Source of the DNA: Leptospiraceae bacterium
Lineage (GTDB): Bacteria; Spirochaetota; Leptospiria; Leptospirales; Leptospiraceae
NCBI GenBank assembly: GCA_022402465.1
Contig: JAKRSH010000029.1
Location: forward strand, 3,273-67,272
Length of the DNA: 64,000 nt
Reading direction: 5' to 3'
Of this stretch, positions 1-64,000 are shown piece by piece (within the stretch, counting starts at the first letter, position 1; each line of letters opens with the position of its first letter). The notes beneath the pieces are model-generated. The model was given only the letters and a program-made list of their open reading frames with translations. It made no database searches and was not told where the DNA came from. The position numbers and the translations under genes are program-made.

Positions 1-62
1 TAGGGATTAGGGATTAGGGATTAGGGATTAGGGATTAGGGATTAGGGATTAGGGATTAGGGA
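1..62. repeat. TAGGGAT tandem repeat (telomere-like heptamer)
   Basis: A perfect 7-bp unit, TAGGGAT, is repeated almost nine times and then degenerates at TAGGGAGAC. The array begins at the window edge, so its true length is unknown. It lies just beyond the hairpin block downstream of the minus-strand tRNA-Gly gene. Seen directly; no function is claimed. Confidence 0.95.
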
Positions 63-146
63 GACTCGTTCGTCGAACTTCGTCTCTGAAACTTTCTACC
101 GCCCGTTGGCTACCGAAAGTTTCAATGGGCTCAGGGACTACGTCCC
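61..146. repeat. Cluster of three inverted repeats next to tRNA-Gly
   Basis: Three hairpins lie side by side. GAGAC at 61-65 pairs with GTCTC at 82-86, with an inner GTTCG/CGAAC stem. GAAACTTTC at 88-96 pairs with GAAAGTTTC at 114-122, enclosing a GC-rich core. GGGAC at 134-138 pairs with GTCCC at 142-146. Read on the minus strand they follow the tRNA-Gly gene directly, so they could shape the end of its transcript. They could equally be part of a repeated intergenic element. The GC content is well above that of the surrounding DNA. Confidence 0.7.
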
Positions 147-153
147 TTCTTCC

Positions 154-224
154 TGCGGGCGAAGGGACTCGAACCCTCGCCAGAAGCTTGGAAGGCTGCT
201 GTGCTACCGTTACACCACACCCGC
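154..224 (-). tRNA. tRNA-Gly (TCC anticodon)
   Basis: The minus strand folds into a full cloverleaf. Acceptor GCGGGTG pairs with CGCCCGC, the D-loop contains GGTA, the anticodon loop is CTTCCAA (anticodon TCC), and the T-arm is GAGGG-TTCGAGT-CCCTT, with discriminator A. The 3' CCA is not encoded. The anticodon stem GCAGC/GCTTC contains one C-U mismatch at its second pair. The plus-strand frame across this gene is only an antisense reading of the tRNA. Confidence 0.95.
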
Positions 225-315
225 AAATGTGGTACCAGTCTTTTTCAAGGCTTGCCTATGTCAAATATTTTGGTTTTTGAATCGCTTTTAAATTCAAGAT
301 CTGAAGAATTGAATC

Positions 316-1494
316 ATGATTTCAAAATTCTACGAAGAACTTAGATCCTTCAATGATTTAGATTCTGTGATAAATCCCTTAAACTACATAGAAGTTCCCA
401 ATAATTGGAGTGTTGTAATTACTGATGTAATCAATTCTACCGAGGCAATTGAAACAGGAAAATACAAGGATGTAAACATCGCAGGTGGCTTAGCTGCAAT
501 GGCATTGTCCAATTATTTTGGTAAAATGGAGTTTCCATTCCTTTTTGGAGGAGATGGAATTACTTTTCTGATTCCTAATGAATCCACAGAAGATGTAAAA
601 TCAATTTTAAACGACACAAAGAAAAAGGTGTATCACTTTTTCAAATTACGGCTAAGAGTTGGGATTGTTCCTTCTACTGTTCTGAAAGAAGCTAATAAAA
701 AAATATACATTGGCAAATGGAAAATAACAGATCATTATAACCAAGCCATTCTCATTGGAGATGGAGTTGAATATGTAGAAGATTTAGTAAAAAAAGTGAA
801 TTCAGAATACACAATCAACGATGATTTCCCTATTAAAATTGAAGCTAATTTTCAAGGATTTACATGTAGATGGAAAGATATACCTAGTCCCAATGGAGAA
901 ACGATCAATCTGATTGTCAAATTTCTATCTCATAAAAATGATCGTAGCTTGTATCAATCTGTACTTACAAATATAGAAATGATTTTAGGGGAAATAAATG
1001 ATTACCATCCGCTTTCCGAAACTAATCTTAAAGTTACAAGCAGTTATCAATCTTTAAGCAAAGAAGCTATTGCAAGCTCCCAACAGAAATCGGGATTTAA
1101 GAAATTTCTAGCACTACTTAAGATTTATCTAGAAACATTTGTAACTAGAATTGTTATGCTATTTCGCTTACCTCTTAAAGCACACTTTTACGAGTTAAAA
1201 AATTTAAAAAAATACCAAATAGAAGCTTCTGATTTTCGAAAATTTGATGGTAGTTTAAAAATGGTTCTTTCCTTAACACAAGAAAAGAGAACCAGTCTTG
1301 AAAATTACCTAGAGACAGAAGAAAAAAATGGAATCTTAGTTTTTGGGACACATATCTCTGATAGTGCGCTTCTTACTTGTTTAATGCACAGTGAATCCTC
1401 TAGCGAAGTTCATTTTGTAGATGGATCGAATGGTGGATACGCAATGGCTGCAAAAGTATTGAAACAAAAATTTGCAAGAATGCAAGCTGGCTAA
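316..1494 (+). CDS. DUF3095-family protein, nucleotide-cyclase-like
   Basis: This 392-residue soluble protein resembles the DUF3095 family. The N-terminal part carries VVITDVINSTEAIE near residues 33-46 and FGGDGITFLIP near 77-87. These resemble the two metal-binding aspartate motifs of class III nucleotide cyclases (DI..ST and GDG). A tyrosine/lysine-rich middle leads to a conserved C-terminal block, DGSLKMVL, near residue 312. The family has no established activity that I know of, so cyclase activity is inference from motif shape. The ATG has no strong Shine-Dalgarno sequence. A small membrane-protein gene starts 2 nt after the stop, so the two are probably co-transcribed. Confidence 0.8.
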   Translation: MISKFYEELRSFNDLDSVINPLNYIEVPNNWSVVITDVINSTEAIETGKYKDVNIAGGLAAMALSNYFGKMEFPFLFGGDGITFLIPNESTEDVKSILNDTKKKVYHFFKLRLRVGIVPSTVLKEANKKIYIGKWKITDHYNQAILIGDGVEYVEDLVKKVNSEYTINDDFPIKIEANFQGFTCRWKDIPSPNGETINLIVKFLSHKNDRSLYQSVLTNIEMILGEINDYHPLSETNLKVTSSYQSLSKEAIASSQQKSGFKKFLALLKIYLETFVTRIVMLFRLPLKAHFYELKNLKKYQIEASDFRKFDGSLKMVLSLTQEKRTSLENYLETEEKNGILVFGTHISDSALLTCLMHSESSSEVHFVDGSNGGYAMAAKVLKQKFARMQAG

Positions 1495-1496
1495 TC

Positions 1497-1928
1497 TTGA
1501 TCTACCAATTAGTTGTAATTCAACTATTTATTTCCTCCTCTTTAACAGGATTAATTTGGTTGGTTCAGCTAGTTCATTATCCAGGATTCGTTTTTCTAAG
1601 TGAAGAAAAGTTTCAGGACTTTCATAAATTCCATTCCAAGCAAATTTCATGGTTAGTGATTCCACTGATGATAAGTGAATTAGCAGCAGCAATTTATTGG
1701 ATATTTCTAGAAACAAATGTCTATTCGTGGGTCAATTTTATCTTTGTTTTGATTGCATGGCTGTCAACATTTCTGCTTTCTGTTCCCTTGCATAACCTGC
1801 TTTCTCAGGGAATGATGCTCAACACCATCATACATTTAATTTCAACCAATTGGATTCGAACATTTACTTGGACATGTAAATCCTTATTTCTACTTTTTTG
1901 TCTTTTAAATCGAAATCTCTTCCTGTAA
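1497..1928 (+). CDS. Small integral membrane protein, unknown function
   Basis: This 143-residue protein has four hydrophobic segments, near residues 5-25, 50-70, 77-95 and 125-140. Conserved-looking motifs sit in the loops: VQLVHYPGF after the first helix, VPLHNLLSQG after the third, and STNWIRTFTW before the last. The H-Y-P and N-W-x-R-T pattern resembles small four-helix membrane proteins of uncharacterised families. It starts with TTG 2 nt after the DUF3095 gene, without a clear ribosome-binding site, which suggests translational coupling. No function is assigned. Confidence 0.75.
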   Translation: MIYQLVVIQLFISSSLTGLIWLVQLVHYPGFVFLSEEKFQDFHKFHSKQISWLVIPLMISELAAAIYWIFLETNVYSWVNFIFVLIAWLSTFLLSVPLHNLLSQGMMLNTIIHLISTNWIRTFTWTCKSLFLLFCLLNRNLFL

Positions 1929-1970
1929 TTTTTTTCTAGTTCAAAAAGTTTGCTATTCCAAGCTAGTTCT

Positions 1971-3452
1971 ATGTCATTTACAAAATACCGAGAATTCTAC
2001 AACCGTATTCAAAATTACCGAGATATCCAAAGTTTACTTCAGTGGGATAGTGAAGTAATGATGCCTTCTTCAGGAAGGATGGCTAGATCTCACCAAATTG
2101 CAGAGATGAGCAAGCTAATACATGAACTATTTACGGGCGATGAATTTAAGCATTTGCTTGATAAAGCAGAAGAGGACATTTCCAAAAACTCAAACTATGA
2201 TAAAATCGATTTTAAAAAGAAAGAGTTGAAAGTAATTCAGGAAAGACTAGAAAAACAATCTAAACTTCCAACTGCATTCGTCCAAGAACTTTCCCAAAAA
2301 ACAAATATCGCCCAAGCAAAATGGGAAGAAGCAAAAGGTAAAAAAGATTTTTCCCTATTTTCCTCTACCTTAGAAGAATTGGTTGATCTCGCCATTCGAC
2401 AAGCTGATTTCTATGGTTATCATAAAGAGAGGTATGATGCCTTACTCGATGACTACGAAAAATCTGCAACTGGAGAATTTCTAGCTAACCTTTTTCAAGA
2501 CTTAAAAAAGGATTTAATTCCTATCGTCAGTAATGCGAAATCTTATCCAAATCCATTTACAAAAAAAGTACCTGCTGCTTTACAAAAAGTATTTTGTGAA
2601 TCTATCCCAACTTTTCTAGGATTAACCAGTGATTTATCCCGCTTAGATTCTAGTGCACATCCATTTTCTACAAGTCTTGGACCAAAAGATAAACGCATAA
2701 CAACAAGATATGATGAATCTGATCCTCTCTCTTCTATCTTTGGGGTAATGCATGAGACAGGGCATTCTTTGTACGAAGTTGGATTGTCTGAAATCCAAGA
2801 AGCCCCACATCCTTTAGCTGAATATCTTAGTTTGGGAATGCATGAATCACAGAGCAGACTTTGGGAAAACCAAGTTGGGCGTAGTGAAGAATTTTGGCAA
2901 TTTTACTATCCTACAGCCTTAGAAGCTTGGAATCTAAAAGAAAAAGATTTACCTTTTGAAAAAATGATTCAATCCATACGAAGTGTTGAAAAAACAAAAA
3001 TTCGTGTAGAAGCCGATCCTGTAACTTATAATCTCCATATTATTTTAAGATTCGAAATTGAAAGAGATCTCATTGCGCAAAAAATCAAAGTTACTGATTT
3101 GCCTGATATTTGGAATGCTAAAATGAAAGAATCTTTTGACTTGACGATAGATCATCCAGCAGAAGGAGTTCTTCAAGACGTACATTGGTCTATGGCTGCC
3201 TTTGGATATTTTCCAACTTATGCATTGGGAAATATTTATTCAGCGCAGTTGTATTCAGCTTTTCTAAAAACGGATCCAAATTTCCCAAAAACCTTAGCGA
3301 ATTCTGGAAATACAGCATCTTTGTTATCCTGGTTGAAAGAGAACGTCCACCACCAAGGGAAATTACTCTCCGTGGATGAACTAATGGAAAAAGCAACTGG
3401 CAGCAAACCATCAAGTAGATTTTTAGTGGAATCTCTTACCAACTTCCGCTAG
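1971..3452 (+). CDS. M32 family carboxypeptidase (carboxypeptidase Taq)
   Basis: This 493-residue protein is a zinc metallocarboxypeptidase that releases C-terminal residues from peptides, probably in the cytoplasm because no signal peptide is seen. The M32 signature is clear: HETGH near residues 261-265 supplies two zinc ligands and the catalytic Glu, and HESQSRLWEN near 290 supplies the third ligand region. Length matches the family (about 500). I chose the ATG at 1971 over an upstream TTG at 1950 because M32 proteins begin close to this point. The 3' end overlaps the convergent TPM-domain gene by 17 bp. Confidence 0.95.
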   Translation: MSFTKYREFYNRIQNYRDIQSLLQWDSEVMMPSSGRMARSHQIAEMSKLIHELFTGDEFKHLLDKAEEDISKNSNYDKIDFKKKELKVIQERLEKQSKLPTAFVQELSQKTNIAQAKWEEAKGKKDFSLFSSTLEELVDLAIRQADFYGYHKERYDALLDDYEKSATGEFLANLFQDLKKDLIPIVSNAKSYPNPFTKKVPAALQKVFCESIPTFLGLTSDLSRLDSSAHPFSTSLGPKDKRITTRYDESDPLSSIFGVMHETGHSLYEVGLSEIQEAPHPLAEYLSLGMHESQSRLWENQVGRSEEFWQFYYPTALEAWNLKEKDLPFEKMIQSIRSVEKTKIRVEADPVTYNLHIILRFEIERDLIAQKIKVTDLPDIWNAKMKESFDLTIDHPAEGVLQDVHWSMAAFGYFPTYALGNIYSAQLYSAFLKTDPNFPKTLANSGNTASLLSWLKENVHHQGKLLSVDELMEKATGSKPSSRFLVESLTNFR

Positions 3453-4362
3453 ATCCACCGCCACCAAAAGATCCTCCTCCTCCTGACCAACCACCGCCAG
3501 AGGAGGATCCTCCGCTGCTCGACCAGCCGCCACCCCCACCACCAGAAGAATTACCATGGATTATAGCTGCTAAAAGAACTACAGCAAAGAGAGACCCTAG
3601 AACAGAAAAACCTAATAGGCCGAGTATTGTATAAGTTCCAAATAATCCTGCAAATAAAAATACTACTGCAATCGAAAGCCAAGCATAAAGATATTTTTCC
3701 CCAAGAATAAATATAAAACCTATTATCAAAGCAATCACTCCCAAGAAACTTTGAAAAGGAGTAAGATCTTCTAAGACTCTGGATTCAATATCGCTATCGA
3801 AAACATCTGTTGTTGAGGGAGGCGGCAATTCCTCGCCACGAATTAAATTAGCAATCGCATCTACTCCTTCTGATATACCCTGATCAAAATTACCCTCTTT
3901 AAATCGTGGTGTAATTATTTCAGAAATAATCCTCCGAGCTAATGCATCAGGAATGACTCCTTCTAACCCATAACCAACCTCAATTCTAAGTCTTCGGTCA
4001 TTTTTTGCAACAAGTAAGATCACACCATCATCTACACCTTTGCGACCTATCTTTGCTGCTTCAGCAAGTCGAATCGAGTATTGCTCTATCTCTTCTGGTT
4101 TAGTTGTCGGAACGATGAGAACTTGGATCTGTGAGCCTTTTTCCTTTTGGAGAGTTAAAATTTTATTCGATATTTCTTGGATATATGATTGAGAAAGTGA
4201 ATTCGTTAAATCAATAACAGGAGAATTAAGAACTACTAATGATTGAATCTCTTGGGATTGTAAAACTCGAGTTTGGATAATTACGAATAAAAATAGTCCC
4301 AGGAAAAGATTTAGAATCCTTAATTGAGGATATTTTGCCTTTGGTGTTTTGCACTGATTCAT
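3436..4362 (-). CDS. TPM-domain (YgcG-like) membrane protein
   Basis: This 308-residue protein has an N-terminal signal/anchor segment near residues 12-35 and a TPM domain near 45-180. The domain includes the typical RKGVDDGVILLVAKNDRRLR and VGYGLEG patterns. Two or three transmembrane segments follow near 205-275, then a Gly/Ser/Trp-rich tail ending in a GGGSSGSW-type motif. The architecture matches the YgcG family, whose TPM domain has been linked to phosphatase or photosystem-repair roles elsewhere; the role here is unknown. AGAGG lies before the ATG. It follows hppA on the same strand after a putative terminator. Confidence 0.9.
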   Translation of the reverse strand: MNQCKTPKAKYPQLRILNLFLGLFLFVIIQTRVLQSQEIQSLVVLNSPVIDLTNSLSQSYIQEISNKILTLQKEKGSQIQVLIVPTTKPEEIEQYSIRLAEAAKIGRKGVDDGVILLVAKNDRRLRIEVGYGLEGVIPDALARRIISEIITPRFKEGNFDQGISEGVDAIANLIRGEELPPPSTTDVFDSDIESRVLEDLTPFQSFLGVIALIIGFIFILGEKYLYAWLSIAVVFLFAGLFGTYTILGLLGFSVLGSLFAVVLLAAIIHGNSSGGGGGGWSSSGGSSSGGGWSGGGGSFGGGGSSGSW

Positions 4363-4420
4363 ATTTGCCTCTTTCTTTTAAGTAACTCTATCATCTTTCT
4401 TTTTAGTCTGTTTAAATAAG

Positions 4421-4456
4421 AAATCCATTCAACCTTTTTATGAAGATTGAATGGAT
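4421..4456 (-). terminator. Putative terminator of hppA
   Basis: ATCCATTCAA at 4423-4432 pairs perfectly with TTGAATGGAT at 4447-4456, with a 14-nt loop. On the minus strand the stem is followed by a T-rich stretch (TTTCTTATTT). It lies just past the hppA stop and before the downstream TPM-domain gene on the same strand. Confidence 0.55.
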
Positions 4457-4488
4457 CTTAGGTATTTAATTATGGATTTTAAAAACTG

Positions 4489-6612
4489 TTATTTAAAAAA
4501 GTTTAATAGAACTCCACCATTTCTTACAAAAAATTCTGTAAACACCAAGCTGGTAATAGCCATCAATTTGATCAGAATATTAATAGCTGGCCCAGAAGTA
4601 TCTTTGAAAGGATCTCCCACTGTGTCCCCAACAACCGCAGCCTTATGTTGATCAGAACCTTTTTTGCCAATCTTCTCTATGTACTTCTTCGCATTATCCC
4701 AAGCTCCACCTGAGTTAGCAGAAGAAATAGCAAGAACTACACCTGATACCAAGGCACCAGCAAGCATACCAGCAAGCGATTTTACTCCAAAGAGATAGCC
4801 CATTACAATTGGGGATGCTAATACTAATACACCTGGAGCAATCATTTCTCGAAGAGAAGCATTCGTCGAAATATCAACGCATTTTGCATAATCAGGTTTG
4901 TTCTTTCCTTCCATGAGTCCTGGAATTTCTTTGAACTGTCTACGAACCTCAACAACCATATCTAATGCTGCCTTACCTACAGACTTCATCGTCATAGCAG
5001 AGAAAATAAATGGAAGCATAGCACCAAAGAGCAATCCGCCAAAAACGAGTGGATCTAAGAGTTCAATACTATTGAATTCAGAACTTTGTGATCTAGCTCT
5101 AGTGATAAAAGCCGCAAACAAGGCCAGTGATGTTAATGCAGCTGATCCAATTGCAAAACCCTTGCCAACTGCTGCTGTCGTATTCCCAGCCGCGTCTAAG
5201 GTATCTGTTCTATCACGAACATCTTTACCTAATTCTGCCATTTCAGCGATTCCACCAGCGTTGTCAGAAACAGGACCGTAGGCATCAATTGTAAGTCCGA
5301 TTGCAATTGTTGAAATCATTCCAATTGCAGAAATAGCAATCCCGTACATGCCAGCTATCATTGAAGAAACTACAATAGTGATTACTAAAATAACTACTGG
5401 GATTACTGATGATTTATATCCAAGAGCAAGACCATAAATAATATTCGTTGCCGCACCAGTTTCACAAGAATCAACAACTTCTCGAACTGGTTTGTAAGTA
5501 TGAGAAGTATAGATTTCAGTTATCCAACCTATCAACATTCCACCAAAGAGTCCAAAGAGTAAAGAAACATAAACATTCCACTTTGTGATCACTTGGCCAT
5601 TGATTTCAAATTCTTGGATCATGAAAATGTCAGTAACAAAATACATAATGATAGCTACTAAGAAAGTAGAAATCCACAACTGCAATTTCAAAGTCTTCTC
5701 TACATTGCCATCATCTTTCACTCTAGCAAAAAAGGATGTGATCAAGGATGCAGGAATACCAAAAGCTGAAATTAAGACAGGATAAAGTAGAGCTGTTATA
5801 TCAGCTGAAAGTGCTGCTGCTGTTGCACCTATCACTAAAGCCGCACAGGTTGCCTCTGCTGCCGATCCAAAAAGATCAGCTCCCATTCCTGCAATATCAC
5901 CTACGTTGTCTCCTACGTTATCAGCTATTGTTGCTGGGTTTCTTGGATCATCTTCTGGGATACCTTTTTCTACTTTACCAACAAGGTCAGCACCTACGTC
6001 TGCAGCCTTGGTATAGATACCACCACCAACTCTACCAAAAAGAGCTACTGAGGATCCGCCTAAACCATAACCTGCGAGAGCTTCCATTAAAATATGAATC
6101 TCAACATTTGGGTGCATTCCAGTGAAAAACATGAATAAGAGTATAAGACCTAAGATTGCAAGACCTATTAAGCCAAATCCCATTACAGCTCCAGCATCAA
6201 ATGCAACTCTGAAAGCTTTGCCAAGACTTGTCTTTGCAGCTTGCGCAGTTCTTACATTTCCCATAGTGGCAATCTTCATTCCAATAAAACCACATAAACA
6301 AGATATGGTTGCTCCCACTACAAAAGCTATAGAGGTATGGAATCCTTCTGTAAATTCAGTATTTGGATTATCCAAAAGAAGGAAGATCAAAACTGCCATA
6401 AAAGCGATAAACAAAGAAATAACTTTGTATTCACGAATCAAGAATGCCATCGCACCATCGGCGATTGCAGTTGAAATTTCTTTTAGTTTAACAGTTTCTG
6501 GAGAAGTATCACCTTCACCTCCAACTCTGATTGAAACGACTCTGTATGTATAAAATACAGCCGTAAGTATCGCCAAGAATGACATGGCGATGATTATGAA
6601 CTCTGGGCTCAT
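4489..6612 (-). CDS. hppA: K+-dependent membrane-bound pyrophosphatase (ion pump)
   Basis: This 707-residue protein has about 16 transmembrane helices. It hydrolyses pyrophosphate and pumps H+ or Na+ across the cytoplasmic membrane. The catalytic loop [16 protein letters not shown] followed by [19 protein letters not shown] is intact, as is a second Asp-rich motif, [14 protein letters not shown], near the C-terminus. The [10 protein letters not shown] motif has Ala where K+-independent enzymes have Lys, which places it in the K+-dependent class. H+ versus Na+ specificity cannot be settled by eye. AGAGGT precedes the ATG. It is the first gene of its unit, and divergent from the TPR gene. Confidence 0.97.
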
Positions 6613-6693
6613 AGATTACCTCTTTTTAAATTAAATAATGGTTTAAGCAGTGCAAAAACTTGATTTTTAACCAGATCTTCCGATGTAGAAACT

Positions 6694-7857
6694 ATGGTTC
6701 TGGTTTCGACACCTAATAAAAGACTTTTCCAAAATAATTCTAGTCTTTTTTGTTTTTTGTTTTTAATTTATTTTTGTTCTGTTTATCCTTTATTTTCTAA
6801 CTCATCTCCCTATTCTTATGATGAATTACTAAACCAAGCCACTACCAAAATGAATGCTTTTGATTACGGAAGAGCCTTAGATAGATTGGATTTAGCCTCA
6901 GGTAAAATAGAAAAACCAGATTATCGTTACTACACAATTCTAGGTGAAATTTATTTTCGAATGGGAAAGAAATTAGAAGCCTTAGAAGCATTTTCAAAAT
7001 CTTTAGAGATGGAACCTGGACAGATTGAGTTAATTGATAAACTCATAAATTTTTATGAGAAAGACAGACGTCCTAAAGAAGCTTTAGCATTCATTCAAAA
7101 GTATCTAAAATTTTTACCCAATGACAAAAATAAATTATTTCGTGGTGCCGTTCTTGCAAACAGAGTCGGAAATTATACATTAGGAAATTTATATTTAGTA
7201 AAATTAGAGACCGATTCAAAATATTCTCGTGAAAGATCTGCTATCATTGAACAACTTTATGAAAAAATAAATAACAAAGAATGGGATGTTGCTTTGAAAT
7301 CTGCTACAGAATACATTTTGTATTTTCCCAGAGAAGAAGTAATCCATGAATCTAAAATTCTTTGTGAACGTGCCTTGAACCTTGAGGCTATGGAATCTTC
7401 TATGGTTGATGCAACTGCAATTTTTCATGAAAATCCCAATCTTGCAATTCGATACGGAATCTTCTTACAAGAAAAAGAACGAATGCTTGAATCTTTGGCT
7501 GCTTTTCGAAGAGCTTTTGAACTTTCTTTAGATTACTCTGATCCTGGAAATAGAGAAGAAATATTTTTCCTTATTAGACAAGTATATACTTTTTTAAAAA
7601 GGGACCATGACGCAAATGCTATGAGTCAATTGAGTATACTCTCTAAAAAGATTAATTCATTAGATGAAAATGATATGGAGAAAGCTGTTCAATCTTTTCC
7701 TAAGAATCGAGAAATTTTAGTTTTAGGAATCTATTTTTATAAATCTAAGAATCAAATGGATAAATTGAAAATTTGGAAAAGCAAACTTGCAGAACGAGAT
7801 TTAGAAAATGAGGAAACAGAACTTGTAAAAGTAATTGGACCATTTTCTCATCAATGA
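6694..7857 (+). CDS. Exported TPR-repeat protein
   Basis: This 387-residue protein has a signal peptide (hydrophobic core near residues 17-33). Several tetratricopeptide-like helix pairs follow, clearest at residues 50-150 (YTILGEIYFRMGKKLEALEAF, then LIDKLINFYEKDRRPKEALAF). TPR proteins bind partner proteins. The partner here is unknown and no enzymatic motif is seen. It is divergent from hppA and convergent with acs (24 bp gap). The sequence TCCGATGT lies 7 nt before the ATG; it resembles a sigma-28 -10 element but lacks a convincing -35. Confidence 0.85.
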   Translation: MVLVSTPNKRLFQNNSSLFCFLFLIYFCSVYPLFSNSSPYSYDELLNQATTKMNAFDYGRALDRLDLASGKIEKPDYRYYTILGEIYFRMGKKLEALEAFSKSLEMEPGQIELIDKLINFYEKDRRPKEALAFIQKYLKFLPNDKNKLFRGAVLANRVGNYTLGNLYLVKLETDSKYSRERSAIIEQLYEKINNKEWDVALKSATEYILYFPREEVIHESKILCERALNLEAMESSMVDATAIFHENPNLAIRYGIFLQEKERMLESLAAFRRAFELSLDYSDPGNREEIFFLIRQVYTFLKRDHDANAMSQLSILSKKINSLDENDMEKAVQSFPKNREILVLGIYFYKSKNQMDKLKIWKSKLAERDLENEETELVKVIGPFSHQ

Positions 7858-7881
7858 TCCAATCTATTTTATTTTAAAAAA

Positions 7882-9846
7882 TCAACTATGGTATTTTTTC
7901 TTATCATCTATTAGGGTTTGAACTACTGATGGATCTGCCAAAGTTGAAATGTCACCTAGACTATCAAATTCACTGCATGCTATCTTTCGTAATATCCTTC
8001 GCATAATTTTACCAGATCGAGTTTTGGGAAGGCTAGGTGCCCAGTGAATTACATCAGGACGAGCAATTTTACCAATCATTTTTTCAACAAGCCCAATGAG
8101 TTCTTTCTTGAGAGAGTCATTTGTAATAACGCCTTGATTCACAGTTACATAAGCATAAATTGCTTGACCTTTGATATCATGAGGAAAGCCTACAACTGCT
8201 GCCTCTGCAACATTCTTGTGTTCAACCAAAGCAGATTCAACTTCTGCTGAACCGATTCTATGTCCTGAAACATTTAGCACATCATCCACTCGACCTGTGA
8301 TCCAGAAGTAACCATCTTTATCTCTTCGTGCTCCATCTCCTGTGAAATAGTAACCAGGGAATTGAGAAAAATATGTATCAAAAAATCTTTTAGGATCTCC
8401 ATAAACACCGCGCATCATAGAAGGCCAAGGCGCCTTGATGCATAGGTTTCCTGAGATTTCGCCTTTATCTGTAATTTCTTTGCCCTCATTATCAACTAAG
8501 ACTGGTTGAACCCCAAAGAAAGGCAAAGTAGCCGAACCTGGTTTTGTAGGGATAGCGCCTGGAATTGGAGTAATCATGATTGAACCTGTTTCAGTCTGCC
8601 ACCAAGTATCTACTATTGGGCATTGTTCTTTACCAATATTTTTGAAATACCACTCCCATGCTTCTGGATTTATAGGCTCACCAACTGTTCCAAGTAATCT
8701 AAGTGATTTTAAGGATTTGTTTTTTAATGGAGTCAAACCTTCTTTCGCTAAAGATCGAATGGCTGTTGGTGCAGTATAAAAAACATTCACAGAGTATTTA
8801 TCAATCACATCCCAAAATCTACCTGCATCAGGATATGTGGGAACACCTTCAAACATAAGGGAGGTAGCTCCATTGGAAAGTGGACCGTACAAAATGTAAC
8901 TGTGTCCTGTAATCCAACCTATGTCGGCTGTGCACCAATAGGTATCTTCTGGCTTATAATCAAATACAGAGTGAAAAGTAAGATTCGCGCCCAGCAAATA
9001 TCCACCTGTGGTATGAAGAACACCTTTAGGCTTACCAGTAGAACCTGATGTGTATAAAATAAATAATGGATCTTCTGATTCCATTTCAGCTGGAGCACAA
9101 TAATCAGATAGGGATTGATCCTTCATCAAAAAATGCCACCAATGGTCTCTACCTTCTTTCCATTGTAGATTTGTTTCGTCGGAGGTTCTACGTACAACTA
9201 TAACTGATTTTAACTTTTGTTTAGAATTTTGAATAGCAGTATCTATGTTCTTTTTGAGATCTATGCTTTTGCCACCCCTATATCCACCATCCGATGTAAT
9301 AACTAAAGTAGGCTTACAGTCATCTATCCTTCCTTGTAAGGCCTCTGGTGAAAATCCTCCAAACACAACAGAATGAACCGCTCCAATACGAGTGCAGGCA
9401 AGACAAGAAATAGCTAGTTCTGGAATCATAGGTAAATAAATAAGTATGCGATCTCCTTTTTTAACACCCTGCTTTTTAAGAACATTAGCAAATTTATTAA
9501 CTTCTCGATACAAATCATAGTAAGTTAGAACTTTCGATTCATCAGGGTGGTCTCCCTCCCAGATGATTGCAGCCTTATTTTTATGAATTCCTGTTATGTG
9601 ACGATCGAGACAATTGTAGGAAACATTTAATTTCCCTGATTCAAACCATTTTACTTTGGCATTTTTAAAATCATGAGATAAAACCTTTTTCCATTTAGAA
9701 AACCATGTTAGACGACTTGCTTGTTCTGCCCAGAATTTCTCAGGAGTATCTATCGACTTCTTATACATTTCATTGTATTGTTTTAAATTTAAGTTAGCGC
9801 TTTTCACAAATGAGTTGCTTGGTTTGATTTTTCTTTCCTCAGACAT
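7882..9846 (-). CDS. acs: Acetyl-CoA synthetase
   Basis: This cytoplasmic AMP-forming ligase (654 residues with the chosen start) activates acetate to acetyl-CoA. Visible motifs in order: [20 protein letters not shown] (ATP/AMP phosphate-binding loop), [15 protein letters not shown] (adenylate-binding), [18 protein letters not shown] (hinge), and [16 protein letters not shown] at the C-terminus, which carries the lysine acetylated in Acs regulation. I chose the ATG at 9846 over 9858 because GAGGG sits 5 nt upstream of it. Length matches the family (about 650). Confidence 0.97.
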
Positions 9847-9979
9847 AAATACCCTCATACCGATTCTTAACTCACTGGTTTAGATTGTCTAGAAAAAACT
9901 AATCAAGAAGAAAGCATTCTTATATTTTTAAATTTTAAATATTACTTTTCGTTTAATTTGAGAATCATTCCCTAGTAGA

Positions 9980-11074
9980 ATGCCTCTAAAAATTGGAATG
10001 GATGTTAGAATGATTCAACACTCTGGTATAGGTGTTCGAATTCAAAATATCTTAGAATCTATTCGCTTCAGTAATGATTTTGAAATTTTTCTTTTTGGAG
10101 ATCCTCAAATTCTTTCTAAATACCAGATTCCCCCGAAAGCAAAAATCATTCCATATAATGCTAAAATCTATTCTATTGCTGAATGGTTCGGTCATCCTTC
10201 AATGAAAGAAATGGATTATTTAGATATTCCTCACTTTAATGTTCCCTTACGATTCATATCTAAATGCATAGTAACAATTCATGATTTGATTCCATGGGTT
10301 ATGAAAGAATACCATGGAAGTTTCATCAAAAGATTGTATTTAAGAATTGTTCTATCTAGCATAAGTTTATATGCTAAAAAGATCATAACTGTTTCAAATT
10401 ATACCAAAAATGATTTCATAAAATATTTTGGATTACCAACGAATTCTATTGAAACAATCTATAATGGTATCAATAAAAAATTATATGTAACTCAAACTTC
10501 TAAAAATATTCTCAACTTCAAAAATAAATACAAATTGCCCAAACAATATTTTCTTACTGTCGGAATAGGGAAGGGGCATAAGAATTTTGATTTTTTACTC
10601 CAAAATTTGTTAGATCTTTGGAAATCTAACTCTACGGAGATCGACTTAGTGCTTGCTGGAGCCTATGAATTTAAAGTAGAACTTCTCAATAATCTTCCAG
10701 AACAATTCAAATCTAAAGTATATTCTCTTCCGCGCATAGAAGATAAAGAAATGCCAATTATGTACCAATCTGCGGAAGCCCTCTTGTATCCTTCCTTGTA
10801 TGAGGGATTTGGATTTCCTGTTGTAGAAGCACAGTCTGTAAATTGTCCAGTGATTAGCTCGAATGCGTCTGTTCTTCCTGAGATTTTAGTAGATTCTGCC
10901 TTATTTTTTGATCCAAGGTCGAATGAAGATTTTCAAAATAAAGTTTTGGATTTCTGCAATATGACAGTTTCCAAAAAAAAGAAACTCATCCAAAAAGGTA
11001 AAACCAATTCAAATCGCTTTTCTTGGAATACTTCCGTTTCCTCAATACAAAATTTCTATCTATCCCTATTCTGA
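9980..11074 (+). CDS. Glycosyltransferase family 4 (group 1)
   Basis: This 364-residue GT-B enzyme most likely transfers a nucleotide-activated sugar to a surface polysaccharide or glycolipid. The N-terminal domain starts KIGMDVRMIQHSGIGVRIQN. The C-terminal domain has LTVGIGKGHKNFDFLL and the donor-binding signature YPSLYEGFGFPVVEAQ with E...E spacing typical of GT4. The donor and acceptor cannot be told. TTGAGAATCATT at 9958-9969, just upstream of the ATG, repeats one half of the Fur-box-like site at 11101, but the second half is missing. It stands alone between divergent acs and the Bfd-like operon. Confidence 0.92.
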   Translation: MPLKIGMDVRMIQHSGIGVRIQNILESIRFSNDFEIFLFGDPQILSKYQIPPKAKIIPYNAKIYSIAEWFGHPSMKEMDYLDIPHFNVPLRFISKCIVTIHDLIPWVMKEYHGSFIKRLYLRIVLSSISLYAKKIITVSNYTKNDFIKYFGLPTNSIETIYNGINKKLYVTQTSKNILNFKNKYKLPKQYFLTVGIGKGHKNFDFLLQNLLDLWKSNSTEIDLVLAGAYEFKVELLNNLPEQFKSKVYSLPRIEDKEMPIMYQSAEALLYPSLYEGFGFPVVEAQSVNCPVISSNASVLPEILVDSALFFDPRSNEDFQNKVLDFCNMTVSKKKKLIQKGKTNSNRFSWNTSVSSIQNFYLSLF

Positions 11075-11100
11075 AAATCAGCTTAAAATCTCTATCTTAA

Positions 11101-11117
11101 TTGAGAATCATTTTCAA
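11101..11117. promoter_or_regulatory. Fur-box-like operator
   Basis: TTGAGAATCATTTTCAA is an inverted repeat of two 8-bp arms around a central C with one mismatch. It closely resembles the Fur consensus built on GATAATGATAATCATTATC. A TTGACA-like -35 lies at 11124-11129, immediately downstream, so a bound repressor would block the promoter of the Bfd-like gene. The -10 is not clear. Confidence 0.6.
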
Positions 11118-11175
11118 TATCTATTGACAAATTTAAGAAAGCTATCAATCTTGGTTTAGTTAAGGAAATTCAAAC

Positions 11176-11358
11176 ATGATTAAGTGCCATTGTGCTGAAG
11201 TTTATTTTGACGAAATTGTTCAACTTGCCATTGAAAAAGGTAAGAATTATAAAGAAGTTATGCAAGAACTTGGTGCTTCTCAAATTTGCACTGCTTGCAG
11301 AGATGATCTAATTTCCTATTGTGAAAATAAATTAATATCTTATCTTGAACCAGCCTAG
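11176..11358 (+). CDS. Bfd-like [2Fe-2S] protein
   Basis: This 60-residue protein has a C-x-C...C-x2-C arrangement (KCHCAEV near residue 3, and ICTACRD near residue 36). Those spacings match bacterioferritin-associated ferredoxin (Bfd) and related BFD-like domains, which hold a [2Fe-2S] cluster. Bfd reduces ferritin-bound iron to release it under iron limitation. No bacterioferritin gene is nearby in the window. The Fur-box-like site upstream supports an iron-starvation role by inference. The stop overlaps the next gene's TTG start by 14 bp. Confidence 0.85.
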   Translation: MIKCHCAEVYFDEIVQLAIEKGKNYKEVMQELGASQICTACRDDLISYCENKLISYLEPA

Positions 11359-11824
11359 TTTCACTATTATAGACCAAGAACTTTTCGATTCTGTAAGCAA
11401 AAAGGCACTAGCTTCTGAACGAAAAAGATCAAATCATAATTTTCATGAATTGAGCGAAGTTTACCAAAGATTTCTCAATGTTCTTACAAAAGGAACTTAT
11501 GTTCAACCACATAGACATAAACAACCTGCCAAACCAGAATCATTTATATCACTTCAAGGCGAGCTTGGTTTTTTACTTTTTGACGAAGATGGGAATATTT
11601 CTGAGAAATTTCTATTATCTAGTAAAGGTCCAATATATGGAATTGATCTAAAGCCAGGAGTCTGGCACTCCCTTGTTTGTTTAAGCAATATTTGTGTTTG
11701 CTTCGAAGGAAAATCAGGCCCATACAATCCAACAACAGATAAAGAATTCGCAAATTTTTCATATCCAGAGGGAAGCGATGGTGCTACCTTGGAATTAAAG
11801 AAATGGGAAAAACTTTTTATTTAA
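11345..11824 (+). CDS. WbuC-family cupin-fold protein
   Basis: This 159-residue protein is a small cupin. The core is VQPHRHKQPAKPESFISLQG near residues 57-76, whose His-x-His and Glu look like metal ligands, and a late PGVWHSLV near 104 supplies a further His. The pattern matches the WbuC family of cupin metalloproteins, often linked to polysaccharide gene clusters. The substrate is unknown. It begins with TTG inside the last codons of the Bfd-like gene, which implies translational coupling, and it overlaps the start of the esterase gene by 22 bp. Confidence 0.85.
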   Translation: MNQPSFTIIDQELFDSVSKKALASERKRSNHNFHELSEVYQRFLNVLTKGTYVQPHRHKQPAKPESFISLQGELGFLLFDEDGNISEKFLLSSKGPIYGIDLKPGVWHSLVCLSNICVCFEGKSGPYNPTTDKEFANFSYPEGSDGATLELKKWEKLFI

Positions 11825-12828
11825 GCCAAATTACCTCAGCTATCAAACTAGATTCAATTTTTTCAATTTCGTTTAAGAATATTATAAGATTAAATTACAT
11901 TTTCCTTTTTTCAATATTTATGATTTATTCTTGTGCTACCAAACAAATTGTATATATTCCAGTAGATAAACATATATCAGAATCCATAATAAGTGGTGAA
12001 GATAATCGAACTTTTACTTACTATGCACCTACTTCATCTCTAAATGAAAAGTCACCTTTGCTATTTGTTCTTCATGGAGGAGGCGGTTCCGACAAAGGAA
12101 TGATGTATCTCACGAGGCTTTCAGATTTAGCCGAACAATATGGTTTTATTGTAGTTTATCCACAAGGTTATGCAAATAGGTGGAATGATGGTAGAAGTTT
12201 AGCTCATTCCATCACTGATCAAAGGAATACCAACGATATTCAATTCCTTAAAGATTTGAGAACACATTTTATATCAAAGTTTACTATCGATGAATCCAAG
12301 ATAGGAGTTGTAGGTTTATCTAACGGTGGTTTTATGGCAACTCAACTCGCCTGCAAGACCAATGGAGAATTTACTCATTTTATTTCAATAGTTGGTGGAA
12401 TGTCGGAACCAACTTTTGATAGATGCATACCAAATAAGCCACAGAATATTCTTTTAATTCAAGGTAAAAAAGATACAGTTATACCTTTTTCTGGAGGACA
12501 TGCCTTTACCCATTCAACTGAAGGTCGTATCGATTTAGGTAAAATAATTCCTTTCCATGAAACTTTAAAATACTGGTCCTTTCAAAATAAATGTACTATT
12601 TATAAAAAAGAAAAATACATTGATCATTTATCTTTAAGTACCGACTCCAACTTTAGTTTTAAATACTTAGATTGTGTTGGAAATACCATAATAGAAGGCA
12701 TAGCTATCGAAAATGGAGACCATTCATGGCCTCATGGTTACTTTTACCAAAACAAGGATAAATTTGGTTATTTAAATGAAACTATGGATGCTAGCTACAA
12801 AACAGTAGAATTCTTATATAATGACTAA
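11803..12828 (+). CDS. Lipoprotein esterase, LpqC/PHB-depolymerase-like
   Basis: This 341-residue alpha/beta hydrolase has LFVLHGGGGSDKGM (oxyanion-hole strand), VGLSNGGFMATQLA (nucleophile elbow G-x-S-x-G), a likely Asp in IQGKKDTVIP and a late His in NGDHSWPHG. This matches the LpqC/poly(3-hydroxybutyrate) depolymerase-type esterases, including feruloyl-esterase relatives. A hydrophobic segment ending FMIYSCA near residues 33-44 looks like a lipobox, so it is probably surface or periplasmic. The start at 11803 makes the leader unusually long, but no other ATG precedes the lipobox. It is the third gene of the Fur-box-preceded unit. Confidence 0.85.
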   Translation: MGKTFYLSQITSAIKLDSIFSISFKNIIRLNYIFLFSIFMIYSCATKQIVYIPVDKHISESIISGEDNRTFTYYAPTSSLNEKSPLLFVLHGGGGSDKGMMYLTRLSDLAEQYGFIVVYPQGYANRWNDGRSLAHSITDQRNTNDIQFLKDLRTHFISKFTIDESKIGVVGLSNGGFMATQLACKTNGEFTHFISIVGGMSEPTFDRCIPNKPQNILLIQGKKDTVIPFSGGHAFTHSTEGRIDLGKIIPFHETLKYWSFQNKCTIYKKEKYIDHLSLSTDSNFSFKYLDCVGNTIIEGIAIENGDHSWPHGYFYQNKDKFGYLNETMDASYKTVEFLYND

Positions 12829-12850
12829 CAATATTTAGAATAATTCAAAC

Positions 12851-12866
12851 ATACCCCCTATGGTAT
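12851..12866. promoter_or_regulatory. CsoR/CstR-family-like operator
   Basis: ATACCCCCTATGGTAT is a near-palindrome with ATACC/GGTAT arms around a C-rich centre. That is the form of CsoR-family operators, including the sulfur-sensing CstR sites ATACCCC..GGGGTAT. It sits 8 bp upstream of the -35 of a consensus promoter for a DUF2892 gene, a family often controlled by sulfide or persulfide sensors. No CsoR-family regulator gene is seen in the window. Confidence 0.5.
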
Positions 12867-12874
12867 AAATTTTA

Positions 12875-12902
12875 TTGACATTTTTTTTCCTTTTTCTATA
12901 AT
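12875..12902 (+). promoter_or_regulatory. Consensus sigma-70 promoter of the DUF2892 operon
   Basis: TTGACA at 12875-12880 and TATAAT at 12897-12902 are separated by 16 bp, and AAGGAG follows at 12908-12913 before the ATG at 12924. It is the best consensus promoter noticed in the window. Confidence 0.8.
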
Positions 12903-12923
12903 GAATAAAAGGAGTTTTTACTT

Positions 12924-13124
12924 ATGATGAAAAATATGGGAACTATTGATAGAGTAATCCGCGGTGTAGGAGCCTTAGTTGTAGCTGGTTTGTATTTTGC
13001 TGGAATTCTATCAGGTACTATCGCAATTGCTTTAGGAGTTGTTGGAATTATATTTCTAGCAACAAGCTTGGTAGGAACTTGTCCAGCTTATTTACCTTTC
13101 AAACTTTCTACCAAAGGAAAATAG
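12924..13124 (+). CDS. DUF2892-family small membrane protein
   Basis: This 66-residue protein has two transmembrane helices near residues 14-31 and 34-52, with the family pattern NMGTIDRVIRGVGA at the start and GTCPAYLPF near the end. DUF2892 domains also occur fused to rhodanese in YgaP-type sulfurtransferases, where the helices form a membrane anchor. The conserved Cys in GTCPAY is present. Function is not established for the stand-alone form. ATG codons at 12924 and 12927 both follow the AAGGAG site. The next gene starts 1 nt after the stop. Confidence 0.88.
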   Translation: MMKNMGTIDRVIRGVGALVVAGLYFAGILSGTIAIALGVVGIIFLATSLVGTCPAYLPFKLSTKGK

Positions 13125-13125
13125 A

Positions 13126-13695
13126 TTGAAATTGGTATGCTTTGGCACCCTATTTAGGGTGTCTTTTCTCTCTTTCCTAATTCTCTCCTGCGCAACTAAA
13201 GTAGATGAAAATCTGTACCGAACAAAAACACAGTCTGTTGTAAATGTATTCAAAACTGAATTACAATCTAATTTACTAAAAGCAGTTCAAGAAAGAGGTG
13301 CTGAAAATTCAATTGAAGTCTGTTCTGAAATTTCACCAAACATAGAAGCAAAAATATCATCCGAAAACAATCTGCAAATTCGAAGGGTCTCTGAAAAATT
13401 TCGAAACCCTAACCATGAACCAGATGCTTGGGAGAAAAAGGTTCTTCAGAAATGGACAGATGATTTAAAAAATGGAAAGAAGCTCGCGGTATACTCTGAG
13501 ATTCAAAACGCAGAATACAGAATCATGAATCCTATTGTCCTGGATAATCCCAACTGTTTGCAATGCCACGGAGGCGTCGGTGAAATAAAACAAGGAACCC
13601 TAAAGAAAATCCAAGATAAATACCCAAATGATAAAGCCCAAGATTATAAATTAGGTGAGCTTAGAGGCGCATTTTCTTCAAGATGGAAGATTTAA
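13126..13695 (+). CDS. DUF3365-family c-type-heme-binding lipoprotein
   Basis: This 189-residue protein starts with TTG and a leader ending LSFLILSCATK, a lipobox. The mature part matches the DUF3365 (Tll0287-like) domain: an N-terminal helical region, then RRVSEKFRNPNHEPDAWEKK, and a CLQCHG heme-c attachment motif (C-x2-C-H) near residue 148. Such domains sense or carry heme and redox signals outside the cytoplasm. It directly follows the DUF2892 gene under one promoter, which suggests a periplasmic redox or sulfur role (inference). Its end overlaps the convergent MFS gene by 18 bp. Confidence 0.87.
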   Translation: MKLVCFGTLFRVSFLSFLILSCATKVDENLYRTKTQSVVNVFKTELQSNLLKAVQERGAENSIEVCSEISPNIEAKISSENNLQIRRVSEKFRNPNHEPDAWEKKVLQKWTDDLKNGKKLAVYSEIQNAEYRIMNPIVLDNPNCLQCHGGVGEIKQGTLKKIQDKYPNDKAQDYKLGELRGAFSSRWKI

Positions 13696-14886
13696 TTTTT
13701 TATCAGCAATTTTTAAATCTGTAAGGATAATCCATCCAAGTAAGCCCATTGCTAGTGCGACAATTCCTGATACAATAAATACATTTACCAATCCTATCTT
13801 ATCTGCCAAAAACCCATAGCCAAGTCCACTTAAGGCAGGTGTAAGCAGAAAAACTAGAGAAAAGTAACTCATGACTCGTCCCCTTAAATTATTCGGTGTA
13901 GCCGCTTGAATGATTGAAGGGACAAATGAAGTTATTGTCCCAAGAAACAAACCTGCTATAAACAGAACAGACATAGACAAGATTGGATTTGTAATTGTTG
14001 CTATCACTACCATCAAAATTCCAGAAAGTGAAATTGATAAAAGGATACATTTTCCACGACCTATTAACTTTGCTATGCTTAGAGAAAATAAAGATCCTAG
14101 TAATAAACCTAGACCTAGCATTCCCATGAGAGTTCCTCTTTCCTTCTCATTTAGATTGAGTATTTCTTTTGCAAAATCAGGTAAGAGAACTTGAATGACA
14201 CCTACAATAAACATTCCAAAAAACATAGCGATCAAAGATTGATTTACAAGCTTTTCTTTTTTAACAAAATTAAAAGATTCAATGAGTGCTTCCTTGCGGT
14301 GTGGGTGATTATGAACTTTTTCATGAGGAATAGGAATAAGAGAAAGTATCATAGCACTCAAGAAATAAATAGAACCTGTAACCATTAGTAAAGTTGCATA
14401 TGAAAATTGCTCTCGTATAATTCCTGAAATCACTGGAGAGAGAGCAAATCCAAAAAGAATAATAAAATTTAGTATAACAGTATTTTTTGCAATTTTATCA
14501 TGAGGTACCAATTCACCAAGAACTGCAAACCTTCCAGGCATAATAAATGTCATAGCTATTCCATTTGCAAAAGCAAAGAAATACAAAATTTCTTTATTCG
14601 AAGAATCTAGATACCCAAGATAGGTTAATAAACCTGGAAAAAAACCACAGGAAGCGGTGACTAATTGACTCAAAAATAGGATTAATTTTCTTGAATACTT
14701 ATCTAAAACAAATCCTGCACGAAAGGAAAAGAGTAAGAATGGTAAATAAGCAATAAAGAATACTGTCGAAGCAAATGATTTATCTTCAGAAAGTGAATGG
14801 CTAAAAATTACAATAGCATAATTGAACATATTTCCAGCTAAAAGTCCGAAAAATGCAGAGAAAAAATAGATTTTGTCTTTAGTCAT
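13678..14886 (-). CDS. MFS transporter
   Basis: This 402-residue protein has about 12 hydrophobic segments typical of the major facilitator superfamily. The loop between helices 2 and 3 reads AGFVLDKYSRKLIL, a version of the family's G-x3-D-x2-GRR motif. The overall pattern, with MSYFSLVFLLTPALSGLGYG late in the protein, resembles the EntS-like MFS exporters. The substrate is unknown. AAGGA precedes the ATG. It runs in the same direction as the antiporter upstream, with a 13 bp gap, so the two may be co-transcribed. Confidence 0.9.
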   Translation of the reverse strand: MTKDKIYFFSAFFGLLAGNMFNYAIVIFSHSLSEDKSFASTVFFIAYLPFLLFSFRAGFVLDKYSRKLILFLSQLVTASCGFFPGLLTYLGYLDSSNKEILYFFAFANGIAMTFIMPGRFAVLGELVPHDKIAKNTVILNFIILFGFALSPVISGIIREQFSYATLLMVTGSIYFLSAMILSLIPIPHEKVHNHPHRKEALIESFNFVKKEKLVNQSLIAMFFGMFIVGVIQVLLPDFAKEILNLNEKERGTLMGMLGLGLLLGSLFSLSIAKLIGRGKCILLSISLSGILMVVIATITNPILSMSVLFIAGLFLGTITSFVPSIIQAATPNNLRGRVMSYFSLVFLLTPALSGLGYGFLADKIGLVNVFIVSGIVALAMGLLGWIILTDLKIADKKLNLPS

Positions 14887-14899
14887 AAATTCCTTAGTT

Positions 14900-17023
14900 T
14901 CATTTAAATTGAATAATCAAAAAGGAAGAATTTAAATTGAATAATTCAATTTCCAAAAATTCTTCTCTTTCCTTCCAAAGCTCGAGTTCAACCAAAACCA
15001 ATTGATAATCTTTGAAATCGTCATGCTTTAAAGTAGTAAATTGAGATATGGTCATTTGTTTTATAGTTCGACCATGAACTTTTTGTAAATAATAAGATAA
15101 CTTTTCAAATCCTAATGAGTTGGTTGTTTTCTTTAAAATAAGAACCTTTTTAATTTTATCTAAGCCATTATCTAATAAGACTCCAACATTGCAAGGAGCG
15201 TAATTTAGAATAGAACGAATTTTTCCTCCGAGAATATTTTTTGTAAACAGTGATTTGGCGGCACCTATAAATAAAAATCTAGAATTTGTTTTCTTGGCTT
15301 GGTTCAAAATTTCATAAGTTACATTCTCTGTTGTTTTGTGAACCATTTCTAGATTTAAATTTAAATGACTCATTAAATCTTCAATATCAGAAAAAGATTT
15401 TCTTTTGTATTCAGCCTCTTCTTCTGGTGAAAGGATTTCAGTTGGAGTAATATGTATTGCTGTTAATTGAGTTTTATCTCGATAAGATGAAAAAAGAAAA
15501 TCGGAAAGTTTTATTAAGGCTACACCCATAGAAGCTTGTCCGAAAGAGATTAGTATTTTTCTGAAAGCTTCAAGAGGTTGTTTTGAATCATCATCAAAAA
15601 AATTCGATTGAATGTATTTTAATAAAGGTTTAGTAATTAAAGTAGTAGCAATGGTCATTACAACTAAGGCTGAATATAAAACCTTATCAATAATCCCCAA
15701 TTGGTAACCTATGTTGATAACGATTAATTCCATAATTCCACGAGTATTCATTAACGTTCCTAAACTCAATGAATCTCTCCAACTCATTCCCATTGCTCTT
15801 GAGGTAAGAGATGCTACAGAAAATTTGCTCAATATAGAAACAAAAGTTACAACACAGAGTAAAATGAGATTGTTTTGTTTAGAAAAGATCGTTAAATCGG
15901 TTGCTAAACCCATGGATGCAAAAAATAAAGGGAGTAGGAATACTAATGCAATGTAATCAACTCTTTCAGAAATTAAATCTTTTAACTTCTGATCGGACGG
16001 CATGATTACTCCTGCAAAAAATGCTCCTATAAGTACATGAAGTCCAATTAAATCAGTCAGGAAAGCCGAACTAAATAATGTAAGAAAAACAATAGCCATA
16101 GCCGATTTTGTTAAATTTTCTCTGCTAACATATATTTCACTTAAGCGCTTAAGGAAAGGATGTATTACAAAAATCATAATTAATGTGTAAATTATAGATA
16201 AAGCTATTGTTAGGAAAATGCTATTGAAACTAGATGACTTTATTAAAATAATAAGTATAGATAGAAAAAACCAAACTATAATATTTCCAAAAGCGGCTGT
16301 GCTAAGTGCAATATGTCCTAGATTGCTATTGGATAAACCTTTTTCATTTAAAATTCTAGCTAACAAAGGATAAGCTGTAATTGTGATAGCTATTCCAAGG
16401 AAGAAAGAAAATTCAAAAAATCCTATGTGAGTTGGCGCAAAATCTTTATAAAAAAAATAAGCCAAAACTACTCCGGAAATAAATGGAATCAAAATCAGGG
16501 AATGGCTTATTAGTTTAATAGACTGTGATTTTTTAAAAACGAAAACAAAGTCTATCTGCATTCCAATTACAAACATAAAGAGAATAAGACCTAACTCACT
16601 TAAGGATTTTAAAATTAAAGCTTGTGAACCAATACCAATAAATAAAAATTCATAAAATCCTGGAAAAAAAAATCCAAAAACAGATGGTCCAATAAAGACT
16701 CCTGCAAGTATTTCACCTAATACGGTAGGTTGGCCTAGTCTTCTAAAAAAAAGTCCAACTATTCTAGAAATCAAAAGAACAAGTATTATAAGAAAAAGCG
16801 TTTTAGAAAGAGGATGCTCAGCATTTTTAAGAATATCGGAATAAACCGTCTCAATTGAAAACTCTTCATTTATGAAAAACATTGGACTAAGAGCAATATT
16901 TAATTCTGGTTGATTCGATATTTTACTTTTTTCTAAAGAATTCCCTTGTTGAAGAACGTAACCAAGAGAGACGAAGGTTAAAATAAAAAGAAATGTATAT
17001 AAAATTCTATTTCGGTTAGTCAT
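14900..17023 (-). CDS. CPA2-type monovalent cation:proton antiporter with USP-like tail
   Basis: This 707-residue protein has an N-terminal helix, then about 12 transmembrane segments of a Na+/H+ exchanger domain near residues 75-470. Key patterns are RRLGQPTVLGEILAGVFIGP, the discontinuous-helix ITITAYPLLARIL and LIGAFFAGVIMPSD. The C-terminal cytoplasmic part near 480-707 looks like a universal-stress-protein fold (FLFIGAAKSLF, CNVGVLLDNG), as seen in several CPA2 antiporters. It would exchange Na+ or K+ for H+. The ion cannot be told. No clear Shine-Dalgarno is seen before the ATG. Confidence 0.9.
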   Translation of the reverse strand: MTNRNRILYTFLFILTFVSLGYVLQQGNSLEKSKISNQPELNIALSPMFFINEEFSIETVYSDILKNAEHPLSKTLFLIILVLLISRIVGLFFRRLGQPTVLGEILAGVFIGPSVFGFFFPGFYEFLFIGIGSQALILKSLSELGLILFMFVIGMQIDFVFVFKKSQSIKLISHSLILIPFISGVVLAYFFYKDFAPTHIGFFEFSFFLGIAITITAYPLLARILNEKGLSNSNLGHIALSTAAFGNIIVWFFLSILIILIKSSSFNSIFLTIALSIIYTLIMIFVIHPFLKRLSEIYVSRENLTKSAMAIVFLTLFSSAFLTDLIGLHVLIGAFFAGVIMPSDQKLKDLISERVDYIALVFLLPLFFASMGLATDLTIFSKQNNLILLCVVTFVSILSKFSVASLTSRAMGMSWRDSLSLGTLMNTRGIMELIVINIGYQLGIIDKVLYSALVVMTIATTLITKPLLKYIQSNFFDDDSKQPLEAFRKILISFGQASMGVALIKLSDFLFSSYRDKTQLTAIHITPTEILSPEEEAEYKRKSFSDIEDLMSHLNLNLEMVHKTTENVTYEILNQAKKTNSRFLFIGAAKSLFTKNILGGKIRSILNYAPCNVGVLLDNGLDKIKKVLILKKTTNSLGFEKLSYYLQKVHGRTIKQMTISQFTTLKHDDFKDYQLVLVELELWKEREEFLEIELFNLNSSFLIIQFK

Positions 17024-17070
17024 GCTAATGTCTTAGTCTTTCATATTTCTTGGCGTGAAGTGTTTGAATA

Positions 17071-18174
17071 TCATTTTTTCTTTAAATGGACTAAAACTTC
17101 GTAATGTGGAGTTCTTGGGAAAAAATCAAAAAGTACAGTTTGATCTATAAAATAACCACTATTTGAATAGTTTAGGAATTTTAAATCCCTTCCTAGAGTC
17201 ATAGAGTCGCAACTAGAATATACAATCTCTTTTGGTTTATAATTTAATATACCATGTAATACTTTTTCACTTAAACCAGCCCTTGCAGGATTCAAAACCC
17301 AAATAGTTTCTTCTCTATTATCAATATCTGGAAAATTCTTGCTTAAATCTATAGCTTTGTATTTAAAATTTTTAAGATTTTTAGGTTCCGCATTCATCCG
17401 TGCATAGCGTACAGAATTTTCTACTAACTCAAAACCTTCCAGAGAGGCAATTCTTTCACTTGCATAAATTCCGATCATTCCTACTCCACAATAAAATTCT
17501 ATTATATGATTCTTTGTTTTTTTTGGTAATAAAGTTTTAATTTTTTCTAACCAAGGTTGTAGAAGATATTGATTGGTCTGCATAAAACCATTTTTGGGAA
17601 TTTTAAAAAGGTAATCTTCGATTTGGATTATGGTTTCTTCTTTTGAATAATCGATAAAATTGGATTGTGAAAGCCTGAATTTAATTTCTTCTTTGTATTT
17701 TTGATTTTTTCGTATGGGTGGAAACCTCAATTTTAAATCTAAATTTAAACAGCCTATATTTTTCAAATTTACTATCTCATTTGAAAAACTTTTATAAAAT
17801 CCAATTGAGTCTGCTTCTCTTTTCCATTGAACATTGTTTCTATAATGCTTAGGTTTTGAAGTAATGACTTCAATAAGATTTGGTTCTATATTGAGAGATC
17901 GCGCTAATTCATCTCTCTTAAGTTGTATCTCCTCTTCATAACTTATATTTCTAAAACTACATCCACCACAAATAGGAAAAACTTTGCAATCTGTGGTAAT
18001 GGAATAATTCGATGCAAAAATTACTTTAGAAGTAATTCTTTCAATTGTGAAATTACCTTCTATGTTAGGAATTCCTCCTCTTAGGAAAAATGTTTTTCCT
18101 AAGAAATGCGAAATTGTATAACCATTATCAACCCATTTTGTAGGGGTTAAAGGAAGAATATCACCAAGATTCAT
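17071..18174 (-). CDS. RNA m5U methyltransferase, TrmA/RlmD family
   Basis: This 367-residue enzyme has an N-terminal cluster of cysteines, DCKVFPICGGCSF near residues 62-74, as in the [4Fe-4S]-binding RlmD/RumA proteins. The C-terminal SAM domain shows EFYCGVGMIGIYAS (motif I), VLNPARAGLS (DPPR-like, here N-P-A-R) and the catalytic IVYSSCDSMTLGRD. It methylates a uridine C5 in rRNA or tRNA using S-adenosylmethionine. Whether the target is 23S rRNA or tRNA cannot be told. The protein is somewhat shorter than E. coli RlmD (about 430), with a short TRAM region. Confidence 0.9.
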   Translation of the reverse strand: MNLGDILPLTPTKWVDNGYTISHFLGKTFFLRGGIPNIEGNFTIERITSKVIFASNYSITTDCKVFPICGGCSFRNISYEEEIQLKRDELARSLNIEPNLIEVITSKPKHYRNNVQWKREADSIGFYKSFSNEIVNLKNIGCLNLDLKLRFPPIRKNQKYKEEIKFRLSQSNFIDYSKEETIIQIEDYLFKIPKNGFMQTNQYLLQPWLEKIKTLLPKKTKNHIIEFYCGVGMIGIYASERIASLEGFELVENSVRYARMNAEPKNLKNFKYKAIDLSKNFPDIDNREETIWVLNPARAGLSEKVLHGILNYKPKEIVYSSCDSMTLGRDLKFLNYSNSGYFIDQTVLFDFFPRTPHYEVLVHLKKK

Positions 18175-18741
18175 ATTTTCTTTACTTTTTCTTGGTATGA
18201 TAATAATGAAAAGATATTATTTTATACTTAGATTTAGAATTTTTAAACTTACACAGATCTAAGTTGACACCATGTTTATATTAACATATTGAAATAATAT
18301 TTATTGATTAAATAAACTATGAAGAAATCCAAAAATAATTTTATTATTTTGTCTATCAGTTTTTAGAAACAAATATTAAAGATGAAATAATTTCTATAAA
18401 CAAATTTATGCTCAAATAAATAAGAAATATAGTTTTCTTTGAAACACATTTAGAACCTTAATTAAGACTAAATGGTGTTATGGAATAAATTAGAGATAAT
18501 TAAAGAAGCTTGGAAGGAAAAATTTTCTTTTGATCTAATTTTAGCTGATTACTTTGAAGCATTCTGAGAAATTGTTACAATGTGCTTTGAAAATCCATTT
18601 GTGTCACATTAGGATTTCAGGTTGGGATTACAGCAGCTCTAAATCCAAGATTCCGTAAGTTTACAATTTTTAGTTCAAAAGTCACTTCGTTGCAGAATTC
18701 AATTGACCATGCACCCCCTTTCAAAAAAATGAGTAAAGCTA
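18175..18741. other. AT-rich gene-poor interval
   Basis: About 570 bp without a convincing gene. Short frames exist: 15 codons beginning ATGAAGAAATCC at 18319 and 31 codons at 18472-18567 (starting MVLWNKLEII). Neither has a Shine-Dalgarno site or a recognisable domain. They may be remnants of decayed genes. No tRNA, riboswitch or terminator is clear. The interval ends at the tRNA-Ser pair. Confidence 0.5.
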
Positions 18742-18825
<84 letters not shown>

Positions 18826-18836
18826 ACGCTAATTCC

Positions 18837-18924
<88 letters not shown>

Positions 18925-19119
18925 ATTTCCAAAATTTTTATTCAAGCCAACCACAAATTTAAAATAAGACATTACAAAAATATATTCATATAATCTTTTC
19001 CTATAATTCTTTGCATCTTTCCTATCAAAAATATAATTTAAATTTTCGATAATATAAATAATTAATTGACTTATTGATAGTAAAATATCATTTAACTCAT
19101 AGTCAAATTCTCTAAGTCA

Positions 19120-22100
19120 ATGAAAAGAAATCGATTTACTAATCTCAAATTTTTCTTTTTATCGATTCTAATTTTATCAAACTGTAAATTTCCTGGACTG
19201 TCTGATAATTTTCTTCAAACCATTTCTTCTCTTCAATTCATTAACAATCGAACAGGTAATTTAAGTCTCAGAGTTCAAGTAAGAAATTTATTGGGAAATG
19301 GACTCACTCTTTCCAATAATGGAGAAGAATTATCTATTCCTTCCGATGGGATTTATACTTTTAATAACAGATTTCGAAATGGAGATACATATGATGTAAC
19401 AATTTCGAGACAGCCATCTTCCCCTCCTCAATCTTGCTCAGTCACAGGAGGCAAAGGATCATTCATTCAGAGTGATGTAAATTTAATCCAAATAGAATGC
19501 GGTGGTGCTTTATCAACGATTAGCGGAACTGCAACAGGTCTTTCGGGAACTGGGCTTCAACTTAGTTATACTGGTTCTGGAGCTCCAACAATTTATGCAA
19601 TTAGTTCTACTTCATTTGCTCTACCAGCGCAAAGTCCAAATTCTCCTTACACAATTTCAATTTCATCACAGCCTACTAGTCCATGGCAGACGTGTACTAT
19701 TACATCTCCATTAACAGGTACAATACCAATTACAGGCTTAAGTATCTCTATTACATGTTCCACGGATTTTAATCCTTTATCCGTACAAGCTATAGGAATA
19801 GGAGCCTTGGGAACTTTAGGAGTTGGACAAGAATTGCAGATTCAAGTAAATGGTGGTGAAATTATAAATTTTACAGGGGATACAACACTCAATTTTCCAA
19901 CATCTCTCTTAAGCGGTTCTGGGTTTAGCTTGGCTATACTTAATTCAGGTGGAAATATTACAACGGGAAATTGTGTTCTCGCAACGCCAACAGGAATTAT
20001 AGGAGGACCAGCGACAAGTGTCATAGTTAACTGTAGTTCAGGATTTTTAATTAGCGGTACAATTTCTATACCCGGTGGATCTCCCTCTAGTATTCTAGGG
20101 ACTAATACTCAAATTCGGATTGCGAATACTGGTGGAACTGCTTTTCCAACTCAGGATTTGTCATTAGCTGCAGGACAAACAAGCTTCAATTTTCCTACTC
20201 CCATTCCAGGTGGCGGTCAATTTCTGGTCTCCGTTTTGAATCAACCTGTTTTACCTGCCCAAACTTGTACATTTATTAGTGGAACAACTACAGGAACGGC
20301 ATCTTCTAATATAACTAACTTAGTATTGAACTGTAATCTTCCTGCAGTAAATTTTAGTTTAGCTAGTGGAGTCATAATCAATGACAATTCTATTTCTCTT
20401 ACTCATTCTTTGGTCGGATCGAGTATACTTTTTACATTAGGAGATGGTTCACAATCGGATCCATCTTGTCCTGGAACTGGGACTGTTTATTCTACGAGTA
20501 TTCCTATTATTTCCAATTCAAATAACACTATAAAGGCTATAGCCTGTAATGGTTCTTGGACTCCTTCCGGTCTAGCTAATAGTGGTGCCTACCAACTCCA
20601 AGTAGAATTGCCCACTGCATCATTACCTTCAGGGAGCACCATAAATTCAGGAAGTACTGTGACCTTTTCAAGCAATACCACTAGTTCCTGGTTTTGTAGC
20701 AATGATGCAAATGTTCCTACTATACCTGTTGATCCCGTGTGCGGTCTTGCAGTTTCAACTTGTACAAATGGTAATTCTGGAAATTACACTTTTCCTGGCA
20801 TACAAAATAAAAATTTAAAAGTAGTAGGGTGTAAATTAAATTATACCTCGAGCACTATAGCATCCTTAAATTACAATGTTCAAACTTACATAGTGAGTGG
20901 AACAATCACGGGACTTACTACGCCATTTGCAGCAAATAGCTTCATGCTTAGAAATAATGGTACAGATGATACAGTAATTTCAGCTAACGGGGCTTACTCT
21001 TTTGCTACAGCTATTGGATCTGGTGGAAATTATTCAGTTACAGTTTTGTCCTCACCAACTTCACCTTGGCAGACTTGTAATGTGAGCAATTCTTCAGGAT
21101 CAATATCCATTTCAAACATTACTAACGTAGATATTAATTGTTCCCTCAATTCATATACCATGTCTGGAAATGTTACAAGCGCAAACCCATTGCCTTCGGG
21201 ACTCCAAGTTACCAATGGAGTCGATACGATTAATGTTATTCCTGGATCTACGAATACTCCAATTTCATTTGCATCATCATTAAATTCTGGAAATACTTAT
21301 AATATTTCTATAACATCAGAACCGCTTGGTTTAGTATGTGCCATTTCATCTTCCTACTCAGGTACCATAACAAATACGAATTTAACGAATGTAGGAGTAA
21401 ATTGTATAAATGGATACAGGCTTACAAATGGTATTGCGAAAAATAAACCTGCTCCTTTAAATTTTCTGCAATACCGAGGTGCAGTGTCGGATTTAGCTGG
21501 AAACTTTTTAACTCCGAATCTTACCAATGGTGTTGGACCAGCAGCTAGATTTAGTACGATAGGAGCCCTTGCTTTCGATGGAATTATAGGTTACATCGTT
21601 GATACTGGTAATCATGCGATTCGAACTATAAACCCATCTACAGGTTCTGTAAATACTTTAGTTGGTAATGGAACAGCAAGCAATACAAATGGCTCTGGTG
21701 CAATTTCGGCTTTTAACAGCCCCAGGGGTATTGCAACAGATGGAACCTATTTATATATCAGTGAAACTACAGGTAATAGAATTAAAAGAACGTTAATCAG
21801 CTCAGGGTTTACTGAAACTTTAGCTGGAGATACTTCCGTTCTTTCTCCAGTCGATGCCATTGTGGATTCTACAAATCCTAGTTTAGCTCGATTTGCTAAA
21901 CCAAGAGGACTTCATTTGGACGGGGAGAAGCTTTTTATAGCTGATAGATCCAACAATTCGATTCGAATTTTGAATTTACGAACCTTAGAAGTTAGTACTC
22001 TTGCAACTGGAGCACCTTTAAGTGAACCTGAAGGTTTAACTATTGTAGGAAGCTTTGTTTATACTTCTAATATTGCAACTAGTACAATTGTAAGAACTCA

Positions 22101-25100
22101 TAAATCTACAGGTGTAAGTACCGTTTTTGCTGGAACAAGTGGGACTTCTGGTTACGTTGATGCAATAGGAACAAATGCACGTTTTAATGAACCACATGGA
22201 ATCACTAATGATGGATCTTACCTTTATGTAGGGGATCTTTTAAATCATAGAGTTCGAAGAATTCAAATTTCTACTCAAATGGTAACTACTGTAGCAGGAT
22301 CTGGTCTCACTGGAAGTTTAACGGGAGTAGGAGTTGCAGCAAATATACAAAATCCTATGTATCTTTTAAATTCTGGGAATAGTTTAGTATTTGGATCTTT
22401 TCATCAATTAAGAAATATAAATGAAAATCAATTAGCTGCTTATTATCCTTTGAATGATAATTATGCTAACCTGTCTGGTTCTATTGACCTAGTTCCCACG
22501 GGAACTCCAACTGCGACCCTGGGTAGATTCAATGAACCAAACGGTGCAATTTTATTCTCTTCAGGGAATTACCTTACTAACCCTACACCACCTATAACAT
22601 CCACTTCTAATCTTACACTTTCTGCTTGGGTAAAATGGGATGGATCCCCAACTGGAAATGAGCAACAAATTTTAGCAGTAGGCAATTCAAATGGCTATGC
22701 ACTTACACTCAGAAATTCAATAGGCAACAAACTAACTATACTCCAACCAATGACAGGTTGGGGAGTCAATTGCCAATATAGTCTAGCAATAAATACATGG
22801 ACTCATGTTTTAGCAATTTCTGATCTCCCTGGTAGATGGAGAATGTTCATCAATGGGAAAAATATTTGTCAGGATATTTTAGCAGCTCCACTTGCTCCTT
22901 CGGGAAATATCAGTGTCGGTGGGCTTCCTGCAATAAACCAATACTTTAGTGGCTCTATTGCTAATGTTCGGATCTTCAATAGAGTATTGAATGAAGGAGA
23001 GATACAAGAACTTGCTCAAGATGCAGATCCTTTGTTAGTTGGCACTTCATATAGTACTGCTGCTACAGGTTTGTTGACTCATTACACAATGGATGGAACA
23101 GGCAATCTGGATGACTCTGGACCTTTTTCCAATATCCTGACAAATTTCAATGCAACTACTCCAAGTATTGGTAAAGATGGAAATACAACTGGTTCTTTTC
23201 GTTTTAATGGTAGCAACCATCAAATGGTTTCAGGATTAAATTTGGATAGGGGACTACCTATGGGATCTTCCCCAAGATCCATGTGTGCATGGATTTCCCC
23301 TGAAGATTACCCAAGTCCAGGCAATTTTGCTATGGTTTCCTTGTACGGGAGTCCAGGTACTACCAACGGTGCTTCTAGCTTAGGACTGCATACAGATTTA
23401 GGAGGTATTCGATATCTTGCTTTTGTAACTACAAATTCTGATGCTTTATTACCGTTTACAATTCCACTGAATACTTGGAGTCATTACTGTATTACTTACA
23501 ATGGAGGAACACCTGTTCAATTTTATATCAATGGACTACATATTGGGACTGCAAATACCCCAGTTGCATTAGCAACAATACCAAATGGATTTAGAATAGG
23601 AAATTGGCACAATAATGCAGGAAATGGAGGAAATCATTTTTTCAAAGGTAAGATCGATGATGTGAGAATTTACAACTCTGCACTTTCAAATATGGCTATA
23701 CGACAACTTGCAACTCAAGTTCCTACTGGCTTGATTCGTCGATATGATTTCAATGGTGACTTAAATGATGTATCCGGTTTCGGACAAAATGGTACAATTG
23801 TGGGTACTGTAACACCTTGTTCAGATAGAAATACCTTGGCCAATTCTGCCTATTCATTTCCTTTTATAAATGGAAACTATATTTTTGCATCTGATTCAGA
23901 TCTTCCAATGGGTACATCACCTAGATCTATGTGTACATGGTATAGAGGGGTTCGAACTGACTTCAGTATTGCTTTTTCCTATGGTAATGAAAATGTAGGC
24001 ACACAAGTATCCGCTCTTTGGTTACAAGATGAAACTTTAGTACGATTTTGGGGAAATGGAACGGATGTAAATGCTAGTGTAAATCTCCCTTACTACGTTT
24101 GGAACCATGTTTGTTTAACCTTCGATGGTACCCAAAGCCAGGTCTTCTCTAATGGTAGATTGGTTGCTGGTCCATCAGGACATGGATTGAATACAGCTTC
24201 TAATCCTAGCAATAGAATGTATCTGGGCTCATGGGTCTCAGGTAGAGAATTTCAAGGTTCTCTAGACGATGTGAGAATCTATAACCGAGTTCTTTCAAAT
24301 CAAGAAATCATGGCTTTATCTGGTTCACATCCAATGCAAGTTACAAGTTGGAATACAAATCCTTCAACAAGTAGTCTCAAGTTTTTCTATCAATCTGACA
24401 CCTTAGGAAATCTGACAAATGCATCTGCTGTTGCAACATGGAGAGATTCATCAGGTAATAGTAATGACTTAACTTCTTCAACTAACATAACCTATGTAAC
24501 GAACGGAATAAATTCTAAACCAAGTGTTTCTTTAAATGGTGTCAATAGTCATATGAGAAAATCAACTCCAAATGGAGTATCTAGTTTAAACAGATTTTCC
24601 TTTTTTTCTGTAATTAGTCCAACAGCATTCTCAGGTAGCTATTCTTATTTTGTAGATCTCTTTGAGGCAACTTCATGTCCAGGAAGCAATCCTTACCCTA
24701 ATTTCTTTTTAAATGTCAATGCCTTTGGTGGTGGATACTGTGCTTCTAATAATAGTTGGAATACTTCTTCCTTCTTGAATACAGGCCAAAATTATCTGCT
24801 CTCAATAGCTTGGAATAACGCAGTGTTAGATCCAGATCATGGACTTAATTATGTTATCTTTGTGAATGGAATCCAGGGCGGTGGATTTAATTACCCAACC
24901 TTAACTCCTGTTGCAACAGAGATCAATTTAGGCCATGCTGCGGGGACAGCTGCATTACGAGGCAGTGTATCCGAAATACTATTCTTCACTCAGTCATTGA
25001 ACACATTCAATTCATCCTATGGAGTTACATGGAAAGATAAAGACATAGTTGAATGTTACCTATCTGCAAAATACAATACACCTACGAATCATTCCTGTCC

Positions 25101-25104
25101 TTGA
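19120..25104 (+). CDS. Giant lipoprotein with NHL repeats and LamG-like domains
   Basis: This 1994-residue protein has a leader ending ILSNC near residue 22, a lipobox, so it is probably anchored at the cell surface. Domains in order: six small beta repeats near residues 40-410 and 590-765, most with paired cysteines (P-x-C ... N-x-x-V-x-C). Two chitobiase-C-like segments near 410-590 lie between them. NHL propeller repeats follow near 790-1100 (GYIVDTGNHAIRTINP, YLYISETTGNRIKR, YLYVGDLLNHRVRR). Three LamG/concanavalin-A-like domains follow near 1107-1730 (LSAWVKWDG, RSMCAWISPED, RSMCTWYRG). A fourth ConA-like domain ends the protein (1737-1994). Such folds bind glycans or proteins; an adhesion or matrix role is inference. 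Confidence 0.9.
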   Translation: MKRNRFTNLKFFFLSILILSNCKFPGLSDNFLQTISSLQFINNRTGNLSLRVQVRNLLGNGLTLSNNGEELSIPSDGIYTFNNRFRNGDTYDVTISRQPSSPPQSCSVTGGKGSFIQSDVNLIQIECGGALSTISGTATGLSGTGLQLSYTGSGAPTIYAISSTSFALPAQSPNSPYTISISSQPTSPWQTCTITSPLTGTIPITGLSISITCSTDFNPLSVQAIGIGALGTLGVGQELQIQVNGGEIINFTGDTTLNFPTSLLSGSGFSLAILNSGGNITTGNCVLATPTGIIGGPATSVIVNCSSGFLISGTISIPGGSPSSILGTNTQIRIANTGGTAFPTQDLSLAAGQTSFNFPTPIPGGGQFLVSVLNQPVLPAQTCTFISGTTTGTASSNITNLVLNCNLPAVNFSLASGVIINDNSISLTHSLVGSSILFTLGDGSQSDPSCPGTGTVYSTSIPIISNSNNTIKAIACNGSWTPSGLANSGAYQLQVELPTASLPSGSTINSGSTVTFSSNTTSSWFCSNDANVPTIPVDPVCGLAVSTCTNGNSGNYTFPGIQNKNLKVVGCKLNYTSSTIASLNYNVQTYIVSGTITGLTTPFAANSFMLRNNGTDDTVISANGAYSFATAIGSGGNYSVTVLSSPTSPWQTCNVSNSSGSISISNITNVDINCSLNSYTMSGNVTSANPLPSGLQVTNGVDTINVIPGSTNTPISFASSLNSGNTYNISITSEPLGLVCAISSSYSGTITNTNLTNVGVNCINGYRLTNGIAKNKPAPLNFLQYRGAVSDLAGNFLTPNLTNGVGPAARFSTIGALAFDGIIGYIVDTGNHAIRTINPSTGSVNTLVGNGTASNTNGSGAISAFNSPRGIATDGTYLYISETTGNRIKRTLISSGFTETLAGDTSVLSPVDAIVDSTNPSLARFAKPRGLHLDGEKLFIADRSNNSIRILNLRTLEVSTLATGAPLSEPEGLTIVGSFVYTSNIATSTIVRTHKSTGVSTVFAGTSGTSGYVDAIGTNARFNEPHGITNDGSYLYVGDLLNHRVRRIQISTQMVTTVAGSGLTGSLTGVGVAANIQNPMYLLNSGNSLVFGSFHQLRNINENQLAAYYPLNDNYANLSGSIDLVPTGTPTATLGRFNEPNGAILFSSGNYLTNPTPPITSTSNLTLSAWVKWDGSPTGNEQQILAVGNSNGYALTLRNSIGNKLTILQPMTGWGVNCQYSLAINTWTHVLAISDLPGRWRMFINGKNICQDILAAPLAPSGNISVGGLPAINQYFSGSIANVRIFNRVLNEGEIQELAQDADPLLVGTSYSTAATGLLTHYTMDGTGNLDDSGPFSNILTNFNATTPSIGKDGNTTGSFRFNGSNHQMVSGLNLDRGLPMGSSPRSMCAWISPEDYPSPGNFAMVSLYGSPGTTNGASSLGLHTDLGGIRYLAFVTTNSDALLPFTIPLNTWSHYCITYNGGTPVQFYINGLHIGTANTPVALATIPNGFRIGNWHNNAGNGGNHFFKGKIDDVRIYNSALSNMAIRQLATQVPTGLIRRYDFNGDLNDVSGFGQNGTIVGTVTPCSDRNTLANSAYSFPFINGNYIFASDSDLPMGTSPRSMCTWYRGVRTDFSIAFSYGNENVGTQVSALWLQDETLVRFWGNGTDVNASVNLPYYVWNHVCLTFDGTQSQVFSNGRLVAGPSGHGLNTASNPSNRMYLGSWVSGREFQGSLDDVRIYNRVLSNQEIMALSGSHPMQVTSWNTNPSTSSLKFFYQSDTLGNLTNASAVATWRDSSGNSNDLTSSTNITYVTNGINSKPSVSLNGVNSHMRKSTPNGVSSLNRFSFFSVISPTAFSGSYSYFVDLFEATSCPGSNPYPNFFLNVNAFGGGYCASNNSWNTSSFLNTGQNYLLSIAWNNAVLDPDHGLNYVIFVNGIQGGGFNYPTLTPVATEINLGHAAGTAALRGSVSEILFFTQSLNTFNSSYGVTWKDKDIVECYLSAKYNTPTNHSCP

Positions 25105-25234
25105 AGCCTAATTTTTATAATTAGCAAAATATATATAAATTCTTTTTGAAGAAATTAACAGACTTCGTTTGGTCTTATCTCATCAGGAAAAAACTGTCGA
25201 CTCTAAACATTCTTTCGAAACAATTATCCTAGCT

Positions 25235-25707
<473 letters not shown>

Positions 25708-25729
<22 letters not shown>

Positions 25730-26166
25730 AAATTCAGAAACTTTTTCTTTCAAATTTAATATCTCAGAAACCTTATTTTAAGCAAGAATTACCATCTTAT
25801 TCAGAAATCTACAATTTAGATGGCAAAAGAATTTCTCACTCTCTAAATTTAGTAGAAACTACAAAGAATCCTCTCCAACACAGCGAAAATATAGCTATTA
25901 CCCAAGCTTTAGAACGTACTAAGTCTAAGTACTTAGAAAATTGTATTTTACTAAGTACTTTGGAGCCCTGCACTATGTGTATGGGTTCCATTTTGAAAGC
26001 TAGAATTGCGAAGGTAATTTATTTTCTACAGAATGATAAAGGAGATGGAATTTCATATTCTCCTATTGAATGGATCTACCAACTGAATCACTTTCCTATC
26101 TTAGAGTATGTGGAGAATAAGGAAATTTTTTCAGATTGGAAAACTTTTTTTATGGATAAAAGATAG
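25708..26166 (+). CDS. tadA: tRNA adenosine(34) deaminase, TadA-like
   Basis: This 152-residue protein is a member of the cytidine/deoxycytidylate deaminase fold. It converts A34 to inosine in tRNA-Arg(ACG). The zinc site is visible as QHSEN near residue 53 (normally H-A-E; here H-S-E) and LEPCTMCMGS near residue 92 (P-C-x2-C). The N-terminal part aligns with the EVPVGAV region as ELPSYSEIY, so it is diverged but nearly full length. The start is TTG at 25708, inside the 3' end of the tRNA; no ATG precedes the catalytic core. Co-transcription with the substrate tRNA is implied. Confidence 0.8.
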
Positions 26167-26213
26167 AGTACATCCCATAGTTTCTAGGTATGGTTAATCT
26201 TGCAGGACTAAAA

Positions 26214-26300
<87 letters not shown>

Positions 26301-26310
26301 GTTGGAATTT

Positions 26311-27642
26311 ATGTCTGAGAATCACCAAGTCCTATTTAGAAAATACCGACCTCAACTTTTCCAAGAAGTTATTTACCAAGATTTAGCTGTATCTGCTATT
26401 CAAAATGCTTTTAAACAAAAGAAAATAGGACATGCTTATATTTTTTTTGGTCCTCGTGGAGTAGGTAAGACATCGATAGCAAGAATTTTTGCAAAACGTT
26501 TAAATTGCAAAACTCCCGAAAACAATGAACCTTGCAATAAATGTGCATCTTGCACAGAAATCACAAAAGGTATTTCTCAAGATGTTTTGGAGATAGATGC
26601 TGCCAGTAACCGCGGAATAGATAACATTCGCGAATTAAGAGAAAATGTAAAATTTGCACCCTTAACTGGTAAATACAGAGTGTACATTATAGACGAAGTA
26701 CATATGCTATCTGAACCTGCTTTCAATGCACTTTTGAAAACTTTAGAAGAGCCTCCATCCCATGTTGTTTTCATATTAGCTACTACAGAATTTCATAAAA
26801 TTCCAGAAACAATTCTCTCTAGATGCCAAGATTTTATTTTCAAGAAAGTCCCACAGTCTGTTTTGCAAAAGCATACAGAAAGTATATGCGAGAAAGAGAA
26901 TATTCAATTTGATAGCGAAGGATTATTTTGGATAGCTCGAAAAGGCGATGGTTCTGTAAGAGATACTCTTTCTTTTATGGAACAAGCTGTAGTTTTCACA
27001 GATAGTAATTTAACAGGAAAGAATATTCGAGAAATGGTCGGCTACCAAGGAATAGAAGTTCTTTCTAATTTTGCGAAAGCTTTAATTCTACCTGGAACTC
27101 ACAACAAAATCTTTGAAATATTAGAACAACTCTACCAAGAAGGACAAGACCTTTATAAATTCATATGGGATTTTTTAGAATTTCTAAATACCGCTCTACT
27201 TTCATTACAAAATCTCTTGGATAAAGACACTGCTAATTTCCCAGCAGAAGATATAGACACTATCAAGAAGGAATACCGTGAATTCAATCTAGAGACAATT
27301 AACCTCTTAGCTGAAAATGTGTTCTCTATGTATGATAAAATAAATATGATGAGATTAAGAAATTCTCAAGAAATAAAAATCTATTTAGAAATTCAATTTC
27401 GAAAATTACTCTTTGATTTAGAGAAGCCGACTGTCTCTGGCTTAATGAAAAAAATTTCTGATCTAAGCCGAGAAATCCAAAATGAATCAAATACTTTACC
27501 GAATGAAATAAGTCTCTCAAAAAAAGAAGAAAGTAAATCAACTACCAAAGATGGTCTAAGTTCCAGTGACAAAATGGAATTTTTCGTTAAAGAAAATTTC
27601 AAAGGCACAGATGTTGATCCATCTACTATGCCAGAGATTTAA
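26311..27642 (+). CDS. dnaX: DNA polymerase III subunit gamma/tau
   Basis: This 443-residue protein is the AAA+ motor of the sliding-clamp loader. Its motifs are [14 protein letters not shown] (Walker A), a zinc cluster [27 protein letters not shown] (Walker B), and [16 protein letters not shown] with SRCQDFIFK (SRC sensor). After the AAA+ core near residue 370, only a short Ser/Lys-rich tail follows, so a long tau-type C-terminus is not seen. I chose the ATG at 26311; the reading frame extends upstream into the tRNA-Ser, which is antisense-free noise. Its message begins next to a tRNA 3' end. ybaB follows 8 nt after the stop. Confidence 0.96.
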
Positions 27643-27650
27643 GGGGAATT

Positions 27651-28007
27651 ATGTTTGAAGGAATAAAAAATTTATCTGAAATCTTCTCAAAAATGGGTGA
27701 TATGAAAACCCAATCTGCAGAAATCCAAAAGAGAATGGAAATGATCCGTGTGACTGGAAATGCAGGAGCAGGTATGGTAATTGTTACATCAACAGGCAAA
27801 GGTGATATTGTTGATATTAAGATAAATAAAACAATGTTCGAAGCTGATGACGTAAAGATGATGGAAGACCTTATTGTTGCTGCAACCAACGAAGCACTTC
27901 GAAAAGCTAAAGAAGCTATGGAACATGAAATCAAAAAATCAATAGGCTTTTCTCCAGATGATATGATGAATATGCTTAAAAACAAAGGGGGAGTTGATCC
28001 TGTCTGA
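27651..28007 (+). CDS. ybaB: YbaB/EbfC nucleoid-associated protein
   Basis: This 118-residue DNA-binding protein of the YbaB/EbfC family forms a small homodimer that coats DNA. The family order is seen: an N-terminal helix ([19 protein letters not shown]), then [20 protein letters not shown] strands, then [17 protein letters not shown]. It sits between dnaX and recR, the usual bacterial order. AAGGGG lies before the ATG. The recR start overlaps its stop by 14 nt. Confidence 0.95.
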
Positions 28008-28599
28008 ATCTATTTTTGAAAGAATGGTGAGTTCTCTTTCAGGACTTCCTGGTATCGGGAGAAAATCTGCAACAAGAATAAGCTTTCATCTTTTAAGAAT
28101 GGATCCAATAGTATTTAATCAATTCATCGATAGTTTGAAAGTATCTAAAGAGACATTGCAATTCTGCAAAATTTGTGCTAGTATCACCGAACATGAAATA
28201 TGTGATATTTGCAATTCAAGCACAAGAGAGAGTAGATTCTTGTGTGTAGTGGAACAACCTGAGGATATTTTCTTTATAGAAAAAACCGGTGTATTTTCTG
28301 GAAAATACCATGTTCTCAATGGTGCCATTTCACCACTTGATGGAATTGGACCTGACCAACTCAGAATAAAAGAATTAGAAGCTAGAATTGAAGAAGGAAT
28401 TATTCAAGAAATACTATTGGCTACGAATCCAACTTTAGAAGGCGATGCAACAGCTACCTATATTTCTTCTAGATTGAGAGATTCTAAAATAAAAATCACT
28501 CGCATTGCTTATGGATTAACGGTGGGTGGAACAATTGAATATTCTGACCAATACACTCTTTCAAAAGCAATCAATTCACGATTGCCTTTTAACCAATAA
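27994..28599 (+). CDS. recR: Recombination mediator RecR
   Basis: This 201-residue protein helps load RecA in the RecFOR pathway. The helix-hairpin-helix [16 protein letters not shown], the four-cysteine zinc finger ([16 protein letters not shown]), a Toprim segment ([17 protein letters not shown]) and a C-terminal Walker-like end are all present. recF also lies in this window at 48322. The start is uncertain. TTG at 27994 touches its AGGGGGAG site with no spacing, whereas CTG at 28000 has ideal spacing of 6 nt and removes only two residues. The other frames here are shadows. Confidence 0.95.
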
Positions 28600-28622
28600 T
28601 ATTTTACTTTTATAAGATAATT

Positions 28623-30161
28623 TTAAAAGCGATGTTCTAAGGTAAAGAAAGCTTCTCTAATAATGGAACCTTGTCTGGTATCTAAATAAGTATATAAGCC
28701 ATCTCCGGCAATGAAGTAACCTGATCTAAAAATAAATTGCAAATCTCGGTAAATGTTCCATCTCATATTTAAATTGTATTCTTGGCCAAAATATGTAGAT
28801 GTTCTATATCCATTCTCAAAATTAAACACACGATTGTTTTCTATTTTAGGTGAAAGCGAAGAATAGACTTGGTAGTAACCTAAGGTAAATTGATAAGGTC
28901 CAAAAGCAAGAAAGGTATAATTGGTTCCTAAATTATTCAATCCTGTCATAGTTCTCGCATTAAAGAGTGCATATCCACCAGTAAAATCAACAGCAATATT
29001 CGATACTGCATATCCAGGCGCTAATGCTCGGTAACCATTACCTCTTAAATTTGCACTTGTTCCGTCATTTTCAAAACCCGGTCTACCAGTTGTTCCTAGG
29101 GCAACTATACTAGCGCTATTGCTTTCATTAAATCTATAAGTGAATGAAACGTCATATAATCCGCCTTTAACATAATTTCTGTTATAGCGAAAGTAGATTG
29201 GATTGCCAGTCTCATCGACAATGGGTCTAAATTCACGAACTACTCCTGAATTCAATACTCCATGCAAAATAATACTGAATTGTGAGTAATTAAATTCATT
29301 ATAAAACCCATTCCAGTAAAGCTCTCCAATTTCATTATCCGTTCTATCATTATCTCTCATCCCATAATTGTAGATTTCAGTTTTGTAGTTTCGAAAGTAA
29401 TCGATTTTGAATCTATTATAGAAAATGTTATTATTCTGAAAATTTTTATCCGCGAATCCATTGTTATCGGAATCTAAAAAAGATCTCTCGCGCGCTCTAA
29501 GCATCCCTCCTTCCCAACTAGTTCTAAGGAATTGAAAGGATTTGATCATATTCACACCTGTTCCAGTTGAGAAAAGAACTCTCCCTCCAACGGATGAGAA
29601 CAATTGCAAACCAACTCTTGCCTGAAATCCTTTTTCAGGAAGCTTGAAGTTCATTAGTAAAAAATTAGTCTGAACGTTTACTGCATCAGTACCTCTCTCT
29701 CCTCCAGCACTTGGTCCAACTACATTAGGATTGAAACCGTCAGGACCTGCAGTTCTTAATCCTCTACCACCGAAAGTTACATCTCCAACTTGCATTCCCC
29801 ATAAACCTTCCACGTATTTGGAAGTTGCAAAATTTAAATTAAATAGAAATCTAGTGTCATAATAATTGAGATTTTCTTTATTTTTACTCAAAGAGGATGG
29901 TTTACCTTGTCTGAAATTATCAATTTCAGTTTGTATAGCTTTTTCCGCTGCTGAGTTAGCATCTGCCTTTTCTCTTTCTTTGTTAAAAATAGGATCCGTA
30001 GATGTTTGCCTTTCGAGAAGCAGATCTCGACCTAAACCAAAACCTCTAGTACGAAAGGAACCAGAAAAATCCATTCTAGTTGTCGCATCATCTTCTTGGG
30101 AATAAATAGATAAGATAGGTATAAAAGTGATTATATAAAAAATAGAAAAAAGTTTTTTCAA
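28623..30161 (-). CDS. Outer-membrane beta-barrel protein, alginate-export-like
   Basis: This 512-residue protein has a signal peptide ending IYSQ, a region of charged residues near 60-95, and then many alternating aromatic strands. It ends in ...EHRF with a C-terminal Phe, typical of outer-membrane barrels. The mid-region pattern (FQARVGLQLFSS, WEGGMLRARERS) is like the alginate-export-type porins. The transported solute is unknown. The TTG start overlaps the stop of the solute-binding-protein gene (TTGA), so the two are translationally coupled and may handle one substrate. Confidence 0.8.
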   Translation of the reverse strand: MKKLFSIFYIITFIPILSIYSQEDDATTRMDFSGSFRTRGFGLGRDLLLERQTSTDPIFNKEREKADANSAAEKAIQTEIDNFRQGKPSSLSKNKENLNYYDTRFLFNLNFATSKYVEGLWGMQVGDVTFGGRGLRTAGPDGFNPNVVGPSAGGERGTDAVNVQTNFLLMNFKLPEKGFQARVGLQLFSSVGGRVLFSTGTGVNMIKSFQFLRTSWEGGMLRARERSFLDSDNNGFADKNFQNNNIFYNRFKIDYFRNYKTEIYNYGMRDNDRTDNEIGELYWNGFYNEFNYSQFSIILHGVLNSGVVREFRPIVDETGNPIYFRYNRNYVKGGLYDVSFTYRFNESNSASIVALGTTGRPGFENDGTSANLRGNGYRALAPGYAVSNIAVDFTGGYALFNARTMTGLNNLGTNYTFLAFGPYQFTLGYYQVYSSLSPKIENNRVFNFENGYRTSTYFGQEYNLNMRWNIYRDLQFIFRSGYFIAGDGLYTYLDTRQGSIIREAFFTLEHRF

Positions 30162-31024
30162 TTTTTAATCCAATCTCTAGATGAAAAATATTTATTAGTT
30201 AAGGTATTTATCCTACCATTTCGCCTAATTTCTTTTATGAAAAAGTTTAAACTTTGTAAAAACTCAATATCACCTTTTTGAATCGCCATAGAAATATGTT
30301 CTTCTTGTACATTTCCTAACAAAGGAAGATAAGTAGATTTTAAATTAGGTTCCTTTTGCAAAGCTGCTTGAATTCTAAATCCATCAGCTACAAAGACATT
30401 TACGTTATTCTTCTTTAATTCATTCAGAGCTGTTATATCATCAGAATAGGAATAAATAGGATTTTTTTTGAAATTATTTTTTAACCAAATGTGATTAGAA
30501 CTATTTGATAAAACTGAAAAGGAAATACCTGATAAACTTGAGAGATCCAAAAGATTTCTAAAAGGAACTGAGGTTATTATTTGTCCTTCAGGTTCTGGTG
30601 GAAGAACTTGTCGATTCACAAGACCCGAAGGTGATGTAAAAAGATAAGGGTCCGTAAAATTTATCCTTTTTGATCTCTCCAAATTCGTTGAAATTCCAGC
30701 TATAGCAATTTGCGTATCACCCTTCTCCAAACGAGTTGCATGTTCATCAAAAGATTTGAGAGGAAGAACTCTTAAACTCACTCCTAAATAATCAGCATAT
30801 TCCTTAGCAATCTCTACATCCAATCCAGGAAATCCTTCCTTGGGGTCAGAAATATAAAAAGGATCGTAGAATTGATTTACTGAAACTGTTAGAGTTTTAG
30901 ATTTAAGAATTTTTTGCAAAGTAGCACTTTGGGAGAAGATTGGAAAATTAATAATTAAATATAAAAGAATAACAGAGAATGAATTCATTTTAGGAAAATA
31001 TTTTGAACTCACAGAACAAATCAT
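30158..31024 (-). CDS. Periplasmic solute-binding protein, family 3
   Basis: This 288-residue protein has a signal peptide and the bacterial extracellular solute-binding family 3 fold. The signatures are KTLTVSVNQFYDPFY and LDVEIAKEYADYLGVSLRVLPL, then GISTNLERSKRINFTDPYLF and FSVLSNSS. Such proteins deliver amino acids or sense them; no ABC permease is adjacent. An internal ATG at 30988 would begin nearer the hydrophobic leader; no Shine-Dalgarno supports either start. It is coupled to the porin downstream. Confidence 0.88.
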   Translation of the reverse strand: MICSVSSKYFPKMNSFSVILLYLIINFPIFSQSATLQKILKSKTLTVSVNQFYDPFYISDPKEGFPGLDVEIAKEYADYLGVSLRVLPLKSFDEHATRLEKGDTQIAIAGISTNLERSKRINFTDPYLFTSPSGLVNRQVLPPEPEGQIITSVPFRNLLDLSSLSGISFSVLSNSSNHIWLKNNFKKNPIYSYSDDITALNELKKNNVNVFVADGFRIQAALQKEPNLKSTYLPLLGNVQEEHISMAIQKGDIEFLQSLNFFIKEIRRNGRINTLTNKYFSSRDWIKN

Positions 31025-31067
31025 ATTAAATATAAAAATATAATTAGAAACTATGAGTTCAATAATT

Positions 31068-32324
31068 TTATTTTAAAATTTCAAATTCTGTTCTTCTGTT
31101 TTTCTTAGATGAATCTTCATCCGTTTCATAGAATAATGGTTCATTTTGACCTTTACCGTCTGTTAGTAATCGATTCTCTTTAATGCCAGAAGCAACCAAA
31201 AATTCTTTTACGGATTTAGATCTGTTCTTTGAAAGTTCTATGTTATCAGAAGGACTACCATTCAAATCTGTATGGCCAGTTATTTTCATTTTTACATTAG
31301 GATTCTTCCTTAAGAAAGAAACTAATTGATTCAAGGGAGCTTTTGAGGAAGGCAATAATTCAAATGAACCTCTTTCGAAATAGATATTATCTAAGGATAC
31401 TTTATTGTCTTCTTGAAGTTGAGTTTCTATCGTTCTAGGAATATAGGCAGACAGAATATTAAAGTTTTTACCTTCGTCTCTTCGACAGAAAAGAATGGTT
31501 TTTGTTGGGCGATGGTAAGAGAAATATGCCTCATCTCCTTCTGTATTAAAATCTTTTCCTAAGTTTTCAATTTGTCCGTATGCTTGGTTTCCATTCCAAG
31601 ATGCAGAATAGATATCAAATCCTCCAAAACCTCCTCGACGATTCGAAGCAAAAAATATAGTTTTCTCATCGTGTGATAAGGATGCTGCAATGGTAGCATT
31701 GCTATCATTGATGGGAGTTGATAAAGCTATTGCAGGCGACCAATCTTTGCCTTTTCTCTTAGAAATATAGATTCGAGCTAATTCAGGTTTCGAGAAAGGA
31801 TATCTAGTAAATAAAAGAGTATCACCAACAAAATGTGGATTCTCTTCAATCATATCCGTGTTAATTTCAACTGGAAGAGGAATTGGATCTGCCCAAGATT
31901 TTCCATTCCATTCCGAATAAAAAATATCTCTAGAAACTCCAATCTTACCGTTTCCTAGTTTTGCCTCCCATGCACCGTCACGGTTTGATGAAAAAAATAA
32001 AAATTTCCCATCGGCTGTAATGAAAGGACTTTGGTCATCAAAATCAGAATTTATTTCTTTCACTTCTTGGGGATAATCCCAAGTTCCATCTGCTTTTAAT
32101 TTGGAAGTAAAAATATCCGTGTATTGTCTACGATCCCGTTTAGAATAAAAATACAGTGTTCTACCGTCTGGTGATAAAGACGGTGAAAATTCTTGAAATT
32201 CAGTGTTTACATTTCCACGTAACTCTTCTACAACTAGATTAGCTTGTTGGGAATATAAAGAGTGAATTGAAAATAAAGAAACTAAGAAAAATCCGAAAAA
32301 TATTTTTTTCTTTATTAGGAACAT
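31068..32324 (-). CDS. OmpA-family protein with PD40 beta-propeller repeats
   Basis: This 418-residue protein has a signal peptide ending LYSQ. About six WD40-like PD40 repeats follow near residues 30-290 (SPSLSPDGRTLYFYSKRD, SPFITADGKFLFFSSNRD, AASLSHDEKTIFFASNRR). A C-terminal OmpA domain is seen near 305-418 (VKMKITGHTDLNGSP, NIELSKNRSKSVKEFL, KKNRRTEFEI). The OmpA domain would bind peptidoglycan in the periplasm. The beta-propeller is a binding platform, as in the TolB/Pal group. GGAGG lies before the ATG. Confidence 0.93.
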   Translation of the reverse strand: MFLIKKKIFFGFFLVSLFSIHSLYSQQANLVVEELRGNVNTEFQEFSPSLSPDGRTLYFYSKRDRRQYTDIFTSKLKADGTWDYPQEVKEINSDFDDQSPFITADGKFLFFSSNRDGAWEAKLGNGKIGVSRDIFYSEWNGKSWADPIPLPVEINTDMIEENPHFVGDTLLFTRYPFSKPELARIYISKRKGKDWSPAIALSTPINDSNATIAASLSHDEKTIFFASNRRGGFGGFDIYSASWNGNQAYGQIENLGKDFNTEGDEAYFSYHRPTKTILFCRRDEGKNFNILSAYIPRTIETQLQEDNKVSLDNIYFERGSFELLPSSKAPLNQLVSFLRKNPNVKMKITGHTDLNGSPSDNIELSKNRSKSVKEFLVASGIKENRLLTDGKGQNEPLFYETDEDSSKKNRRTEFEILK

Positions 32325-32358
32325 TAAGGCCTCCGATTTCTCGTTTAGCCCTAATTTT

Positions 32359-33615
32359 TTATTTGAGATAGGGCTTTAACGCTTCAGGAATTTCAATTTG
32401 TCCATCTTCTGTCTGGTAGTTTTCCAAAATAGCAGCAAGGGTTCTTCCTATAGCAAGTCCGGATCCATTTAAGGTATGAACAAATTGATTCTTTCCTTCT
32501 TTGTTCTTGTATCGGATTTTTCCTCTTCGAGCCTGATAGTCTTGGAAGTTAGAAACAGAAGAAATTTCCATATATCGATTTAATCCGGGCATCCAAACTT
32601 CCAAATCGTACGTTTTAGATGAGGAAGCAGAGATATCTCCAGCGCAGAGAAGCAAAACTTTGTAATGAAGTCCAAGTTTTTGTAGTATAGATTCAGCATC
32701 TGCACACATTTTTTCATGTTCTTGAGTAGAATTGTCTGGTTCGCAAAATTTTACTAATTCCACTTTCTGAAATTGATGAACACGGACTAGACCTCTTGTA
32801 TCTCTTCCATACGAACCTGCTTCTCTTCGAAAACAGGAAGTATGTGCCATGATAGAAATTGGTAAATCCTTTTCAGGGAGAATTTCGTCTCGAAATAAAT
32901 TCGTCAATGGAACCTCAGCAGTGGGAATTAAATTGAGCCTATCGTTCTCTAAATGGTAGAATTCTTCTCGAAATTTAGGCAATTGCCCGGTTGCAGTTAA
33001 TGATTCATCATTTACTAAACTAGGAACCCAAACTTCTTCGTATCCATTGTTCTTAGCATGATGGTCCAACATAAAATTCATCAAGGCACGTTCTAATTTT
33101 GCAGCAAGGCCGAAGTAGGTATAAAAGCGTGCACCAGAAATTTTCACACCTCTTTCGAAATCCAATATTTTAAGGCTTTCTCCTAAATCATAATGTGCCT
33201 TAGGTTCAAAAGAAAATTCTCTCTTAGAACCAAAAGATCGTATTTCAACATTATCATCAGCTGACTTACCTTCGGGGACTTCACTAGATAAGAAATTCGG
33301 TAATGAGATGATCCATTCGTTTAATTCTTCTTCCACAGTTTTTAATTTATCTTCTAAAGTTTTAATGGAATTACCAATTTCTTTGACTGCTTCCGAGGCC
33401 TTAGCTATATCTTCACCCTTAGCCTTAAGGATTCCGATTTCTTTTGAAGATGAATTTCGTTCCGAACGAAGTTGATCAACCTCTGCTTGCAAATGCCTTT
33501 TGTTTACAATCAAAGATTGAATCTTTCCTTCAACGCCCTCATCATACATATTTCTCTTTTTCAATAGAGCTACAAGCTCATCTGGATTATTTAGGATTCG
33601 ATTTAAATCAAGCAT
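32359..33615 (-). CDS. serS: Seryl-tRNA synthetase
   Basis: This 418-residue class II synthetase charges tRNA-Ser; three serine tRNAs are in this window. An N-terminal coiled-coil arm (residues 30-105) is followed by the class II motifs: the [20 protein letters not shown] motif 2 region and [19 protein letters not shown] (motif 3). The start overlaps the tatD stop by 8 nt, so the two genes form one transcription unit. No T-box leader is possible given this overlap. Confidence 0.97.
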
Positions 33616-34435
33616 GGTAATAAGCCTTTCTATTTAAAAACTTTTCAGAATTAAGATACAATTGGTCTTCTACTTTAGAATTCAATTCATTGCGTAGAGA
33701 AAACATTTTATCCAATATGATAGGCATGTTTCCTGAGTCATTCCTTTTGCCTCTATGCGGTGGTGGTGCAAGGAAAGGTGCATCCGTTTCTATTAGCATA
33801 GCATCAAGTGGTAATTTTTTTGCAGCATCTTGTATATCACGTGCAGAATTAAAAGCTAATATCCCAGAAAAGGAAACATAAAAACCAAGATCTACAAATT
33901 TCTTCCCTTTTTCATAATCATAGGTAAAACAATGAATTACACCATGAGCCCTAGTCTTCCATTTAGCTAAAACTTCATATGTAGTTTCAAAACCTTCTCT
34001 CGAATGAATCACAACAGGAATTTTAGTTCTCTCTGATAAATCTAAAAATTGTTCTAAAATATCAATTTGCTTAGATTCGCTATCAGCTGTGTGGTAAAGA
34101 TCAATACCAATTTCTCCTATCGCTGATAGATTTTCATCATGTGCATTTTCTAAAATTAAGCCTTCTATTTCCTTTGATTTAGGAAACTCGTGTGTTTCCG
34201 TAGGATGACAGCCTATACTATAGTAAACTTTAGGAATAAGAAAGCCTTCTTGTTTTTTGGTTTGAAATTCTTTGGAAATACTTTGGGCTCTTAATGAGGA
34301 ATCTAAATCTATACCAATTTGTAGAATTTTTTCTACACCTGCATTATGGGCCTTTTCTAGGGAAATGCCAATATCTTGTCCCTGTTCTTGAATTATGTCT
34401 AGATGACAATGTGTATCAATGATGCGATAGGTCAT
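33608..34435 (-). CDS. tatD: TatD-family metal-dependent hydrolase
   Basis: This 275-residue TIM-barrel hydrolase of the TatD DNase family has the expected metal-binding motifs: IDTHCHLD at the N-terminus, IGEIGID (Glu), VIHSREGF and IHCF (His), and [19 protein letters not shown] with the late Asp. Members act as 3'-to-5' DNases or other phosphodiesterases. It starts the serS-containing minus-strand unit. The ATG has only AAGGATG well upstream. Confidence 0.95.
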
Positions 34436-34523
34436 AAAAAAGTTTCATCCTTGACGAATTTAGTAAACCTCACGACATTTGAAATTAAAGAGTTGCACTT
34501 GGTAAATCTTCAAGGCTATAAAC

Positions 34524-35519
34524 GTGGATTTTAAAAAATATCTTACATTACAATTCTATCGTTTACGCTACAAATACCAAGAGTGGAAATTGCGATTTTC
34601 CCAATTTTACAATGAACTCGATCTCAAAGGCAGAGAAAAACTCACCATCATGGTCATTCCTCACACAGAGAGGAAATCAGTCAACTTTGTCATTTCATAT
34701 AAAGCAATTACCATTTTTCTTGGAATCGTCATTATTCTTATGTTCTTAAGTGCGGTGAATGTTCTCAGTCATTCAGGATCCGTTCATGAATTGACAGAGT
34801 TGAATCTATCCAATATTGATTTTCAAAGACAATCTGTAAAATTGAAAGATGAAGTTTCTTCTCTACACTCAACTGTAAATTATTACTATGATAGAATTTC
34901 TACATTATATATTAAATTAGGTGGAGATCCATCTAAGGTTTCTAAAGGAATAGGTGGTTCTTCACCTCGCATTTCAGAATTCAGCCCAGAAATTGAGAAA
35001 CCGAATGATATTACTCTAGAAACTTATAGAATCAAAGAGGACATTCATAACTTGAAATTGTCTCGTGAACTTTCGGAAGAAATTATTACGATGATCAAGA
35101 AACGGAAATCTATTATCAAACATACACCATCTATCTGGCCAACTCGAGGATATGTAATGTTTCCTTATGGAAAATTTATTTCGCCTATTACCGGAAGAGA
35201 AGAATTTAATCAAGGAGTTGACATTGCAAGTTTTCCAGGTTCTGAGGTAGTTGTAACTGCTCCTGGTCTTGTTTATGATATTGGATACTCCCAATCTACG
35301 GGCTATTATGTTAAAGTCGCTCATAAATATGGTTGGAAGACTATTTATTCCAATCTGGATCGAGTCAAAATTAAAAAGAATGATAAAATTTCAAAAGGTG
35401 ATATTATTGGTTACATAGGAAAAACTTCTGATAACCCAATCTACCACCTACATTATGAAGTTCATGTTGGAACTCAAACTTTGAATCCTTTCTCTTTCTT
35501 AAATCAAATTCAGGAATAA
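34524..35519 (+). CDS. M23-family (LytM) protein with replaced zinc ligands
   Basis: This 331-residue protein has a cytoplasmic N-terminus, one transmembrane helix near residues 62-85, a coiled-coil-like stretch near 90-135 and a C-terminal M23 domain near 205-330. In M23 peptidases the zinc site is H-x3-D ... H-x-H, with an extra His in the YSHL motif. Here the first is FNQGVDI (His replaced by Asn) and YSNL replaces YSHL, while YHLHYEVH keeps H-x-H. The enzyme is probably inactive as a hydrolase, a structural or regulatory partner. It starts with GTG and its TAA is followed directly by the bactofilin ATG. Confidence 0.88.
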
Positions 35520-35876
35520 ATGGCCTCACACAAACACGAAGAAGAATTTGCAGTTAATAGCATCATTGGAGAGGGAGCTGAATTTACGGGTGAATTCAAA
35601 CTTTCTGGTCTCATACGAATTGATGGTATTTTTAAAGGTGTAATTATCACAGACGGTAAAGTTCTAGTTGGACGATCTGGAGTAGTTGATACAGACATTC
35701 GAGCCAAAGTTGTAGTCGCTGGTGGGGAAGTTAAAGGTAACATCTATGCTACTGAGAGAGTTACCTTACTATCGACTTGTAAGTTAAATGGAGATATTGT
35801 CACTCCACGATTGATTATCGAAGAAGGTGTAGTCTTCCATGGAAGCTGTACCATCAACCCCAAGACGAAATCATAA
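35520..35876 (+). CDS. Bactofilin
   Basis: This 118-residue protein has the DUF583 bactofilin beta-helix: repeated short strands with G at turns (GEGAEFTGEFKLSGLIRIDG, GVVDTDIRAKVVVAGGEVKG). Bactofilins polymerise without nucleotides into filaments attached to membranes and help set cell shape. One is known to influence helical pitch in Leptospira biflexa. It is fused end-to-start with the degenerate M23 gene upstream (TAA|ATG), a common bactofilin-M23 pairing. Confidence 0.93.
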   Translation: MASHKHEEEFAVNSIIGEGAEFTGEFKLSGLIRIDGIFKGVIITDGKVLVGRSGVVDTDIRAKVVVAGGEVKGNIYATERVTLLSTCKLNGDIVTPRLIIEEGVVFHGSCTINPKTKS

Positions 35877-35943
35877 GAGATCAAATCTTATTCAATTTCG
35901 AATTAAAATTCTAGAATTAATTTATATTATGTCTCTTTTTAAC

Positions 35944-35970
35944 TAAGGAAAAAGTCTCTTTTGCCGATGC
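35944..35970 (+). promoter_or_regulatory. Sigma-28-like promoter
   Basis: TAAG at 35944-35947, 15 nt, then GCCGATGC at 35963-35970. The flagellar sigma factor consensus is TAAA-N15-GCCGATAA. The ATG of the YaaR-family gene starts 10 nt after it, and no Shine-Dalgarno lies between. Confidence 0.45.
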
Positions 35971-35980
35971 ATATAGTATT

Positions 35981-36469
35981 ATGCTACCAAGTGCACAAGC
36001 AAATCGCTTACAATCTGGAAGAACAAGTACAAACAGTAAGTCTTCTTTAGGTGCTAAGAAAACAGAAACCTCATCTCCCGTTATAAACCACAAACCTGAA
36101 TTTTTGGAGCTATTAGAAACTATTGCTCCAAAAAATAAAGAAACAACTCGGGATATTCATGACTTATGGAAAGAACTTCCAAGTATAGAAAGAGATTTAA
36201 TTGATAACAAATCACAAGCTAATTTAGAAAGGTATAAGAATCAAGTTAAAGCACTCTTACTTGCAATTCTCAATTCAAATACAAAATTAAAAACACAATT
36301 CACACCAATTAAAAATAGTTCATCCAAAAAAGAATTTACCCATGTAGAAATACTTGATGATAAATTAAAACTTTTAGCTGAAACTATATCTCATCCGCAG
36401 AATTCAGCCTTCCAAATTCTCAAGTCATTAGATAATATTAAAGGATTTCTTTTAGACATACAAGGATAA
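35981..36469 (+). CDS. YaaR-family (DUF327) protein
   Basis: This 162-residue soluble protein has a disordered N-terminal 40 residues. A helical domain follows, matching DUF327: a motif near residue 85 (ERYKNQVKALLLAIL), EFTHVEILDDKLKLLAE and the closing SLDNIKGFLLDIQG. The family is conserved in Firmicutes and spirochaetes; its role is unknown to me. The upstream sigma-28-like promoter suggests a link with motility (inference). The ABC exporter gene follows 17 nt downstream. Confidence 0.75.
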   Translation: MLPSAQANRLQSGRTSTNSKSSLGAKKTETSSPVINHKPEFLELLETIAPKNKETTRDIHDLWKELPSIERDLIDNKSQANLERYKNQVKALLLAILNSNTKLKTQFTPIKNSSSKKEFTHVEILDDKLKLLAETISHPQNSAFQILKSLDNIKGFLLDIQG

Positions 36470-36486
36470 GATAAAAGAATTACACT

Positions 36487-38283
36487 ATGCCTAGTGTATT
36501 CAAGAAGCTTTATCCATTTCTTAAACCTTATAAATTAAAGATCTTCTGGGCTTTTATTTCTTTAGTCTTCACATCTGTAGCAACCTTATCACTTGGACAA
36601 GGTTTAAGAATTCTGGTTGATTTAGGATTCTCGAATAATGAGGAACCTACTATTAAGTCAAACATACCTTTTGATATCTCTACATTTTCTAATTTAGAAA
36701 AATTGGGACTTGCGATTGCAATTTTAGGATTGATTGGTTTATTGATAGCTTTAGGAACTTTTGCGAGACACTATTTAGTATCTTGGTTAGGTGAAAGAAT
36801 CAGTTCTGATCTTAGAGTGGAAGTTTATAAACACATAATTCATATGGAACCATCTTATTTTGAAGAAACATCAACTGGTGAAATCCAATCGAGAATCTTA
36901 ACAGATACAACTCTTTTACAAACAGTTGTAGGTTCTTCTTTTTCGATATTTTTAAGAAATATATTAATCTTCATTTTGGGAATCGTATGGCTATTTATTA
37001 CGAATGCAAAACTCACTTCAATAGTTTTGGTTTCTGTACCTCTAGTGGTTTTCCCCATATTGCTCTTTGGTAGAAAAGTAAGAAAACTTTCCAGAGATAC
37101 ACAGGAAAAATTGGCTGGCATTGGATCTCAGGTAAACGAATCATTATTGCATATAAGAACAGTTCAGGCATTCCACCAAGAATCTTATGAAAAAAATAAG
37201 TTCAATCGTTTTGTAGAAATAGCCTTTCATGTATCAGCGTATAGAATTCTTTTTCGATCATTTATGATAGTGATTGTTATATCTTTAGTGCTAGCAGGAA
37301 TCTCTTTTATGATTTGGGCTGGTGGAATTGATGTGATCGAAGGTCGAATAAGCCCCGGAGATTTAATTGCATTTTCCTTTTATGCTATTATGGTTGCTAG
37401 TTCTCTTGGATCTATTTCAGAAGTGATAGGTGATATGCAAAGAGCAGCTGGTGCAACTGAGAGATTGATTGAACTTTTGCAACTTGAACCCAAAATTAAA
37501 GATCCCGAATTATCAGTATCAGATAAAAACAATTTTTCAAGCAATACTACTTACAATATTAAATTTGATAAGGTAACCTTTCACTATCCATCGAGACCGG
37601 AAAAATCTACTTTAGATCATCTTAGTCTGGAAATACCTGCAGGAAAAGTTACTGCTCTTGTAGGTCCTTCAGGAGCTGGAAAATCTACAATTTTTGATCT
37701 AATTTATCGCTTTCATGATCCTAAAACAGGAAGCATTTCAATAGATGGTATCGACACAAAAAATGTTACTCTAGAAAATCTAAGATCTATTTTAGGTTTA
37801 GTTCCTCAGGAACCAAATTTATTTTCAGGCACAGTTAAAGAAAATATCTTATATGGAAACCTAGAAGCTTCCCAAGATGAATTAATCTCTGCAGCAGAAG
37901 CATCTTACTCTTTATCTTTCATCAATGATTTACCCTTAGGCTTCGATTCTGCTCTAGGAGAAAATGGAGTTCGACTTTCTGGTGGGCAAAAGCAAAGACT
38001 AGCAATTGCCCGAGCAATTTTAAAGAATCCAAAAATTTTACTTCTAGATGAAGCAACATCCTCTCTTGATTCAGAAAGTGAAATGTATATTCAACAAGCC
38101 TTAACCGAATTAACAAAAAATCGAACAACTCTTATGATTGCTCATCGACTTTCTACTGTAATGAATGCTGATTTGATACTTGTAATTGAAAACGGAAAAT
38201 TGGTAGGTAACGGAACCCATGAAGAATTGCTTAAGTCCAATGAACTTTACCAAAAATTGGCAAGATTGCAATTATTTAAGTAG
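36487..38283 (+). CDS. ABC exporter, MsbA-like
   Basis: This 598-residue half-transporter has six transmembrane helices near residues 15-320, including SYFEETSTGEIQSRI in the coupling region. The nucleotide-binding domain follows: GPSGAGKSTIFDLIYR (Walker A), LGLVPQEPNLFSGTV (Q-loop), LSGGQKQRLAIARAIL (signature) and ILLLDEATSSLD (Walker B). The arrangement matches homodimeric lipid or drug exporters such as MsbA. The substrate cannot be told. It follows the YaaR-family gene closely and is convergent with parB. Confidence 0.93.
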   Translation: MPSVFKKLYPFLKPYKLKIFWAFISLVFTSVATLSLGQGLRILVDLGFSNNEEPTIKSNIPFDISTFSNLEKLGLAIAILGLIGLLIALGTFARHYLVSWLGERISSDLRVEVYKHIIHMEPSYFEETSTGEIQSRILTDTTLLQTVVGSSFSIFLRNILIFILGIVWLFITNAKLTSIVLVSVPLVVFPILLFGRKVRKLSRDTQEKLAGIGSQVNESLLHIRTVQAFHQESYEKNKFNRFVEIAFHVSAYRILFRSFMIVIVISLVLAGISFMIWAGGIDVIEGRISPGDLIAFSFYAIMVASSLGSISEVIGDMQRAAGATERLIELLQLEPKIKDPELSVSDKNNFSSNTTYNIKFDKVTFHYPSRPEKSTLDHLSLEIPAGKVTALVGPSGAGKSTIFDLIYRFHDPKTGSISIDGIDTKNVTLENLRSILGLVPQEPNLFSGTVKENILYGNLEASQDELISAAEASYSLSFINDLPLGFDSALGENGVRLSGGQKQRLAIARAILKNPKILLLDEATSSLDSESEMYIQQALTELTKNRTTLMIAHRLSTVMNADLILVIENGKLVGNGTHEELLKSNELYQKLARLQLFK

Positions 38284-38300
38284 TCAAATTCTCCTATCAA

Positions 38301-39188
38301 TTATTTGGATTTAATTCCTAAACTTTCCAGAATGCTTTCCATTTGATCCAAGCTTCCATAATGGATTACAATTTTACCTTTGCCGTTTGTTTCATTGTGC
38401 TGAAGGTCAACCTTAGCCGAAATTTTATTTCTTATCTTGGATTCTAATTTCATAATAGAAGGATCTTTTTTCTTTTCTCCGGCAGAAACTTTGGATTTTA
38501 TTTTTCGATCACCAATCAGATCAGCCACGTAATCTTCTACTTGTCTTGCCGTCCAGCTTCCTTGGATAATTTTTTCAATGGTTTCAATCTGCTTCTTTTC
38601 TTCTGCTATAGAAAGAACTGGTCTAGCTTGTCCTTCAGTAATTTTACCAGAGCGAATGTATTCTTGAACTTTGCTTGGAAAATTTAATAGTCGTATTAAG
38701 TTAGAAATCGTTGTTCTGTTCTTACCTACGCGAGTGGCTAGTTCAGAAATTTTAATACCCAATTCATCACTTAATCTTTGATAGGCGAATGCTTCATCTA
38801 TAGGATTTAAATCTTCTCTTTGTATGTTTTCCAAAAGTGCCATTTCCATGGATTCTTTTTTTGAAACAGATTTAATGATTGCAGGTATTTTTTGGAATCC
38901 AGCTTTTTTACATGCTCTGACTCTTCGTTCCCCAGATATTAATTCATAGCCTCTATCCACTTTTTGTACAACAACTGGTTGAATAATACCATGGGTTTTT
39001 ATAGTAGATGCTAATTCTTCTATACTGGAATCTGAAAAAGTTTTTCTAGGTTGATTAGGATTTGGAAGTATTTCACTAAGTTTAATTTCACGAAGATTGC
39101 TATTGTTGTCATAGCTAAGTTCTTCCTTCTTTTCATTTACAGGAATTAAATTTCCTAAACCTCTTCCTAGCACTTTTGCCTTTGCCAT
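38301..39188 (-). CDS. parB: Chromosome partitioning protein ParB
   Basis: This 295-residue protein binds parS and slides along DNA as a CTP-dependent clamp. Its N-terminal ParB/Srx fold has GERRVRACKKAG (CTP-binding GERRxRA box) and ALLENIQREDLNPIDEA. A helix-turn-helix follows near residues 130-180 (GKNRTTISNLIRLLNFP). The C-terminal dimerisation part is short. GAGGT lies before the ATG. It directly follows parA (3 nt gap) in a rsmG-parA-parB unit. Two parS-like sites lie just upstream of the operon. Confidence 0.96.
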   Translation of the reverse strand: MAKAKVLGRGLGNLIPVNEKKEELSYDNNSNLREIKLSEILPNPNQPRKTFSDSSIEELASTIKTHGIIQPVVVQKVDRGYELISGERRVRACKKAGFQKIPAIIKSVSKKESMEMALLENIQREDLNPIDEAFAYQRLSDELGIKISELATRVGKNRTTISNLIRLLNFPSKVQEYIRSGKITEGQARPVLSIAEEKKQIETIEKIIQGSWTARQVEDYVADLIGDRKIKSKVSAGEKKKDPSIMKLESKIRNKISAKVDLQHNETNGKGKIVIHYGSLDQMESILESLGIKSK

Positions 39189-39191
39189 ATT

Positions 39192-39950
39192 CTACCTCGC
39201 AACCACTTCTTTGGCAAGAGAGCGATAACTTTGAGTTCCTATACCTTCCGCATCATATAAATTGATAGGTTTACCAAAAGAAGGTGCCTCACTTAATTTT
39301 ATATTTCTAGGTATCATAGTTTGATAAACTTTTTCATGAAAGTAATTTCTTACATCCTCAGCAACTTGGTTGGCAAGATTAGTTCTTTTATCATACATAG
39401 TAAGCAGAACTCCCTCTAACTCTAAAGATTGATTCAAGGCTGACTGAACCATAGAAATAATTTTCATCAACTGACTCAATCCTTCCAAAGCAAAGTATTC
39501 TGTTTGAAGAGTGATCATCACACTATCTGATGCGCATAGTGCATTAATTGTTAAGATTCCAAGAGATGGAGGACAATCAATAAGTACAAAATCGTAATCA
39601 CTTCGTAGATCATTAAGAGCGTCTTTCAATCGATACTCTCTTTTATCAACCTCAAGTAGATCAACCTCGGATCCACTTAGATTGATGTTTGATGGAATAA
39701 TGTGTAGATTATCAATTCCAGTCTTAATAATGCACTCTCTAGCTGTTACATCCGCTAATAAAATTTCATAAGTAGTCTTTTCAATTTCGTGAATGGAAAT
39801 ACCTAAACCTGATCCTGAGTTACCTTGTGGATCTAAGTCAACTATCAATACTTTTTTACCAATCTCACAAAGACATGACGCTAGATTAATTGCAGTAGTA
39901 GTCTTACCTACTCCGCCTTTTTGATTGCTGATTGAGATGATTTTTCCCAT
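39192..39950 (-). CDS. parA: Chromosome partitioning ATPase ParA
   Basis: This 252-residue protein has the deviant Walker A motif [16 protein letters not shown] second loop, [17 protein letters not shown], and the C-terminal [12 protein letters not shown] motif are also typical of ParA/Soj. It moves origin regions apart by binding DNA in its ATP form and being stimulated by ParB. Its first 43 nt overlap the 3' end of rsmG, so the genes are translationally linked. Confidence 0.96.
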
Positions 39951-40687
39951 TCCTGTTCTTTTATTTCCTTAGAGATAATTTTCCATTCCCTTGGAATACC
40001 ATGTTTCGCTTGAGAGTGCTTTTTCAATACTTTAATATGTCGCTCTCCCAAAAAGCTCAATTCTTCCAAATCAATAGATCCTTCCATTGTAAATCCTGAC
40101 TCAGACAAAATTCTTTTCTCTATCAATTCCCATTTCTGTTCTTTACCTAGAAAAGGACAAAAGTATCCATCTTTTAGTACAAGTCTAGAGACTATCTCTA
40201 CAGAAAAAGGATAAGGAATTGCAGCGCGCATGACCACTAAGTCAAAATGATTTTTCCATTCTTCAGCTCGTGTATAATGAAACTTACAATCCTTCTCTGG
40301 ATATTTATTTTGTAATCCCTTCCACCATTCTTCTGTGAGTCCCAACTTTCTTTTTGAACCATCTAAAAGTGTAACCTTAGGAGATTCTTTCATGCAGACA
40401 AAAAGAAATCCAGGAAGACCTGGTCCAGTTCCAACATCTACTAGCTTTGTTTCACGTGAAACAAGATCATTTCCAGAAAGAACATAAGCGAAATACATGG
40501 CTTCAATAATATGTCGATCCAGTATCTGTTCCGCATCTCGTTTAGAAAAGAATCCGCCTTGTTCATTTTTATCTTTTAGAAACTCAATGTAGTCTAAAAT
40601 TAACTCTAAATCAAAAGTTTCTAAAAGTAAGTCTTGGTATTCAGGAAAATATTTCTGAATGGATGATGTGATTTCTTGAATAGACAT
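39908..40687 (-). CDS. rsmG: 16S rRNA (guanine(527)-N7)-methyltransferase
   Basis: This protein of 259 residues with the chosen start (the family is about 210) has the SAM-binding motif [14 protein letters not shown] and a later MRAAIPYP. It methylates G527 in 16S rRNA. The C-terminus is longer than usual and overlaps parA by 43 nt. I chose the ATG at 40687 over a TTG at 40696. The classical rsmG-parA-parB order near the origin is seen. A perfect parS site lies within the gene. Confidence 0.94.
40448..40463. other. parS centromere site (perfect match)
   Basis: TGTTTCACGTGAAACA matches the classical 16-bp parS palindrome in all positions. It lies inside rsmG, encoding LVSRETK on the minus strand, about 1.3 kb upstream of parB. 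ParB binds here to organise and segregate the origin. Confidence 0.95.
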
Positions 40688-40696
40688 AATTCTCAA

Positions 40697-40723
40697 TAAA
40701 CCTTTTATAAAATATACCGATAG
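40697..40723 (+). promoter_or_regulatory. Sigma-28-like promoter
   Basis: TAAA at 40697-40700, 15 nt, then ACCGATAG at 40716-40723, against consensus TAAA-N15-GCCGATAA. The ATG at 40732 lies 8 nt downstream without a Shine-Dalgarno. It is in the gap between divergent rsmG and the next gene. Confidence 0.4.
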
Positions 40724-40731
40724 CTAATAGT

Positions 40732-41454
40732 ATGAAAGCTATAGTATATTCTTCACTCCTTTTATTCTCCTTGTCTTTGTTTTCTTATTCACCTGGCAAA
40801 TGGTCTCATACAGATTCTATTTTACTATTTCCAAAGAAGACTAAAGATCTTCCAATACAAGAACTTGTTTATGATGAAAGTAACACATTAATTCTCACTT
40901 CCAATTTAAAATACAATGATGGTTTTTTGGTAAGTGAAGAATTCATATCTTCTGGAAAAAAGGAAGGATCGATTTCGTATCAATATGATAAGAACGGTAA
41001 ATTATCTAAAGAAATTACTTTAGATTCTTCAGGCAAAATGATAGAGATAAAGGAATTTGTATTTAATGGCAAAGGAAGTCTTTCAAAGATTAAAACCTTC
41101 GATGTAGATAAAAAGTTAATCCAAGATGCGACAATTTATTCTATGGATAGCGATATGATTTCTACTGCTGATATTCTATGGACTGAATCAAAAGATAAAG
41201 AAAAATATTCTCTCTCAACGAAACCAAATCTAAAGATTTTAACGATAATGGATGAGAAGAAGAAACCTATTGCAAAAATTGAGAACAAAATTAACGCAAA
41301 AGGCAACATCATAGAACGAGTTTATACACAAGGGAATATAGAAAGAAAAAATATTCTAGAATACGATAATTCAGATCGTTTAGTCCAATTTACGTTTCAC
41401 GTGAAACAAGATGGGAAATGGAAACTTTTAAAGACGCATAGATTATCTTATTAG
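40732..41454 (+). CDS. Exported hypothetical protein with YD-like repeats
   Basis: This 240-residue protein has a signal peptide (MKAIVYSSLLLFSLSLFSYS), then alternating strands with Asp/Gly turns: YQYDKNGKLSKEITLDSSGK, FNGKGSLSKIKTFD, LEYDNSDRLVQFTF. This resembles YD/Rhs-type or similar beta repeats. It is probably periplasmic or outer-surface. I do not recognise the family. It lies between divergent rsmG and convergent mnmG; a near-perfect parS site lies at its 3' end. Confidence 0.65.
   Translation: MKAIVYSSLLLFSLSLFSYSPGKWSHTDSILLFPKKTKDLPIQELVYDESNTLILTSNLKYNDGFLVSEEFISSGKKEGSISYQYDKNGKLSKEITLDSSGKMIEIKEFVFNGKGSLSKIKTFDVDKKLIQDATIYSMDSDMISTADILWTESKDKEKYSLSTKPNLKILTIMDEKKKPIAKIENKINAKGNIIERVYTQGNIERKNILEYDNSDRLVQFTFHVKQDGKWKLLKTHRLSY
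41393..41408. other. parS centromere site (15 of 16)
   Basis: CGTTTCACGTGAAACA differs from the parS consensus only at the first base. It lies within the last codons of the exported hypothetical gene, encoding TFHVKQ, and is 945 bp from the perfect site in rsmG. Confidence 0.85.
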
Positions 41455-41464
41455 AATAAAAAAA

Positions 41465-41506
41465 CTTTTTCTATTAAAATAGAATAACTAGCCTAAATAG
41501 AAAAAG
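41465..41506 (-). terminator. Putative terminator between convergent genes
   Basis: CTTTTTCTATT at 41465-41475 is an 11-bp perfect inverted repeat with AATAGAAAAAG at 41496-41506. A smaller stem, TTCTATT/AATAGAA, lies at 41469-41484. On the minus strand the smaller stem is followed by AAAGTTTTTTT, a good fit for termination of mnmG. Confidence 0.5.
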
Positions 41507-41554
41507 CAGTTATGAACTTAAACTTTAAGTAAGTTAAAACATTACAATATGGAC

Positions 41555-43447
41555 TTAGCTTGCATGCTTGGCCGTGGTTTTGGAAGCTAAGTAAAACAAA
41601 AGTAAATCAATATCCGTGGGATCTACTCCTGAAATTTGAGAGGCTTTTTCTAAATTAATTGGTTTATGCTTGTTTAATTTTGTTAAGGCTTCCGTCTTTA
41701 AACCTTTTACCTGCTCATACGAAAAATCTTCTGGTATGGGAGTCTGTATGTATCTTGATCTTAAATCCACAGAATCCATCTCTCTCTTTAGATAGCCTTC
41801 GTATTTAATTTCCATTTCGATTACAGCCTTATCTGCATAAGAAAGAGATTTTAACTCTGGTAAAAACATTTCAACATCTTGTATCTTGATCTCTGGTCTT
41901 TTTAAAAAATTGGCTACATTCGTTCCAAATTTATAATTTTCTATTCCCTTCTCTTTTAAGACTTCTGTAAGTTCAGCGGAAGGTTTCATTGATGATTTAT
42001 GAATACTTGTTTTGATTGAATCGATAGTTTTATATTTTGCAAGAGTTGTATCGAAAGTTTCCTTATCTACCAAACCCATTTCATAACCATACTTCATCAA
42101 TCTTTGGTCTGCATTATCTTGTCGAAGAAGTAAACGATATTCTGCTCTACTTGTGAACATACGATATGGATCTTCCACGCCTTTATAAACTAAATCATCT
42201 ATTAGAACACCGATATAAGATTCTGATCTTTGGAAAATCATAGGCTCTAATTTTTTTACTGAACGAATCACATTATAGGCAGCTACTAAACCTTGAGCTG
42301 CCGCTTCTTCATAGCCTGTGGTTCCATTAATTTGTCCAGCGTGGTATAAACCCTTTATCTTATGTGTTTCTAATGTTGGCTTTAATTCTCTTGGATCAAC
42401 ATAATCATACTCTATTGCATAACCAGGTCTCATGAGTTCAACTTTCTCAAGCCCTTTAATTGTTCTTAGGAATTTCCATTGTATCTCTTCAGGAAGACTC
42501 GTTGAAACACCATTTAAATAAATTTCATTTGTATCATAGCCTTCAGGTTCTATAAATATTTGATGTCTCTCTCTTTGTGCAAAACGAACTACCTTGTCTT
42601 CAATTGAAGGGCAATATCTTGGACCTGTTGATTGAATTTGTCCGGAATACATAGGAGAGAGATGAAGATTTTCATTTATAAACTTATGAGTCTCATCATT
42701 CGTATAAGTGATATGACAAGGGATTTGTCTTCTTGTAATCTCTTTAGTAGAATAAGAAAAAGCCGGTGGTAGATCATCTCCAGGTTGAATTTCTAAACCA
42801 TCAAAATCTATAGAGAGTTTATGAACTCTTGCAGGGGTTCCTGTTTTTAATCTTCCCAAATTAAAATGATGTGAGCCTAAAGATTTAGATAAGCCATTCG
42901 TAGTTGGTTCACCTATCCTTCCATTTTCCTTTTGATAAGTTCCAATATGAACTATAGATGATAAAAAAGTTCCAGTTGTTAGGACAGCATGATTGGTATA
43001 AAAAGTAAAACCTCTTCCAGTGATTAAACCTTTAAGTTGATTTCCTTCTGTGATTAAATCTTCAACTGTATCTTGTCTTATACTTAGATTGGGTGTAGCT
43101 TCCAAGGTGTGTTTTACTTTCAATTGGTATTCTTTCTTATCAGCCTGGGCACGTGGAGCCCAAACTGAGGGACCCTTAGAAGTATTCAGCATTTTAAATT
43201 GAATTCCGGTTGCATCAATCACTTTTCCCATCAATCCACCTAATGCATCAACCTCGCGAACCATATGTCCTTTTGCAATCCCACCTATAGCGGGGTTACA
43301 ACTCATCTGACCAATAGTATCTAAGTTCATAGTGATGAGTAAAGTTTTAAGACCACCTCTAGCAGATATATAAGCAGCTTCGGATCCAGCATGCCCTGCC
43401 CCTACTACGATACAGTCGAATTGATTAGGATAAAAAGAATCTGACAT
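41555..43447 (-). CDS. mnmG: tRNA uridine-5-carboxymethylaminomethyl modification enzyme MnmG
   Basis: This 630-residue FAD protein, with MnmE, modifies U34 of several tRNAs. The FAD-binding [19 protein letters not shown] and the family blocks [30 protein letters not shown] and [14 protein letters not shown] are all intact. Length matches the family. An AGGAAG site lies 12 nt before the ATG. It lies near the origin as in many bacteria; mnmE is not in the window. Confidence 0.97.
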
Positions 43448-43595
43448 AATAAATATGAACTTCCTATGAAAGTTTTATAAACTTACTTAATAAGTTCGAT
43501 TTTGAAACTCTAGCTTAGGATTAAAGTAAAATTTAATCTAGTTTTCTTTAATAGGCAGACTAAGAAATTGGAATAGATAAGGAGTTCAGAATTCA

Positions 43596-44519
43596 ATGTC
43601 GGATAATACAAAAGATCTAAGTTATTTCGAAGGAAAGATCGTTCCAGCTTCCGAAGCAAAGTTGAGTGTACAGACTCATGCCTTTCAGTATGGCACAGCT
43701 GTTTTCGGTGGGATAAGAGGTTACTACAATACAGATCTTAAAAATCTTTTTGTTTTTCGAATTAAAGATCATTTTACACGCTTAATCCAATCAACAAGGA
43801 TAATGCAATTGAACACAAGCAGGACTCCTGATGAACTAGCTGATATAACTTTGGATTTATTAAAGCAATGTGCTTATAAACAAAATGTATACATAAGACC
43901 AATTATATATACATCCTCCTTACAGCTCTCTCCAAGATTTCATGATGTAAAAACTGATGTTGCTATCTATGTTTTGAAATTGGATGACTATCTTGATACA
44001 ACAAATGGATTGACTACTTGCATCTCCAGTTGGAGACGAATCGATGATACTATGATTCCAACTATGTCTAAGGCGTCGGGAGGATATGTCAATTCGGCTC
44101 TTGCAAAGTCTGAAGCTGTTCAAAATGGTTTTGATGAGGCTATCTTTTTAGATTCTAAAGGATATGTTTCTGAAGGTTCAGCAGAGAATATATTCATAGT
44201 TCGTAGAAATAAGATAATCACCCCAAGCTTAGATTCTTCTATTTTAGAAGGGATCACTAGGAGAACAATTTTTGACTTAGCAAAATTTTGTAACTTTGAA
44301 ATTGAAGTAAGAAATATTACTCGAAGTGAATTGTATGTTGCAGATGAAATCTTTTTCTCTGGAACTGGTGTTCAAGTTGCTTGGGTAAAATCCGTAGACA
44401 GAAGAATAATCGGTGATGGTAATATAGGACCAATTTCTAAGAAATTACAAGAAGTTTATTTCAACACAGTGAAAGGAAATCAAAAAGAATTCAAAGATTG
44501 GTGCTACCCAGTATATTAA
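43596..44519 (+). CDS. ilvE: Branched-chain amino acid aminotransferase
   Basis: This 307-residue fold-type IV PLP enzyme converts Leu, Ile and Val to their 2-oxo acids and the reverse. Motifs: THAFQYGTAVFGGIRGY, MSKASGGYVNSALAKSEA (PLP lysine region), DEAIFLDSKGYVSEGSAENIF, and the late ADEIFFSGTGVQVAWV. Length matches IlvE (about 305). AAGGAG lies before the ATG. holB starts 1 nt after the stop, so they form an operon. Confidence 0.96.
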   Translation: MSDNTKDLSYFEGKIVPASEAKLSVQTHAFQYGTAVFGGIRGYYNTDLKNLFVFRIKDHFTRLIQSTRIMQLNTSRTPDELADITLDLLKQCAYKQNVYIRPIIYTSSLQLSPRFHDVKTDVAIYVLKLDDYLDTTNGLTTCISSWRRIDDTMIPTMSKASGGYVNSALAKSEAVQNGFDEAIFLDSKGYVSEGSAENIFIVRRNKIITPSLDSSILEGITRRTIFDLAKFCNFEIEVRNITRSELYVADEIFFSGTGVQVAWVKSVDRRIIGDGNIGPISKKLQEVYFNTVKGNQKEFKDWCYPVY

Positions 44520-44520
44520 A

Positions 44521-45474
44521 ATGGAAATGGTTTTAGAAAATAATTCCTATAAGATAGATGCGCTTGTGGGTCAGCCTTTGGCCTTGCGATATCTTAGAAA
44601 TTATTCCAAATACCAAGATAAGATTCCTCCCTTGTTGATCTTCCATGGGCCTTCGGGAGTTGGTAAAATGTTTGCTGCTGAATTGTTCTCTAAATCCGTT
44701 CTATGTATGAACGGAAATGCATGTGGACTTTGCCAATCGTGTAAGATGTTTCAGAAAAAAGTTCATCCTGATTTTATACTCTTTCCAGATAGTGAAAGAA
44801 TCGCGATTGGTGATATAAAAAATCCTGATGTCTTTACAATTCGTTGGCTTCAGAGCCAAAGAGTAATCTATAGACCCGATGTCTCTACAAAAAGATTCGT
44901 TGTATTTCCGGATGCAACGAAAATTAATTCAGAAGCCGAAACTGCCATGCTAAAAACTTTGGAAGAAACGAATGAACACACAAAGTTTATTTTTGTCGTT
45001 GAAGACATTCATAGTCTGAAAAGTACAATTCGCAGTCGCGCAGTGGAAATTCCTTTTTTTCATCTTTCACGAAGCAACATGCAGATCATTTCAGATAAGA
45101 TTGGGATCTATATTCCTGATTTTAATTCGGGTAGTTTTGATTTAGGCTATTTAACTTTGGATGCATGGAATCTTTTTCAAGATAAGGTTGAGAACTCTAT
45201 CTTTGATTCTATTCAACTTCTGCGTTTAGAAATTTGGATAAAGGCTTATAAAACAAATCATACTGAATGGAAAGAAGATTTTGATTATAAAAAATTCTTG
45301 GATATTATATCTTCACTTATGATTTATTCTTATTTCAAAAACCAAGAAAAAGATTATTCTCTTTGCATTGATGCTATTTTCGAATTTAAAAATATTTTGC
45401 ATAAAGACATCAATGCAATGGAAAACTTTTCCGTTTCAAAACTCTTCAACAAACTCTGCACTTTAGTTCATTAA
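44521..45474 (+). CDS. holB: DNA polymerase III subunit delta prime
   Basis: This 317-residue AAA+ protein is the clamp-loader stator. The P-loop reads GPSGVGKMFAAELF, with Met where ATPases have Thr or Ser, a degeneration common in delta-prime. A zinc cluster (CMNGNACGLCQSC), ETAMLKTLEETNEHTKF and SRAVEIPF complete the family pattern. It lies 114 bp upstream of dnaA. Confidence 0.93.
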   Translation: MEMVLENNSYKIDALVGQPLALRYLRNYSKYQDKIPPLLIFHGPSGVGKMFAAELFSKSVLCMNGNACGLCQSCKMFQKKVHPDFILFPDSERIAIGDIKNPDVFTIRWLQSQRVIYRPDVSTKRFVVFPDATKINSEAETAMLKTLEETNEHTKFIFVVEDIHSLKSTIRSRAVEIPFFHLSRSNMQIISDKIGIYIPDFNSGSFDLGYLTLDAWNLFQDKVENSIFDSIQLLRLEIWIKAYKTNHTEWKEDFDYKKFLDIISSLMIYSYFKNQEKDYSLCIDAIFEFKNILHKDINAMENFSVSKLFNKLCTLVH

Positions 45475-45588
45475 ATATTCGAGACATAATATTATTATCC
45501 GTTCATTGATCAGATTGATTTTTAAAAAAGTTTTCATTTTTCATTTGAATGTAATCAGCTATTCGAAAGTTTAGTACTGCACTCAAAT

Positions 45589-46929
45589 ATGAATCAAGAA
45601 CTCTCAAACGAAAAATGGAACCGGGTAATGGATGAAGTGTCCAAGTCTATCAATCCTAGTTACTTTCAAAGCTTTATATCCCCTTTGCAGTTTATAAAAT
45701 TAGAGAACGATTCAATCGTACTTTCTGCACCATCTGATCAAATAAAAAGGCACGTTATAACGAAATATATTTCTCATTTGGAAAATGCATTTTACCAAGT
45801 CATGGGAGATCGTTATTCTGTGGAAATTTTTACAGAAGTCGGTTCCAATAATCTATCTCAACTGATTCAGAACAAAATGAACCATGAAGAGGATAAATTA
45901 AATCCCGAGATGACCTTTGATAATTTTTACATAGCTGATTCAAATAGGCTAGCTTATACAGCTTGCCAAGAAGCAGTAAAACGTCCTGGAGATATCAATC
46001 CTTTGTATATTTTTGGTTCTGTTGGAGTTGGAAAGACTCATTTATTACATGCTATGGGCAATGAAATAGTTCGAAGAGATAGAACTAAAAAAGTTCGCTA
46101 TGTAGAGATGACTTCATTTCTTAATGAATTTGTTTATAGTGTAAGACAGAATTCTAGAACTACCTTGGACTCTTTCAAAATAAAATACCAATCCTATGAT
46201 ACTTTATTAATAGATGATATTCAATTTTTAAATTCAGGTGCAGATAAAACCCAAGAAGAATTTTTTGCTTTGTTTAACTTTCTCTACCAAAGAAAAAGCC
46301 AAATAGTCATCGCTTCCGATAGACCAAGTTATGAATTACCTATACATGATAGATTGAAATCCAGATTTACTAAAGGTGTTCAAAGTTTAATCCAACAACC
46401 TTCCGAAGATTTACGATTGAAAATTTTAAAAAGTTTTTCTTCTTCTTATAATCTATCACTAGATGAAGAATCTTATCAATATATTTCACGTAATGTAACA
46501 GGAGATATTCGCTTCTTACTTGGATCTATTAATGATATAATATTGTATAAAAAAGCATATAATATGTTTATTATTCCTTTTGAAAAAGTAAAAGAAGTTG
46601 TTGATTCAAGAGTCCAAACTCGAAAGAAATCTATGGTCTATACTCATGATCAATTGATAGACCAAGTATGTGAGAAATTCAATCAAACTAGGAAAGATAT
46701 TTTAGGAAAAACTAGAAAAAGTGAATTTATAATACCTAGACATCTATGTATGTTTTTACTTCATGAGGTCTTTCATTTAAAGAAAACACAAATAGGCAGG
46801 ATCTTCGATTGCCAACACACAACTGTAATACATGCAATCACGAACATTTCCAAATTAAGGCAATTGGATGAAAAAATTGAATCCACGATTCAAAATATCC
46901 ATTTACAGCTTGGGACTAACGATCTTTGA
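45589..46929 (+). CDS. dnaA: Chromosomal replication initiator DnaA
   Basis: This 446-residue initiator has all four domains: domain I (residues 1-90), a short linker, the AAA+ domain III (FGSVGVGKTHLLHAMGNE Walker A; LLIDDIQFLN Walker B), and domain IV with the DnaA-box-recognition helix DCQHTTVIHAITNISKL near the C-terminus. It binds DnaA boxes and melts the origin. TTATCCGTT lies in the upstream gap. No clear Shine-Dalgarno precedes the ATG. Confidence 0.97.
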   Translation: MNQELSNEKWNRVMDEVSKSINPSYFQSFISPLQFIKLENDSIVLSAPSDQIKRHVITKYISHLENAFYQVMGDRYSVEIFTEVGSNNLSQLIQNKMNHEEDKLNPEMTFDNFYIADSNRLAYTACQEAVKRPGDINPLYIFGSVGVGKTHLLHAMGNEIVRRDRTKKVRYVEMTSFLNEFVYSVRQNSRTTLDSFKIKYQSYDTLLIDDIQFLNSGADKTQEEFFALFNFLYQRKSQIVIASDRPSYELPIHDRLKSRFTKGVQSLIQQPSEDLRLKILKSFSSSYNLSLDEESYQYISRNVTGDIRFLLGSINDIILYKKAYNMFIIPFEKVKEVVDSRVQTRKKSMVYTHDQLIDQVCEKFNQTRKDILGKTRKSEFIIPRHLCMFLLHEVFHLKKTQIGRIFDCQHTTVIHAITNISKLRQLDEKIESTIQNIHLQLGTNDL

Positions 46930-47199
46930 AGATTAAGTTAAAATAATCTGTGTTTTAACTATAAATAAACTATAAATAAACTGTTCATAACTAGTTAATA
47001 AGACATATTCCTAAATTACTGTCTCATCAAAGGTTTAAAATTAAGATAAATCATAGATTTTGAAAAAAGTTATTTTCGAAAATAATGCGACATATTCCTA
47101 TATCTTTACTGGTGTTTTTTAAGTTATCTACTTATGAACATTGCCAACAACATCATCAGATATAAGACATAATATTATATATAAAAGGAAAATAAGAAT
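46930..47199. other. oriC: Candidate replication origin between dnaA and dnaN
   Basis: The 270-bp gap is strongly AT-rich. It holds an 11-bp direct repeat (AACTATAAATA at 46957-46967 and 46968-46978). A third partial copy runs into TGTTCATAA at 46982-46990. The reverse complement TTATGAACA occurs at 47132-47140, next to TTATCTACT at 47124-47132. These are 7 of 9 matches to the DnaA box TTATCCACA. ACATATTCCTA recurs (47003 and 47090). The gene context is typical for oriC, but the boxes are weak. Confidence 0.55.
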
Positions 47200-48318
47200 A
47201 TGAAATTTAGTGTTAAGACATCCGACTTTCTCAAAGCCATCCACTCTATAGAAGGAGTAATCAGTACGAAACAAATAAAATCCATACTTTCAAATGTAAA
47301 AATAGAAACTCTGACAGATTCAATCGCATTGAGTGCAACAGACTTAGAAATTTCTCTAAGAACATCTTTAGCAGCTAATATAGTTAAACCTGGATCGACA
47401 TCAATTCCTGTTAAAACTTTATCTGGAGCATTCAAGACTATAAATTTTTCTGATGCTATGTTAGAACTTGTAGAAGAAGATGATTCTAGCCAAACATTCA
47501 TTACAGATGCTGATGATAAGAACGGATATAAAACAGGTTTTCAATGTTTGGATCCTGAAGAAATAAAAACTATAGGGAAAGTGGATACTTCAAATATAGT
47601 AGACTTCCCATCAGTTCTTCTTAAAGAAATGATTCGTAAAACTTATCATGCCGTCGCGCAAGAAGAAACAAGATTTGTATTCAATGGTTTGTATTTCAAG
47701 AGTAATGATACTGAACTTACTGTAGTTGGAACTGATGGAAGAAGACTAGCAAAGATTTCTAGAAAATTTCCTCAGAAACTTCCATTCGCTACAGGAATCA
47801 TTATTCCACACAAAACTATACGCGAGAGTCAAAAGTTATTAGATCTAGCTGAAAATGCAAAAGTAGGAATCTCAGAATCACAATTCTACATTAATATTGG
47901 ACAAGCTGAACTTCTTTCTAAATTAATTGATGGAACTTTCCCTGATTACGAACAAGTGATTCCGAAAAATTCTAGTTATTCGATAAGAATTAATAAAGAA
48001 GAATTTTTAATAATGCTAAGACAAGCATTAATTTCAGCAGAAGAACCTTCGAGACAAATTCGTATAACATTTAAGAAAAATGAATTACATATTTCCTCAT
48101 CTAATCCTGGTTCGGTACAATTTGAAAATCATATGGCTATTCAATATTCAGGTGAAGAAACAACTATAGCTTTTAAAGGCGATTATTTAGCTGACACAAT
48201 TAAAACAATAGATGATCCTGAAGTAGAAATCAATTTTACAAATTCAAATGTACCTGTACTCTTCAAGGATCCATCTGATGCTGATTACGTGGCAGTAATT
48301 ATGCCAATGAAATTATAG
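47200..48318 (+). CDS. dnaN: DNA polymerase III sliding clamp (beta subunit)
   Basis: This 372-residue protein forms the ring that tethers DNA polymerase III. The three repeated clamp domains are visible, with ALSATDLEISL, LTVVGTDGRRLA (typical central block) and the C-terminal YVAVIMPMKL end. Length is as expected. AAAGGAAAAT precedes the ATG. It shares a 14-bp upstream motif with dnaA. recF starts 3 nt after the stop. Confidence 0.97.
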   Translation: MKFSVKTSDFLKAIHSIEGVISTKQIKSILSNVKIETLTDSIALSATDLEISLRTSLAANIVKPGSTSIPVKTLSGAFKTINFSDAMLELVEEDDSSQTFITDADDKNGYKTGFQCLDPEEIKTIGKVDTSNIVDFPSVLLKEMIRKTYHAVAQEETRFVFNGLYFKSNDTELTVVGTDGRRLAKISRKFPQKLPFATGIIIPHKTIRESQKLLDLAENAKVGISESQFYINIGQAELLSKLIDGTFPDYEQVIPKNSSYSIRINKEEFLIMLRQALISAEEPSRQIRITFKKNELHISSSNPGSVQFENHMAIQYSGEETTIAFKGDYLADTIKTIDDPEVEINFTNSNVPVLFKDPSDADYVAVIMPMKL

Positions 48319-48321
48319 TAG

Positions 48322-49416
48322 ATGATCCTCAAGAGAATTGTTCTGAAAAATTTCAGAACATACAAAGATCTATCTCTTGAGTTCCATTCTAGATTAATAT
48401 TTTTTATAGGTGATAATGGAGAAGGTAAAACTAACTTACTTGAATCCATATCACTTTTATCTTTCTTAAAAAGTTTCCGTGGCAATTCTGATGATGAGAT
48501 GCTGATGTGGAATGAAAATACTTTTTACATAGGTTCCCTTTGTCAAGCTGACGACGATTTCAAATTGGAATATGGTTTTGAAAAAGAACCTATCCGAAGA
48601 AAGAAGATTAAATTAAATAATGATATTTTCAAAAAACAATCGGATGCTTTCGGATTGTTACCTTGTGTAGTTCTATCTCCCAAAGATTTAATAATTATCG
48701 AAGGAAGTCATGCTGAAAGAAGAAAGTTTATAGACAGCTTAATCTCCCTCTTACACAAGCCTTACTTGGATGAATTGCTAGAATACAATAGAATCTTAAA
48801 ACAAAGAAATATAACTTTAAAGAAACAATTTAATGACTTAAAGATGATAGATGTTTATAACTCAATGCTAGCTGACAAAGATGAAAGTATTCGAAATAAA
48901 CGAAAGGAAATCATTGAAGAGTTAAATTTTCATTACCAAAAAGCCTTAGGCAATCTTTCGGGGGGTAAAGATAATTTTACTCTAATCTATAAACCTAATG
49001 TAGATTCTAAAGAGAAATTCTTAGAGAAAATACAAACGAATTACCAAAAGGATATACGATTGGGATATACAACTGTTGGTTCTCATAGAGATGAAATTTT
49101 TATAGGAAGAGATGATAAAGATATATTAGAATTCGGCTCTCAAGGGCAAAAGAGATCATCTGTTATATCGCTTAAAACTGCTTCTTTTGAGTTGATTCGA
49201 AAAAAAATAGGAACAGATCCTATTTTATTGATTGATGATGTAATTCGCGAGTTAGATATCAAAAGAAGAGAATTTTTTGTTGATTTGATTCGAGAATGTG
49301 GGCAAGCATTTTTCACAACTACAGATTTAGAAGGAATCCAAGATTATATTGGAAACTTAGATGAATCTAGGCAAATTTACCATGTAAAAAATGGGAGCAT
49401 GGTTGAATCCAAATGA
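48322..49416 (+). CDS. recF: DNA replication and repair protein RecF
   Basis: This 364-residue SMC-like ATPase, with RecO and RecR, loads RecA at gaps. GDNGEGKTNLLESISLLSF is the Walker A, GSQGQKRSSVISLKTA the signature loop and ILLIDDVIRELD the Walker B. recR is at 27994 in this window. It follows dnaN by 3 nt and overlaps the DciA-like gene by 4 nt. Confidence 0.96.
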   Translation: MILKRIVLKNFRTYKDLSLEFHSRLIFFIGDNGEGKTNLLESISLLSFLKSFRGNSDDEMLMWNENTFYIGSLCQADDDFKLEYGFEKEPIRRKKIKLNNDIFKKQSDAFGLLPCVVLSPKDLIIIEGSHAERRKFIDSLISLLHKPYLDELLEYNRILKQRNITLKKQFNDLKMIDVYNSMLADKDESIRNKRKEIIEELNFHYQKALGNLSGGKDNFTLIYKPNVDSKEKFLEKIQTNYQKDIRLGYTTVGSHRDEIFIGRDDKDILEFGSQGQKRSSVISLKTASFELIRKKIGTDPILLIDDVIRELDIKRREFFVDLIRECGQAFFTTTDLEGIQDYIGNLDESRQIYHVKNGSMVESK

Positions 49417-49853
49417 AAGATATTGAGGCAGATTTTTCTAGTTTAACTAATTTAGCTAACCAATTTGATAAGAATGAAATAGATAAAATTATTTTATTAA
49501 AGAAACTAAATAGAAATTGGTCAGACCTTGTCGGGCCAGTTCTTGCGAATCATTCTTACGCTAAGGATCTTAGTTCTTCAGCTTTAGTTATCGAAACGAC
49601 CCATTCCGCTTATAGTCAGGAATTGCATTTCCAAAGTAAAAAAATTTTGGATTATATAAAATCTAATTCTAAATTTCAATTTATAAATAGTATAAAATGT
49701 TCCATTGGAAAATTACCTAAAAGACTCAATAAATCGACAGCTAGCAAGCTTCCTACACTCGAAGGAAAAGATAGCCTAATTCTATCTCTTGAAAAAATTA
49801 AAGACGAAGAATTAAAAGCTAAGCTACTAAAGATAGTTGAGGTTATGGATTGA
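49413..49853 (+). CDS. DciA-like (DUF721) helicase-loader protein
   Basis: This 146-residue protein carries the DUF721 domain: NRNWSDLVGPVLANHSY then LVIETTHSAYSQELHFQSKKIL. DUF721 proteins were identified as DciA, which loads the replicative helicase DnaB in bacteria without DnaC or DnaI. The position between recF and gyrB is common. It overlaps recF by 4 nt (ATGA). DciA function here is inferred from the family. Confidence 0.85.
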   Translation: MKDIEADFSSLTNLANQFDKNEIDKIILLKKLNRNWSDLVGPVLANHSYAKDLSSSALVIETTHSAYSQELHFQSKKILDYIKSNSKFQFINSIKCSIGKLPKRLNKSTASKLPTLEGKDSLILSLEKIKDEELKAKLLKIVEVMD

Positions 49854-49906
49854 ATTTGTCCTAAATCACTTGCCCATATAGGCACTTTCAAATAATTTAC
49901 ATATAG

Positions 49907-51820
<1,914 letters not shown>

Positions 51821-51827
51821 AATAACT

Positions 51828-54344
51828 ATGGAAAACCAAGAAGAACCAAAGCTAAACAAATCCTTAAACTTAAATCTCGCTGCACGACCAGATATTGCGG
51901 GAGCTCTAAAAAATGGAATTCGAGTGATACCGGTAGAAATCGAAGACCAAATGAAAGAAGCTTATCTTGGTTATGCGATGAGTGTTATCGTAGGTAGAGC
52001 CCTTCCAGATGTAAGAGATGGACTAAAACCAGTTCACAGAAGAATTCTTCATGCGATGAATGAACGTGCTTGGAGATCCGATAGACCTTATGTTAAATGC
52101 GCCAAAATTGTAGGGGAAGTTATTGGTAACTACCATCCACACGGTGATACAGCCGTTTATGATACTCTTGTAAGAATGGTTCAGGAATTCTCTCTTAGGG
52201 TTCCACTCATTGATGGACAAGGAAATTTTGGATCAGTGGATGGAGATGAAGCAGCTGCTTATAGATACACTGAAGCACGTTTAAATAAAATTGCTGAGGA
52301 ATTACTCCGTGATATAGATAAAGAGACTGTAAATTTTTCACCTAATTTTGATGACACTAAATTCCAACCTGATGTTCTACCTGCTAATTTTCCAAATCTA
52401 TTAGTCAATGGATCTTCGGGTATTGCTGTGGGTATGGCTACTAATATTCCACCTCATAATCTTGTAGAATGTATAGATGCAGTTATAGCATTAATTAAGA
52501 ATCCTGATATTACTATTTCAGAAATTATCAAAATAATACCAGGTCCAGATTTCCCTACTGGTGGAATCATTATCGGTGGGGAAGGACTTCTTTCTGCATA
52601 TAACAAGGGTAAGGGATCAATTCGCATTCGCTCTAAAGTAGAAATTACTGAAAATAATAAAGGTCGCGAAGTTATAGTAATTACTGAAATTCCTTACCAA
52701 GTAAATAAGAGAGTCTTATTGGAGAAAATAGGCGATCTCGTAAATGACAAAGTTGTTGAAGGCATATCTGAAATTTTAGATTTGAGTGATAGAAAAGGAA
52801 TCCGAGTTGAAATTCATACAAAGAAAGATGCAAATGCTCAGGTAATATTGAATCAACTATTTAAATTAACACAATTGCAAGTTAGTTATGGAATTACTAT
52901 GCTTGCGATTTTGGATAACAAACCAAAGATTTTTAATATAAAAGAAGTCCTAGTCGCTTATGCTAATCATCGAAATGAAGTAATTGTAAGAAGGACAATA
53001 TTTGATTTAGACAAAGCAGAAAAGAGAGCTCATATTTTAGAGGGCCTCAAGATAGCCCTAGATAATATTGATGAAGTGATTCGAATCATTCGTGCATCTA
53101 AGAATCCAGGAGAGGCGAAGATAGGATTGATGAATGCTTTCTCACTCTCCGAACTTCAAACTGATGCAATATTAGAAATGAGATTGCAACGTCTTACTTC
53201 GTTGGAAGTTCAAAAGATAATTGATGAATTAGAAGAAGTTCGTGCATTGATTTTGGATCTAAAAGATATTTTAGCAAAACCAGAAAGAGTAAAAGAAATA
53301 GTATGCAATGAACTTATGGAAGTGCGAACTAAGAATAATACTAAACGAATAACAGAAATTAGTTTAGAAAGTGTTGAAAGTTCAACTTTCAATGCCGAAG
53401 ATTTAATAGCCGATGAAGAAGTGATTGTTCAACTTTCTGAGGATATGTTCATCAAAAGGCTTCCCTTGGATACTTTCCGTAGACAAAAACGAGGAGGAAA
53501 AGGTATCCAAGGTTCAAATGCCAAAAGAGATGATTTCATCAAGAAAGTAGCTTCTGCTATGACACATGATAATATTATGTTATTCTCAAATAAAGGAAGA
53601 GCATTTAGCTTAAAAGTTTACGAAATCCCTATCGCTTCTAAAGATGCTCGCGGAAAATCCTTAAAAGCAGTTATTAATCTTACTGAAGATGAAGTAATTA
53701 CCTCACTGTATACGTATAGAGAATTAGATGATTCTGCCCTTCTCATGGTTACTAAATTGGGTTTCATGAAGAAAATTCTTTTGAATGAATTCTCAAACAC
53801 AAAAAAATCGGGAATAATTGCCTTAGGAATACGAGAAGGAGACTCTCTGATTGATGTGGTTAGTGCCAAATCAGATGAGGATATCTTTATAGGAAGCTCC
53901 TTAGGACTAGCTATACGTATGAATTTAAATGAACTAAGAAGCCAAGGAAGAACTGCTTCTGGAGTCACTGGCATGCGTTTGGCTGAAAACGACTTTATCG
54001 CTGGTGTAACAATAGTTAAGAAGGGAACAGAACTATTGGTAATTTCAGAAAATGGATATGGAAAGAGAACTTCTTATGATGAATTTTCTACTAAAGGTAG
54101 AGGTGGCAAAGGTATGACCTTCTTAAAAGTTACAGAAAAGAATGGAAGAGCAATTGGCATTTCTACTGTGAGTGAGAAGGATGAAATTTTAGTAATTACT
54201 CAGTCTGGTATGGCAATTAGAACTCCAGTATCAGATGTATCTATTTTTGGAAGAACAGCCGTTGGTGTAAAGATCGTTGATACGAAAGATGATGATGGTG
54301 TAATAGATTTTGCAATTCTATCAGAAAGTGAAAGTGGTGATTGA
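51828..54344 (+). CDS. gyrA: DNA gyrase subunit A
   Basis: This 838-residue subunit cuts and rejoins DNA. The catalytic Tyr lies in [13 protein letters not shown]; the preceding helix reads [16 protein letters not shown], with Thr at the position that is Ser83 in E. coli. The C-terminal beta-pinwheel begins with the GyrA box QKRGGKG, which identifies gyrase rather than topoisomerase IV. The stop overlaps dus. Confidence 0.98.
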
Positions 54345-55371
54345 ACCAAAAATAAAGTCACTTGCCTCCCCCAAGGTAAGTGAGGTTCTCTTCCATGTAG
54401 GAAATGTTCCCATTCATGGAAGATCTGTTCTCTCACCAATGGCGGGAGTCTCTGATAGTCCTCATCGATTATTAGCAAGAAGTAAGGGTTCTGCCTGGTC
54501 ATTTACGGAATTTGTCGCTGCAGAACAAATTAACCTAGGAAATCCAAAAGCAATTCGCCTCTTTCATCATGAACCGGATGAAGATCCAGTATGGTTTCAA
54601 ATTTTTGGAAATTCAGTAGAATCTATAACCTCAGCTGCACAAAGAATAGAGCCATTAAATCCTAAGATTATTGATTTAAATATGGGCTGTTCCGTACAAA
54701 GAGTATCTCAGGGTGGATCGGGTGCAGGACTTCTTAAAAATCTTCCTCTAGCTGGAAGAATGATTGAATCACTTTGTAAAAATACTTCTGTACCTATCAC
54801 AGCAAAAATTCGTATCGGATGGTACAATGATATTTTAAATTATAAAGAGACAGTTCATGTTTTGCAAGAGTCAGGAGTATCAGCAATCTCCGTTCATGGA
54901 AGAACGAAAGAAATGGCTTACACTGGTTCTGCAAATTGGGATGTTATTGCTGAGATAAAATCTTTTGCAAATGTTCCTATCTTTGGTAATGGTGATATAG
55001 ATAGTGTTAGTCTGATGCAGAAAAGGCTTAGGGAATCTAAGGTTGATGCTGTATTAATAGGTCGAGCTGCAATAGGAAATCCTTGGATATTTTCTGGAAT
55101 AGAAAAGTCTTCTTTGAGTATATTAGAAATTAATGAAGTAGCATGGAACCATTACCAAGCCATGAAACATTTTTATGATAGAGATGCTTTTATCTTATTT
55201 AAAAAATATTTTACCAAATACTTTCATGATTTCGAGGATTATAAAAAAGACAAAGACGCGATTTTAAGAATAAGAGACGAAATGGAATTTGAGGAAACTT
55301 GGTTCTCAAGTCTTGAAAGATACTCTCAAAATTTCAATTTGTTCTTGATACAACAAAAAAGGCCAGCCTAA
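54337..55371 (+). CDS. dus: tRNA-dihydrouridine synthase
   Basis: This protein of about 345 residues is an FMN TIM-barrel enzyme that reduces uridine in tRNA D-loops. It has SPMAGVSDSPHRLL, EFVAAEQI, DLNMGCSVQRVSQGGSGAGLL with the catalytic Cys (P of the usual GCP replaced by S), SVHGRTKEMAYTG and VLIGRAAIGNPWIF. Start choices are GTG at 54334 or 54337 and TTG at 54310; all overlap gyrA's 3' end. A bidirectional terminator follows. Confidence 0.93.
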   Translation: MIEPKIKSLASPKVSEVLFHVGNVPIHGRSVLSPMAGVSDSPHRLLARSKGSAWSFTEFVAAEQINLGNPKAIRLFHHEPDEDPVWFQIFGNSVESITSAAQRIEPLNPKIIDLNMGCSVQRVSQGGSGAGLLKNLPLAGRMIESLCKNTSVPITAKIRIGWYNDILNYKETVHVLQESGVSAISVHGRTKEMAYTGSANWDVIAEIKSFANVPIFGNGDIDSVSLMQKRLRESKVDAVLIGRAAIGNPWIFSGIEKSSLSILEINEVAWNHYQAMKHFYDRDAFILFKKYFTKYFHDFEDYKKDKDAILRIRDEMEFEETWFSSLERYSQNFNLFLIQQKRPA

Positions 55372-55382
55372 GCTGACCTTTT
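55357..55382. terminator. Bidirectional terminator between dus and lipL21
   Basis: AAAAGGCCAGC at 55357-55367 pairs with GCTGACCTTTT at 55372-55382 around a CTAA loop. On the minus strand the one mismatch becomes a G-U pair and T6 follows; on the plus strand CG then TTTTT follows. It probably ends both dus and lipL21 transcripts. Confidence 0.8.
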
Positions 55383-55413
55383 CGTTTTTATCTTACTTCT
55401 AAACTAAGTTTTC

Positions 55414-55995
55414 TTATTTAGATGCTTCTCTAGCTGCAGATTCAAACGCTTTTTGTCCACCAGGGAATTTCATGAAACCAACGCATTGGCACTGCTCCCA
55501 AGTTTCTGGTTCGCCTTTCTTAACACAAAGACCTGTGTCATTGTCTAGGGAACAACAGTCGTATACACCGATACCTTTGATTAAACCTTGAGTTTGAGAT
55601 ACAATTACTTGACCAGTAGATTGTCCATCAGATACTCCAGATGCTTTTTCTATATAATCACCAATAACTTTTGACAAAGCGTCTCCAGAAATTTGGTCCT
55701 TTGCAGCTTGTCTGCAAGTTGATTGCATAGATGCGATTCTTCCACTTTTTATTGCCTTTTCAGAGGCAACTGCAGAAAATTTCATATATAAATAATCAAA
55801 TTTCGATGTGTCTCCCTTGCAATAATCAGCAGGAGACTCTCCTCTTTTAGCAGCCGCTGTGTCTGGTGCGCATGCCCAGCCTTCAAATACCCATCCGGCC
55901 TCTCCAACACTGGTTGCATCTCTTCGAGCATCTCCGCCCCCGCAATTTGCCGCAATGAGAGCGACTGCAGAAAGAACTAGTAAAACCTTTTTCAT
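55414..55995 (-). CDS. lipL21: LipL21-like outer-membrane lipoprotein
   Basis: This 193-residue lipoprotein has a leader ending LIAANC and matches Leptospira LipL21 as I remember it: DATSVGEAGWVFEGW, YLYMKFSA, MQSTCRQAAKDQ, ASGVSDGQSTGQVIVSQ, KGIGVYDC, WEQCQC and KFPGGQKAFES. LipL21 is an abundant surface lipoprotein of Leptospira. This copy has extra cysteines (WACAP, DYCKG, DCC, GLC) that I do not recall in L. interrogans LipL21. I chose the ATG at 55995 because AAAGGAGA lies before it. It has a clear promoter upstream. Confidence 0.9.
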   Translation of the reverse strand: MKKVLLVLSAVALIAANCGGGDARRDATSVGEAGWVFEGWACAPDTAAAKRGESPADYCKGDTSKFDYLYMKFSAVASEKAIKSGRIASMQSTCRQAAKDQISGDALSKVIGDYIEKASGVSDGQSTGQVIVSQTQGLIKGIGVYDCCSLDNDTGLCVKKGEPETWEQCQCVGFMKFPGGQKAFESAAREASK

Positions 55996-56017
55996 AAATG
56001 GCTTCTCCTTTAAAACA

Positions 56018-56046
56018 ATAGTATAGACTAGAAAATTGATTGTCAA
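56018..56046 (-). promoter_or_regulatory. lipL21 promoter
   Basis: On the minus strand TTGACA (complement of 56041-56046) is followed after 17 nt by TACTAT (56018-56023), or after 15 nt by TATACT (56020-56025). A strong Shine-Dalgarno and the lipL21 ATG follow 22 nt later. Confidence 0.65.
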
Positions 56047-56086
56047 GGCATCTTTTTAGGATTTTTATTCTTATAGGAAGAACGAA

Positions 56087-57574
56087 TTGTATTCATTTTA
56101 TCAAATTATTTCATTTTTTTTCATTTTGAGCTTATTTTTTGAAATTAAGGCGAATGAAATTTTATTTCTTCCCGCTGCTTTGGAGGGCGAAGTTCGAATT
56201 CGTAACTCAGAAATTTCTCAATCTGATTTAAAAATTGAATTTGCTAAGCTTTCGAGTGACATAATAAATGAGGATCTTTATGTTTCAGCTAATTCTTATG
56301 ATAATTCATCTGAGACTTCTAAAGAAGTATGCAATATAAAAAGAGTACATTATGTAATTAAAGATTTTTACTTTTTTCCTCAGAACCAAACTCCCTCGGT
56401 TACGACATCCATTTACAATTGTTCCAGCGGCCAAGAGATTAGAAAGGAATCTTTATTAAAAGGTTACATCTACCAATCTTTAAGAGATCATTACAAAAAA
56501 GTTTTTCATTTTATACCTTCAAAATCTACTAACACTAAAGAAACTTTTAAACCAAAAGAATCAAATGTCTTATTTTTTATCGATGCGAGCGCATCTTTAT
56601 CAAATGAAAAAGCTGAACTAAATCAATTCATTACGAATGAGATTCAAATGAGAGGAATGGATTTATATTCCAATTTAGTTTCCGAAGGATCATATTTTTC
56701 ATTCATGAATGGAGAAATTTCATCTGTTCCGTTTGCAAAAATCAATTCCCCAGAAGACCTTTGGGTTGCTTATAGAAAACATATACAATCGATTAAAAAA
56801 TATAAAGATGTAAATGTTCAATTTCTCGTTCTTTCACCTATTCAATTTACCAAAAAAAAAGAATGGATTACTTTAATTAACGATGCAAGGTCTAAAGGAA
56901 TCTTAACTTACATTGTAGTTCCTTATAGCAGTGAGCATACCTATTATCAAAATATCGATTCGATTGCTAAAATAACCAACTCAAAATCTCTTCCAGTTAC
57001 AGTATGGAAAAAAGTAGGATTCCTACAAGGTGAGGAAAAATACTTAATTCTATATAAGGGATATCTTTATTCAAGCAACGAAAATCCTGGAAATTATTTA
57101 ACTTTAGATGAATTGGATAAAAAAAGAATTCAAATAGATGAAAAAATTACACCGTATAATATGAATCAGATGGTAGAAAAATATTTGAATCAAAAAATTA
57201 TACAAGAAAGCAAGTTTCAATCAAATATGAGCTATCTTTTAAAAAATACTTTATCAACTTTGAATTATCCTGAATCTGTAAATTCTAAAAGAATACTTGT
57301 TCGTTCCAATGGGCAAGCAATGTATATTCTTGTTAAGCCGAATGTAAATTTAATAAAAGGTCAATCCTACATATTGGAATCTAATTTTATTTTAGATGGT
57401 AGTAATTCTTGGAATATTCGCAACAATTCAGTTCGTACTAAAATTCATAATTTATCGTATAGATATCCGAAATTATTAGAATTCAAGCCTTCAGAAATAT
57501 CTGATTATTTAAAGAAATTTAATTTATCTGAATTAAAAGCTTATTTAATAGTAACTGTTGAGGAAGTTCTTTGA
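56087..57574 (+). CDS. Exported VWA-domain protein
   Basis: This 495-residue protein has a signal peptide (hydrophobic to about residue 22). Its VWA-like domain near residues 158-315 opens with NVLFFIDASASLSNEK, in which DASAS matches the D-x-S-x-S metal-ion-dependent adhesion site. A beta-rich domain near 395-495 follows. The protein would act outside the cytoplasm, probably binding a partner through Mg2+. It starts with TTG after AGGAAG. Its TGA overlaps the TTG of the next gene, so the two are coupled. No family closer than VWA is recognised. Confidence 0.7.
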   Translation: MYSFYQIISFFFILSLFFEIKANEILFLPAALEGEVRIRNSEISQSDLKIEFAKLSSDIINEDLYVSANSYDNSSETSKEVCNIKRVHYVIKDFYFFPQNQTPSVTTSIYNCSSGQEIRKESLLKGYIYQSLRDHYKKVFHFIPSKSTNTKETFKPKESNVLFFIDASASLSNEKAELNQFITNEIQMRGMDLYSNLVSEGSYFSFMNGEISSVPFAKINSPEDLWVAYRKHIQSIKKYKDVNVQFLVLSPIQFTKKKEWITLINDARSKGILTYIVVPYSSEHTYYQNIDSIAKITNSKSLPVTVWKKVGFLQGEEKYLILYKGYLYSSNENPGNYLTLDELDKKRIQIDEKITPYNMNQMVEKYLNQKIIQESKFQSNMSYLLKNTLSTLNYPESVNSKRILVRSNGQAMYILVKPNVNLIKGQSYILESNFILDGSNSWNIRNNSVRTKIHNLSYRYPKLLEFKPSEISDYLKKFNLSELKAYLIVTVEEVL

Positions 57575-58443
57575 TTGCAAAACTTCCTGAATCTAAATAT
57601 ATCTATGAAATTCACAATAAGCTATCTTATTATAAAAAGTCAAAACCAAGTCTTCTTATAAGAGGTAGATTTGGATCACGTATTGATGAAATAATTCAGC
57701 AATTTCTAGAAACTGAAAACTTAGAATTTAATGAAATTGATTTTCGTTTAGTTGCTAATACAACAATCTTTAAAGATGAATGGGAAACATTAAGAAACAG
57801 TACAAAGATAATTCTTTTCAAAGGTATAGATTCTTTAAGCAAGGAACTACAATCTTTATTATATAAAGAATTATTAAATCTTAGGAACCAAGAATATAAA
57901 CCTTGGATTATTTCAACAGCAAGCTATCGAATCAATGATTTAATGGAAAAGAAAAGCTTTTTGTTTGAAATGTACCAAATTTTAGCTACAAGTAACATAG
58001 ATCTAATTCCCATTTCAGAAAACAAAAAAGAAATGCCTATACTAGCTAAATACTTTTTAGATTGCTACGCAAAATTTTATAAAAAAAGACTGAAATATAT
58101 TGATGAATCTTATTTAAATTTTATCATTAAATATGATTTTCCAGGTGATTTGGAAGAATTGGAAAATCTTTTGCACCAATCAGTGATAGCAGGAAAGGGT
58201 CGAACATTAATACTAAATGATATTCCTAAAAATTTTTATGAAAATTCAAAAAGCAAATATGAAAGGAACCTTAAGATAATTCCTGGAGTCTCACTAAAAG
58301 AATATGAAAAACAAATCTTAAAAGAAAACTTAGCAATTAATAAAGGCAATAGAGAAATAACGGCAAAAATTTTAAAGATTCCAATTAGATCTTTTTATAG
58401 AAAATTAGATGAACATAACTTAAAAGATTCAAATTTGCAATAA
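57571..58443 (+). CDS. Degenerate NtrC-like protein with Fis-type HTH
   Basis: This 290-residue cytoplasmic protein looks like a sigma-54 activator that has lost its ATPase residues. The Walker A position reads LLIRGRFGSRID instead of GESGTGKE, and the GAFTGA loop is absent. The late AAA+ pattern remains (YDFPGDLEELENLLHQ, matching YPWPGNVRELENVIER). A Fis-family HTH near residues 236-283 ends the protein (NREITAKILKIPIRSFYRKL). It could still bind DNA but not remodel RNA polymerase (inference). It is coupled to the VWA gene by TTGA and convergent with holA. Confidence 0.75.
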   Translation: MIAKLPESKYIYEIHNKLSYYKKSKPSLLIRGRFGSRIDEIIQQFLETENLEFNEIDFRLVANTTIFKDEWETLRNSTKIILFKGIDSLSKELQSLLYKELLNLRNQEYKPWIISTASYRINDLMEKKSFLFEMYQILATSNIDLIPISENKKEMPILAKYFLDCYAKFYKKRLKYIDESYLNFIIKYDFPGDLEELENLLHQSVIAGKGRTLILNDIPKNFYENSKSKYERNLKIIPGVSLKEYEKQILKENLAINKGNREITAKILKIPIRSFYRKLDEHNLKDSNLQ

Positions 58444-59520
58444 TTTAAACATTTTTAGAAAACTATTATTGACCAATAAATGTAAAACATCTAAATCAGA
58501 ACTTGTCTTATGACGAAGATTAAGATTCAGTAAAATTTCATAAATCTCTTCCATGGTCTTATCATTGAAGTATTTTGCTTCTGTCCTTAGTTCTTTGAGA
58601 ACATGAAACTTTCTACCTTCTGAAAAATGTTCTATACCCAAAAGTTCATATAGTAAAGATTCATCCATATCAGATTTATTTTTCTTATGAATGACTCGAA
58701 ATGTTCTTAATTCGTTGAGTCTTTCTAAAAGTTTTGAAATTAATATTCCTAGTTCCACTCGAATGTCAGAAAGTTTCTTAAGCTCTTTGAAGAACTCAGC
58801 TCTTCTATTTTGAAAGAAAAGAGTTACAAGAGAGCTATAATTTAAAGCAGATCGCCCTAGAAGTACATTCTCTATATCCTCAACTTCAAATTTTTTTTTA
58901 CCTAAAAATGTTTTTAATTTATTTAAAGACTTCATATACGAACCCATGTTCGGTGGAATTCTGTGTAAGAATTCATCCATAGCCTCTGGACTTAAATGTA
59001 TATCATATTTCTTGGATAAATTTTCTAAATTTTTCCTAGTTTCATTTGGATAAAAATTTTTACTTACTATAGAATTGGCTAGATTTCCAAATAATTTTTT
59101 GATACTAGCTGGAAGATCCCAAGTATCATAATGAACAAGAATATAGACTTTGTCACTTAGTTGTGGTAGATGGTGTAGAAAATTTTGGTAAAGGTCATTT
59201 GGTTTCTTATTTTGCGTTCCAAGAAAAGCTTTGAAGAAAGTCGTTCCTGATTTGATAACTAGTAATTTAGTGGGATAAAACATATCTGGTGTAAAGCAAT
59301 GAGAAAAGAAGCTGTCCATCTCTCCACCTTCCCCAGTGAATACTATGATTTCAAAGGTTTCCTGATTTTTAGAAAGTTGCTCTTTGTAGTAATCCAAAAG
59401 CACGTCGAATTCAAAAGAATCTTGGGCTGCAAAAAGTAAAACCTGGGGTGCAGAATCTCTTTTGGCATCTAGGAAGCTTAGACAATTCGGATAGTCTTGG
59501 ATTTTCTTTTCATTAACCAT
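58429..59520 (-). CDS. holA: DNA polymerase III subunit delta
   Basis: This 363-residue protein is the clamp-opening subunit of the clamp loader. It shows the family's loose pattern: QVLLFAAQDSFEFDVLL, VFTGEGGEMDSFF, LLVIKSGTTFF, YILVHYDTW, a lid-like NMGSYMKSLNKL and a C-terminal helical bundle. HolA is poorly conserved, so the call rests on the overall pattern. No Shine-Dalgarno is seen. dnaX and holB are also in this window. Confidence 0.8.
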   Translation of the reverse strand: MVNEKKIQDYPNCLSFLDAKRDSAPQVLLFAAQDSFEFDVLLDYYKEQLSKNQETFEIIVFTGEGGEMDSFFSHCFTPDMFYPTKLLVIKSGTTFFKAFLGTQNKKPNDLYQNFLHHLPQLSDKVYILVHYDTWDLPASIKKLFGNLANSIVSKNFYPNETRKNLENLSKKYDIHLSPEAMDEFLHRIPPNMGSYMKSLNKLKTFLGKKKFEVEDIENVLLGRSALNYSSLVTLFFQNRRAEFFKELKKLSDIRVELGILISKLLERLNELRTFRVIHKKNKSDMDESLLYELLGIEHFSEGRKFHVLKELRTEAKYFNDKTMEEIYEILLNLNLRHKTSSDLDVLHLLVNNSFLKMFKLLQI

Positions 59521-59654
59521 TACTACTAACCATTTAAGATTATTTTGTTTAAATGAAAATCATAAATATCGCAAGGATTTTCTCTAAAACTGGTGTGATT
59601 TCAAGAGAAAAAAACAAATCCACAGTATAATGATATTTTTTTTTCTATTAAGTC

Positions 59655-59680
59655 TAAAGATCGGAAAGGAAAGCCGATAA
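59655..59680 (+). promoter_or_regulatory. Sigma-28 (FliA)-like promoter
   Basis: TAAA at 59655-59658, 14 nt, then GCCGATAA at 59673-59680, a perfect copy of the sigma-28 -10 consensus; the expected spacing is 15. The ATG at 59689 is 8 nt downstream, so transcription would begin at or just before it. This is the best flagellar-sigma-like promoter in the window. Confidence 0.65.
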
Positions 59681-59688
59681 TAAAGTAA

Positions 59689-59958
59689 ATGGAACTATCT
59701 AGTTTAGTACAATCTATTGGTAGAGGTGGCGAGTCAGCCTACGTATACACTTTACCGAACTATGCTCCTATTCAACCAGTGACTCCAGTCCATGGTCGAC
59801 AAGGACATTTTGACTCTAATCTTGGTAATTCTAAAAATTCTCCTAACAAAACTAATCTTTCTCAAGACTATAAAGAAAAAGCAAATCAGATCTTAAGCGA
59901 TTCTAAATCTCTTGGCTCATCTATTGTTCCTGGTATGCTTTTGAATCTGATAGCTTAA
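59689..59958 (+). CDS. Small hypothetical protein (possible FliA regulon)
   Basis: This 89-residue soluble protein starts MELSSLVQSIGRGGESAY, has an Asn/Ser/Pro-rich middle and a helical end (DYKEKANQILSDSKSLG, then a hydrophobic VPGMLLNLIA). No family is recognised. A sigma-28-like promoter with a perfect GCCGATAA lies 8 nt upstream, with no spaced Shine-Dalgarno. That points to a motility-related gene with a very short leader (inference). Confidence 0.65.
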   Translation: MELSSLVQSIGRGGESAYVYTLPNYAPIQPVTPVHGRQGHFDSNLGNSKNSPNKTNLSQDYKEKANQILSDSKSLGSSIVPGMLLNLIA

Positions 59959-60058
59959 ATTTAAGTCAAACTCATCAAATACAATCTAACTTTTTATTAC
60001 TTTATGCTCTTCTATCTAATTTAGTTAATTGAACAAATAAAGAAGTTATGTACAATAA

Positions 60059-60634
60059 TTAGTTCATAAATTCTTTCCAATATTGAATTTCTTGCAAGAA
60101 CTTTCGAATTGGAAATCCTAAAACATTTGTATATGATCCTTCAAATTTGTCGACAGGTCCTTCCCTATCTTGGATTCCATATGATCCTGCTTTATCAAAT
60201 GGTTGGTATTCATGGATGTAATTGTGAATTTGATTCGAACTCCAGGATTTAAAATAAACCTTAGTTGAATCATAATTGAAAATATCTATTTCTTCTCTTT
60301 GGAAAATGTAGAAGCTTGAGTGAACATAATGCATTTTTCCTGATAATTTAGATAAGATTTGAATTGCTTCTTCTAGATTTTCAGGTTTGTGAAGAATTTT
60401 ATCTTCAAAGGTAACAATAGTGTCGGAGGAAACTAGAATTGGTTCTTTATATTGAACTTTATTAACAATAGAAAGAGCTTTATTTATACTAATCCTTTTT
60501 AAATAATCCAGAGGTTTTTCATTAATATGTTCTGATTCATCTATGTTAGGTGTTTCTATGGCAAAATTTAAATTTAAATCAGTAAAGATCTTTCTTCGTC
60601 TAGCAGATTGGCTACAAAGTATCAATTCTTTCAT
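60059..60634 (-). CDS. maf: Maf-family nucleotide pyrophosphatase
   Basis: This 191-residue protein of the Maf family hydrolyses noncanonical or modified NTPs. Motifs are LCSQSARRRKIF at the N-terminus (SxSxRR), SSDTIVTFEDKILHKPENLEEA, and PFDKAGSYGIQDREG. The family is linked to cell-division arrest. No Shine-Dalgarno is obvious. It is divergent from the following exported-protein gene. Confidence 0.93.
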   Translation of the reverse strand: MKELILCSQSARRRKIFTDLNLNFAIETPNIDESEHINEKPLDYLKRISINKALSIVNKVQYKEPILVSSDTIVTFEDKILHKPENLEEAIQILSKLSGKMHYVHSSFYIFQREEIDIFNYDSTKVYFKSWSSNQIHNYIHEYQPFDKAGSYGIQDREGPVDKFEGSYTNVLGFPIRKFLQEIQYWKEFMN

Positions 60635-60681
60635 TGTATTAATCCATTGACAAAAATTGAGAAGATATTACAATTTATAAA

Positions 60682-61611
60682 ATGATTCCTTGTTCTTATT
60701 TTAAATCAATTGGTATAGTATTTTTAGTATTATCACTGAATTCCATTTTTGCACAAGCTGACAAAGATTCAGCTAATAGCAGTGATTCTAGTAAAAAGGA
60801 ACTCAGCGAATCATCAAAAGAATCAAATCTTCCTGAGTTAAAATATGAATTCGGTGATGTTACTATAGATCTAAAAATTGAGACTGAAAGATTAAAAAAA
60901 TTATTCGAAAAGGAAGTTCAAAAGAACAAAATTCATCTAAAAAATACTTCTCAAACAGATATTTGGAAATCTTTAGATAGTATTAGAATCAATTCTGAAA
61001 ATCTATATATCAACGGAATTTATAAAGAATCCAGACGTTCTTACAAGAAAGGATTTGAAATTCTTAATCAATTTTATAAAGCTCAATCGGATTCTTATAA
61101 AGAGAAGTTTAAAGAATACAACCAAATTGTGAATCAAACTAAAGATAAATTGAATGAAGTAAATTCTGAAAATACAAATAACCGATTAGAAACTATTATC
61201 AAAAAACAGAAAGAGGCTATGTTGTATAATTATTTAGCTAAAAACCATGAAGTATCGGGTCGTTTCAATCAATCCTATACGTATTTTAAACTGGCTAATA
61301 AAGAACTTCTGCTTTGTTTAATGATTTTAGAAAAAGAATTGGCTGCTTACAATTCTAGTAAAGAAAAACATGAAAATGAAAATGATTCAAAATATTTGCA
61401 AGTGGATTATCTTTCACCGATAGCTAAAAAAGATTGGGATGATATCATTGGAGTGGATCATACAATGGAAGAAAACAAACGTGACATCGAACGAAAAAGA
61501 ATAGAAAAATATTTATCAACCAAGGTAAAAGAAGAATCAAAGCAAGCTAAACCTGATTCTAAGCAAGAAGCCAAATCAATGGAAGATTTTATAAAATCCC
61601 AACAACAATGA
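60682..61611 (+). CDS. Exported hypothetical protein
   Basis: This 309-residue protein has a signal peptide ending IFAQ, a Ser/Lys-rich linker, and then a largely helical, charged body (residues 60-270) with coiled-coil-like stretches. It ends in a Lys/Gln-rich tail. The helix pairs around residues 105-220 are TPR-like (SENLYINGIYKESRRSYKKG, NYLAKNHEVSGRFNQSYTYF). No function is recognised. The stop overlaps the start of the following lipoprotein gene by 4 nt, an operon. Confidence 0.75.
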   Translation: MIPCSYFKSIGIVFLVLSLNSIFAQADKDSANSSDSSKKELSESSKESNLPELKYEFGDVTIDLKIETERLKKLFEKEVQKNKIHLKNTSQTDIWKSLDSIRINSENLYINGIYKESRRSYKKGFEILNQFYKAQSDSYKEKFKEYNQIVNQTKDKLNEVNSENTNNRLETIIKKQKEAMLYNYLAKNHEVSGRFNQSYTYFKLANKELLLCLMILEKELAAYNSSKEKHENENDSKYLQVDYLSPIAKKDWDDIIGVDHTMEENKRDIERKRIEKYLSTKVKEESKQAKPDSKQEAKSMEDFIKSQQQ

Positions 61612-61907
61612 AGAGTTCTATATTTTATACAATTCATCTTCTTTGTTTATCATTGCTTGGTACCTTATTTTTTATAGATTGTAAGAAAAAGACTCCAGAT
61701 GTGGATATTCAAGATTGTGATGCTATTTACAATTATTATAAAGATGGAACTCATTATATACGAAGAGATTTAGTTACAGAGGATGGAGTGTTGGATTATG
61801 ATAAATTATTGGAAGACGGAAAGATAAAGAATTCCAATTGTTATCCAGCCAAGGATAAAGAAATGAATACAGATATTGAACTGGAAGAAAGAAGAACTCT
61901 TAGGTAG
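61608..61907 (+). CDS. Small hypothetical lipoprotein
   Basis: This 99-residue protein has a leader ending LFFIDC, a plausible lipobox with an unusual Asp before the Cys, followed by KKKTPDV. The mature 70 residues are hydrophilic with two further cysteines (IQDCDAIY, NSNCYPA). No family is recognised. It overlaps the gene upstream by 4 nt. The SDR gene follows after 11 nt. Confidence 0.7.
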   Translation: MKSSIFYTIHLLCLSLLGTLFFIDCKKKTPDVDIQDCDAIYNYYKDGTHYIRRDLVTEDGVLDYDKLLEDGKIKNSNCYPAKDKEMNTDIELEERRTLR

Positions 61908-61918
61908 GAAGATTATAA

Positions 61919-62659
61919 ATGAAAAATTTATTTGATGTAAATGGGAAAGTTATAGTTATAACAGGCGCAAGTCGAGGTATAGGTCGAGCTATTGCAGAAT
62001 GTTTTGTTGACTTGGGTGCAAAAGTTTATGGGACTGGATCAAAAGAATCATCAATAGAATGGATGAAGGGTACTGATATTACAGGTTATGCTGCTGATTG
62101 TTGTGTAGATGGTGAGATTCAATCTGTTCTTCAATCGATTCATCAGAAAGAAGGAAAAATAGATGTTCTAATTAACAATGCAGGAATAGCATCCAACACC
62201 CCGGCAAGTAGAATGAAAGATGATGAAGTGAATCGAATTGTTGAAACAAATTATATAAGTCTATTTAGGTCATGCCAAGCTTATTACAAACTACAAAAAA
62301 ATGTCGGAGGAAATATCATTAACTTTGCATCAGTCTTAGGATTGATAGGCTCTCCCTTGGCAGGTGTTTATTCAGGTACTAAAGGTGCAGTAATAGCATT
62401 GTCCAAAGCTCTAGCAATTGAATGGGTAAGAAATGATTTTCGAGTAAATACAATTTGTCCTGGTCTTGTTGAAACAGATATGACAGCTATGATTACTGAT
62501 AAACCATTAGTTAAAGACCAAGTTCAAGCGGCAATTCCAATGAAACGAATGGGTCTACCAGAAGATTTACTTGGAGCTACGGTTCTACTTGCGAGCGATG
62601 CATCAAGATACATGACCGGCACTTCGATCATTGTTGATGGTGGCATGACTGCTCAATAA
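61919..62659 (+). CDS. Short-chain dehydrogenase/reductase, FabG-like
   Basis: This 246-residue NAD(P)-dependent oxidoreductase has the classical SDR motifs: VITGASRGIGRAIAE (cofactor binding), NNAGIAS, the Ser in NFASVLG and the catalytic YSGTKGA, and the late NTICPGLVETDM. It resembles 3-oxoacyl-ACP reductases, but the substrate cannot be told by sequence alone. The Sua5/YrdC gene follows after 4 nt. Confidence 0.9.
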   Translation: MKNLFDVNGKVIVITGASRGIGRAIAECFVDLGAKVYGTGSKESSIEWMKGTDITGYAADCCVDGEIQSVLQSIHQKEGKIDVLINNAGIASNTPASRMKDDEVNRIVETNYISLFRSCQAYYKLQKNVGGNIINFASVLGLIGSPLAGVYSGTKGAVIALSKALAIEWVRNDFRVNTICPGLVETDMTAMITDKPLVKDQVQAAIPMKRMGLPEDLLGATVLLASDASRYMTGTSIIVDGGMTAQ

Positions 62660-62663
62660 TTAA

Positions 62664-63272
62664 ATGATCTTATATTTGCATCCTACCAATCCCGAACTTA
62701 GGAAGTTAAATTCTATTTCTGAAGATTTGAAAAGAGGGGCCAATTATATTTTTCCAACGGATACTGTATATGCAATAGTAGCAGATGCAAATAGCAAAGA
62801 AGGTACTGAGAAGCTTTATAATCTTAAGAAATTAAATAAAAATAAGCCACTTTCCTTACTTTGTAAAGATATATCAATGGCTTCTCAATTTATAGAATAT
62901 CTTCCGAATGAGGCATATCGCCTAATGAAGAAAATCACACCAGGTCCATTTACTTTTATTCTTAAAGCAAATAAACTTTTACCAAAACCTTGCATCATTC
63001 ATCATAAAGATAAACACATCGGAATACGATTTCCTGACCATATCTACTTGCAAGAGCTATTAAAAATACATGATTCTCCTCTCACATCTACTTCAGTGAT
63101 AACGGATGATGAATACCTTACAAATGTTGATGATTTAGATTATCAATTTGGTGATAAAGTAGACGGAATTATAGATGGCGGCATCATCCAGGTGGAACCA
63201 TCCACTATCATAGATTTTACATCAGAGTCTATGACTATCCTTAGAGAAGGTAAAGGCTTCGAAAGGATTTGA
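62664..63272 (+). CDS. Sua5/YciO/YrdC-family protein
   Basis: This 202-residue protein has the YrdC fold: PTDTVYAIVADANSKEGTEKLYNLKKLNKNKPLSLL, GPFTFILKAN, IGIRFPDH, and the closing EPSTIIDFTSESMTILREG. The closest match is the YciO-type. TsaC/Sua5 members make threonylcarbamoyl-AMP for t6A37 in tRNA; the function of YciO itself is less certain. It lacks the extra Sua5 C-terminal domain. Confidence 0.9.
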   Translation: MILYLHPTNPELRKLNSISEDLKRGANYIFPTDTVYAIVADANSKEGTEKLYNLKKLNKNKPLSLLCKDISMASQFIEYLPNEAYRLMKKITPGPFTFILKANKLLPKPCIIHHKDKHIGIRFPDHIYLQELLKIHDSPLTSTSVITDDEYLTNVDDLDYQFGDKVDGIIDGGIIQVEPSTIIDFTSESMTILREGKGFERI

Positions 63273-63333
63273 ATTTTTCTTTTAAAATGTGAATTTTCAA
63301 TATCTTAGTTTCTTAGAAACATTTTAAACAAAT

Positions 63334-63687
63334 TTAGAATTTACTTTTCCATTCCTCTTCTTTAAATCCAACTAAGCCAATTTTATCAGATAACACAAAA
63401 GGTCTTTTGATTAGATTGCCATTCGATGCAAGTAGGGCTATAATTTCTTTTTTTGTCATTGATTCTAATTTATCCTTAATTTTCAGTTCTCTATAGTCGG
63501 CTCCAGAAGTATTGAATAATTTTTTAGGATCAATTGAGAATGTATCTATCATAGTCAATATTTCCTTCTCAGAAGGAGGTTGATCACGAATTGGAATCTT
63601 ATCATAAATTACTTTTTTATGATCTAAATACTTGAGTGCTTTTTTACACGTTCCACAATTCTTATATTCATAAACTTTTAATTTCAT
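63334..63687 (-). CDS. ArsC/Spx-family thioredoxin-fold protein
   Basis: This 117-residue protein has the ArsC-like thioredoxin fold with YEYKNCGTCKKAL near the N-terminus (C-x2-C) and a late LIKRPFVLSDKIGLVGF with the family's R-P. The family includes arsenate reductases, Spx regulators and YffB. Which it is cannot be told; a stand-alone gene with no arsenic neighbours makes arsenate reductase unproven. Confidence 0.88.
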   Translation of the reverse strand: MKLKVYEYKNCGTCKKALKYLDHKKVIYDKIPIRDQPPSEKEILTMIDTFSIDPKKLFNTSGADYRELKIKDKLESMTKKEIIALLASNGNLIKRPFVLSDKIGLVGFKEEEWKSKF

Positions 63688-63723
63688 ATTAACCTCTTAA
63701 TAATTAAAGTCGAAGATAGTACT

Positions 63724-64000
63724 ATGAATAAATCAAAATTCGCTATTTTCATTATTTCTTTATTTTTTTCAGTATCATCTTCCATCTATTCTCAAAAGCT
63801 TTCTGATTTATTGAAAGAAGATTTTAATAAACGCGAGCAATTATTAATCCAAAATGAAGTAAGAAAAAAATTAGGATCCAGAGCAAATCAAAAGGACGTG
63901 CATAATTTAATCACAGAGTTGCTTCCTTGGGCTATGATGGAAGGTCAAGATTCAAAAACTTTTGCAAGAACCATTGTTCTATTTACTAGAAATTTGGATG
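63724..64000 (+). CDS. Exported hypothetical protein, cut by window end
   Basis: A frame starts at ATG 63724 with a signal peptide (MNKSKFAIFIISLFFSVSSS, then IYSQ), and continues to the end of the window for 92 codons with no stop. The mature part begins KLSDLLKEDFNKREQLLI and is helical. It is too short in the window to assign a family. The preceding gene is divergent. Confidence 0.7.
   Translation, partial: MNKSKFAIFIISLFFSVSSSIYSQKLSDLLKEDFNKREQLLIQNEVRKKLGSRANQKDVHNLITELLPWAMMEGQDSKTFARTIVLFTRNLD

Follow-up and report, generated by a model that had tools for sequence, protein, structure and literature searches.

The locus and its genes

The window, which is the whole 64,000-nt stretch of DNA analysed here, carries a gene for an 89-aa protein lying between holA, which encodes the delta subunit of DNA polymerase III and is read divergently from it, and a convergent maf, with a gene for a small putative lipoprotein further along (Table 1). 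The surroundings are housekeeping genes, with no flagellar ones among them. Beside holA, on the plus strand at 57571-58443, is a gene for a short sigma-54-activator-like protein of 290 aa, with a sigma-54 interaction domain, an AAA lid and a Fis-type helix-turn-helix; no receiver domain was matched in it.

Table 1. Features around the 89-aa gene, in window coordinates
Feature	Position	Strand	Basis or remark
-35 element TAAA, sigma-28-type promoter	59655..59658	+	direct reading; -35 signals of orthologs and flgM share the offset
-10 element GCCGATAA	59673..59680	+	direct reading; CGAT kept in 20/23 ortholog upstream regions
Predicted +1, giving a 0-3 nt leader	59686..59689	+	from the usual sigma-28 distance between -10 and +1
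Cysteine-free protein of 89 aa, mostly disordered by prediction	59689..59958	+	divergent member of an apparently Leptospirales-specific family
holA (DNA polymerase III delta), divergent neighbour	58429..59520	-	Pfam PF06144, just above cut-off; marker of the syntenic slot
maf, convergent neighbour	60059..60634	-	Pfam PF02545; same slot in genomes G001, G003, G006 and G007
Small putative lipoprotein	61608..61907	+	homolog directly after the small gene in the sister family

The promoter element

Read directly, the stretch 59650-59691 is aagtcTAAAgatcggaaaggaaaGCCGATAAtaaagtaaATG, and the arrangement that an earlier note had described is all there: TAAA, a spacer of 14 nt (59659-59672), GCCGATAA, and then the ATG of the 89-aa frame after a further 8 nt. 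The same note had called the -10 an exact copy of the flagellar sigma factor consensus, and it does agree with GCCGATAA at 8 of 8 bases. The spacing in E. coli is TAAA-N15-GCCGATAA, one base longer than in the window. Since a sigma-28 -10 element usually stands about 6-8 nt from +1, transcription is predicted to begin at the ATG or just before it. The purine-rich GGAAAGGAAA sits upstream of the -10 and so outside the predicted mRNA, and translation would therefore be leaderless; no usable Shine-Dalgarno sequence lies between CCGATA and the start codon in the window gene or in most of its orthologs. The presumed leaderless state is thus a matter of geometry, of the 8 nt from -10 to ATG. An inverted repeat, ATCGG-N9-CCGAT, surrounds the -10 in the window and is not conserved among the ortholog upstream regions compared, and an Rfam search at the promoter gave no match.

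By itself the motif is unremarkable in the host genome and is not enriched there. TAAA-N13-16-GCCGATAA occurs at 4 sites in the 3.99-Mb genome, as against 2 for the reversed control, and the looser TAAA-N15-17-CCGATA at 28 sites against 67, with 22 of the 28 falling within coding sequence. With no excess over the reversed control, significance from genome-wide counts alone was dropped, and the promoter claim therefore had to go to comparison across genomes. These counts are also what would be expected if the match in the window were an accident and the gene were not controlled by FliA at all, a reading to which we return with the orthologs.

A small-protein family of the Leptospirales

The 89-aa frame is a real gene with relatives. 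Orthologs of 75-81 aa, divergent from holA, were read beside holA in six genomes of the same bacterial family (G002-G007) and aligned, and a profile built from them finds the small gene in all 8 genomes of that family, including G001, where it lies beside maf, with weak matches in the sister family. The flanking holA and maf are themselves present in 8 of the 8, and the small gene adjoins one or both throughout. An enlarged profile extended the family to 23 genomes of the order Leptospirales, and a third search to 24 of the 30 examined. No convincing member was found outside the order in a sample of 393 Spirochaetota; one match elsewhere in the phylum, in G219, was judged spurious, a 460-residue frame being matched in mid-length with the N-terminus not shared. 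By these searches the family is an undescribed one, confined to the Leptospirales in a genome sample that is without the named Leptospira species (the known pathogens and laboratory strains). The ortholog was not detected in the four genomes of genus g15, which encode FliA and FlgM, so not every member of the order has the gene.

Within the family the window protein diverges most, sharing 17-26% identity with its relatives. BLAST with this single protein gave weak matches only (the best, at E 0.0146, later proved to be syntenic), and a scan of the genome contigs with it gave none. A profile from which it had been left out nevertheless ranks it best of the 861 reading frames in the window (E 1.1e-4; the next, 1.0), whereas the profile from its own bacterial family gives it E 0.51. 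As the latter is not significant, it takes synteny and the wider profile combined to establish the window protein as an ortholog. Additional, independent synteny is provided by the putative lipoprotein, a homolog of which lies next to the small gene in several sister-family genomes (39% identity and BLASTP E 4e-15 to the neighbour at locus L063); other neighbours there include genes resembling those for a DNA glycosylase and a valyl-tRNA synthetase.

The proteins of the family have conserved ends and a variable middle. In the sister family the N-terminal conserved stretch reads approximately GSQNxSRIPGxYAYPVxRYxxxPVExV, and the hydrophobic C-terminal tail is conserved as Gx[IFL][LI][DN][IL]xA. 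AlphaFold2 models of the window protein (pLDDT 57, pTM 0.18, from a shallow alignment of 6 sequences) and of an ortholog (pLDDT 57, pTM 0.17) are of low confidence and each contain one short helix, which suggests that the protein is largely disordered. Profile searches of Pfam, NCBIfam and PDB with the small protein gave nothing credible and no match to a flagellar family; the PDB sequences searched include entries for the leptospiral flagellar filament, and no such chain was matched.

A small, probably disordered protein behind a sigma-28 promoter brings to mind FlgM, the anti-sigma-28 factor (PF04316), whose own promoter is of the class III type. According to a review, moreover, a FlgM homolog has not been directly shown in L. 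interrogans (PMC12655853). The window protein is without sequence or profile similarity to FlgM, however: there is no PF04316 match, the profile-profile (hhalign) probability is 0.1%, and a separate FlgM is encoded elsewhere in the host genome (C17:177502-177666, 25.3 bits against a cut-off of 25), as it is in almost every complete relative. We have accordingly rejected the identification with FlgM, and even a more general FlgM-like anti-sigma function is hardly credible. The host copy of FlgM stands only just above the Pfam cut-off, and FlgM may have been missed in Leptospira annotations.

Conservation of the promoter among orthologs

Of the 23 orthologs, 16 have exact CCGATA in the 30 nt before the gene; of the 317 other frames in the same fetched loci that reach 150 aa or more, 1 does. 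The background chance of CCGATA is 0.0066 per 30 nt, which gives a naive binomial value of 3e-30 if relatedness is ignored; counted by hand by genus, the motif is present in 10 of 15. In G000, G002, G009-G012, G015, G016, G018 and G024-G027 it stands 7-11 nt before the start codon, and the same position is held by one-off variants in G014, G023 and G028 and by a weaker variant, ACGATG, in G008. G004, G006 and G007 differ in having CCGATA 19-23 nt before the start with a poor -35, together with a short leader in which AGAGG resembles a Shine-Dalgarno sequence; TTGTTT-17-TACACT is a possible sigma-70 promoter there. CCGATA is absent upstream of the orthologs in G001, G003 and G005, of the same family, and in G013.

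When the ortholog upstream regions are aligned on the -10, a second block of information appears 17-22 nt before it, where a sigma-28 -35 belongs, and its offset is the same in the 20 aligned orthologs as in 14 flgM promoters. A -35 profile trained on flgM only was then run over the ortholog upstream regions; of the 44 offsets scored, the best is precisely the one at which a -35 is expected. The spacers between the two elements are mostly unlike one another. The element thus exceeds chance because it is conserved before orthologs, not because of genome counts, and with a rightly placed -35 at orthologous positions an accidental match is very improbable. The motif had been looked for in close relatives as the earlier note proposed, and its reading holds up there, most orthologs keeping CCGATA and mostly at 7-11 nt from the start. 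A conserved, near-leaderless sigma-28 promoter is, on this comparison of sequences, well supported.

The same letters can be read in another way, with GATAAT as the sigma-70 -10 box of a leaderless promoter, CCG as incidental and the gene as constitutive. GATAAT is one base off TATAAT and is found at leaderless distance in G000, G002, G014, G024-G026 and G028, and in L. interrogans about 440 genes have a 5' UTR shorter than 10 nt, although at 37 C fewer motility genes than expected are leaderless (PMC5243855). What is conserved, however, is CGAT, present in 20 of 23, whereas GATAAT is variable at its two final bases (A in 10/20, T in 14/20); the -35 signal occupies the sigma-28 position and fits the profile learned from flgM; and a pattern scan of the plus strand ahead of the 89-aa gene found no sigma-70-like site. 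We therefore regard a constitutive sigma-70 promoter as improbable, and a sigma-28 promoter as the better reading of this element.

FliA and other putative targets

FliA itself is encoded in the host genome (TIGR02479, C28:35535-36209, 292 bits, above cut-off), and the intergenic TAAA-N15-17-CCGATA sites of that genome include those of flgM and fcpB. The flgM genes of 14 Leptospirales carry the same kind of -10 and -35, and in the class sample (loci L088-L117) most of the flgM genes that were read have CCGATA promoters. The fcpB gene, for an endoflagellar sheath protein (identified by an NCBIfam equivalog at 458 bits, cut-off 400, and by a PDB match), has TAAA-N16-CCGATAA about 80 nt before it (L130, G000 C9:211114-211139), which suggests that it is under FliA control. 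One flaB has TAAT-N15-TCCGATA in G000, G004 and G007. The published record is similar: sigma-28-type motifs are noted at FlaA1, FlaB1, FlaB4 and FliS of L. interrogans (PMC5243855, PMC12655853), and flaB2 of T. denticola has a CCGATAA/TTAA promoter (PMC9481697). The host flgM, flaB and fcpB promoters, which would be of class III, thus share with that of the 89-aa gene the CCGATA -10, a TAAA-like -35 and the offset between them; they differ in that their leaders are some 20 nt long or longer, while in the window gene and most of its orthologs CCGATA itself stands only 7-11 nt from the start codon.

Two further sites were noted in the host. At 40697-40722 of the window, plus strand, TAAACCTTTTATAAAATATACCGATA is followed, after 9 nt, by the ATG that opens the frame of a 240-aa protein (40732-41454, plus strand), which seems to carry a signal peptide and matched no family; judged by its sequence, this site is the second in the window that is sigma-28-like and near-leaderless. 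On the minus strand at L002 (G000 C25:68317-68343), TAAA-N15-GCCGATAA lies about 50 nt before a gene for a 117-aa protein of no known family (MTMNVTNIQQYLN...), followed by one for a 220-aa membrane-type protein, and the gene of the 117-aa protein is a candidate FliA target.

A probable late-flagellar accessory protein

Taken together, these observations support a picture that we consider probable as a whole: a real gene, transcribed by FliA with little or no leader, belonging to the late-flagellar set and encoding an accessory or adaptor protein of a Leptospirales family. RNA polymerase with FliA would transcribe the 89-aa gene from the TAAA/GCCGATAA promoter, starting at the ATG or within about 3 nt of it. 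Because a FliA-type promoter would drive the gene, its protein would be made when the other late (class III) flagellar products are, FlgM, FcpB and flagellin among them. From sequence comparison we infer FliA dependence, a leaderless transcript and a motility role, and on the same footing the gene probably belongs to the motility regulon. As to its candidacy for that regulon, raised by the earlier note, the conservation of CCGATA and the -35, the like promoters of flgM and fcpB and the presence of FliA speak in its favour, while the motif taken alone turned out to be unremarkable and four orthologs (G001, G003, G005 and G013) are without it.

The gene might also be FliA-controlled and yet encode something other than a motility protein, an envelope or metabolic one for example, an explanation that shares the promoter part with the one we prefer. 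Its neighbours (holA, maf and the putative lipoprotein, with the glycosylase-like and synthetase-like genes in the sister family) would suit such a product, as would the failure to detect the gene in g15, which has FliA. The known targets of FliA are mostly motility or chemotaxis genes, however, and we think a non-motility product unlikely. A role as a small late-flagellar accessory or adaptor would then be the likeliest. How such a protein would act is more speculative: its conserved N-terminal stretch and C-terminal tail, joined by a variable and probably disordered linker, would each bind a partner, in late flagellar or chemosensory function, and this adaptor mechanism taken by itself is only tentatively put forward. 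Less likely still is the full proposal of an order-wide late-flagellar protein of the Leptospirales, translated from a sigma-28 mRNA that has no leader and serving as a small disordered adaptor that the endoflagellum or its chemosensory control requires.

On that proposal, the leaderless mRNA would uncouple translation of this gene from the Shine-Dalgarno-based control, for example by CsrA, of other late flagellar genes. Like the leaderless mRNAs of L. interrogans (PMC5243855), that of the window gene has its predicted start less than 10 nt from the start codon; in contrast to that set, which is poor in motility genes at 37 C, it would be an example from the motility regulon.

Our search of the literature on the FliA regulon and on leaderless spirochaete genes found nothing on this small gene, and about four sigma-28-linked leptospiral genes that are named there, from predicted promoter motifs (PMC5243855, PMC12655853). 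The promoter signature, followed across the order, would add to them a gene that escapes recognition by sequence annotation. It also provides a usable sigma-28 consensus for the Leptospirales, CCGATA with a TAAA/TTAT-like -35 starting about 20 nt before it. Infection by Leptospira needs motility, and with the 89-aa gene the idea of a leaderless mRNA in the flagellar regulon could be put to the test.
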